IMG/VR virus record: IMGVR_UViG_3300005843_000027
Coordinates: 1 to 31,870 of that record
Length of the DNA stretch: 31,870 nucleotides
Source: a virus
Direction: 5' to 3' (one strand)
A program made the translations under genes and the position numbers. Position 1 is the stretch's first letter, and every line of letters starts with the position of its first letter. The notes beneath the pieces are model-generated. The model saw nothing but the letters and a program-made list of their open reading frames with translations. It ran no database searches and had not been told where the DNA came from. Below, one piece after another: positions 1 to 31,870 of the stretch.

Positions 1-524
1 CTCTTGCCGTGGGCGGCCAGGGCGTCCCCGATCCCCCCGATTCCGATCTTGATGGCGCCGAACGCCCCACCCAGTCCCACCAGCGCGCCGGCGGCAGCGG
101 CGGCGGCACCCCCCACGGCCAACAGTGCGGGGGCCAGCGCCACGAAGGCGCCACCTGCGGCTGCGGCTGCGGCAGTTGCCATCAGCAGCGCCTGTACGAT
201 CACCCCGATCGCCGAGCCCACCGGTCCGCCGGCTGAGGAGATCTGCCCGAGGCCCTGCACCACGTCCTGGCCGAAGCGCATGGCCGCCGCACCCGCGTTG
301 CTCAGGGCGTCCATCAGGGTGTTGCCGATGGTGCTCGCCAGCTTGCCCGCCACCGCCGTGGCACCACCGAGCCCCCCACCACGGCTGTCGTCACGGAAGA
401 TGCGTCCCATGCCGTCAGCGGCATCCTTCGCCCGCTCCTTGACGCGCCGTAGCGACTGCTCCAGACCGCCGAATCCGGAACGGTCCGCATCCACCTTGAC
501 GTTGATGGTCACGTCATTGCTCAT
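1..524 (-). CDS. Tape measure protein, N-terminal part (runs off the window)
   Basis: The start is the ATG at 524, preceded by a very strong ribosome site (AGGGGGGAGGTGG). The reading frame is open to the left edge, so at least 174 residues are present and the C-terminus is missing. The N-terminus (MSNDVTINVKVDADRSGF) is typical of actinophage tape measure proteins, followed by a charged helical stretch and then long Ala/Gly-rich hydrophobic segments. Such proteins fill the tail tube, set its length and help DNA pass the host membrane. Position directly after the frameshifted tail-assembly chaperone pair, with its start inside the end of the longer chaperone frame, is the classical place for this gene and supports the call strongly. 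Confidence 0.88.
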   Translation of the reverse strand, partial: MSNDVTINVKVDADRSGFGGLEQSLRRVKERAKDAADGMGRIFRDDSRGGGLGGATAVAGKLASTIGNTLMDALSNAGAAAMRFGQDVVQGLGQISSAGGPVGSAIGVIVQALLMATAAAAAAGGAFVALAPALLAVGGAAAAAAGALVGLGGAFGAIKIGIGGIGDALAAHGK

Positions 525-1064
525 GGTCCACCTCCCCCCTCTCCTCGTCCGCCCGGCCGCCGAGCCGCTCTATCTCCAGCAGCCGCAGCAGGTCGCAGTC
601 CTCGGCGCGCACCTGACTGGGCAGGCAACTGAACTCTCGGCAGATGCCGAGGATCAGTTGGGCGTATTCAAGTTCGCGTGGCTTGCCGACGGGATCTCCA
701 TCGGCATCAACCCCTCCGGGGACGGCTCGCCATCGGGCGAGCCTTGCGGCAAAGGGGCGTTCACCTGGTTCACCGCCTCCTGCCACGCCTGAAGGATGGC
801 GGTCACCAGTTCCACCCCCTCCGCGGCCACGTCCGCGCAGGGAACAGGAACCCCGTCATCGGTGAGGTTCCAGCTCACGATCCCTTCCTGGACGATGCCG
901 GCCAGGGAGGGGAGCATGGTGAGGTTGTCCTGTTCCTCCTTGGCGTACAGCCGCCCGATCTCTTCCAGGGTGCCGATGCTCATGGGGCGCATGCGCACTT
1001 CCAGGCCTGCCCAGAAGCTGCCTTCCGGCCAGGTGAGCCGGTAGATCCGGCGTTCGAATCCCAT
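514..1064 (-). CDS. Tail assembly chaperone, frameshifted long form (GT-like)
   Basis: Predicted -1 frameshift product of about 183 residues. Ribosomes read from 1064, slip back one base at CCCTTTG (750-756) and continue in a frame that stops at 514. After the slip the sequence continues PFAARLARWRAVPGG and ends EVDHEQ. The register is right: the downstream frame lies in -1 relative to the upstream one, and the slippery codons are CCT and TTG in the zero frame, re-pairing as CCC and TTT. The long frame ends 11 bases past the tape measure start, giving coupled translation. In lambda and many actinophages the long form links the short form to tail subunits. The frameshift itself is an inference from sequence. 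Confidence 0.78.
654..1064 (-). CDS. Tail assembly chaperone, short form (G-like)
   Basis: A 136-residue protein beginning MGFERRIYRLTWPEG with a GGAG-containing ribosome site. It lies between the tail-tube genes and the tape measure gene, the invariant place of the tail assembly chaperone in long-tailed phages. Near its end the zero frame reads GCC CCT TTG, which contains the slippery heptamer C-CCT-TTG, and an open frame in the -1 register continues to 514. The short form would come from normal termination at 654. The protein is thought to coat and chaperone the tape measure protein during tail assembly. Identity rests on position and the frameshift architecture; no diagnostic motif is known to me. 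Confidence 0.82.
   Translation of the reverse strand: MGFERRIYRLTWPEGSFWAGLEVRMRPMSIGTLEEIGRLYAKEEQDNLTMLPSLAGIVQEGIVSWNLTDDGVPVPCADVAAEGVELVTAILQAWQEAVNQVNAPLPQGSPDGEPSPEGLMPMEIPSASHANLNTPN
750..756 (-). promoter_or_regulatory. Slippery site CCCTTTG for -1 frameshift
   Basis: Reading the minus strand, the heptamer fits X-XXY-YYZ exactly (CCC, TTT, G) and is in the correct zero-frame phase (C-CCT-TTG). It lies inside the overlap of the two chaperone frames. Downstream sequence is GC-rich and can fold, but I did not identify a defined pseudoknot. Confidence 0.75.
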
Positions 1065-1067
1065 GCC

Positions 1068-1475
1068 TCAGCTCCAGGTGGGTACGGCGCCGTTGGCCAG
1101 CGACAGCGGCGCCGTGAAAGTGAGTTCACCGGACGCCGCTCGGGTGAGGTTGTAGTCGGTGGCCACGCACTCCACCGCCAGCGTCTGACCGGAGATGTTC
1201 AGGCTCACCGTGCGCTGCACGTCCGTGGACGACACCGTCTTGAACACCGCATGCGCCTGGCTCGCCGCGTCGTTGAACACCCCGTTGAGGGTGATGGAGA
1301 AGTCGGCCAGCAGGGTGAGGCGCTCGATGGCGCTCTTGTCCACACCGGTCACGTCCTGTACCGCGCGAGGGGTGGAGAACTGGAAATTCGTGATGTCGTT
1401 GCGGATGTCCTTGGCGCTGCCCGCGCTGTCGTCCACGCTGAGCGTGGTGATGGCGAGACCGGATTCCTTGGCCAT
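1068..1475 (-). CDS. Tail tube protein (shorter paralogue)
   Basis: A 135-residue protein beginning MAKESGLAITTLSVDDSAGS. Its N-terminal layout matches the larger protein at 1950-2696: both open with MAK-x-SGL, then share K-S-A-I-E-R followed by a stretch with FND-(V)-A and A-H. This marks the pair as paralogues of the tail-tube/major tail protein fold. It sits immediately before the chaperone genes, the normal place of the major tail protein, so this copy may be the abundant tube subunit and the larger one a variant or an initiator subunit. Which of the two forms the tube cannot be decided from sequence alone. Confidence 0.7.
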   Translation of the reverse strand: MAKESGLAITTLSVDDSAGSAKDIRNDITNFQFSTPRAVQDVTGVDKSAIERLTLLADFSITLNGVFNDAASQAHAVFKTVSSTDVQRTVSLNISGQTLAVECVATDYNLTRAASGELTFTAPLSLANGAVPTWS

Positions 1476-1485
1476 TGATGATCAC

Positions 1486-1950
1486 CTATCCTTTGTTCTG
1501 TGCGTCGATGATGGCCTGCTGGTTCTCGCCCAGTCGTTCCACCCATTCCTCGCCGCGAATGGCGCGCGCTCCCCGTACGTAGATGGCCCCGTCGTGCAGG
1601 GTTACGTGGTCCCCCCACTTCGGGGCGAACCCCAGGCCGCTCTTGAGGGTGAACACCGGTGGCCGGTCCAGCGGTACGCGGTGATCGGCGAAGCACTGCT
1701 GGCCGGCCGGGAAGGTGAAGGTCACCAGGTGTCCATTCTGTTCGGCCGTCCAGCGTCGCTTCCCGTCGTTCTTCACCACCAGCCGGGCCAGCTCGCGTTG
1801 CTGTGGGATGGAGGTGTCCAGCGGGGTCTTCCAGCCGTGGGCGTACGCCTGACAGTTCACTTCCTCGCACCGCGCCGCGCGGGTGTGGGTGGTCTTCGGC
1901 AGCACGATGCCGTACGTGTCGAACGCTCGTTCAGGAAGTTGGGGGCGCAT
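1486..1950 (-). CDS. Conserved phage protein of unknown function in the tail module
   Basis: A 154-residue protein starting at the ATG at 1950, which overlaps the stop codon of the preceding tail-tube gene (TGATG), and beginning MRPQLPERAFDTYG. It has a Cys pair near residues 27-32 (RCEEVNC) but no complete metal site that I recognise. It is sandwiched between two paralogous tail-tube genes, which suggests a tail-associated role, though small proteins at this place may also be non-structural. I do not recognise the family. Confidence 0.72.
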   Translation of the reverse strand: MRPQLPERAFDTYGIVLPKTTHTRAARCEEVNCQAYAHGWKTPLDTSIPQQRELARLVVKNDGKRRWTAEQNGHLVTFTFPAGQQCFADHRVPLDRPPVFTLKSGLGFAPKWGDHVTLHDGAIYVRGARAIRGEEWVERLGENQQAIIDAQNKG

Positions 1951-2696
1951 CAGAACACGATTCCGGCAGTCTCGTTGCGGCACATGGCCACCGCGAACAG
2001 TGCCTCGGTGAAGGTGCCCGTGGTCACCACCCGCACGTACCGGCGGATGGTGGCGTTGTTCGCCGTGGCCAGGCGCTGCCAGGTGGGGGCTGCCGCGCTG
2101 GTGACCGCCGTGAAGGTCATCCCGCTCACGGTGGCGAAGCTGACGTTGTCCGCGCTGTCCTCGATGGCCACCGTCACGCTGGTGCCGGTCACGCTCTCCA
2201 CGTTCAGGTAGAACTGGGCGCCGAATGCGCTGCTGGCGCCACCGTCCAGCGCGGTTCCGTTGGTGGCTGTGGTGTCCGCCCGCTGGCCGGCCGTCAGTTG
2301 CTGGCACCACTCGATGCCGTACGCGTTGCCCTGTGCGGCCACTGCGAACGTGAGCGATCCGTCGTTGCCTCGGGTGGGGTCGTAACCGATCTGCTTGGCC
2401 ACCAGGCACGCGGCCGGGTTGCCGAGCGTGATCCCGTGCAGATAGGTGACCAGCGCGTCCGTGGTGGGCAGCGGGGACAGTGTGACGTGTGCGGCACCTG
2501 CCACGTCGTTGAAGTACGCCACGAAGTTGATCAGTCCGTCGCGGTTCAGGTACTGCCGCTCGATGGCGCTCTTGTTGATCCCCGTGTTCTCCCACACCCC
2601 GCGAGGGCAGGCGATCGAGCCGACGGAGTTGATGTCACCGGACACCGGGCGCCCACTGATGATCAGGTGATCCCCGAGACCACTGGATTTCGCCAT
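1950..2696 (-). CDS. Major tail protein / tail tube protein (longer paralogue)
   Basis: A 248-residue protein beginning MAKSSGLGDHLIISGRPVSG. The N-terminal half parallels the protein at 1068-1475 (MAK-x-SGL, KSAIER, YFNDVAGAAH). The C-terminal half is Thr/Ser/Val-rich beta-type sequence (residues about 145-245) that could be an added surface domain. Position after the tail terminator and head-tail connector genes fits a tail tube gene. The protein begins next to the stop codon of the preceding gene (TAG then ATG). It could alternatively be a minor tail or tube-initiation subunit. Confidence 0.7.
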   Translation of the reverse strand: MAKSSGLGDHLIISGRPVSGDINSVGSIACPRGVWENTGINKSAIERQYLNRDGLINFVAYFNDVAGAAHVTLSPLPTTDALVTYLHGITLGNPAACLVAKQIGYDPTRGNDGSLTFAVAAQGNAYGIEWCQQLTAGQRADTTATNGTALDGGASSAFGAQFYLNVESVTGTSVTVAIEDSADNVSFATVSGMTFTAVTSAAAPTWQRLATANNATIRRYVRVVTTGTFTEALFAVAMCRNETAGIVF

Positions 2697-3164
2697 CTAC
2701 GGTGCCTCCACATAAAGATCGTTGATCACGAGTGGGAGATTGATGGTCATCACCCGGTAGGTACGCCCCGACTCGCCCTGCCTCGCACCGATGGTGAGAT
2801 AGCCTGCCTGCACTCCCAGGGGCGCGCCGTTGGCACCTCGGATGTCCACCATGCGCAGGGCGCCGCTCAGGGTGAAGTTGCCGATGTAGGCGGCCAGGAG
2901 GGTGTCCACCGCATCGACGGCCGTGGGGTCGATGATGTCCGGGGTCTCGCTGAACGCGCTGTGGTACACCCGCACGAACAGCTCTGCCCGCATGCTGGTG
3001 CTCGCCAGCCCGGAGGCCACCGGTCGCAGATCGTTCACCCACACCGCGCAGGAGAGCCCGTTGCCGGGCGCGCCGGTGAACTCCCCGCCCTGCACCTGAT
3101 CGAAGTGTCCGGTGGCCGCCGCATGGGACACCACGGCGTTGATGAGCGTGGCCATCGTGCTCAT
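2697..3164 (-). CDS. Tail terminator-like protein
   Basis: A 155-residue protein beginning MSTMATLINAVVSHAAATGHF; its ATG overlaps the stop codon of the preceding gene (ATGA). The alternating helix-strand composition and location between the HK97-gp10-like gene and the tail tube gene fit a tail terminator/completion protein, which caps the tube at the head-proximal end. The call is by synteny and general character; no catalytic motif is expected. Confidence 0.6.
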   Translation of the reverse strand: MSTMATLINAVVSHAAATGHFDQVQGGEFTGAPGNGLSCAVWVNDLRPVASGLASTSMRAELFVRVYHSAFSETPDIIDPTAVDAVDTLLAAYIGNFTLSGALRMVDIRGANGAPLGVQAGYLTIGARQGESGRTYRVMTINLPLVINDLYVEAP

Positions 3165-3544
3165 CCGTTCAACTCCCGCACCATCCGGAACACTTCACCC
3201 TGCACGATGCGGGTGGAATCGCGGTCCAGCCGCTGCGCCATTCGCCGGAAGGTGGCGTATCCCTTGAACCGGGTGGTGCGGTTGCGCTCGCTGGTGCCTT
3301 CCAGCCAGGGGCCGTACACCACGCCACCATCGGTGATCACGTGCCGGCCGTACATCTCCCGCGTGGTGATCTGGGTGCGGTAGTACGGGGTCTCCCGACG
3401 CAGCACCTGCATGAGTTCGGTGCGCACCATGTCCGCGCCCTCTTCGGCCAGGTGCTCCTCCATGTCCCGGGCACTGCGCACCACGATGGACGGACCCTGC
3501 CCGTTGAACAGGGGGCCGCCAGTCTCCACAGAGGTGCGGATCAT
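3161..3544 (-). CDS. Head-tail connector / HK97 gp10-like protein
   Basis: A 127-residue protein with many Arg and Glu residues, beginning MIRTSVETGGPLFNGQG. The middle part (EEGADMVRTELMQVLRRETPYYRT) and the region YGPWLEGTSERN resemble the HK97 gp10/minor tail family, in which a conserved Y/F-x-x-x-x-E-x-G-T segment is common. It overlaps the next gene by four bases. Role inferred: head-tail joining or tail completion. Confidence 0.6.
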   Translation of the reverse strand: MIRTSVETGGPLFNGQGPSIVVRSARDMEEHLAEEGADMVRTELMQVLRRETPYYRTQITTREMYGRHVITDGGVVYGPWLEGTSERNRTTRFKGYATFRRMAQRLDRDSTRIVQGEVFRMVRELNG

Positions 3545-3741
3545 GACGCACGTTCCACGTACGCCCGTTTGCCCTCACGAAAACGCAACTGAATCCGGGA
3601 CTTCCCGGCAAAGTCGTACTCCGCCCATCCGTCGGACTCCCCGCCAACCTGACCGATGTCATGGGAGGTCTTGACGCTTTCCAGGTCATCCGAATCAAAC
3701 ACAAGCACGTGGCCGTGAAAGGGAATGCGGATCTCGCTCAT
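3541..3741 (-). CDS. Small hypothetical protein in connector module
   Basis: A 66-residue protein starting at the ATG at 3741 and beginning MSEIRIPFHGHVLVFDSDD. It is acidic in the middle and basic at the end. ATGA overlaps on both sides indicate translational coupling with the connector genes. No family recognised. Confidence 0.68.
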   Translation of the reverse strand: MSEIRIPFHGHVLVFDSDDLESVKTSHDIGQVGGESDGWAEYDFAGKSRIQLRFREGKRAYVERAS

Positions 3742-4790
3742 ACCGCGGCCATCCTCACTGGGCGCCCGAAGGCTTCCTCCACGCGCGCTTCCAGGTTGCG
3801 GATCCCCCCGCGGCCGGCCGCACGCTGATTGTCCTCGGTGCCGATGGTGCGTGCGTAGGCCGCACGTTCCTGCTCTCGGGTGTCCAGGCCGTAGGCGATG
3901 GTGAGGCGCTCCGCCAGGGCGGGGGGCTGCCAGATGTTCACCACGTCCCCGCTGGTGTGTGCCGCTGCCGTACTGCCCAGCGCGCCGCGCTCCACCGTGC
4001 AGGCGCGCGCGTACATGATGGTGGCGCCGCTGTGGGCGGCCAGGGTGGTGCCGTCCACAGCCCGCTTCACCGTCAGCGTGTTGCCGCTGATGTCCTGTAC
4101 CAGCACCCGTTCGCTCTCGATGAGCAGGGTTTCTCCGCGGAAGAACGCGCTGCCGGTGGTCACCGCCAGACTCTGCGCACTCACGGACGAGGTGAGGGTG
4201 CCGGTCTGGGTGGAGGTGACCCAGTCCCGCTCGGTGACGATCATCCGTTCGGTGCCTACCCGCACCAGGGATCCCACTCCCACCGGGGCATTGATCGTCA
4301 CTGATGTGGTGCTGGTGTTGGGAGAACTCCCCAGCGTCCAGGTGCTCAGGGTGCGCTCGATGTCGGTGTGCCCCCACAGCCCGGTGACCGACAGTGATTG
4401 CTGTCCAATCCCGTCACCGATGGTGAGCACCGCATCGGTGCTGCGATCAATGTCGATGGCGTGGTACGGGGGGCCGCTCTCCGGTGGCCACAGCAGCACG
4501 CTGCTGGTGATGGTCACCCCACCCGAGACGACGGCGGTCTTGCTGATCAGTTTGTGCGGACCCAACCAGAACCGGAAGTTGCCGTCGTTGTTCGGTGCCG
4601 GCCAGTCGAACAGCCGAGTTCCCTGCCAGGGGGCCAGGCCGGGGCGGGTGGCGTCACCGCGCCGGATGAGGCGGTCCACGTCCCGCGAGGAAGCTTCGAC
4701 GATCGCGTCCGCCTCATCGCTGGCGTAGGCGACGCCCTTGATGTCGGCAGCGCGCATGAAGCGCTCACGCGTGGTGTACCACGCTCCCAT
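3738..4790 (-). CDS. Head-to-tail adaptor-like protein with long beta-rich insertion
   Basis: About 350 residues from the ATG at 4790, chosen because AGCAGG lies six bases upstream; an in-frame ATG at 4796 abuts that site. The N-terminus is helical, with ADAIVEASSRDVDRLIRR recalling gp6-type connector proteins. The middle is Thr/Ser/Val-rich beta sequence, and the C-terminus (RGGIRNLEARVEEAFG) returns to helix. Connector adaptors are usually 100-150 residues, so this one would carry a large inserted domain, perhaps a surface decoration of the neck. Placement between capsid genes and the gp10-like gene supports a neck role. Confidence 0.58.
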   Translation of the reverse strand: MGAWYTTRERFMRAADIKGVAYASDEADAIVEASSRDVDRLIRRGDATRPGLAPWQGTRLFDWPAPNNDGNFRFWLGPHKLISKTAVVSGGVTITSSVLLWPPESGPPYHAIDIDRSTDAVLTIGDGIGQQSLSVTGLWGHTDIERTLSTWTLGSSPNTSTTSVTINAPVGVGSLVRVGTERMIVTERDWVTSTQTGTLTSSVSAQSLAVTTGSAFFRGETLLIESERVLVQDISGNTLTVKRAVDGTTLAAHSGATIMYARACTVERGALGSTAAAHTSGDVVNIWQPPALAERLTIAYGLDTREQERAAYARTIGTEDNQRAAGRGGIRNLEARVEEAFGRPVRMAAV

Positions 4791-4796
4791 GACCAT

Positions 4797-4847
4797 CCTG
4801 CTTTCGGGACGGGGAGTAGCTGATCAGCAGAGTAGCAGTGAAACGAT
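4797..4847. other. Short intergenic segment with palindrome
   Basis: Fifty-one bases between two minus-strand genes. It contains the palindrome GCTGATCAGC and a partial repeat of AGTAGC on each side, so a small hairpin can form. No promoter box of the type seen elsewhere is present. Confidence 0.35.
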
Positions 4848-5048
4848 CTAAAGCCGGTGGTCGTACAGCGACTTCCCTGCGTAGTCGTACAGTTCGCCGC
4901 CGAATACGCAGTGCAGCACCCCGCGCACGTCTTCCAGGATGTGGCCGTCCACCGGGCAGGTGGACGGCCGTTCCGCGCGTTCCTGGGCAAGAAGCTCCTC
5001 GTTGACGCGCAAGATCGCGCCGTACGTCTCCCACCCGGTGCTGGTCAT
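4848..5048 (-). CDS. Small Cys-containing hypothetical protein
   Basis: A 66-residue protein starting at the ATG at 5048, which overlaps the stop of the preceding gene (ATGA). It begins MTSTGWETYGAILRVN. The C-terminal half has CPVDGHILEDVRGVLHC, a Cys-His-Cys arrangement seen in short phage proteins, possibly a partial metal site. It lies between head and connector genes. No function can be assigned. Confidence 0.65.
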   Translation of the reverse strand: MTSTGWETYGAILRVNEELLAQERAERPSTCPVDGHILEDVRGVLHCVFGGELYDYAGKSLYDHRL

Positions 5049-5278
5049 GCGATCCGGTTGTTCCGGCGGGCACCGCGCGGCTTGGACTCCGGCTTCGACT
5101 TCGGCTCGTTGTTCTCGTGCGCATCCCACGACTGAACGTCGATCATGGCGTTCATCTCATCCCGGGCGCCCTGCCGCTCGTAGTGCTTCACCAGGCGCCG
5201 ATCGTCGTCCGGGTCCGGCGAAGTGCCGTCCGCCAGGCGGGCGACGCGCTCCTCGTAATCCTTCTGCGTCAGTTTCAT
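5045..5278 (-). CDS. Small hydrophilic hypothetical protein in head module
   Basis: A 77-residue, highly charged protein beginning MKLTQKDYEERVARLADG, with a low-complexity Lys/Pro/Ser and Arg-rich tail (PKSKPESKPRGARR). The ribosome site GGAGGGTGATCGC is strong. Location among head genes suggests a minor head or assembly role, but nothing specific is seen. Confidence 0.65.
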   Translation of the reverse strand: MKLTQKDYEERVARLADGTSPDPDDDRRLVKHYERQGARDEMNAMIDVQSWDAHENNEPKSKPESKPRGARRNNRIA

Positions 5279-5282
5279 GCGA

Positions 5283-5585
5283 TCACCCTCCGCTGTACTC
5301 CGTGGTGTTCCACGAACCAGTACCCGCGGCCTCGCCGATTGCCGTCACCACGTTGTTGTAGACCGGAGTGGGGAACACGAACGTGGTGCCGGCGGCCACG
5401 ATCACCGTGTTCGCCGTGGTGGTGGTGGCCGCACTCGCCGAGAAGAAGATGTACAGCTTCTTGTCGGTATTGTTGGTCACCGACCGGAATGTGCTGTTAC
5501 GCACCAGGCTGAACAGCGTCACGCTCGTAGCCGAGTAGGCAACCGTGGCGTTGATCGGCGAGACGGCCGTCCGGGTGGTGGTCAT
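5283..5585 (-). CDS. Thr/Ala-rich structural-type protein
   Basis: A 100-residue protein from the ATG at 5585, beginning MTTTRTAVSPINATVAYSATS, rich in Thr, Ala and Val and of beta character. It lies among small head genes downstream of the capsid gene. It might be a decoration or head-fibre-type protein. Family not recognised. Confidence 0.6.
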   Translation of the reverse strand: MTTTRTAVSPINATVAYSATSVTLFSLVRNSTFRSVTNNTDKKLYIFFSASAATTTTANTVIVAAGTTFVFPTPVYNNVVTAIGEAAGTGSWNTTEYSGG

Positions 5586-5587
5586 GG

Positions 5588-6043
5588 CTACGCGGCCACC
5601 AGCGTGGCGCCCGCGGAGAGCGGCACCCACGTGCACCCGATGGTCACCACGCCGTTGGCCGCGTTCGGCAGGATCTCCACCTGGCCGATACCCACCACCC
5701 AGCAGATGTCGTGCCGGCCACCGCGCAGGAACTTGCTGGCCGCCGTGGTCCCCTGGTCCAGACCCACGATGGTGCCCACCGCCGTGTCGGTGGTACCCAG
5801 GTCGGTGGCGGTCACTAGCGTGACCGTGTCCCCGGTGGTGGGGTTGTTCTGCAACGCCACCGTGCCGGAGTCCGTGCTGATGGCCGTGGTCACCTTCAGC
5901 CACACACTGGTGATCATCACCTCCCCACCCGCGATGGTGAACACCGGAATGGCCGTGGAGGCCAGGGTGCCGGAGGACTTGGTGACCGGCCCCAGTCCCA
6001 GCACGGTCGCGGCGAAGGCCGCGCCCTTGTTGGTGATAGTCAT
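5588..6043 (-). CDS. Structural-type protein, possible head decoration
   Basis: A 151-residue protein beginning MTITNKGAAFAATVLGLGPV, rich in Thr, Val, Gly and Ala with few charges, and with two Cys near the C-terminus. The start has the ribosome site AGGAAGG. The composition and position two genes after the capsid fit a decoration, head-tail or fibre protein; this is an inference from context only. Confidence 0.6.
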   Translation of the reverse strand: MTITNKGAAFAATVLGLGPVTKSSGTLASTAIPVFTIAGGEVMITSVWLKVTTAISTDSGTVALQNNPTTGDTVTLVTATDLGTTDTAVGTIVGLDQGTTAASKFLRGGRHDICWVVGIGQVEILPNAANGVVTIGCTWVPLSAGATLVAA

Positions 6044-6055
6044 AGGTCAACCTTC

Positions 6056-6604
6056 CTAGGCGTTCGCCGCGCCGGGGCGCAGCAGGTTCGGGAGGTTGAC
6101 CGGCTTGCGCTGGTAGCGCAGTTCGTGCGTGAGGTACAGGCAGGCGCCCAGGTGCGCGGTGCTGGTGGTGCTGGACGCCACCAGGGACACGTGGGTGTAG
6201 CCGTCGCCGAGTTGCGAGGCGCGCACCTCGATGACCACGATGTTCTGCTTGTCACCGTAGGTGGCGCCGGTGAGCGTGACCTCGCTGGCCTCGCTCTGGG
6301 TTACCTTCGCCCAGATCTCGTCATTGTCGAGAACGGCTTCGCTCTTGATGTAGTAGTGGTCGATGCCGTACGAGGTGGCCACCGCCGTGGAGTCCAGGTC
6401 GGCACTGGTGCCGCTGGTGTATGCGGTGTGCTGCTGAACGTCCAGCACCACGTCGTCCGTGGCGCCCACGGCCAGGAAGACCACGAAGGTGATGGCGTCG
6501 CACCCCTGCATGCTGATGCGCTTGCCGGTGGCTCCGTCAGAGGTGTTGAGGTCCACCGGAACCCAACCGGTACCGATGTCGAACAGTCGCCCGAGGGCTT
6601 CCAT
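6056..6604 (-). CDS. Structural protein immediately downstream of the capsid gene
   Basis: A 182-residue protein beginning MEALGRLFDIGTGWVPVDLN, of mixed beta character, ending in a basic Pro-rich tail. It is the first gene after the capsid gene and separated from it by 149 bases with two hairpins. Many actinophages carry similar beta-rich head proteins here. No catalytic motif seen. Confidence 0.62.
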   Translation of the reverse strand: MEALGRLFDIGTGWVPVDLNTSDGATGKRISMQGCDAITFVVFLAVGATDDVVLDVQQHTAYTSGTSADLDSTAVATSYGIDHYYIKSEAVLDNDEIWAKVTQSEASEVTLTGATYGDKQNIVVIEVRASQLGDGYTHVSLVASSTTSTAHLGACLYLTHELRYQRKPVNLPNLLRPGAANA

Positions 6605-6637
6605 GGTGCTCCCCTTTCCTAGGGGTTAGTCCCTACC

Positions 6638-6660
6638 GGGTGCGGGGGGGTCCCGCACCC
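6638..6660 (-). terminator. GC-rich hairpin downstream of the capsid gene
   Basis: A perfect 9-bp stem GGGTGCGGG / CCCGCACCC with a five-base loop. No T tract follows on the minus strand, so it may be an attenuator, an RNA-stability hairpin or a weak terminator rather than a strict intrinsic terminator. Confidence 0.5.
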
Positions 6661-6688
6661 TCGGGATGAGCGGTACTGCGAATGCTCA

Positions 6689-6724
6689 GCAAGTAGCCTG
6701 AGCTGTGAAAACTCGTCTACTTGC
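6689..6724. other. Second hairpin between capsid and downstream head gene
   Basis: GCAAGTAG and CTACTTGC form an 8-bp stem around a 20-base loop in which GAG and CTC can also pair. Together with the hairpin at 6638-6660 it lies within the 149-base gap after the capsid stop. The pair could set 3' processing or stability of capsid mRNA. Confidence 0.45.
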
Positions 6725-6753
6725 CGCGTTGCTCGAATCTGTCGTCAAGCAAA

Positions 6754-8145
6754 TCAGCGCGTGGCGAGCTGGATGAACGCCGACAGGGTAGGTCCGTTGT
6801 TCTGCGGGGTGAGCGCGGCCAGCAGACCGGGCTGACCGTCCACCTCCTCGATGATCCGGAAGTCCGTCTTGTCGGTACGGAACGAGGAGTGTTCGCTGGT
6901 GGCCAACTGCATGGCCATCGTGTCGCCCACGATGTACTTGCTCCAGTCGTTCAGGGAGATGTCCCCCTGGTCGCCGAGCACGGCCGGCGTCTTGCGGGTC
7001 CACCGGATCGGGATACCCAGCATGGTCATCGGCAGCTTGGACGGGCCGGACCCCTCACCGATCATCACGGCGGAACCCCCGGTACCCACCGGCAGCGCCA
7101 TGGTCATGATCTGCGGAAGGGCGTCCGGGGTGATGTCCCACTCCGCACTGCCGTACGACTCCGGCAGCAGCCGGGAGAACATGTCCAGGATGTTCTGCCA
7201 AGTGATGGTGTCCGCGGTCTGGCCGCTCTCCGCGCTGGCCACGATGAGCGCGGGGTTGGCCGCGTGCAGGCCACCAAGCGGCTTCTTCGCGCCGTCACCG
7301 CTCATGAAGCCGAGGTCCTCGAAGTGCGTGACGGCGGCCGGCATGGCGGTGCGGATCCACTGGTCCAGCGCCGGAGCGTGGCGCAGGATCTCGTTCGGGA
7401 CGCTGGCGTAGCCGCCGAGCTTATGGGCGTTGAGGTCCACGGTGGCGAAGGTGCCGCTGGTGGCGGGGATGGACTGGCCTTCGTCCAGCCAGCTCATCGC
7501 GATGCCGCCGAACACCTCGCCCACTTCCGTGGTGAAGTCCACGGCCGGCCAGCGGAACTTGCTGCCCGGCATGGGCACCACGATGGCCTGGGGGCGCACC
7601 ACGGCGGCTTCCAGAGCGCGGGTCATGATGTCGGAGCGCACCTGCTCCGGCACCAGGAAGCCACCCTCCGAGGGGACCGCCTGGCTGTAGGCGTTCACGA
7701 ACTCGGTGTACTGGTCCATCCGGGCGCGCGACTCCGCGCTCTGCCGAGGGGTGCCCACGGCCAGCACGTCCTGAAGCATCTGGGTGGCGGACTTCCAGAT
7801 CTTCTCAGTGTGCACGCCGATGGCCTCGCCGTTACGGGCGGTGCCCGCGCGCAAGGCGCGCTCGTTGGCGGGGGCGAGATCGAGCCGGCCGGTGGGCTCG
7901 GTGCCGTTGCGCTTGAACAGCTCCAGCACGGACGCGGTCACCTGTTCGGTGAGCTGGCCTTTCAGGTCCGCCATGGTCCTGTTCGTGGACGCCTTGTAGG
8001 CGTCCATGTAGGCAGTGAGCTTGGTGGTGAACTCGCCGGAGTTGATGGCCCTGGCTGCGTCCTCCGGTGAGGTGAGCACCGTGTTGACGTACTCCTCCCA
8101 CTCCGCAGGGGTGGTGGGGTCCGCCTTGGGCTTCAGGTCGGTCAT
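6754..8145 (-). CDS. Major capsid protein, HK97 fold
   Basis: A 463-residue protein. The first ~150 residues are charged and helical, as expected for a delta/scaffold domain that the upstream protease removes. The HK97-type core follows from about residue 155, with NAYSQAVPSEGGFLVPEQ and then the segments IVVPMPGSKFRWPA, AMSWLDEGQSIPAT and KKPLGGL that are typical of this family. The ATG overlaps the stop codon of the protease gene. It forms the capsid shell. The protein is the best conserved head component in the window and the call is firm. Confidence 0.93.
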   Translation of the reverse strand: MTDLKPKADPTTPAEWEEYVNTVLTSPEDAARAINSGEFTTKLTAYMDAYKASTNRTMADLKGQLTEQVTASVLELFKRNGTEPTGRLDLAPANERALRAGTARNGEAIGVHTEKIWKSATQMLQDVLAVGTPRQSAESRARMDQYTEFVNAYSQAVPSEGGFLVPEQVRSDIMTRALEAAVVRPQAIVVPMPGSKFRWPAVDFTTEVGEVFGGIAMSWLDEGQSIPATSGTFATVDLNAHKLGGYASVPNEILRHAPALDQWIRTAMPAAVTHFEDLGFMSGDGAKKPLGGLHAANPALIVASAESGQTADTITWQNILDMFSRLLPESYGSAEWDITPDALPQIMTMALPVGTGGSAVMIGEGSGPSKLPMTMLGIPIRWTRKTPAVLGDQGDISLNDWSKYIVGDTMAMQLATSEHSSFRTDKTDFRIIEEVDGQPGLLAALTPQNNGPTLSAFIQLATR

Positions 8146-9179
8146 GCGAATGCTCCTTTCAGGGCATCGCGGAGCCCAGCAACGGCGGACACCGTGAGGG
8201 GCGTGGTGAGGGTTGTGTCTATGTCATCCAGGGATGTGTCCCCGTTTTTTGCACGTGCGGTGAATATACCGAGGTCCAGGCCATTGGTGGCCTCTTCCTC
8301 GATCTCTTCCTCGGTGGCGCCAAGGATCCGGTCAGCGAGCTTGGCGGCCACCGCCTCTTCGGCGTTGTACCAGGTGTCTCCGTCGCTCATGATCTCGCGC
8401 CACTCCGCCACCGTGCCGCCCGTCTTGCGGGCGTACATCTTGGCGATGTTGTCACTGAGCATGTCCAGCACGTCAGCCATGTCGCGCAACTCCGCGGGAG
8501 TGCCGAACACAGGCGCGGCGCCATCGTGGATCATGGTCACGGCATTGTCGGCCACCACCACCTCATCGCAGGCCATCAGGATGAAGCTGCCCGCGCTGGC
8601 GGCCACGCCATCGTTGTAGCCGATCTTCTTACCCCCGGTGTACCCCGCAATGGCGTTGAAGATGGCCGAGCCCTCGAAGATGCTGCCGCCGCCAGAGTTG
8701 ACGTGCACTTCCAGGTCGCCGGTCATGCCGCCCAGCGCGTTCACCACATCGATGGCCAGGATGCCGTCCCATCCGCCGATGGCGTCATAGATGTAAAGCT
8801 CGGCGTTCTTGCCCTCCACCGGGGCGGTAGCGCGGAAGCCAGGCTCGGGAAGGTCCATCAGTCCGGCCATGAGCGAAGAGTCCAACTTGCCCAGGTTGGT
8901 GCACGCCATGGCGCGCGCGCTGAAGACCTTCGAGCCCACCAGATCGGCCGCGCGCTGAAGCTTGGGATTCATCTCGTTGGTTGCCTTTCCGCGCTTGACC
9001 ACCGTGCAGCGGCAGTTGCTGCGTCCCTCGCATTTGGCGTACCCCTCGCCGCCCGGATAGTCGGCGTACGCCTGCTCCCGGTTGCGGTAGAGCTTGCCGT
9101 CGTTGTCCTTGCAGGGCTGGCAGGTGTTCTCGTCGATGTGTGCGTTGGCGACCCAGCGCTGTGCTGCCTGTGGGTTCAC
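8142..9179 (-). CDS. Head maturation protease (ClpP-like) with N-terminal MuF-like Cys segment
   Basis: A 345-residue protein starting at a GTG that overlaps the portal stop codon (GTGA). Residues 14-60 hold a MuF/head-morphogenesis-type motif (CQPCKDNDG, YPGGEGYAKC, NCRC). From about residue 120 a ClpP/SppA-like serine protease follows: VNSGGGSIFEGSAIFNA (160-176), the catalytic Ser in GVAASAGS (Ser195) and the catalytic His in MIHDG (His218). It would cut the capsid scaffold domain during prohead maturation. An in-frame ATG at 8972 (MNPKLQRAADL) could give a protease without the Cys segment. The fusion of a shortened MuF tail to the protease is unusual. Confidence 0.88.
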   Translation of the reverse strand: MNPQAAQRWVANAHIDENTCQPCKDNDGKLYRNREQAYADYPGGEGYAKCEGRSNCRCTVVKRGKATNEMNPKLQRAADLVGSKVFSARAMACTNLGKLDSSLMAGLMDLPEPGFRATAPVEGKNAELYIYDAIGGWDGILAIDVVNALGGMTGDLEVHVNSGGGSIFEGSAIFNAIAGYTGGKKIGYNDGVAASAGSFILMACDEVVVADNAVTMIHDGAAPVFGTPAELRDMADVLDMLSDNIAKMYARKTGGTVAEWREIMSDGDTWYNAEEAVAAKLADRILGATEEEIEEEATNGLDLGIFTARAKNGDTSLDDIDTTLTTPLTVSAVAGLRDALKGAFA

Positions 9180-10483
9180 GCCGCTTCCTCCCGCTCACCC
9201 GAGGGAGGTTCGTTGACAGATGATTTGTCAATCTGTCCATCTGGCCTGGGTTCCGGCCTGGGCTCCATCGTCAGCGGCGGCAGGTTGCACAGTTCAGCGG
9301 CATCCGCCGACTTCACCCCCGCGCCTATCAGGGCCACGAACTGCTGAACGCTGGCCGTCTTCTCTGCCAGGGCCTGCACCCGATCGGCCGGTACCGGATT
9401 GGAATGCACGAACCACACGTGTCCGAAGCTGTCCGGGTTGGGATCCCAGCCGGGGAACTGTGGAAGGAAGTCGTTGTTGAGCAGGCCACGCCAGCGGTTC
9501 AGGCGGGGCAGGGTGAGGGTCTCGCCGAACCACGCCTTGGCGGCGTCCGCTGTGGCGCGGTTGATGTCGTCCACCACGCCCACCGCGAACTTGCTGATCC
9601 CGAAGGCCAGCAGCACGGTGTCCCGGTTGAGGTTGGCCGTTTCCACGAACTGCATGTCGCGCATGTTGAGTGGCTTGACATCCTGCCACTCACCGTCTTC
9701 CAGGAAGGCGGTCTTGCCCGCGTTGGCCGGTCCCTTGTGGTCGTAATTGAACCGCTCCACCAACTGTTCGAATTCGGCATCGTTCATCTTGCGGGACAGC
9801 TTGACGATCCCACCGGGGCGTGCGCCGTTGCGGAAGAAGTTGGTATTCCACTCCGCGCTCATGCTGGTGCCGGCCACCTGCTGCATGATGGTCTGCACCG
9901 GGCCGAGACCGCGGTACGGGTCCAGCGGGGAGGGCATCCGGTTGAGCAGCACGTCCTGGCGCTTGAGCGGCACCTCGTGCCCGTCCGGCCCGCAGTAGAT
10001 GTAGCCCACCAGGAAGTCACGAGGATCGGTGACCACCACCATACGATCGGGGCGCGCCACCCACAGTTCGGCGGGCATCCCGCCGATGCGAGGCATGACC
10101 AGCCATCCTTCGCCGGTGAGGTCCACGTGCTGCTGGCCGCTCTCGAAGGTCTCCGCTGTGGTGTAGAAAGCGTTGGGACGGTCAAGCACCACCTGGGCGG
10201 GGTGGCGGGGGACGTGCGCCACGTTCTTGGTGCCGCAGGGCTCGCCGTCCGGCTGTTCGAACTCGCACACGCTGCCCTGCTTGCGGCGGTGCAGGTGCCA
10301 GGTCTCGGCGGCCACGCTGGTGCTGGTGCGGTTGACGATGGAGAACAGGGTGGCGGATGCGCCCATGGCGTCCATCTGGCCGGTGACGCCGTACTTGCGC
10401 CCGGGTCCGCCGTACCAGTTCTGCTTGCTACCGGTGTAGGGGACGGGTGCGCGGTTGATGAGGGAGCCCAGCAGACTCCTCAC
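9176..10483 (-). CDS. Portal protein (HK97/lambda-like family)
   Basis: A 435-residue protein. Supporting segments are SIVNRTSTSVAAETWHLHR near the N-terminus, RPDRMVVVTDP and YIYCGPDGHEVPLKRQDV in the middle, PLDPYRGLGPVQTIMQQV, FFRNGARPGGIV, and LLAFGISKFAVGVVDD later. These match the phage portal family that forms the dodecameric DNA entry ring. The C-terminal tail is Pro/Glu-rich (EPRPEPRPDGQIDKSS). Order terminase-portal-protease-capsid is the standard head module. Confidence 0.92.
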   Translation of the reverse strand: MRSLLGSLINRAPVPYTGSKQNWYGGPGRKYGVTGQMDAMGASATLFSIVNRTSTSVAAETWHLHRRKQGSVCEFEQPDGEPCGTKNVAHVPRHPAQVVLDRPNAFYTTAETFESGQQHVDLTGEGWLVMPRIGGMPAELWVARPDRMVVVTDPRDFLVGYIYCGPDGHEVPLKRQDVLLNRMPSPLDPYRGLGPVQTIMQQVAGTSMSAEWNTNFFRNGARPGGIVKLSRKMNDAEFEQLVERFNYDHKGPANAGKTAFLEDGEWQDVKPLNMRDMQFVETANLNRDTVLLAFGISKFAVGVVDDINRATADAAKAWFGETLTLPRLNRWRGLLNNDFLPQFPGWDPNPDSFGHVWFVHSNPVPADRVQALAEKTASVQQFVALIGAGVKSADAAELCNLPPLTMEPRPEPRPDGQIDKSSVNEPPSGEREEAA

Positions 10484-10686
10484 TGCTGGTCACCGATTTC
10501 GTATTCCCGGACTACGGCTTCCAAACGATGAACAGCGGCATCGTCGCTGGCGTTGATCTCGTTCACGAGAAAGGCGGCAACGTCAGGATCGATGATCAGA
10601 CCCAGACAGACGTCATCATCCGCTGGCCCGTCCCTCCACTGAAAGTAGAGGTTGCGAGGGTTCTTCCTGCCCTGGCGCAGCTTCAC
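10480..10686 (-). CDS. Small hypothetical protein upstream of portal
   Basis: A 68-residue protein beginning MKLRQGRKNPRNLYFQWRDG, acidic in the second half. It overlaps its neighbours by four bases on each side. The segment RNLYFQW-x-D-G and a DPDVA stretch suggest a compact domain but no family is recognised. Confidence 0.62.
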   Translation of the reverse strand: MKLRQGRKNPRNLYFQWRDGPADDDVCLGLIIDPDVAAFLVNEINASDDAAVHRLEAVVREYEIGDQQ

Positions 10687-10952
10687 CGTTCACCGCCGGA
10701 CAGCGCTTCCAGTACGAACAGCGAGACACCCACACCCACCCAGCCGGCCACCGGATGCGCCTGGAACAGGCCTACGTCGATGGCCGCACAGGCGGAGGTT
10801 TGCATCACGGCGGAGCGGGCACGGTGCCACGAGGGCAGCTTGCGGGCCAGGAGAGTGACTGCCCGTAGTGTGAGGGACTCGCGGCGGGTGCGCACGCGGG
10901 TGGTGCGCTCGTTACGCCAGGTTGCCGCGATGGTCACGCGCGCATCGTACAT
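10683..10952 (-). CDS. Small membrane-associated hypothetical protein
   Basis: An 89-residue protein. The N-terminal half is very Arg-rich (RNERTTRVRTRRESLTLRA). The C-terminal half has one or two short hydrophobic segments (IDVGLFQAHPVAGWVGVGVS and LFVLEA). This looks like a small protein that may bind membranes. Coupled to its neighbours by overlaps. Confidence 0.55.
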   Translation of the reverse strand: MYDARVTIAATWRNERTTRVRTRRESLTLRAVTLLARKLPSWHRARSAVMQTSACAAIDVGLFQAHPVAGWVGVGVSLFVLEALSGGER

Positions 10953-10954
10953 GA

Positions 10955-11074
10955 TCAGCGCTTGAAACGGTTCAGTGTGTCATTCTGATGGTTGCGAGCG
11001 GCGCGCCAGGACTCGGCCGCCATAAACGCGTAACCGTGCCATCCGACTTGGGCGCTACGCTGCGCGCCGCTCAG
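10955..11074 (-). CDS. Possible 39-residue protein with CTG start
   Basis: A short open frame fills the gap between two coupled genes. It would begin at a CTG that overlaps the TGA of the preceding gene (CTGA) and ends at 10955, three bases before the next ATG. Its sequence (GWHGYAFMAAESWRAARN) looks protein-like. An ATG at residue 18 would leave only 22 residues. Evidence is the coupling geometry and plausible composition only. Confidence 0.35.
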   Translation of the reverse strand: MSGAQRSAQVGWHGYAFMAAESWRAARNHQNDTLNRFKR

Positions 11075-11349
11075 TCCTCAGTTGCTGTCCCCGGGTCGAA
11101 CGTCAGCGTGACCGTGGTGAGCTGATCATCCACCGGCACGGTGGCGCCGTTCTGCCACTTGCTCCCCTGCTCACCGCCGCTGATCCGGGCGGCCAGGGGA
11201 GCCGGCACGGGCACGCGCCACGCCTCGCCGGACGACCCCAGGGGTTCGATGTCCTCCTGCTGCACCACGAGGTCCGGCCAGCAGGAGGCGAGCACGACGC
11301 CCATCTCGGCGAGGGTGAGGGCATGGTCGCTGGTGCAGTCCACGCGCAT
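11071..11349 (-). CDS. Hypothetical protein in head operon
   Basis: A 92-residue protein from the ATG at 11349, preferred over the in-frame ATG at 11361 because TGGAGGT lies a few bases upstream of the former. It begins MRVDCTSDHALTLAEMG. It follows the leaderless ORF at 11352-11540 and precedes the portal operon. No family recognised. Confidence 0.6.
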   Translation of the reverse strand: MRVDCTSDHALTLAEMGVVLASCWPDLVVQQEDIEPLGSSGEAWRVPVPAPLAARISGGEQGSKWQNGATVPVDDQLTTVTLTFDPGTATED

Positions 11350-11351
11350 GG

Positions 11352-11540
11352 TTACCTCCACTTCAAGAGATCATCGTGCGGACACGACGTGTTCCAGCTC
11401 AGGGCCGTCAGTACAGCCCACCATCCCGCGCAGTAGATCAGATTGTCAGGACCACGCACGGGACAGTACATCGCCCATACTCCGTCGGGACTACGTGCGA
11501 TGCGGTGAGTGTGGCGATCAACAAGCATCCATCCCTGCAT
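11352..11540 (-). CDS. Small leaderless ORF heading the portal-capsid operon
   Basis: A 62-residue protein rich in Trp and Cys, beginning MQGWMLVDRHTHRIARSPDG. The ATG is exactly six bases after a TATAGT box with no room for a ribosome site, so the transcript should start at the ATG. It is the first gene of the unit that runs through portal, protease and capsid. Two Trp and Cys-containing segments (YCPVRGPDN, YCAGWW) have no recognised family. Confidence 0.65.
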   Translation of the reverse strand: MQGWMLVDRHTHRIARSPDGVWAMYCPVRGPDNLIYCAGWWAVLTALSWNTSCPHDDLLKWR

Positions 11541-11546
11541 GAGTCT

Positions 11547-11576
11547 ACTATAGCCGACCTATGCCCACCGCACCCG
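11547..11576 (-). promoter_or_regulatory. Leaderless promoter before the portal operon
   Basis: TATAGT at 11552-11547 on the minus strand, followed by six bases (AGACTC) and ATG. The TG of the extended -10 is replaced (GGC-TATAGT) and the -35 region is weak. Confidence 0.65.
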
Positions 11577-12914
11577 CGTGATCCCGTGCAGATCCATCTC
11601 CGCCACGGTGTATCGCATGGCATCGCAACCATCGTCGTTCTCCTTCAACGGCTGCTCCTTGATCCGCCCGTCCAACCAGATGTACCCGCCGATCTCCTCC
11701 GCCGTGCAGGTGGGCTTGCGCGCGTCCGCCTGCGCGTGGTCGCGCTCCACACATGCATCCTTCATGATCATCAAGCGTGGCTTGCCCGTCTCGTTCACCT
11801 TCAGCCGGCTGGCCACCGCCTGGATCCCCTCGCTGACGGTCTTGTTGGCGGGGATGGTGCCCACTCCCAGGTGGCGTTCCAGCGTGGCCCGGTCCTCCGC
11901 GTCGTGGTCGGCCACGATGGCGCGCGGGCGCGGGGTGTCCTTGGTGAGCTCCTTGATCTGGCGGGCATGGTCCTCCACCAGCCGCTTGGTGCGGTAGATC
12001 TCCCGGTACAGGTAGAGCCGGCCGTCGGGATCGATCACCCACTCCTGCCAGACGAACGGGTGGATGAAGCCGAAGTCCACCGCCCACAGCCGCGTCCAGT
12101 CGCGCGGGGGCTCGAAGCGCGGCACCAGGTGGGTGGCATCCTGCCACCCCTCATAGATCACGCCCTCGGCTGCCGCCCAGATCCCCTTGCGTAGCCGCAG
12201 GTGACGCACGCCGGTGAGATCGTCCAGCTTGGCCATGTACGACTCGCCCTCGGGCGTCTTGCGCACATAGCCGGAGCGCACACCCTGATACGGCTGGGCG
12301 CTGGGAGCGTCCGCGGTGCATTCCTCGAAGTAGCGGGGGTTGTCCTCGTGCAGGCTCACCAGGTGGTGGGTCTTGCCGGCATCACAGCGCTGCTTCAGCC
12401 AGTGAGTGGGCTGCTGGGGGTTGGCGTCCGCTGCTAATTGCTGAAAAGAGGTGACGCCATTGCGCAATCGCGTAGTCAGTGCCTCCCATTCATCCACCTC
12501 CAATTCGGTAGCTTCTTGCACGAAAATTATGTCGTATTCTGTAGACATTACCTTCATGGGGTTATCCATTCCCCCCAGTGCAATTGAGCTACCATTTGAA
12601 TAGCGATATTGGGCAGGCTCTCGCCTGCTCCCCCCAAAGAATGTAACCGTGCCATCAAGCATTGCTTGTGTCGCGACATCAGACTCATAGGTCTTGATGG
12701 CGCTAGCAGTAAGGGAGACGGCGGTCTTGCGGATCACCAGGGCGCGCACCTTGGGAGTGAGCAGGCAGACCAGGTGGATCTTCTCCAGGGCGGCACGGCT
12801 CTTGCCAGTTCCTGCTGGGCCGGCAATCAGCACTTCGCCCCCGCGGTAGCGCAACAGTTCGGCTGCGGCACCACGGGGGCGGAAGTGATGGATCAGTTCG
12901 GTGGCAGTTGTCAC
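11559..12914 (-). CDS. terL: Terminase large subunit
   Basis: A 451-residue protein starting at a GTG seven bases after the preceding stop codon. The ATPase domain has Walker A GPAGTGKS (residues 32-39) and Walker B YDIIFVQEA (about 127-135). The RNase H-like nuclease domain has its acidic residues in LWAVDFGF (Asp280), IVADHDAED (336-338) and DDGCDAMRY (Asp431). It pumps DNA through the portal and cuts concatemers. The segment 12430-12720, coding for residues about 65-161 including Walker B, is visibly AT-richer than the rest of the gene. The small subunit lies farther right at 14564-15061, with several small genes between. Confidence 0.93.
   Translation of the reverse strand: MTTATELIHHFRPRGAAAELLRYRGGEVLIAGPAGTGKSRAALEKIHLVCLLTPKVRALVIRKTAVSLTASAIKTYESDVATQAMLDGTVTFFGGSRREPAQYRYSNGSSIALGGMDNPMKVMSTEYDIIFVQEATELEVDEWEALTTRLRNGVTSFQQLAADANPQQPTHWLKQRCDAGKTHHLVSLHEDNPRYFEECTADAPSAQPYQGVRSGYVRKTPEGESYMAKLDDLTGVRHLRLRKGIWAAAEGVIYEGWQDATHLVPRFEPPRDWTRLWAVDFGFIHPFVWQEWVIDPDGRLYLYREIYRTKRLVEDHARQIKELTKDTPRPRAIVADHDAEDRATLERHLGVGTIPANKTVSEGIQAVASRLKVNETGKPRLMIMKDACVERDHAQADARKPTCTAEEIGGYIWLDGRIKEQPLKENDDGCDAMRYTVAEMDLHGITRVRWA
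12430..12720 (-). other. GC-poor patch within the large terminase gene
   Basis: Seen directly: about 290 bases with many AT-rich codons (for example ACGAAAATTATGTCG on the plus strand) flanked on both sides by GC-rich coding sequence. The reading frame is intact. This suggests a gene-conversion or recombination tract from a lower-GC relative. Confidence 0.6.
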
Positions 12915-12921
12915 CTAGCGA

Positions 12922-13131
12922 TCATGCACTGGCCAGCGCCTCAGCGTGTGCCCACTCCTGTGCGGTCTGTGGGGTGATCCACCAGGGGATGCGCGGTCCG
13001 CCGATTTCCTGGATGCGCAGCGCTCCGGTCTTGCTGATCTCCGCCACTCGGCACTCTCGGACGGGGTCACTGGTGAGGGGGGCGCGGTAGCCGATGCGGT
13101 CGTTGATCTGGAAGTTGCTCGCCTTGTTCAT
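12922..13131 (-). CDS. Small leaderless ORF heading the terminase unit
   Basis: A 69-residue protein beginning MNKASNFQINDRIGYRAPLT. The ATG lies six bases after TATAGT and TTGCCA sits 18 bases before that box, giving one of the best leaderless promoters here. The composition (short beta strands, IGYRAP, ECRVAEISKTGALRI, PWWITP) suggests a small beta-barrel domain, but the family is not recognised. It is followed closely by the large terminase gene, which it probably co-transcribes. Confidence 0.7.
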   Translation of the reverse strand: MNKASNFQINDRIGYRAPLTSDPVRECRVAEISKTGALRIQEIGGPRIPWWITPQTAQEWAHAEALASA

Positions 13132-13137
13132 ACGTCT

Positions 13138-13167
13138 ACTATAGCAGAGCTATTAGCAGGCTGGCAA
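13138..13167 (-). promoter_or_regulatory. Leaderless promoter before terminase unit
   Basis: On the minus strand TTGCCA (13167-13162), 18-base spacer, TGC-TATAGT (-10 at 13143-13138), six bases, ATG. It overlaps the 3' end of the gene at 13139-13594. Confidence 0.78.
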
Positions 13168-13594
13168 CCCACACACCCCAGAAGATGTGCCACGCCTGAT
13201 CCAGCGCCCACAGGCCCGTGGTCAACTGCGGGTTGTCGTCGCGGCCGGCCCGCGGCGTCCCGAGTGCGGCGAACCGCGCCTTGCCCGGGATCCACGAGGC
13301 GATGCGCTTGAGCGGTTCACGCCGGTCGGCGAGGTAGTGGGTGACGCCAGAGACGGCCAGACCGGTCAGCACGCCGGCCGTGCTGAGGTGCAGGTTGAGC
13401 GCCCAGGAAGCCGCCAGGAGCAGCGCCACCTGGGTCATGAGGTAGCTGATCACATGGAGTAGGCAGTGCAGCCGTCCGGTCGATCCCGGATCCCCCTTGT
13501 GGCGCGCGTCGGTGTCCGACTGGACCCAGTAGTCCCCCACGTGATGGGCGACGTAGAGCGTGATGGCGATGGCGGCGAACTGCCCTGCCATCAC
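13139..13594 (-). CDS. DUF3307-like integral membrane protein
   Basis: About 151 residues with several hydrophobic helices (IAITLYVAHHVGDYWV, a second around TQVALLLAASWALNL, a third near AGVLTGLAVSGVTHYLADR, and a fourth at the C-terminus). The pattern H-x-GDY-x-x-Q, then K and H-x-x-x-H, then THYLADR matches the DUF3307 family as I remember it. The start codon is GTG at 13594 or the adjacent ATG at 13591, both overlapping the upstream stop. Function is unknown; such proteins occur in bacteria and phages. Confidence 0.7.
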   Translation of the reverse strand: MMAGQFAAIAITLYVAHHVGDYWVQSDTDARHKGDPGSTGRLHCLLHVISYLMTQVALLLAASWALNLHLSTAGVLTGLAVSGVTHYLADRREPLKRIASWIPGKARFAALGTPRAGRDDNPQLTTGLWALDQAWHIFWGVWVASLLIALL

Positions 13595-13767
13595 CGACCA
13601 TCCAGGATGTCCAGGATGGTCTGGCCGTACGTGTAGTGGGTGGCGCTTTCCAGCCAGTCGGCGGCCACAGCGCGCAGCTCCGCCTCCACGCTGGCCGGCA
13701 AAGGCGTGTGGGTGGGTTCGGGGGCGAGGATCTCGCGGATCTTCTGGAGCTTCTCTGTGTCTGTCAT
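13591..13767 (-). CDS. Small leaderless ORF before the DUF3307-like gene
   Basis: A 58-residue acidic helical protein beginning MTDTEKLQKIREILAPEPTH. The ATG at 13767 is six bases after TATAGT; the same frame extends upstream to a more distant ATG, but that would place the promoter inside the gene. The promoter position decides the start. Function unknown. Confidence 0.68.
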   Translation of the reverse strand: MTDTEKLQKIREILAPEPTHTPLPASVEAELRAVAADWLESATHYTYGQTILDILDGR

Positions 13768-13773
13768 ACCTCT

Positions 13774-13801
13774 ACTATAGCAGAGAAAGAGATGAGCGCA
13801 A
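13774..13801 (-). promoter_or_regulatory. Leaderless promoter (left arm of divergent pair)
   Basis: Minus strand: TTGCGC (13801-13796), 16-base spacer, TGC-TATAGT (13779-13774), six bases AGAGGT, ATG. Confidence 0.75.
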
Positions 13802-13805
13802 GGGG

Positions 13806-13835
13806 TTGTGCCAGCCCGTACAGGTCTGCTATAGT
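13806..13835 (+). promoter_or_regulatory. Promoter with leader (right arm of divergent pair)
   Basis: TTGTGC (13806-13811), 18-base spacer, TGC-TATAGT (13830-13835). Expected start near 13842, giving a leader of about 32 bases that includes the ribosome site GAGGAGA before the ATG at 13874. Unlike its relatives, this one is not leaderless. Confidence 0.7.
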
Positions 13836-13873
13836 ATGGGTACAAGCAAGCGAGAGCTACAGAGGAGACAGAG

Positions 13874-14053
13874 ATGGCGAAGTACACGGTCACCCAGGTC
13901 AACGGCGAGACCAGCGGCCTGAACGAGGCGCGGGAACGGCGCTCGATCACGGTGGACGAGAGCCGGGTGGACTTCATCAAGACGGAGATGCGCCACGACA
14001 TGCGCACCAACCCCGCGCACTCCAGCGACTGGGTCAAGGTCACCCCCGCCTGA
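13874..14053 (+). CDS. Small conserved-type protein on the opposite strand to its neighbours
   Basis: A 59-residue protein beginning MAKYTVTQVNGETSGLNEAR and ending SSDWVKVTPA, with a proper leader and ribosome site (GAGGAGACAGAG before ATG). It sits alone on the plus strand between minus-strand operons, flanked by its own promoter and a strong hairpin. Isolated, self-contained units like this are often moron-type genes acquired separately. Family not recognised. Confidence 0.68.
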   Translation: MAKYTVTQVNGETSGLNEARERRSITVDESRVDFIKTEMRHDMRTNPAHSSDWVKVTPA

Positions 14054-14060
14054 TCAGCAC

Positions 14061-14094
14061 CGAGGGGGCCGGCATGGCGGTGCCGGCCCCCTCG
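14061..14094. terminator. Strong hairpin between convergent genes
   Basis: A perfect 14-bp stem (CGAGGGGGCCGGCA and its complement) with loop TGGCGG. It could stop transcripts from the small plus-strand gene and from the minus-strand gene ending at 14098. There is no T tract on either side. Confidence 0.6.
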
Positions 14095-14097
14095 CGA

Positions 14098-14322
14098 TCA
14101 TTGCAGATCTTCGGTGATCACCTTGATGCCGGCGACCTGCGCGCCGGGTAGCACCTCACTCACCGGCACCCACACCACCCCGACATCCTCACCGTCGTAG
14201 TGCGCAGCCTTGTCCCCCAGCAGGGCGCCGATGCTCCAGTGACAGCCGGCCGCGTCGCGCACCTGAAGCACTACTCGCACACCATCCAGGCGCACTTCAT
14301 ACGTGGTGGTGGGGTCGCTCAT
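14098..14322 (-). CDS. Hypothetical protein ending in a repeated C-terminal tag
   Basis: A 74-residue beta-type protein beginning MSDPTTTYEVRLDGVRVVLQ and ending VITEDLQ. The final EDLQ repeats the ends of the two upstream genes. The ATG overlaps the upstream stop (ATGA). Family not recognised. Confidence 0.62.
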   Translation of the reverse strand: MSDPTTTYEVRLDGVRVVLQVRDAAGCHWSIGALLGDKAAHYDGEDVGVVWVPVSEVLPGAQVAGIKVITEDLQ

Positions 14323-14349
14323 TGCAGATCTTCCGGGGCTACGCCCTCC
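14319..14349 (-). repeat. Repeated 3' gene end coding for VEGVAPEDLQ (copy 1)
   Basis: The bases coding for the last ten residues of the Cys-rich gene closely resemble those at the end of the small terminase gene (copy 2 at about 14564-14596). A shorter match (EDLQ and stop) lies at 14098-14112. Three successive genes thus share the same 3' boundary sequence. Confidence 0.65.
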
Positions 14350-14567
14350 ACCGCTGGTGCCTTCGCTTTCAGTCCGCGCCGAGCCAGTTCCTGCACGTAC
14401 AGCTCCTGGAAGCGTTCTGGGTACTCACGCGCCAACCGCCCCAGTGCGCTCACCCGCGCGGCGTTACGGTCGGCAGTGGAGTCGTAGCGGGCGGCCAGGC
14501 AGGCCGCGCACGGTCGCTCATCTCTGCGCCTATGCGCGTGATAACCAGCCGACGTGCCGCACTTCAC
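14319..14567 (-). CDS. Small zinc-binding-type protein (CGT-GY-H-R-PC-C pattern)
   Basis: An 82-residue protein starting at a GTG that overlaps the stop of the small terminase gene. The N-terminus CGTSAGYHAHRRRDERPCAAC is a Cys/His arrangement common in small actinobacterial and actinophage proteins; a relative with the same pattern lies at 30678-31166 on the other strand. A helical tail follows and the protein ends VEGVAPEDLQ, the same ten residues that end the small terminase. Likely a small zinc-binding protein; target unknown. Confidence 0.68.
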   Translation of the reverse strand: MKCGTSAGYHAHRRRDERPCAACLAARYDSTADRNAARVSALGRLAREYPERFQELYVQELARRGLKAKAPAVEGVAPEDLQ

Positions 14568-15061
14568 TGCAAGTCCTCAGGCGCCACACCCTCCACCCGG
14601 TACGTGGTGGTGGTGTTCATCTCCCCCGACACCTGCAAGCGAGTGGGCAACTGACCCATCTCCTCCGCCGCCTGTTTCGCCACCTGAGCAGCCAGGCGAC
14701 CATCGATCTCCATAACCGTCTCAACATTGCCGGTGATCGGATCGACATCGCGCACCACCTTGCCGGCCGGCGTCACCTTGGGTGTGGGCTTGAGCGCCTG
14801 GGCGGCGATCTCCTCGTACATGGCCAGGCGGTTGTGCTTCTTGGTGATCCACAGACCGGCGAACTGGTCCGCCATGTTCTCGCGGATCTCCTGGATCTCC
14901 ACGGCGTAGCGCGCCTTGAACTGTGCGATGGCCGGCTGGCTCACTCCGTAGCGCTCCGCGATCTGCGACTGGCTCTCCTCGCCCAGGGCCAGCGCGCGCA
15001 TCACCTCCATGCGCTTAAGGCCACCGAGCTTGCCGCGATCGGCGCGCGTGGAGCCCGTCAT
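14564..15061 (-). CDS. terS: Terminase small subunit-like DNA-binding protein
   Basis: A 165-residue protein with an N-terminal helix-turn-helix: GEESQSQIAERYGVSQPAIAQF at about residues 27-48. A long helical region follows, then a C-terminal tail ending VEGVAPEDLQ. Size, HTH and position upstream of the head genes fit a small terminase subunit, which recognises the packaging site. It is separated from the large subunit by about 1.6 kb of small genes, which is unusual but seen in actinophages. A generic HTH regulator is the alternative. Confidence 0.66.
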   Translation of the reverse strand: MTGSTRADRGKLGGLKRMEVMRALALGEESQSQIAERYGVSQPAIAQFKARYAVEIQEIRENMADQFAGLWITKKHNRLAMYEEIAAQALKPTPKVTPAGKVVRDVDPITGNVETVMEIDGRLAAQVAKQAAEEMGQLPTRLQVSGEMNTTTTYRVEGVAPEDLQ

Positions 15062-15309
15062 CCGGAGTCTCCACTCCGATAAGGCAGCTGATAAGGGTTA
15101 TCCACAGGGTTATCCACAGGCTGTGGATAACCTCGCTCGGCAGCGTCCGCGTGAGTCAACACCCATCGATCACACGCCGAGCCGTCATCGGTATGCCCGA
15201 TGTACCCCACGGACAGATTGAACTTCACCGATCGCCCATGATCGCACCATCCATCACCAAGAGGATGCGGATAGGACAGCTTGGTGACCTTCAGATCAGC
15301 CTCACTCAC
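15058..15309 (-). CDS. Hypothetical protein whose 3' end carries DnaA boxes
   Basis: An 83-residue protein starting at a GTG that overlaps the upstream stop (GTGA) and ending in the coupled start of the small terminase gene. It begins with a GTG-coded Met followed by SEADLKVTKLSYPHP and has the segments CDHGRSVKFNLSVGYIGH and ACDRWVL. The C-terminus QPVDNPVDNPYQLPY is simply the translation of the repeated TTATCCACA boxes, so the tail of this protein is probably shaped by the DNA sites. Confidence 0.62.
   Translation of the reverse strand: MSEADLKVTKLSYPHPLGDGWCDHGRSVKFNLSVGYIGHTDDGSACDRWVLTHADAAERGYPQPVDNPVDNPYQLPYRSGDSG
15098..15130. other. Cluster of three perfect DnaA boxes
   Basis: TTATCCACA at 15098-15106 and 15110-15118 on the plus strand and at 15130-15122 on the minus strand. 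All three match the bacterial DnaA-box consensus exactly. They lie within 33 bp, inside a gene. Just to the left, GATAAGG occurs twice (15078-15096). Confidence 0.78.
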
Positions 15310-15707
15310 CGAACGGCCCCCTTGAACGCTTCCAACGTGCCGTACCGCCGGAAGAAATGACTGGTGCTCCATGTCCACATGGACGACCACGTGCCATCCG
15401 TCCGGACAGCTACCGCCCGTTCCACTCCGCGCTGCATCCGTACCGCCCACTTCACCTTGGGGCTGGCGCTCGGCCGGCCATGTGTGGCGTGCGGCTCCCA
15501 ACCCTCGCTCATGGTGAGCCTGGTGGTCCACCCGTGGCTCATGGCGTACATCTCCAGATCGGTCACCGGGCGCGGCACGTCCAGGGTGAGCACCGACATG
15601 TCACTGTGCCGCAGAGGGGCGGGGAAGGTGGGCACGGGCGTGGCAACGAGCCCGGTGGCCACCTCCCACTCAAGGCGCATGGGAAAGCACACCAAGGGGC
15701 TGTTCAT
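15306..15707 (-). CDS. Hypothetical protein
   Basis: A 133-residue protein beginning MNSPLVCFPMRLEWEVATGL, with Trp-rich segments (HGWTTRLTMSEGWEP, TWSSMWTWSTSHFFRR). It is coupled to the downstream gene by a GTGA overlap. No family recognised; the Trp/aromatic content suggests a small folded domain. Confidence 0.6.
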   Translation of the reverse strand: MNSPLVCFPMRLEWEVATGLVATPVPTFPAPLRHSDMSVLTLDVPRPVTDLEMYAMSHGWTTRLTMSEGWEPHATHGRPSASPKVKWAVRMQRGVERAVAVRTDGTWSSMWTWSTSHFFRRYGTLEAFKGAVR

Positions 15708-15729
15708 GACTTCACCGCATTGTCCATGC

Positions 15730-16182
15730 TCACGTGACCAGCCCAGTTAGTTGATCATCGCTCATCTCGGCATAGCCGACTGTGCTGAACAGGCGTTGAG
15801 CGGGTGGATCTTCGAGGTATTGAACCGCTCGACGTAGAGCGTCATACGAGTAGCGGGCGATCAGCCGGTTGCACGTATCGGCCGACAGCGAGCCAGAGCA
15901 GGTCAACCCCCGCACCGCGTGCGCGTTGTTGCCGATCAGGTGGTTATGATCCACCCCGAGACGCCGGCCGCCCTTGCCCTTCGGGTCGTCCGGGTGGATC
16001 CCCTTGGCTTTCTGGCAGATGTAGCACCGTCCCAGTTGCGCGAGGTACAGCGCGCGGTACTGGGCGGGAGTGATCCCGTAGGCCTGCCACGCCTTGCGGT
16101 AGAACGCCCGCCAGGCGGCTACCACCGCGGGGGGCATGTCTCGTGGTGGTAGCCAGTCTCTGGGAGGGTAGGCGGTGCTCAC
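15730..16182 (-). CDS. Recombination endonuclease VII-like HNH nuclease
   Basis: A 150-residue protein. The core is GRCYICQ (Cys53, Cys56), LGVDHNHLIGN (Asp78, His79, Asn80, His81), HAVRGLTC (Cys95) and ADTCNRLI (Cys104, Asn105), matching the T4 endonuclease VII family, which resolves branched DNA before packaging. The second Cys pair is separated by eight residues (CSGSLSADTC) rather than the usual two. The N-terminal 50 residues are helical. Upstream neighbour is an HTH protein. Confidence 0.82.
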   Translation of the reverse strand: MSTAYPPRDWLPPRDMPPAVVAAWRAFYRKAWQAYGITPAQYRALYLAQLGRCYICQKAKGIHPDDPKGKGGRRLGVDHNHLIGNNAHAVRGLTCSGSLSADTCNRLIARYSYDALRRAVQYLEDPPAQRLFSTVGYAEMSDDQLTGLVT

Positions 16183-16511
16183 TCGCCTGCCGCCTTGATC
16201 CGGTAGTGGGTGCGCTTGCGCTTGCTGAGGAACTCGCGGCCTGCTCGCATCACCATCGTGTCCACCTGGCGGAGCTCGGTCTCCAGATGCCCCTCCTTGG
16301 CCATCCGGTGCAGGTGACTGATGATGCTCTGCGGGAGGATGTGGAACCGGACGGCCGCCTTCTCGGCGAGCACGGTCCCGTCCTGGAACTCGGCGCGGTC
16401 CAGCCGGTCCCAGATGAACTGCCAGGCCTCCATCATCCGGCCGCCCTTGGCGCCCAGCCGATAGGTGCCGGAAACGGGTGCCGGCCCGTTGAGCATGGTG
16501 CGCGTAGTCAT
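16179..16511 (-). CDS. Helical DNA-binding-type protein, leaderless
   Basis: A 110-residue protein from the ATG at 16511, which lies six bases after CATAGT, a weaker variant of the recurrent -10 box. It begins MTTRTMLNGPAPVSGTYRLG. The segment LAEKAAVRFHILPQSIISHLHRMAKEGHLE resembles a winged-helix or HTH recognition region. It is basic (SKRKRTHYRIK at the end). Probably a DNA-binding protein; it heads the unit containing endonuclease VII and small terminase. Confidence 0.6.
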   Translation of the reverse strand: MTTRTMLNGPAPVSGTYRLGAKGGRMMEAWQFIWDRLDRAEFQDGTVLAEKAAVRFHILPQSIISHLHRMAKEGHLETELRQVDTMVMRAGREFLSKRKRTHYRIKAAGE

Positions 16512-16517
16512 AGATGT

Positions 16518-16523
16518 ACTATG
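16518..16523 (-). promoter_or_regulatory. Variant -10 box (CATAGT)
   Basis: Minus-strand CATAGT six bases before the ATG at 16511, lying in the end of the upstream gene. No TG extension and no good -35 are seen, so this is the weakest member of the promoter family. Confidence 0.45.
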
Positions 16524-17052
16524 CCTCACTGAGAGCATCCACGCAAGCCTGGCAGTCCACCAAGGTCAGATCGTTCAGCAGCCGCCATCGCTTGATCCCC
16601 GCCGTGAAGTCGGCCAGGCAGGCGGGGCGGTTGCCGTCCTCGGGGTGGCGCGCATGCGTAGGGGCCGCAATGATCCAGGCCTTCCAGGAGGCCGGACCGG
16701 TGCGCTCCGTCTGCCCGTGCACCAGACCCAGCCGCAGACACTCGCTCACCACCCGCCCCAGAGCCCCCAGGGGGAGATTTCCGCGCGCCCGATAGGTGTT
16801 GTGGTGGGGGTACACCTCCACGCCCGTCTCCAGCCCTCTCAGCAGGCGGGCGACATCCAGATCACTCACCCCCCTCTGGAGCCGGGCGTACGGATGCAGA
16901 CTCTCCGGCTCCGCGGCGTGCGCCCCCGCCCGGGCGATGATCGCGTGGTCCCGTTCGCAGGCGGGCACGTGCCGGGTGACGTTGCCGGTCTCGCGGTGAC
17001 AAAAGGGGCACTGTCCGACATGAGGGGCAGTGCTGGGCTCGATGCTGGCCAT
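16519..17052 (-). CDS. C2HC zinc-finger protein, leaderless
   Basis: A 177-residue protein from the ATG at 17052, beginning MASIEPSTAPHVGQCPFCHR. A C-x-x-C-x9-H-x3-C pattern (CPFC, H, C) near the N-terminus is a zinc finger. The C-terminal two thirds are helical and basic (ARLLRGLETG, LGRVVSECLRLG), possibly a winged helix. A start farther upstream in the same frame is rejected because the promoter box and ATG fit the leaderless pattern. Probable nucleic-acid binder. Confidence 0.65.
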   Translation of the reverse strand: MASIEPSTAPHVGQCPFCHRETGNVTRHVPACERDHAIIARAGAHAAEPESLHPYARLQRGVSDLDVARLLRGLETGVEVYPHHNTYRARGNLPLGALGRVVSECLRLGLVHGQTERTGPASWKAWIIAAPTHARHPEDGNRPACLADFTAGIKRWRLLNDLTLVDCQACVDALSEA

Positions 17053-17058
17053 AGCTCG

Positions 17059-17088
17059 ACTATAGCAGAGCGGCCCGGCAAGGCACCA
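17059..17088 (-). promoter_or_regulatory. Leaderless promoter before zinc-finger gene
   Basis: Minus strand TGC-TATAGT at 17064-17059, six bases CGAGCT, ATG. The -35 region (TGGTGC at 18 bases) is weak. Confidence 0.7.
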
Positions 17089-17251
17089 GAGTGGCCCAGA
17101 TACCCGAACATCCGGGCCGGGCCCCTGAGCTGCGAAAACAGCCAGAAAGCGCCCCCCTGCGGCCCAGATGGCCCGGGTCTTGCGGAGTTCGGTTAGAGAT
17201 TGCATATATGCCTTCTACTCACTCTCTATTTACCTCCCTACTGTGTTTTAT

Positions 17252-17354
17252 CTGGGACAGCTGGGACAGAAGAGGGTTGAGCAGGAAAAACTCTGGCCCG
17301 GATCCTCCGTCGGATCCGGGCCAGAGCTGGGACGGAGCTGAGTATCTGGGACAG
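17252..17354. repeat. Four copies of 9-mer CTGGGAC(A/G)G flanking a terminator
   Basis: Copies at 17252-17260, 17261-17269, 17327-17335 (with G for A) and 17346-17354, all in the same orientation. They flank a strong hairpin in the gap after the primase-helicase gene. AT-rich sequence lies alongside at about 17199-17250 (ATATAT, TTTTATC). Iterated short repeats beside an AT-rich tract next to a P4-like primase-helicase gene are what an iteron-type origin would look like. Confidence 0.6.
17286..17326 (-). terminator. Intrinsic terminator after primase-helicase gene
   Basis: A perfect 15-bp stem (CTCTGGCCCGGATCC, 17291-17305, with its complement 17312-17326), six-base loop, followed on the minus strand by TTTTT (17290-17286). 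A textbook terminator for the leftward primase transcript. Confidence 0.88.
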
Positions 17355-19595
17355 CTACACCACGCTGGTACCCAGGCCCTTGATCATCCGCACCCGCTTG
17401 CCCTGTACCCGGGTGCGGTCCACCACGAGCCCCGGGACCTTCGCACGCACATCCCGGCTGAACACCTCCTTGGTGGTGCTGTCCCGCGTGCGGCCCTCCC
17501 CCTCGCACCAGTTCTGGTACTTCAGGTACAGATGATCGAGAGAGATCTCATGCTCCGGCCCCACCTCGCACCAGTCCTCCAGAAATGCCCCGATGGGGTC
17601 CGACAGTCGACGCACTGCCTCAGCCTCGGCCAGGCCGGAGTCCGGCGCGCTGAACCGTCCCCGTCCGTTCAGCCGCTCCAGACCGTCCAGCGCCCAATTG
17701 AGGATGCCGGGCAGCTCCCCCAGCAACTTGTCCGTGAGCGAGATGTCCTCCCGGCCGTAGAAGCTCTGGTCGAACTTGACGAAGATCATGCGCCCCCCCA
17801 GCGCCCCCGACCGGTCGGAGAAGGTGGGCGTCTCGTTGCTCATCAGCATGAAGCGGGTACCCAGCGTGCCGCGCCAGGCCGTGGTGTTCTTCCGGTTCAC
17901 GCTCATGGCATCCTCGCCGATCACCCCCAGCAGGATGGGCACCGCATCGGCGATGCTGCGGGAGTGCCAACGCACGTCACCGGCCACCGCCAGGGCGGCA
18001 CCCACCAGCGGCTCCAGCCCGAACGTACCGGGCAGTAGGTTGAGGTTCAGGCCGGCCACGTTCTCCTTGCCCACCATCGCGCCCAACACCCGGGCGATGG
18101 TGCCCTTGCCGGAGCGTCGCCCACCGATCAGCGCGGCCATCTTCTGCTGATCGGTACGCCCGCTGAGCACGTACCCGAACCACTCCGCCAGGAAGTCCTT
18201 GGCCTGCTGATCGCCGGGCAGCACCTGCTCCAGGAACGCCTCCCATCCGGGGGCGCCCGCCTGCGGGTCGAAGTCGAACGGCAGGCTGAACAGGTTGAAG
18301 ATCCTCGGCGTGTGCGGCATCAGCTCACGAGTTCGCGGGTCGACCACCCCGTTGCGGGGAGCCAACACCCGATCTTCATCGCCCAGACGTTGCAGGTGGC
18401 TCACCCCCAGCGCGTGCACCAGATGGCTCACCTTCGGCCGGGTGGGTGCCCATGGCCGACGCTCGAAGCCACCGTCCTTGCCGGGCACCAGATACACCGC
18501 GTCCGCTGTCTGCCGGTACAGCCACCGCTCCATCACCGGCAGCTCCTGCACATCCCAGTGCGCCCCGGTCCACTCGTAGAAGTCCCCCCGCCACCAGGCG
18601 CGATGCAGTACCCCGCCGGTGCTGTCCATCTGGCTGAGCAACTCCCGGGCCACCCGATGCGGGTCACCCGGCGGGGGCAGCACGTCCAGCGACGCCGCAC
18701 CCCCCTGCCCGGCCGGGGCGTCCACCTTCACCGCCACCCAGCTCCTACCGGCCTCCGTGGCCGCGTAGGCGCTGTTGATCGTCATCCGATCCTGAAGGTC
18801 CGGTTCCGTCCATCCGGTGATCGGCTTCAACGTCTCGATCATCAACTTGGCACACAGCTCCCGGTCCACCCGCCAGGGGAAGTGTGCGCAGGCCATGGCG
18901 AAGTTGTTGATCGCCCCGTTGAAGCCCTGCGTCGTCTGCGCCAGTCGCACCCTGGCCGCCTTCACGAAGGCGATCGCCTGCTGTTCGGTGAACTCCCGCT
19001 GGGAGTCGTCGAACAGGTCGTCACCGGGGGCCGGCACCGCAGGGGCGGGGGCGGCCTTCCTGGCTGTCATCCGCTCGATCACGAGATCGGGGACCACGTG
19101 CTCCACATGCCACTGCGGTGGCGTCACCCACTCCCAGGTGCCCGTGCCGTCCCGGGTGGGCGGGGCGATCGCCAGCCCACCCAGGCCCCGCACGTCCACC
19201 TTGGGCGCCACCTTGCCATCCTGGTCGTTGCCGATCGGATGATCCGGGTGTGCCCAGTAGTACCAGTGCTGCCCACCCATCGGGGTGTTCACCACCCCCA
19301 GGGGGATGGGTGGTACTCCGTCGAACAGCTCCAGCCAGGTGGCCACTCCGTCCGGCCCGTCCGGATCCACCACCACCAGGTTGCTCTTACCGCAGTCGAT
19401 CAGGATGCCGGCGTGCTCGTGCGGCTGGCCCGGCCCCCACCAGGCGTAGATGTCCGCTTTGCTGATGGTGGACATTTCGCGCCAGCGGCCAACCGGGCGT
19501 ACTTGCTTCTTGCCATCGGGGCCACGCTGAACGTAAACAGGATTCACGTAGATGCCTGCGGATGCGTAGGACAGGGCAGTCTCGTAAACTGTCAC
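17355..19595 (-). CDS. Primase-polymerase / SF3 helicase (P4 alpha-like)
   Basis: A 746-residue replication protein starting at a GTG. Residues about 1-160 form a bifunctional primase-polymerase domain: VVVDPDG (Asp77, Asp79), GGQHWYYW (His110) and VDVRGLGG (Asp134). A linker with HTH-like helices follows. The C-terminal half is a D5/P4-type SF3 helicase: Walker A GGRRSGKGT near residue 490, then AGDVRWH and MLMSNETPTF as the B and sensor regions. It would prime and unwind phage DNA. A nine-codon ORF (MTTTEEASE) overlaps the GTG start and may couple its translation. A strong hairpin lies just upstream. Confidence 0.9.
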   Translation of the reverse strand: MTVYETALSYASAGIYVNPVYVQRGPDGKKQVRPVGRWREMSTISKADIYAWWGPGQPHEHAGILIDCGKSNLVVVDPDGPDGVATWLELFDGVPPIPLGVVNTPMGGQHWYYWAHPDHPIGNDQDGKVAPKVDVRGLGGLAIAPPTRDGTGTWEWVTPPQWHVEHVVPDLVIERMTARKAAPAPAVPAPGDDLFDDSQREFTEQQAIAFVKAARVRLAQTTQGFNGAINNFAMACAHFPWRVDRELCAKLMIETLKPITGWTEPDLQDRMTINSAYAATEAGRSWVAVKVDAPAGQGGAASLDVLPPPGDPHRVARELLSQMDSTGGVLHRAWWRGDFYEWTGAHWDVQELPVMERWLYRQTADAVYLVPGKDGGFERRPWAPTRPKVSHLVHALGVSHLQRLGDEDRVLAPRNGVVDPRTRELMPHTPRIFNLFSLPFDFDPQAGAPGWEAFLEQVLPGDQQAKDFLAEWFGYVLSGRTDQQKMAALIGGRRSGKGTIARVLGAMVGKENVAGLNLNLLPGTFGLEPLVGAALAVAGDVRWHSRSIADAVPILLGVIGEDAMSVNRKNTTAWRGTLGTRFMLMSNETPTFSDRSGALGGRMIFVKFDQSFYGREDISLTDKLLGELPGILNWALDGLERLNGRGRFSAPDSGLAEAEAVRRLSDPIGAFLEDWCEVGPEHEISLDHLYLKYQNWCEGEGRTRDSTTKEVFSRDVRAKVPGLVVDRTRVQGKRVRMIKGLGTSVV

Positions 19596-19628
19596 TCGGA
19601 TGCCTCTTCTGTAGTTGTCATGTCACAT

Positions 19629-19658
19629 CGAGACCCCCGGTTGGCCCCGGGGGTCTCG
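19629..19658 (-). terminator. Hairpin upstream of primase-helicase gene
   Basis: A 12-bp stem (CGAGACCCCCGG with its complement) and loop TTGGCC between the gene ending at 19676 and the primase start. No T tract on either strand; attenuator or weak terminator. Confidence 0.55.
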
Positions 19659-19675
19659 GACGTTTCAGGGGAAGA

Positions 19676-19891
19676 TCAGGCTACGCCCGGCCGGCCAGAA
19701 TCGGACTCAGGCATACGGCCGGTTCGTTCATCCGCCTCCACCCGTGCCACTCGCCACTTGACCGGACAGCCGAACGTCAGCGGACCGAACAGTTCCAGTC
19801 CTCGGCCGGATGCCCGCGCGATGGTGCCGAACGGGCCGATCACCCGCGCGCCGGCATGCGACTTGGCAACGATCACATACATGATGCTCAC
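19676..19891 (-). CDS. Small hypothetical protein
   Basis: A 71-residue protein from the GTG at 19891 overlapping the upstream stop (GTGA); an ATG at 19882 is the alternative. It begins, after the first codons, MYVIVAKSHAGARVIGPFG. It is basic with a hydrophobic N-terminus and a charged tail. No family recognised. Confidence 0.6.
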   Translation of the reverse strand: MSIMYVIVAKSHAGARVIGPFGTIARASGRGLELFGPLTFGCPVKWRVARVEADERTGRMPESDSGRPGVA

Positions 19892-20043
19892 CCCCTCCCC
19901 ATCCGAGCCGGGTGTGGCTGGCTGCGGTACCGCACGACGCACACGCGCTCGCCGCCCGACACCCGCCACACCCGGCACCGCTCCCCCACACCTGCCCCGC
20001 AGTACGGGCACACCCGAGTGAGGCTCACCATCGGCCGGCTCAT
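19888..20043 (-). CDS. Small zinc-ribbon-type protein (CPYCGA-GE-CRVW)
   Basis: A 51-residue protein starting at the ATG at 20043, with CPYCGAGVGERCRVWRVSGG. The pattern C-x-x-C-x-A-x-x-GE-x-CRVW is shared with the neighbour at 20264-20485, as is the C-terminal H-P-x-R-x-GR. Such short Cys-rich proteins are common in actinobacteria and their phages; they probably bind zinc and nucleic acid. Confidence 0.66.
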   Translation of the reverse strand: MSRPMVSLTRVCPYCGAGVGERCRVWRVSGGERVCVVRYRSQPHPARMGRG

Positions 20044-20267
20044 GACAGCTCCACCGGCCAGTCCTTCGGATCCCCGCCCCGGGCGATCCACTCCCGTCGC
20101 CGCTCGTCGTCCGGGCGCTCCATGTAGCCCTCAATCCGCGGCCAGGTGGCACCCATTGCCCATTCCAGGGCGCGCTGAGCTGCGTCTACCGACGCGTCCC
20201 AGCCGTGCTCGCGAATGTTGTCGTCAAGGCGACGGGTCATGTCCTGGATCTCGTACGGGTCCCTCAT
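20040..20267 (-). CDS. Small helical hypothetical protein
   Basis: A 75-residue charged helical protein beginning MRDPYEIQDMTRRLDDNIRE, with a C-terminal segment RREWIARGGDPKDWP. It lies between two related zinc-ribbon genes and overlaps both by four bases. Family not recognised. Confidence 0.62.
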   Translation of the reverse strand: MRDPYEIQDMTRRLDDNIREHGWDASVDAAQRALEWAMGATWPRIEGYMERPDDERRREWIARGGDPKDWPVELS

Positions 20268-20485
20268 GACGTTCTCCCGCGCTCGGGGTGGCTCTTCACG
20301 CGCACCCGCGCCACGTACAGACGCTTGCCCTCACGCACCACCCACACCCGGCACTTCTCTCCCGGTCGGGCATCGCACTTCGGGCAGGGGCGCAGCAGCA
20401 CTCCTCTCGTCGGGGCACTCATCACGCCGGCGCCCATCACCTTCACCCGGGCGGCACTGGTGCGGTGATGTGGTACGGGGCTCAT
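20264..20485 (-). CDS. Small zinc-ribbon-type protein (CPKCDA-GE-CRVW)
   Basis: A 73-residue protein with CPKCDARPGEKCRVWVVREGKR, a paralogue of the protein at 19888-20043; both end with H-P and basic residues. The ATG overlaps the stop of the upstream membrane protein gene. Probable zinc binder. Confidence 0.66.
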   Translation of the reverse strand: MSPVPHHRTSAARVKVMGAGVMSAPTRGVLLRPCPKCDARPGEKCRVWVVREGKRLYVARVRVKSHPERGRTS

Positions 20486-20832
20486 GCCGGACTCACCTTC
20501 AACCTGCCGGCCACCGCACGCACCTTGACGCGCAACTTGCGCCCCCGCTTCTTCCAGGTGTTGTCATCCGGCCAGTTGCGCAGGAACCACCAGTTCACGA
20601 ACATGAGCAGCGAAAAGAACATCCCGAACCAGTACCTGTCCGCCCAGTCCCGGTACACGTCCATGAACAGCCCGGGTGGGGCGAACAGCCACAGCTCCTG
20701 ATGGATGCGCACCAGGGAACCGAGCACTCGCCCCTCGCGGATCCTGCCCACCACCCACAACAGCAGTGCACCCAGCACCGCCCAGCGCCAAACTGAGGTC
20801 ACTGCGTCAGCGGCATGAACCAGCGCGCTCAT
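20482..20832 (-). CDS. Membrane protein with two predicted helices
   Basis: A 116-residue protein from the ATG at 20832. It has hydrophobic segments at about residues 15-32 (WRWAVLGALLLWVVG) and 66-84 (WFGMFFSLLMFVNWWFL) and a Lys/Arg-rich C-terminus (KKRGRKLRVKVRAVAGR), so the tail probably lies in the cytoplasm. It is coupled to the helicase gene upstream. Function unknown; too large and basic for a typical holin. Confidence 0.65.
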   Translation of the reverse strand: MSALVHAADAVTSVWRWAVLGALLLWVVGRIREGRVLGSLVRIHQELWLFAPPGLFMDVYRDWADRYWFGMFFSLLMFVNWWFLRNWPDDNTWKKRGRKLRVKVRAVAGRLKVSPA

Positions 20833-22094
20833 GCGTTCACACTCGCAATCGTCACGCGCTCGGATGCCCGGGTGACCGCGGTGTACAGCAGCCGTCGTGC
20901 CAGCTCTCGTGCCGCCTTCGGTCCCTCTCGGCGCTCCGTGACATCCATGAGTTGCGCCGTCTGATCCACCACGTACACGTGCGGCCACTCCGACCCCTGC
21001 GCCTTGTGCACGGTGATCACATCGGCGAACGTGAAGGCACCGATCTGGCCCCGGAAGGCCCGGTAGTTCTTCAGCGCAGCCTCGCCGGCCAGACCCTGGA
21101 AGCCGTCCGCGTAGGCGAGCATCTGCCGTTCGTGGCCGTCTTCGTCGCGCAGGGTCAAGGTGTGCTGGCCGTTCCCGTAGATCACGTCCAGCACTTCGAA
21201 CTGCTGGCCGTTGAGGATGCCCATCTCGCGGTTGTTGGTCAGGCACATCACCCGGTCCTCAGCCACCGGCACACCGGCCGGCCGCCCCAGCCGTTCCCGG
21301 ATCTTCTGCACCAGGTTCCAGCGGGTGCTGTTCTTCCACACCAGCACCTGGTCCGCCTCCATGGCCGCACTCAGGCTCACCCGTACCCGCGGTACGCCCG
21401 CCGTCCCGCGCTCGCGGATCTGGGTGGCCAGTCGCAGTACCGGGGACTCCAGTGCCTGGCGGTGCACCTGGATCAGCTCCACATCCGGCACGGCGTCGGT
21501 GTAGTACCCCTGCCCGCCGATCGGGGGCAACTGGTGGGGGTCGCCCAGCACCAGCACGGGCACGCCGAAGCTCTCGATGTCGGCGGCCATCTTGGCGTCC
21601 ACCATGCTCACCTCATCCAGGACGATGAGGTCGGAGTCTGCCCAGGGTGACTGCTCGTTCAACTCGAATCCGGGGCGCCTGAGTTCGGCTTCCAGGGCGG
21701 CGATCTGCTCTTGCGTCTCGTTGATGGCACCTATCAGTTCCAGGCTGCCGGACCATCCGGCGGGGATCGGGTCACTGCACTGCGACTCCAGGCGTGCGGC
21801 CTCTTCCCGCATCTCCCGTAGCCGCTTGCGCGTGCCGTAGTCCCCCACGGGCCGGTAGACGGCGCTGTGGATGGTGCTGGCCGGTACCCCCTTGCGACGC
21901 AGCACGCTGGCCGCCTTGCCGGTGTAGGCACCGAACACGGCGTCCACCCCGAGGGCTTCGGTGATGTGCCGGGCGAGGGTGGTTTTGCCGGTGCCGGCCG
22001 CGCCGAACAGGCGGAAGGAATGCCGGAACGGCGTGTCGTACCACCGGCGGATGGCTTCCAGGGCAGCGGTTTGCTCCGGGGTCAGCGTGGTCAC
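20829..22094 (-). CDS. RecD/Dda-like SF1 DNA helicase
   Basis: A 421-residue protein. Walker A GAAGTGKT at 31-38, DSDLIVLDEVSMVD (Walker B, Asp160-Glu161), GDPHQLPP at about 185-191, and near the C-terminus VHKAQGSEWPHVYVVD and LYTAVTRASERV. These are motifs I-VI of the RecD/Dda group of 5'-3' helicases. A charged helical insert at about residues 85-140 may be a coiled coil. It likely acts in phage DNA replication or recombination. Confidence 0.92.
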   Translation of the reverse strand: MTTLTPEQTAALEAIRRWYDTPFRHSFRLFGAAGTGKTTLARHITEALGVDAVFGAYTGKAASVLRRKGVPASTIHSAVYRPVGDYGTRKRLREMREEAARLESQCSDPIPAGWSGSLELIGAINETQEQIAALEAELRRPGFELNEQSPWADSDLIVLDEVSMVDAKMAADIESFGVPVLVLGDPHQLPPIGGQGYYTDAVPDVELIQVHRQALESPVLRLATQIRERGTAGVPRVRVSLSAAMEADQVLVWKNSTRWNLVQKIRERLGRPAGVPVAEDRVMCLTNNREMGILNGQQFEVLDVIYGNGQHTLTLRDEDGHERQMLAYADGFQGLAGEAALKNYRAFRGQIGAFTFADVITVHKAQGSEWPHVYVVDQTAQLMDVTERREGPKAARELARRLLYTAVTRASERVTIASVNA

Positions 22095-22297
22095 TGCGTC
22101 ACCTCGAATCTCGCTACCGCCGCGTACCGCACTGAGGGCATGAGGGGGTGATCCAGCATCTCTTCGGCGCCACGTGTGGTCACATTGAGCACCGAACGGA
22201 TAGCCTCCACGGTCTCAGCGCGGGTGTATCGACCGGACTCAAACGCGTGTCGTGCGTTGTCGGCCAGGAAAGCGGGGCGGTCTTCCTGGGCGCTCAT
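22091..22297 (-). CDS. Small hypothetical protein upstream of helicase
   Basis: A 68-residue protein beginning MSAQEDRPAFLADNARHAFE, helical, with RYTRAETVEAIRSVLNVTTRGAEEML. It is coupled to its neighbours by four-base overlaps. No family recognised. Confidence 0.62.
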   Translation of the reverse strand: MSAQEDRPAFLADNARHAFESGRYTRAETVEAIRSVLNVTTRGAEEMLDHPLMPSVRYAAVARFEVTQ

Positions 22298-22584
22298 TCG
22301 GTCACCTCGAAACCGGCCGCCTCGAAAGCGGTGCGGATCAGTAGGGCGGCTTCCTCATTGGTGATGAACATGCGTGGCAACACCGCCATCTTGGCCGCGC
22401 CCACAACATCGGGCAGGTTGGTGACGGTGGAGGCCGTGGCGATTGCGGCATCCACCCCGGCGTGACGGGCCGCGTAGGCGTTGTCCGCCCACTTGGCGTT
22501 GTAGGCGCGGATCGCCGCCTCCCGCGCCTGGTTGCGTCGGGCCATGGCGTTGGCCGCGAAGGGCCGATCATCGGTAGCTGTCAT
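22294..22584 (-). CDS. Leaderless hypothetical protein heading the helicase operon
   Basis: A 96-residue protein from the ATG at 22584, beginning MTATDDRPFAANAMARRNQA. The ATG is six bases after TATAGT. The protein is Ala-rich and helical with a DRPFAA segment similar to DRPAFLAD in the next gene. It begins the leftward replication operon. Family unknown. Confidence 0.65.
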   Translation of the reverse strand: MTATDDRPFAANAMARRNQAREAAIRAYNAKWADNAYAARHAGVDAAIATASTVTNLPDVVGAAKMAVLPRMFITNEEAALLIRTAFEAAGFEVTE

Positions 22585-22590
22585 ACCCCT

Positions 22591-22643
22591 ACTATAGCAG
22601 ATCACATTCCCCGTTGCGCACCCTCTTATTCCCCTGCTATAGT
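22591..22643. promoter_or_regulatory. Divergent pair of leaderless promoters
   Basis: Minus: TGC-TATAGT (22596-22591), six bases AGGGGT, ATG at 22584; -35 near 22615-22620 (TGCGCA). Plus: TTGCGC (22614-22619), 18-base spacer, TGC-TATAGT (22638-22643), six bases CGACCC, ATG at 22650. The two -35 regions overlap, so the promoters may compete or be controlled together. They drive the leftward and rightward replication operons. Confidence 0.8.
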
Positions 22644-22649
22644 CGACCC

Positions 22650-22922
22650 ATGCCCAAGAAGCCCCCCGCCAATCTCACCGTCCAGACCGCCACCCGCCAG
22701 GCGCGCAAGCACGTGGATGCGCTCATGCCGGGCGTCATGGCCACCGTCGAGACGCGCGGATCGGCCGACCCCACCACCCTGGAACACCTGATGGTCACCA
22801 CGGTCACTTTCCCGGAGAACCACCCTCACGCATGGACCCTGGTGACGGCTCTGACCACCCTGCCAGGCGTGGTGACGCACTTCGCCGACTCGGCCCGCAT
22901 CGTCATCAAGCGGAAGGTGTGA
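22650..22922 (+). CDS. Leaderless hypothetical protein heading the rightward operon
   Basis: A 90-residue protein from the ATG at 22650, beginning MPKKPPANLTVQTATRQARK. The promoter box six bases upstream sets this start over an earlier in-frame ATG. The composition is mixed alpha/beta, with VTFPENHPHAWTLVTALTTLPGV. No family recognised. Confidence 0.65.
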   Translation: MPKKPPANLTVQTATRQARKHVDALMPGVMATVETRGSADPTTLEHLMVTTVTFPENHPHAWTLVTALTTLPGVVTHFADSARIVIKRKV

Positions 22923-23167
22923 GCGTCGTGGTCACCGCCACGAATCTCCTCGATCATCTGCGTACGGCGGCCCCCATGTTCGTGTGGCCCCTGGAGCGCT
23001 TCTTCCGGGACACCGGTACCACGCCGTACGAGGTAGGCCAGACCACCCCCGCACTACTGAGCACCGTGCGTGGTATCGGCCCGCAGGCCCTGCACGTGTA
23101 CGCCACCGCCCTGCGCAGGCTGGGCGTCCCGATGAGACAGGAGTGGACCGACTATGGCGACCAATGA
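22919..23167 (+). CDS. Small hypothetical protein
   Basis: An 82-residue protein starting at a GTG overlapping the upstream stop (GTGA). The sequence YEVGQTTPALLSTVRGIGPQALHVYATALRRLG contains a short helix-turn-helix-like or HhH-like stretch (VRGIGPQAL). It may bind DNA. Not firmly assigned. Confidence 0.58.
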   Translation: MSVVVTATNLLDHLRTAAPMFVWPLERFFRDTGTTPYEVGQTTPALLSTVRGIGPQALHVYATALRRLGVPMRQEWTDYGDQ

Positions 23168-23555
23168 GCTGGAACGGGCCGTTATCGAAGCGGCGCGGGC
23201 ATTCGTCCAGGCGGCCGGCTACGAGGGGGAAGCCGCGCTGGTGGAGGCTGTGACCGCTCTGGACGCCTGGCAGGCCACCCAGGACCCCACCGTCAAAGAG
23301 CGCGGCTGGCATGAGGTCGCCGAGGGCGACGAACTACGCGGCAACAACGGCACCTTCTATCCCGTCATCCGCACCCTGAAGGTCCAGCGCGGCAAGTACG
23401 AGGTGATCGTGCGGGTGGACGGCACCCCCACTCAGCTCATCCGCCCCGGGCCGCATGACAAGAACCCCACTGCCTGGGTACGCCGCGGTGCGGCCGGTGC
23501 CGCCGTGGACATCATCACGCACGTGTTCGCGTCCGGCCCCAACCCCACCGAGTAG
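23154..23555 (+). CDS. Hypothetical protein of the early plus-strand operon
   Basis: A 133-residue protein beginning MATNELERAVIEAARAFVQA, helical in the first third and beta-rich later (GTFYPVIRTLKVQRGKYEVIV). It has no Cys/His motif. Coupled to the upstream gene by overlap. No family recognised. Confidence 0.62.
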   Translation: MATNELERAVIEAARAFVQAAGYEGEAALVEAVTALDAWQATQDPTVKERGWHEVAEGDELRGNNGTFYPVIRTLKVQRGKYEVIVRVDGTPTQLIRPGPHDKNPTAWVRRGAAGAAVDIITHVFASGPNPTE

Positions 23556-23566
23556 AGAGAACCCCG

Positions 23567-24424
23567 ATGACCATCCGCTACGAACCGCAGACTCCGGTCA
23601 CCATCACCATGGCTCGCAAATGGCTGAGCCGGAACGCCGAGAACAACCGCCGCCCCCGCTTCGCCAAGATTGCCCAGTACACCCGGGACATGCACAACGG
23701 CCGTTGGCGCGACACCGGCGACGCCATCCGCTTCGACACGCAGGGCCGGATGATCGACGGCCAGAACCGCTGTCACGCGGTCATCGAGGCACTGGAGTAC
23801 GCCTGCACTCCGGACTGCACCCACCCAGCCGACAAGCCCCCCACCGTCATCCACCTGAACGTGGCATACGACGTGGAACCGGACGCCATCTTGGTGATGG
23901 ACACCGGTGCCGCCCGCACGTTCAGTAACGCCCTGTCGTTCGACGGCGTGCGCAACCCCAACAACGTGGGTGCCGTCATCCGCTGGGTCATGATGTGGGA
24001 CAAGGGTCGATTCACCGGCACCGGTGGGCGGGGCGCCCCCACCCATGCCGAGATGATGGCCCGCTACGCGCAGGATCGCGACCGGTTCGACACTGCCGCC
24101 GCTTGCGGCAGGGACGTGCAACTCATAGGTCTCGGCGCGGCCGGCCCGTTCTCGGTGGCGTTCTACCTGTTCCACCGCATCGACGGTGAGCAGACACACG
24201 CCTTCTTCGACCGGCTGGTGTCCGGCACCGAGATGACGAAGAACCACCCCATCCTCACCCTGCGGAACCGGCTCATCCGCGACCGGTTGAAGCTCACCCG
24301 GCCGCACATCCTTGCTCTGACCATCCGGGGCTGGAACGCCTATCGGGAGGATCGCCTGCTGCCCAACATCGTGGCAGTGGGCGCGGCCAAGCTCACCAAC
24401 CAGAACATGCCGAGACCGCGATGA
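23567..24424 (+). CDS. ParB/sulfiredoxin-like phage protein
   Basis: A 285-residue protein. The N-terminal part has IAQYTRDMHNGRWRDTGDAI then GRMIDGQNRCHAVIEA, the D-G-Q-x-R pattern of ParB-N/Srx-like domains that can bind or cut DNA or hydrolyse nucleotides. VMDTGAARTFSNAL follows, then a helical C-terminal half. Proteins with this layout are common in actinophage early regions. The exact activity is unknown. It ends four bases into the next, clearly different, gene. Confidence 0.68.
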   Translation: MTIRYEPQTPVTITMARKWLSRNAENNRRPRFAKIAQYTRDMHNGRWRDTGDAIRFDTQGRMIDGQNRCHAVIEALEYACTPDCTHPADKPPTVIHLNVAYDVEPDAILVMDTGAARTFSNALSFDGVRNPNNVGAVIRWVMMWDKGRFTGTGGRGAPTHAEMMARYAQDRDRFDTAAACGRDVQLIGLGAAGPFSVAFYLFHRIDGEQTHAFFDRLVSGTEMTKNHPILTLRNRLIRDRLKLTRPHILALTIRGWNAYREDRLLPNIVAVGAAKLTNQNMPRPR

Positions 24425-24804
24425 GCGAAAGTATGGACCCCTTTATCGAATGCTTGGTGCGCAATGCTCCGCCACTAACGTCGGACCAGATTGCCACTAT
24501 CGGTCCTCTTCTTCGGGGTGAAAGGATCAAGCCGCCCCAGCTTCCTACATATCTTTACTTCATCAAGTCCGGTGCATACGTAAAGATTGGCATATCGACT
24601 GATCCGAAGGCCAGAATCAGGGAATTGAGCACCGGCAATCCCGACCAATTAGTCTTGATTGGGAAACTGCCCTTTGATGACAGAACCGATGCCGGCATGG
24701 AAGAGTCCCGCTGGCACGCGAAATTCGAGACAGAGAGAGTCAGAGGGGAATGGTTCCGGATAACCCCTAGGATTCTTTCCGCAATAAGTGAGGCAATTCG
24801 ATGA
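24421..24804 (+). CDS. GIY-YIG-type nuclease of T5orf172/MUG113 family
   Basis: A 127-residue protein. TYLYFIKSGAYVKIGISTDP (about residues 43-62) gives the Y...VKIG core of this GIY-YIG subfamily, followed by Arg65, TGNPDQL, His99 and GEWF (109-112). The gene is visibly AT-richer than its neighbours and uses codons such as ATA, TTA and AAA rarely seen around it. It inserts neatly between coupled genes (ATGA at both ends). A free-standing homing-type endonuclease acquired from a lower-GC source is the most likely reading. Confidence 0.8.
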   Translation: MSESMDPFIECLVRNAPPLTSDQIATIGPLLRGERIKPPQLPTYLYFIKSGAYVKIGISTDPKARIRELSTGNPDQLVLIGKLPFDDRTDAGMEESRWHAKFETERVRGEWFRITPRILSAISEAIR

Positions 24805-26588
24805 CGCTTACCTTGCGCTCGTATCAAGAGCAGGCCCTGGAAGCTGAAGCGCGTCACCGTGCCGAGCATCCCGATGAGACCCGCCTGGCCATCGTCATGG
24901 CTACCGGACTGGGCAAGACCATCGTGATGGCGGAGCGGGCGCGTCGGTTCCTGGAAGAGGATCAGGCACACAGGACTGAGATCATGCGCGCCATTCCCGG
25001 GACCGTACAGCCGGACCGCGCGCTCATCCTCGTGCACACTGACGAACTTGCCCACCAGGCAGAAGCCAAAGTACGCCTGGTGGCCGGCGACGCATGGACT
25101 GTCGGCGTGGTGAAGGCGGAGCGCGACGAGACCACCGCGGACATCATCATCGGCAGCGTGCAGACCCTGGCGAATCCGCAGCGCCGGGCGCGCGTCGAGG
25201 ACGTGGGGCTGGTGCTCGTGGACGAGTGTCACCACGCCACGGCGGCCAGCTATCTGACGATCATGCGACACTTCGGGTGCTTCAACTTTGTGTGCAAAGA
25301 CGACTCTTGCCGCTGCGACATGACGCCCACCCCCGCCCTCGGCTTCACCGCCACCCTGGAGCGCGGGGACGGCCAGGGGCTGGGCAGCATTTGGCAGAAC
25401 GTGGCGTTTACCCGTGACACCTCCTGGGGGGTGCGGCACGGCTACCTGGTGCAGCCGGTGGGGTATCGACTGGAGATCGACCCTGCGGACCTTGGCGGTG
25501 GCGATCGCAGCATCGTCGATCGCTGGACCACCGCGTCGGACACGCTGGACAAGCAACTGATCGATTCCATGGCCCCCGAGAAGATCGTGGAGGAGTGGAT
25601 TCGGCTGGCCAAGGATCGCCCTACCGTGGCGTTCATGCCGCTGGTGCGGTCAGCCATGGCGCTGGTGGACGCTTTCGAGGATGCGGGTATCGCGGCGGGG
25701 GTCATCTGGGGTGCCATGCCCGATACTGACCGTGTTGCCACGCTGCAAGCCTACGAGCGTGGCAATATTCAGGTCATTTGCAACGCCATGGTTCTCACCG
25801 AGGGCTGGGACTCCCCCCGCACCAAGTGCGTGATCGTGGGTCGCCCCACGAAGTCCCGCGCTCTGTTCGTCCAGATGGCCGGCCGCGGACTGCGCCCTAT
25901 GCCTGGCATCCCCCATGAGGATCAGGACTGCATCGTCCTGTGTGTGGCGGACAGCACCACCGACCTGTGCACCATCGCTGACCTCAGTGACAAGCCCCTG
26001 GACCGCAAGGCCACGGGGGCGCTCACGGCCATGGAGGATGCCTGGGACATCGGGGCCGCGCTGGAGCAGGAGGCCCGGCACTGGACCGGCAAGGTGGACG
26101 CCAAGCAGTTCGACCCGCTGGTGGTCCGCTCCAGCAAGGTATGGCGTACCACCAAAAACGGCACGTACTTCCTGCCGATCAGCAAGGACCAGGACTACAT
26201 CTTCGTGGTGGGCACGTCGATCTACTCGTATCGGTCACCGCAGGCCAGCGGGCGCTGGGCGACTGGGCGCGCCACCCGCCTCCACAAAGACCTCCCCGAT
26301 CTGGAGCTGGCCCTGTCCATCGCCGAGGACGATGCGCAGGAGCGCGGCGGCGATCTCGGCAAGCTGCTGGCGGACAAGAACCGTGCCTGGCGCAAGGAGC
26401 GCCCGTCCGAACAGATGCTCGCCCTGGCCGAACGGCTGGGGCTGTCCTCCGAAGTAGAGCGGATCATGAGTGCCAGGGCGGGCGGCAAGGCGGGGAAGGT
26501 GTCGGATCTCATCGCCAGGGTCACGGCGTCCCGCGCGCTCGATCCGATGGTGGCGAAGATCAGGGAGGCCGTCCATGCCGATCACTGA
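24801..26588 (+). CDS. SF2 DEAD/DEAH-type helicase
   Basis: A 595-residue protein. Motif I ATGLGKT (34-40), Ia ALILVHTDELAHQ, motif II DECHH (141-145), motif III GFTATLER (181-188), motif V/VI region TEGWDSP and QMAGRGLRP. Between II and III four Cys (C160, C165, C170, C172; FVCKDDSCRC) may bind a metal. The C-terminal ~170 residues are charged and helical. It belongs to the restriction-type SF2 helicases found in actinophage replication modules. Coupled to the small genes downstream. Confidence 0.9.
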   Translation: MTLTLRSYQEQALEAEARHRAEHPDETRLAIVMATGLGKTIVMAERARRFLEEDQAHRTEIMRAIPGTVQPDRALILVHTDELAHQAEAKVRLVAGDAWTVGVVKAERDETTADIIIGSVQTLANPQRRARVEDVGLVLVDECHHATAASYLTIMRHFGCFNFVCKDDSCRCDMTPTPALGFTATLERGDGQGLGSIWQNVAFTRDTSWGVRHGYLVQPVGYRLEIDPADLGGGDRSIVDRWTTASDTLDKQLIDSMAPEKIVEEWIRLAKDRPTVAFMPLVRSAMALVDAFEDAGIAAGVIWGAMPDTDRVATLQAYERGNIQVICNAMVLTEGWDSPRTKCVIVGRPTKSRALFVQMAGRGLRPMPGIPHEDQDCIVLCVADSTTDLCTIADLSDKPLDRKATGALTAMEDAWDIGAALEQEARHWTGKVDAKQFDPLVVRSSKVWRTTKNGTYFLPISKDQDYIFVVGTSIYSYRSPQASGRWATGRATRLHKDLPDLELALSIAEDDAQERGGDLGKLLADKNRAWRKERPSEQMLALAERLGLSSEVERIMSARAGGKAGKVSDLIARVTASRALDPMVAKIREAVHADH

Positions 26589-26751
26589 GCAGCTCATCCT
26601 GGCGCTTCAGGCCAGGCTCGGCACGGCCGCCGTGGACGAGGCCGTGCGCGAGGTGCGGGAGAAGATGCCCCCGCCCATCACCGCAGCCGACCGGGCGCGG
26701 TTCTGCGGGTGCGGCCACCCGGAACAGCACACCGACGGCAACCCTCGATGA
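26575..26751 (+). CDS. Small hypothetical protein with CGC segment
   Basis: A 58-residue protein from the ATG at 26575 inside the end of the helicase gene, beginning MPITEQLILALQARLGTAAV. It ends with the short RARFCGCGHPEQHTDG, a possible partial metal site. It overlaps the next gene by ATGA. Function unknown. Confidence 0.6.
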   Translation: MPITEQLILALQARLGTAAVDEAVREVREKMPPPITAADRARFCGCGHPEQHTDGNPR

Positions 26752-26978
26752 TGGCAGAGATGTTCGGTGGCCCCATGGACGGCTACGTCCAGGCGGTGCC
26801 TGACTTTCAGCAACCGCCACCGCTGTTCCACTTCCCCTACCTGGATCGCCGGGCACGGGGTGCGGCCCGTGACCCTGGCGACCCCTCCTACGAGCCCCTG
26901 GTGCGCTACCGGTCGATCTACCTGCCGGATGAGTGTCGGGCAGGGCGTTACCGCTACGCAGGAGACGAAAGGTGCTGA
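26748..26978 (+). CDS. Small hypothetical protein
   Basis: A 76-residue protein from the ATG at 26748 (ATGA overlap), beginning MMAEMFGGPMDGYVQAVPD, rich in Tyr, Arg and Pro. It resembles short actinobacterial proteins that start with GGP-x-DG, but the match is from memory and weak. Confidence 0.58.
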   Translation: MMAEMFGGPMDGYVQAVPDFQQPPPLFHFPYLDRRARGAARDPGDPSYEPLVRYRSIYLPDECRAGRYRYAGDERC

Positions 26979-26982
26979 GCAG

Positions 26983-27156
26983 TTGACCGAACAGCCCGAT
27001 GACGAGCAGCACGATTGCGTACCTTGTCACGGTGAGGGGGCATTCGTCTGCCGGGATGGATGTCACACGCTGGAATGCGACGAATGCGATGGATCCGGTC
27101 GTCTGTGGGCGGACGATTCCCCGGTGCCGGCCGATGAAGTGAGGTACCTGGGATGA
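26983..27156 (+). CDS. DnaJ-like zinc-finger protein
   Basis: A 57-residue protein, probably starting at the TTG at 26983 just after the previous stop, with AAAGGTG upstream. It has CVPCHGEGAFVC and CDECDGSG: two C-x-x-C-x-G-x-G repeats as in the DnaJ cysteine-rich domain. It is followed directly by the nuclease gene. Likely a small zinc protein; partners unknown. Confidence 0.66.
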   Translation: MTEQPDDEQHDCVPCHGEGAFVCRDGCHTLECDECDGSGRLWADDSPVPADEVRYLG

Positions 27157-28100
27157 CCGTGACCGATGATCTGTTCGAGGATGCCGAGGCCCCGCCGAAA
27201 TACGGGCTCACCCCTGATCAGGCGTACTACAAGTTCCCTCCACCCCCCGGCGTCGAGATCCCCAAGGGTTGGCGCGGCTGGAAGCGGATGACCAACCTGG
27301 TAGGCGCCTTCAGTGATCAGCGCGCTCTTCAGCTCTGGTTGGAGCGCCAGACGCTGTTGGGGCTGCTGGCGAATGACGGCACGGTGTTCGACGAGTTGGC
27401 CGCCAGCGGGGTGGAGCACCTCTCCCCTGATGAGCAGCGGGACATGCTGGAGAAGTTCGCCCAGGCGGCCAGGGATGCCGTGGGGGCGGACGCGGCCGCA
27501 CGGCGGGGCACGGCCAGGCACACCATGCTGGAGACGTACCTGACGCACGGCCGGCAGTCCGGGCACCGCCGCATGCAGATGCAGATGGAGTCCCTGCTGG
27601 AAGCCATGGAGCTGCACGAACTGGACTTCATCCCCGGCTGGAGCGAGCGCAAGGTGTGGCATCCGTCCGGCGGCGGCACCATGGGCACGATGGACGCCCG
27701 GGTGATGTGCCGGCGTACCGGCCAGGTGGGGATCATCGACCTGAAGACCCAGAAGAAATTCTGGACCTATCAGGAGATTTGCGGCCAGCAGTACGGGTAC
27801 GACTCCGCCCCGTGGGCATGGGAGGGTCCGCCGGACGACACCGGTCACTGGGCGGTGAACCCGGGCAATGACCTGCTGGGCGTCTCCGAGGACCTGGCCG
27901 GCAAGCGGGTGGCGCTGCTGGCGCACATGCCGCAGACACCCGGCCCGGAACAGTTGCCTGTTCAGATCCATGAGGTGGACCTGGAGTACGGCAAGAAGGT
28001 GCTCGACACGGCGGCAATGATCACGGAGCTGCGGTCGCGCGGGAAGAGTGTTTCCGCAGGTAGGCGGGTGGGCGCGATTCGTCCGTCATCCGGGGCTTGA
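27153..28100 (+). CDS. PD-(D/E)XK nuclease (RecB/Cas4-like)
   Basis: A 315-residue protein. ARRGTARHTMLETYL (about residues 116-130) matches the RecB/Cas4 motif with Glu127. ER (165-166), GTMDARV with Asp181 and IIDLKTQKKF with Asp196 and Lys198 form the PD-(D/E)XK core, followed by QQYGYDSAPWA (motif IV-like). It probably works with the neighbouring helicases in recombination or host DNA degradation. The stop codon (28098-28100) lies inside the -35 of the following RNA promoter. Confidence 0.88.
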   Translation: MTVTDDLFEDAEAPPKYGLTPDQAYYKFPPPPGVEIPKGWRGWKRMTNLVGAFSDQRALQLWLERQTLLGLLANDGTVFDELAASGVEHLSPDEQRDMLEKFAQAARDAVGADAAARRGTARHTMLETYLTHGRQSGHRRMQMQMESLLEAMELHELDFIPGWSERKVWHPSGGGTMGTMDARVMCRRTGQVGIIDLKTQKKFWTYQEICGQQYGYDSAPWAWEGPPDDTGHWAVNPGNDLLGVSEDLAGKRVALLAHMPQTPGPEQLPVQIHEVDLEYGKKVLDTAAMITELRSRGKSVSAGRRVGAIRPSSGA

Positions 28101-28124
28101 CACCTAGCGTAGGTGCGCTATAGT
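28097..28124 (+). promoter_or_regulatory. Strong promoter of the noncoding RNA region
   Basis: TTGACA (28097-28102), 16-base spacer, GC-TATAGT (-10 at 28119-28124). This is the only member of the family with a perfect consensus -35. The expected start is near 28131. No ORF follows at six bases, which fits an untranslated RNA product. Confidence 0.8.
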
Positions 28125-28143
28125 AGACCTCAGCAACACCGAG

Positions 28144-28183
28144 GGACAGCCAAGACGTTGGATCCTTTACGCGAGGCTCGTCC
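28144..28183 (+). repeat. Structured RNA motif, copy 1
   Basis: Core GACGTTGG-N5-TTACGCGA (28154-28174) closed by GGAC-x-GCC pairing with GGC-xx-GTCC. It lies just after the RNA start. A second copy at 28678-28719 has the same spacing. Confidence 0.65.
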
Positions 28184-28315
28184 TTCACCGACCACCGGCC
28201 CGGACTGCGTATGCGACAGCCCGGTCCGGTGGTCACCCGAGATCAGCCGAACAACAGTCCCCAGGCGGAAGTGCTCTTAGGTAGCGCACCTGTACTGCGG
28301 AGATCTCGGGGCATG

Positions 28316-28388
28316 GCGGGGTTGGTCCAGCAGCACGGACGCCGGTTTTGCGCAGCCGGAGACCCAGGTGCAAATCCTGGCCCCTGCC
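28316..28388 (+). tRNA. tRNA-like segment 1 (73 nt, identity unclear)
   Basis: Cloverleaf-like: acceptor GCGGGG pairs with CCCTGC (one GU, seventh pair mismatched); D-stem GTCC/GGAC; anticodon stem CCGG(T)/(G)CCGG with an eight-base loop TTTGCGCA; T-arm CCAGG-TGCAAAT-CCTGG (28364-28380). No encoded CCA. The loop length prevents a sure anticodon; TTG, TGC or GCG are possible. May be part of the larger RNA. Confidence 0.45.
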
Positions 28389-28465
28389 CGGTTCGCCGAT
28401 CGTGATCGGAGCAACCGGGCGCGTCCCGACAACGCACCCGGGGGTCACGGGAAGGTCGGCGGGGC

Positions 28466-28567
28466 GCCGCTGTCGGGCGGTGCGGCACGGTAGCTCAGTA
28501 GCATCAGCGGCAGCCCTGGCACGGTCGCCCCGGAAAGTGCGGGCGGCGTTCGAATCGCCGACAGGGC
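28466..28567 (+). ncRNA. tRNA-like segment 2, permuted or incomplete
   Basis: D-arm-like TAGCTCAG at 28491-28498 and a perfect T-arm CGGCG-TTCGAAT-CGCCG at 28544-28560, but no normal acceptor stem. GCCCTG (28513-28518) pairs with CAGGGC (28562-28567) around the T-arm, giving a mini-tRNA without D-arm. GCCGCTG/CAGCGGC encloses the D-like part. It may not be a functional tRNA. Confidence 0.4.
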
Positions 28568-28677
28568 GCAGGGCGGAGACGGTTGGTCGGTAACGGGTGA
28601 AGCCTTGAAACAGACCGTGGAACCGACAGGGACGGCGCTTCACACTCTGCCGTGACGGATCGGAGAGACGATCACGA

Positions 28678-28719
28678 GGGGCGGGCGGGACGTTGGGTTT
28701 GTTACGCGATGCCCGTCCC
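28678..28719 (+). repeat. Structured RNA motif, copy 2
   Basis: Core GACGTTGG-N5-TTACGCGA (28689-28709) closed by a perfect 9-bp helix GGGGCGGGC/GCCCGTCCC (one GU). The stem sequence differs from copy 1 while pairing is kept and the core is the same. It ends just before tRNA-like segment 3. Confidence 0.68.
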
Positions 28720-28726
28720 TTACCTG

Positions 28727-28852
28727 TTCCGTGTAGCTCAGTGGACAGAGCACCGCCTACCTGATGGGCTCCCGGGGAGCCCAGATGACGGCCCGGATTG
28801 ATCACCCGGGAAGCGCAGGTGGAGGTCGCCGGTTCGAATCCGGCCACGGACA
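28727..28852 (+). tRNA. tRNA-like segment 3 with about 53-nt insertion in the anticodon loop
   Basis: Acceptor TCCGTG/CACGGA (6 bp, plus a U-C mismatch at 1-72), TA, D-arm GCTC-AGTGGACA-GAGC, anticodon stem CCGCC/GGTGG (28753-28757 with 28818-28822), variable AGGTC, T-arm GCCGG-TTCGAAT-CCGGC (28828-28844). Everything is in canonical spacing except that 60 bases replace the seven-base anticodon loop. The insert forms two hairpins (GGGCTCC/GGAGCCC; CCCGG/CCGGG). No CCA encoded. Confidence 0.55.
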
Positions 28853-28894
28853 CGCCTCCCTGGCGTACGGAGGTACTGAAGTGCGCAAGTCTTG

Positions 28895-28927
28895 CCTGGT
28901 GAGTGTCCTTCGGGGATGTTCACCAGG
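28895..28927 (+). other. UUCG-capped hairpin near the RNA 3' end
   Basis: CCTGGTGA pairs with TCACCAGG and the helix continues inward by weaker pairs to a UUCG tetraloop (28909-28912). No T tract follows, so it is more likely a structural element than an intrinsic terminator. Confidence 0.6.
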
Positions 28928-29053
28928 GGAGCGCGAGGGGCGGGGGAACCCACCATAGTCTGCCCATAGCGGATCACCCCGGTGAAAATCCGGTGCCGCC
29001 CCTCACTCACCCAACCAACCAACAGAACAGCATCGAACGGAGCACAGCAGCAC

Positions 29054-29506
29054 ATGAGCGACGAGTTCACCATCGAGATCGAGGACGCGCAGTCCGACTA
29101 CGTCCGCATCGCCGACCTGGACGGCCGGGACGTGGTGGTCTTCCCCGAGGAGATCGGCAAGGACAAGGGCGACAACGGCGAGATGTACCGCTACCTGAAG
29201 GCGGACGTCATCGTTCTCAACGGATCCACCACCGAACTCATGGACACCATCCCCTACGTGGTGTCCGGCATGCGGATGACCAGCCAGCCCCTGGTGAGCA
29301 ACGGTGAGCGCATGCTGAAAAAGGGCGTGGACAAGCCCTTTGCCGGCCGCATCAACAGCCAAAAGGGCAAGTTCAACAACAAGGCGTACGGGATCACCAC
29401 GTGGGAGCCGGACGCGGCGGTGCGGGCGCTGGCCAACACCGAGGCGGCCAAGTACCTGCGCAACCGCAAGACGGTGGAGGACGCGGATACCAAGGCGTTC
29501 GACTAG
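29054..29506 (+). CDS. Conserved-type phage protein after the RNA region
   Basis: A 150-residue protein from the ATG at 29054 with GGAG upstream, beginning MSDEFTIEIEDAQSDYVRIA. The first half is acidic and beta-rich and the C-terminus is helical. A nucleic-acid-binding role is possible (YGITTWEPDAAVRALANTEA resembles accessory replication proteins), but I do not recognise a family. It is followed by a strong hairpin, suggesting its own transcript. Confidence 0.65.
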   Translation: MSDEFTIEIEDAQSDYVRIADLDGRDVVVFPEEIGKDKGDNGEMYRYLKADVIVLNGSTTELMDTIPYVVSGMRMTSQPLVSNGERMLKKGVDKPFAGRINSQKGKFNNKAYGITTWEPDAAVRALANTEAAKYLRNRKTVEDADTKAFD

Positions 29507-29588
29507 AGGCTTTGCAGGCTCCAGGGATTGGTATGGGAATCCCGGCGCAAGCCGGCGTGGTCCCGGCCGGTGAGCCGCACACGGGAAA

Positions 29589-29620
29589 GGGCACCGCACC
29601 CGAGCATGGGTGCGGTGCCC
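29589..29620 (+). terminator. GC-rich hairpin after the 29054-29506 gene
   Basis: A perfect 13-bp stem GGGCACCGCACCC / GGGTGCGGTGCCC with loop GAGCAT. No T tract. It lies just upstream of the HicA-like gene. Confidence 0.6.
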
Positions 29621-29648
29621 GCCGCATATCGAAAGGGCGGGGCACCGC

Positions 29649-29852
29649 GTGTCGAAGAGCGGGAGCGAGTTGATCAAGAAGTGGCTGGACGTTGCCCGAC
29701 GCCAGCACTGGCGAATCGAGCGCACCACCAGCAACCACTGGCGGCTGCACCCACCCGCCGGGCGGCCGATCTCCCTACCCAGCACCCCGGGTGAGGGGCG
29801 CAGCACCGCCAACAGCCGCGCGGATCTCAGAAGAGCAGGCCTGAAAATATGA
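29649..29852 (+). CDS. HicA-like toxin-fold protein
   Basis: A 67-residue protein from the GTG at 29649, with GAAAGGGCGGGG upstream. SKSGSELIKKWLDVARRQHW then IERTTSNHWRLHPP and STP are the pattern of the HicA mRNA-interferase fold (helix, two strands with a conserved His, STP). A RADLRRAGL helix ends it. No HicB-type antitoxin is adjacent; the next gene is an HNH nuclease. It may be a solitary dsRBD-like regulator rather than a toxin. Confidence 0.62.
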   Translation: MSKSGSELIKKWLDVARRQHWRIERTTSNHWRLHPPAGRPISLPSTPGEGRSTANSRADLRRAGLKI

Positions 29853-30202
29853 ACCTTCAAGGAATCGAGCGTATCGACCTCGCTCAGGGGCGCGAAGCCC
29901 TGTTCGTGGCTGACGAGACGGACCATGTGCAGTGGATCAGGTTGGCCACGGTGATGGAATTCGGCGCCGAGGAACCGCACGTGCCGTTCATGGGGCGGTG
30001 TGACATATGCGACGCCAGGCATCACACCACCGCGCACCTCGACCACACCCCGGAGAACGTGCACCCGGCCAACCTGCGGGCGATGTGTCAAAGCTGCCAC
30101 CTGCGCTACGACCGCGAACACCACGCCGAAACCCGCCGCCGGACGCTCGCCGCCGTGCGGGCCGGACGCGGCGAACTGCCGCTGATCGAGGTGACCGCAT
30201 GA
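29849..30202 (+). CDS. HNH endonuclease
   Basis: A 117-residue protein. CDIC (Cys51, Cys54), HLDHTPEN (His63, Asp65, His66), ANLRAMC (Asn75, Cys80) and CH (83-84) form a zinc-supported HNH nuclease fold. The N-terminal 40 residues (IDLAQGREALFVAD, QWIRLATVMEF) may bind DNA. It overlaps the upstream and downstream genes by four bases. It could act in packaging, homing or host DNA attack. Confidence 0.8.
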   Translation: MNLQGIERIDLAQGREALFVADETDHVQWIRLATVMEFGAEEPHVPFMGRCDICDARHHTTAHLDHTPENVHPANLRAMCQSCHLRYDREHHAETRRRTLAAVRAGRGELPLIEVTA

Positions 30203-30621
30203 CCGCCCGCGCCCCGATCCCCTTCCGCGTCCTGCGTTACCGCTGCCCCACCTGCCCCCGCACCGCCTCCTCCAAAGCCCGCATGACCGACCACATCGGC
30301 CGCTGCTGGACGAACCCCGACGCGCGCGGTTGCAAGACCTGCCGCCACTTCCGGCCCTACGGCCCCGAGTCACCTGACTGGTGCGCCAACGGCGTCAGCC
30401 TCGCCGGGCAAGTCGGATGCCAGCGCTGCTACGGCACCCCCGACCCGTTCGGCGGCACCTGCCCGGCCGCCGCAAGCCACGACGGCGACGGCCGCGAGAT
30501 CAAAGCCGGGCCCATCGTCGGCTGCGACCGCTGGCAGCAGGCCACCGACTGCGGCGACACCGGCATCTGCCCCGACCGGGGCGAATGCACCGACGCCGAC
30601 TCCTGCCGCCTCGACCGGTGA
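30199..30621 (+). CDS. Cys-rich zinc-binding protein
   Basis: A 140-residue protein from the ATG at 30199 (ATGA overlap). It has CPTC, a following H and C (about residues 16-36), then GCKTCRHF, WCANG, GCQRCYG, CPAAAS and several further Cys. This suggests more than one metal site. No family recognised. Confidence 0.62.
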   Translation: MTARAPIPFRVLRYRCPTCPRTASSKARMTDHIGRCWTNPDARGCKTCRHFRPYGPESPDWCANGVSLAGQVGCQRCYGTPDPFGGTCPAAASHDGDGREIKAGPIVGCDRWQQATDCGDTGICPDRGECTDADSCRLDR

Positions 30622-30677
30622 GCCGAGCCGTCGTGACCGCCGCCCCCGACCACAACCCCACAACCCCGGAGACCAAC

Positions 30678-31166
30678 GTGACCCGCGAACTCGCACCCTG
30701 CGGTACCCAAGCCGCCTACCAACGCCACCGCCGCAACGGCGAAACCCCCTGCCGTCCATGCGCCCGCGCAAACAGCCAAGCCCACTACCGCCGCCTGCCG
30801 GAGGACTACCCCGGCCAGGCCGCGGACGCGGCGGCCATCGCGCGCTTGTTCGTATCGGAAGGGGTGCGCTATTCGTTCCTGAGTTACGGCGCATTGGCTC
30901 TCTGGCGCTGGGGCTTCAAGGCGGAGCGGCTGGCCCGGTGGATTGCGCGGACGCAATCACCGAGGCGCGCCTACGAACACCCGGACTTCCTGCTGGAGCT
31001 CCCCGTGGAGGCCATCTGCTCTGTACTGGTGGACCAGTGCTGGACACTGGCCGGCAAGCAGGTGGTCACCGGCACCCGCCCGCAGATCGTCACCCCGGGG
31101 ATGCTGGCCATGCAGGTGTGGAACCGACCCGGCGTGGTGCGGGGCGGGGATGGGGTGCTGGGATGA
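30678..31166 (+). CDS. Cys/His-motif protein with helical C-terminus
   Basis: A 162-residue protein, most likely from the GTG at 30678 (GGAG eight bases upstream); a GTG at 30618 overlaps the upstream stop. The N-terminus PCGTQAAYQRHRRNGETPCRPC matches the motif in the protein at 14319-14567. A C-terminal helical part (LPVEAICSVLVDQCWTLAG) follows. The two proteins are paralogues in this short domain only. Confidence 0.64.
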   Translation: MTRELAPCGTQAAYQRHRRNGETPCRPCARANSQAHYRRLPEDYPGQAADAAAIARLFVSEGVRYSFLSYGALALWRWGFKAERLARWIARTQSPRRAYEHPDFLLELPVEAICSVLVDQCWTLAGKQVVTGTRPQIVTPGMLAMQVWNRPGVVRGGDGVLG

Positions 31167-31447
31167 TGCATTTTCTGAGCACGCTGGACTGGGTGGTGTG
31201 GCCGCTGCTGGCCTTGTTCCTCTTCGCGGTCTTTCTGGTGTGGGTGGCACTGTCCGGCGAGCGCCACGCGGACGAGACGCTACCCCCGCGGCCGTTGCCC
31301 CTGCCGCCGAAGATGCCCGTGGAGTACGAGGCGCGGCATTCCATCGACGGCCCCACCGCGCATCTACGCAAGATGCCGGCCGGTTTCTGGGTGGTGAAGG
31401 ATCGCCAGGAGGTGCAGTGGCCCTCACGGGGTTCCTTTCCAGAGTAG
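31163..31447 (+). CDS. Small membrane protein
   Basis: A 94-residue protein beginning MMHFLSTLDWVVWPLLALFL with one transmembrane helix at about residues 10-30, then a hydrophilic Pro-rich stretch and a basic end. ATGA overlap with the previous gene. It could be a small membrane protein of any kind; no holin evidence. Confidence 0.6.
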   Translation: MMHFLSTLDWVVWPLLALFLFAVFLVWVALSGERHADETLPPRPLPLPPKMPVEYEARHSIDGPTAHLRKMPAGFWVVKDRQEVQWPSRGSFPE

Positions 31448-31453
31448 CTGTGC

Positions 31454-31459
31454 TATAGT
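31454..31459 (+). promoter_or_regulatory. Leaderless promoter
   Basis: TGC-TATAGT at 31454-31459, six bases AGAGAT, ATG at 31466. The -35 region (TTCCTT) is weak. Confidence 0.72.
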
Positions 31460-31465
31460 AGAGAT

Positions 31466-31705
31466 ATGTACACCACCCGCGGCCTCATGACCCACGCGGA
31501 CTACCAGGAGTACCTCAAGGACACAGACCAAGGCTCCATCGAGGTCCACCTTGACGACCCACCCGCCTGGTTCACCCTCACCGAATGTCCCTGCGGTGCA
31601 CCGCTGAGCGAACACGAGAGCGTCACCGTGCAGGATGCCTCCGGCGAGATCTACCGATGCAGCGAGGGATGGCCGGACCCGGCTCCCGCCTACGATTCCT
31701 GGTAG
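31466..31705 (+). CDS. Leaderless small protein with Cys motif
   Basis: A 79-residue protein beginning MYTTRGLMTHADYQEYLKDT, acidic, with TECPCGAPLSEHES and YRCSEGW: three Cys and a His that may bind metal. It is followed by a strong intrinsic terminator, so it forms a single-gene unit. Confidence 0.68.
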   Translation: MYTTRGLMTHADYQEYLKDTDQGSIEVHLDDPPAWFTLTECPCGAPLSEHESVTVQDASGEIYRCSEGWPDPAPAYDSW

Positions 31706-31719
31706 ATCATCAAGAACGC

Positions 31720-31755
31720 AAACCCCCGCCTCTTCCCCGGCGGGGGTTTCTTCTT
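31720..31755 (+). terminator. Intrinsic terminator
   Basis: An 11-bp stem AAACCCCCGCC / GGCGGGGGTTT with an eight-base loop, followed by a T-rich tail (TTTCTTCTT). It ends the transcript of the preceding small gene. Confidence 0.9.
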
Positions 31756-31783
31756 GCCCCTGATCTTATAGGTCTGCTATAGT
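31754..31783 (+). promoter_or_regulatory. Leaderless promoter at right edge
   Basis: TTGCCC (31754-31759), 18-base spacer, TGC-TATAGT (31778-31783), six bases GCGGGT, ATG at 31790. Confidence 0.75.
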
Positions 31784-31789
31784 GCGGGT

Positions 31790-31870
31790 ATGACGGAGAA
31801 GCCGCAGATCAACGCCTGGTACCGGAGCACCATCGATCCGCAGGTGCAGGGCAAGGTCATCGAGATCGAT
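31790..31870 (+). CDS. Leaderless ORF, N-terminus only
   Basis: An open frame from the ATG at 31790 to the window edge (27 codons), beginning MTEKPQINAWYRSTIDPQVQ. Too short to identify. It begins a new transcription unit. Confidence 0.6.
   Translation, partial: MTEKPQINAWYRSTIDPQVQGKVIEID

What the first reader, a model, noticed from the sequence alone, without database searches (positions are those of the whole stretch)
28131..29004. An ~875-nt structured noncoding RNA with embedded tRNA-like domains
Seen: a strong promoter (28097-28124, the only perfect TTGACA of the set), no credible protein gene for almost 0.9 kb in an otherwise packed genome, and many long perfect helices, including a closing helix 28935-28943/28996-29004. 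Three tRNA-like segments and a fourth T-loop-like hairpin (CCGG-TGAAAAT-CCGG) are embedded. Known: the large phage RNAs GOLLD and ROOL are of this size and often lie beside or contain tRNAs. Inference: this may be a new actinophage relative or a new class.
Basis: partly seen in the sequence, partly recalled or inferred. Interest (0 to 1): 0.82.

Follow-up and report, generated by a model that had tools for sequence, protein, structure and literature searches.

The report
Phage RNA array of anticodon-less tRNAs
A soil-type actinophage carries a roughly 0.9-kb gene-free stretch, behind its own promoter, that very probably encodes a structured noncoding RNA assembled from tRNA-shaped pieces without usable anticodons and a hairpin signal, absent from the RNA family catalogue, that recurs in phages of many unrelated bacteria; it matters because it points to an unrecognised class of phage RNA that can be tested in phages already in culture.

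Summary
In detail: promoter 28097-28124, no credible gene in 28131-29004, two segments that score as tRNA in Rfam, one degenerate third, and a closing helix 28935-28943/28996-29004. GOLLD and ROOL models do not match; GOLLD's positive control worked. The window is one of about a dozen related phages that put a mosaic RNA region, behind the same promoter type, between an exonuclease gene and a small gene. Its tRNA-like bodies keep acceptor, D and T arms, but the anticodon arm is replaced by long or branched hairpins (window 28727-28852; clearest in L242). At 28653-28674 lies a 22-nt element, UGACR-stem-GARAGA-stem-A, absent from Rfam 15, in more than 100 IMG/VR contigs and in cultured Vibrio, Gordonia, Bacillus and Erwinia phages. 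Its stem covaries strongly, it avoids genes, and it lies near tRNAs or tRNA-like elements far more often than chance. I conclude that this is a real structured RNA locus of a so far uncatalogued kind. Best mechanism (inferred): an early transcript of stable tRNA-scaffolded RNAs that engage host tRNA-handling enzymes, with the hairpin as module header or processing signal. No transcript evidence exists; function is open.

The parts
28097..28124 (+). promoter TTGACA-N16-TATAGT
   Evidence: same promoter type at the same place in 11 of 12 relatives
28125..29053 (+). gene-free structured RNA region (transcript start about 28131, 3' end not known)
   Evidence: positional equivalents in relatives
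28139..28189 (+). 5' hairpin module with GACGUUGGxUyyUUACGCGA core (first copy)
   Evidence: fold z -2.84; core at 28154-28176
28190..28234 (+). long hairpin, 18-nt arms 89% complementary
28316..28389 (+). tRNA-like module 1, 8-nt anticodon loop, T-loop UGCAAAU
   Evidence: Rfam tRNA 35.7 bits, E 1.4e-5; ARAGORN four-base anticodon
28485..28571 (+). degenerate tRNA-like module 2: T-arm 28544-28560 plus GCCCUG/CAGGGC closing stem, no cloverleaf
28632..28653 (+). helix ACGGC/GCCGU directly 5' of the conserved element
   Evidence: such a helix is enriched 5' of the element
28653..28674 (+). conserved element UGACGGAUCGGAGAGACGAUCA (UGACR-stem-GARAGA-stem-A)
   Evidence: own covariance model E 4.3e-7
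28679..28722 (+). hairpin module (second copy of the GACGUUGG...UUACGCGA core)
   Evidence: fold z -3.23
28727..28852 (+). tRNA-like module 3: cloverleaf with a branched two-hairpin arm in place of the anticodon loop
   Evidence: Rfam tRNA 42.7 bits; unconstrained MFE is the cloverleaf
28935..29004 (+). 3' closing hairpin GAGGGGCGG/CCGCCCCUC
   Evidence: CCCCUCA strand conserved in position in 8 of 12 relatives
29054..29506 (+). downstream gene of unknown function (150 aa), conserved in L008, L242 and others
27153..28100 (+). upstream exonuclease gene (phrog_466)

Best explanation
28125-29053 encodes a structured noncoding RNA locus, transcribed from its own promoter within a DNA-recombination gene cluster. 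It is a string of modules: tRNA-shaped bodies that keep acceptor stem, D arm and T arm but carry long or branched hairpins where the anticodon should be, joined to other hairpins and to a conserved UGACR-hairpin(GARAGA) element, and closed by a GAGGGGC/GCCCCUC hairpin before the next gene. Shown by sequence: structure, covariation of the element, replacement of anticodon arms, positional conservation, module shuffling, absence of a gene. Inferred: (1) the transcript is made; (2) RNase P and tRNA 3'-end enzymes recognise the tRNA-like bodies, so these act as natural tRNA scaffolds that give stable RNAs with displayed variable arms; (3) the GARAGA element is a module header or processing or tertiary-contact signal that works in hosts of many phyla; (4) because modules turn over fast while the slot is kept, the products most likely act against host factors, most simply as decoys for enzymes that handle or cleave tRNA. 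Likelihood: structured RNA locus 0.85; tRNA scaffold without decoding 0.6; tRNA-enzyme or defence decoy 0.3.
For: Rfam tRNA hits with abnormal anticodon regions and cloverleaf MFE with no anticodon loop (window z -2.46, L242 z -4.41, L247 z -3.81). Further abnormal tRNA hits at the same genomic slot in relatives L241, L242, L247 and a record-annotated 'tRNA-OTHER ???' beside the element in Vibrio phages. It avoids genes (21 of 136 in ORFs of 100 aa or more against 255 of 408 random points) and has a tRNA or tRNA-like body within 400 nt in 49 of 130 windows against 17 of 373 controls. In 13 Vibrio phages the same element sits in a gene-free region with conserved blocks, variable tRNA genes and a terminator-like GC hairpin followed by U at the end. 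Relatives keep promoter and 3' hairpin while modules are shuffled. Phage tRNAs that evade tRNA-cleaving defences are established (PMC10264068, PMC11555353; abstracts).
Against: No transcript data. Module 1 and module 2 of the window fold no better than shuffles (z -0.50 and 0.14). The conserved element is missing from most of the exonuclease-family relatives (present in window, L004, L008, L249 only), so it is not essential to the locus, and two relatives (L003, L239) have only about 140 nt there. The decoy role is inferred from tempo of change and phage tRNA literature only. In about a third of low-GC loci the element lies 15-35 nt before a start codon, which fits a cis-acting leader as well.
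Confidence: 0.5

Rival explanations
1. Cis-acting leader: the region is the long 5' untranslated part of the downstream operon, and the GARAGA element controls transcription elongation (put-like antitermination), processing or translation of the gene or tRNA that follows.
For: Element lies 15-35 nt before a start codon in about a third of low-GC loci and 2-4 nt before tRNA-like bodies in Bacteroidetes-type phages; helix directly 5' plus hairpin resembles the two-hairpin layout of HK022 put (PMC9378689); in Erwinia phiEt88 it lies after the antitermination gene.
Against: In the window it lies 520 nt from the promoter and 380 nt before the gene; HK022 has no UGACR-GARAGA element; several copies per locus (five in L160). 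Does not explain the anticodon-less cloverleaves.
Confidence: 0.25
2. Decaying conventional tRNA cluster: tRNA genes picked up by the phage and now degenerating, with spacers of no function.
For: Only two of three window modules score as tRNA and one is barely recognisable; phage tRNA arrays are common.
Against: Intact compensated acceptor, D and T arms with perfect replacement hairpins (L242); recurring abnormal tRNA bodies at the same slot; covarying conserved element; conserved promoter and 3' hairpin.
Confidence: 0.1
3. One large folded RNA of the GOLLD/ROOL style (possibly oligomeric), with tRNA-like domains as structural parts.
For: Similar size, phage origin, tRNA association (PMC12286853); many helices and the GARAGA hairpin could serve tertiary contacts; Vibrio regions have conserved 5' and 3' blocks around variable tRNA cassettes.
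Against: No GOLLD or ROOL model match; relatives share only short shuffled blocks, not a conserved global fold; covariation outside the element is thin (2 pairs per Vibrio block).
Confidence: 0.2
4. Cassette insertion site: the hairpin marks a recombination point at which RNA cassettes (tRNAs, tRNA-like bodies) are exchanged between phages.
For: Cassettes differ between adjacent elements in Vibrio phages, one pair of elements holding an insert in some phages and abutting in others; module shuffling among relatives.
Against: Stem sequence varies with compensation, which favours a folded strand over homology; no recombinase identified; same orientation upstream of genes.
Confidence: 0.1

Closest known systems
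GOLLD RNA (RF02032)
   Same: Phage-borne large noncoding RNA beside or around tRNAs, 0.4-0.9 kb, many helices (PMC12286853)
   Different: No match to the model in window or relatives, positive control found; here tRNA bodies lack anticodons and modules are shuffled; no UGACR-GARAGA element in the GOLLD stretch of phage Rey
ROOL RNA (RF03087)
   Same: Large phage RNA near tRNA islands
   Different: No match (no positive control); no shared conserved core seen
Phage tRNA arrays and defence-evading phage tRNAs
   Same: tRNA bodies in an early or intergenic phage cluster; altered anticodon loops known (PMC10264068)
   Different: Here the anticodon arm is replaced by long or branched hairpins, so decoding is not possible
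Engineered tRNA scaffold for recombinant RNA
   Same: tRNA body with the anticodon arm replaced by another RNA (from general knowledge; used in PMC3753655)
   Different: Natural, in phages, in series, with a dedicated hairpin element
HK022 put RNA
   Same: Phage RNA element of two adjacent hairpins (PMC9378689)
   Different: Different sequence; HK022 lacks this element; usually not promoter-proximal

Membership tests
GOLLD RNA (RF02032) | match to the covariance model (conserved 3' domain) | tested here: not met
   none in window or 14 further records, phage Rey control E 3e-53; no GOLLD at E 10 in 28000-29100
GOLLD RNA (RF02032) | multimeric RNA cage | not testable with these tools
   needs cryo-EM or native gels
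ROOL RNA (RF03087) | match to the covariance model | tested here: not met
   (no control genome rang, so weaker than the GOLLD test); no ROOL at E 10
functional tRNA | 7-nt anticodon loop with U33 and a usable anticodon | tested here: not met
   28727-28852 has a branched arm; 28316-28388 has an 8-nt loop
functional tRNA | acceptor stem, D arm and T arm forming a cloverleaf | tested here: met
   28727-28852: Rfam 42.7 bits and MFE cloverleaf; met for this module only, module 1 scores 35.7 bits but its MFE is not a cloverleaf
tRNA with intron | removal of the insert restores an anticodon loop | tested here: inconclusive
   not met for the equivalent module in L242, where the arm is one continuous 12-bp hairpin with loop GGCC; for the window itself no splice site could be tested
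tmRNA | ARAGORN or Rfam tmRNA match | tested here: not met
HK022 put antiterminator | shared sequence element | tested here: not met
   the window's element is absent from the HK022 stretch 22000-40751
UGACR-GARAGA hairpin element (defined here) | constants UGAC, GGARAGAC with complementary stem | tested here: met
   28653-28674, model R1 E 4.3e-7

The most novel reading that the evidence does not exclude
Phages of many bacterial phyla share an unrecognised class of noncoding RNA locus: arrays of tRNA-scaffolded RNAs without anticodons, headed by a universal UGACR-GARAGA hairpin that is read by a machine common to all bacteria (RNA polymerase, RNase P or the ribosome), serving as a rapidly reshuffled RNA arsenal against the host.
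Probability: 0.3. Interest if true: 0.92.

Novelty: new variant of a known kind. Interest (0 to 1): 0.74.

Why it matters
If right, it adds a class of phage noncoding RNA that annotation pipelines miss, with a compact signature that lets anyone find it in existing genomes. The covarying GARAGA hairpin in phages of Bacteroidetes-, Vibrio-, Bacillus-, Gordonia-, Erwinia- and Chloroflexota-type hosts implies a conserved partner, so the question what recognises it is directly testable in cultured phages. Natural tRNA scaffolds without anticodons would show that phages use the tRNA fold as a stability and display platform, and may bear on the tRNA-targeting arms race.

Tried and rejected
GOLLD and ROOL (RF01998, my first accession for GOLLD, was wrong and turned out to be a group II intron model). 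HK022 put. Nucleotide search of phage records with the whole region: only a 29-nt tRNA T-arm in phage Rey. Megablast of the right half of the window: nothing. Genome-contig scan for the core pattern: six hits, five with no tRNA-like or noncoding context and so judged chance, one real Chloroflexota case with two copies. Tandem GA pairs flanking the helix 5' of the element: seen in about 20 of 136 loci, not enough to define a fold. Antitermination at operon starts: position too variable. Global covariation in 13 Vibrio regions: sequences too similar, only 2 compensated pairs per block. Intron reading of the 60-nt insertion: contradicted by L242. The literature search was limited to open-access papers; none found describes the element.

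Full report
What was checked. The window is an entire IMG/VR virus record of 31,870 bases, from a tailed phage with HK97-type head genes, primase and helicase. Between an exonuclease gene (27153-28100, phrog_466) and a 150-aa gene of unknown family (29054-29506) lies 28101-29053. The promoter TTGACA-N16-TATAGT is at 28097-28124. ORFs in the gap lack the codon-position bias of the neighbouring genes and have no PHROG match below E 0.1. The identical sequence is present in a second contig, L002.

The tRNA-like segments. A sensitive Rfam scan of 28000-29100 gives two tRNA hits, 42.7 bits at 28727-28852 with a 60-nt insertion in the anticodon loop, and 35.7 bits at 28316-28388 with an 8-nt anticodon loop; ARAGORN reports the latter with a four-base anticodon. 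Without any constraint, 28727-28852 folds as a cloverleaf whose anticodon arm runs on into a branched two-hairpin structure (z -2.46). The third segment keeps only a T-arm (28544-28560) and a closing stem. None has a normal anticodon loop.

Relatives. Fifteen viral loci encode the exonuclease. In most, the same slot holds a gene-free region of 280-1015 nt headed by the same GCTATAGT promoter type (11 of 12) and often closed by a hairpin whose CCCCUCA strand lies 44-56 nt before the next gene (8 of 12). Two relatives have only about 140 nt. The regions share blocks of 40-170 nt at 75-98% identity (one longer pair at 72%) in different positions, with unrelated sequence between: a mosaic. Their tRNA-like bodies again lack normal anticodon arms: L242 4367-4450 is a perfect cloverleaf (z -4.41) whose anticodon arm is a 12-bp hairpin with a GGCC loop; L247 4258-4354 has an extended arm (z -3.81); L241 4296-4468 carries a larger insert. 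L242 argues against an intron, since nothing can be removed to leave an anticodon.

The conserved element. Window 28653-28674 reads UGACGGAUCGGAGAGACGAUCA. Nine viral stretches carry the exact core; a pattern with free positions returned 120 stretches and stopped at its limit. At the pair left free, standard pairs fill essentially all of 149 instances, with several pair types. A scan requiring only the unpaired constants found 27 further instances, 19 of them fully complementary with different stem sequence, while permuted constants gave almost none. On 39 distinct sequences four of five pairs change on both sides, 95.9% of cells pair (68.5% shuffled), and sliding the partner destroys the signal. 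The consensus is UGACR-NNNN-GGARAGAC-N'N'N'N'-A. It has no Rfam counterpart in any locus scanned. A helix ending directly at its 5' side is enriched, preceded by GA in a subset. The element avoids genes and lies near tRNA or tRNA-like bodies eight times more often than control windows. In low-GC contigs about a third of the copies outside ORFs lie 15-35 nt before a start codon.

Distribution. The element occurs in cultured Vibrio, Gordonia, Bacillus, Erwinia and Mannheimia phages, with no RNA feature annotated at the element, in viral contigs of varied base composition, and in 4 of 151 Chloroflexota genomes. The 13 Vibrio regions show a TTGACA-containing 5' block, conserved blocks, variable tRNA genes between them and a terminator-like GC hairpin followed by U at the end, so the same design exists in phages that can be grown.

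What it is not. GOLLD: the model finds its member in phage Rey at E 3e-53 and nothing in the window or relatives. ROOL: nothing (no positive control). tmRNA, ordinary tRNA array and HK022 put: not met.

How it most likely works. Shown: structured, non-coding by composition, promoter-headed by sequence, modular, positionally conserved, with a tRNA body that cannot decode. Inferred: transcription early with the recombination genes; recognition of the tRNA-like bodies by RNase P and tRNA 3'-end enzymes, giving stable RNAs that display variable arms; the GARAGA hairpin as header, processing or contact signal; and, from the fast reshuffling at a fixed place, a role against host factors, most simply as decoys for tRNA-handling or tRNA-cleaving enzymes, in line with the known evasion of tRNA-targeting defence by phage tRNAs (PMC10264068, PMC11555353, read as abstracts only). 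A cis-acting leader role for the element is the strongest rival.

Limits. No expression data were available. The element is absent from most exonuclease-family relatives, so the link between element and locus is frequent, not strict. E-values of model R1 are rough. Pattern-found copies are biased towards complementary stems at three positions; the 27 further copies and the free pair are the less biased tests. The open-access paper library contained no description of the element that I could find, which does not prove that none exists.

Noticed in passing
L256 790-870 (Mycobacterium phage Rey 57987-58070): Upstream of Rey's GOLLD RNA a tRNA appears circularly permuted: the T-arm and 3' acceptor half (GCGGGAGGTCGCCGGTTCGAATCCGGCCACGGG) precedes the 5' acceptor and D-arm half (CCCGTGTAGCTCAG...GAGCGCCCGC), joined by a short loop.
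   Followed up: no
L184, L131, L185, L196, L219, L143 (motif-bearing contigs): Series of tRNA-Leu-like bodies with a near-constant acceptor and T-arm (TAGTCAGGTGGCGG...GGTTCGAATCCTGTCCTGACTAC) and a different insert in each in place of the anticodon region, 2-4 nt after a GARAGA hairpin in several.
   Followed up: partly
window 28786-28812: Weak second match to the GARAGA element model (E 0.04) inside the insert of tRNA-like module 3, with an altered loop.
   Followed up: no
window 28394-28408 and 28669-28683: 15-nt segments 87% complementary that would let the conserved element pair with an upstream hairpin: a possible alternative fold.
   Followed up: no
window 28154-28176 and 28689-28711; L014 about 1006-1040: Recurring hairpin core GACGTTGGxTxxxTTACGCGA in two copies in the window, with a similar GTTGTTACGCG in L014.
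   Followed up: no
window 28316-28389; L247 4330-4350; L241 4070-4090; L271 1595-1620: Recurring variant T-loop UGCAARU (GGTGCAARTCC) in tRNA-like modules, in place of the usual UUCRANY.
   Followed up: no
L113 (minus strand, 200-1280): About 1 kb of sequence without an obvious gene and with three GARAGA hairpins directly upstream of what reads as a single-stranded DNA-binding protein gene.
   Followed up: no
window 13827, 31451, 31775: Further GCTATAGT promoter-like sites of the same type elsewhere in the phage, two of them directly before small ORFs.
   Followed up: no
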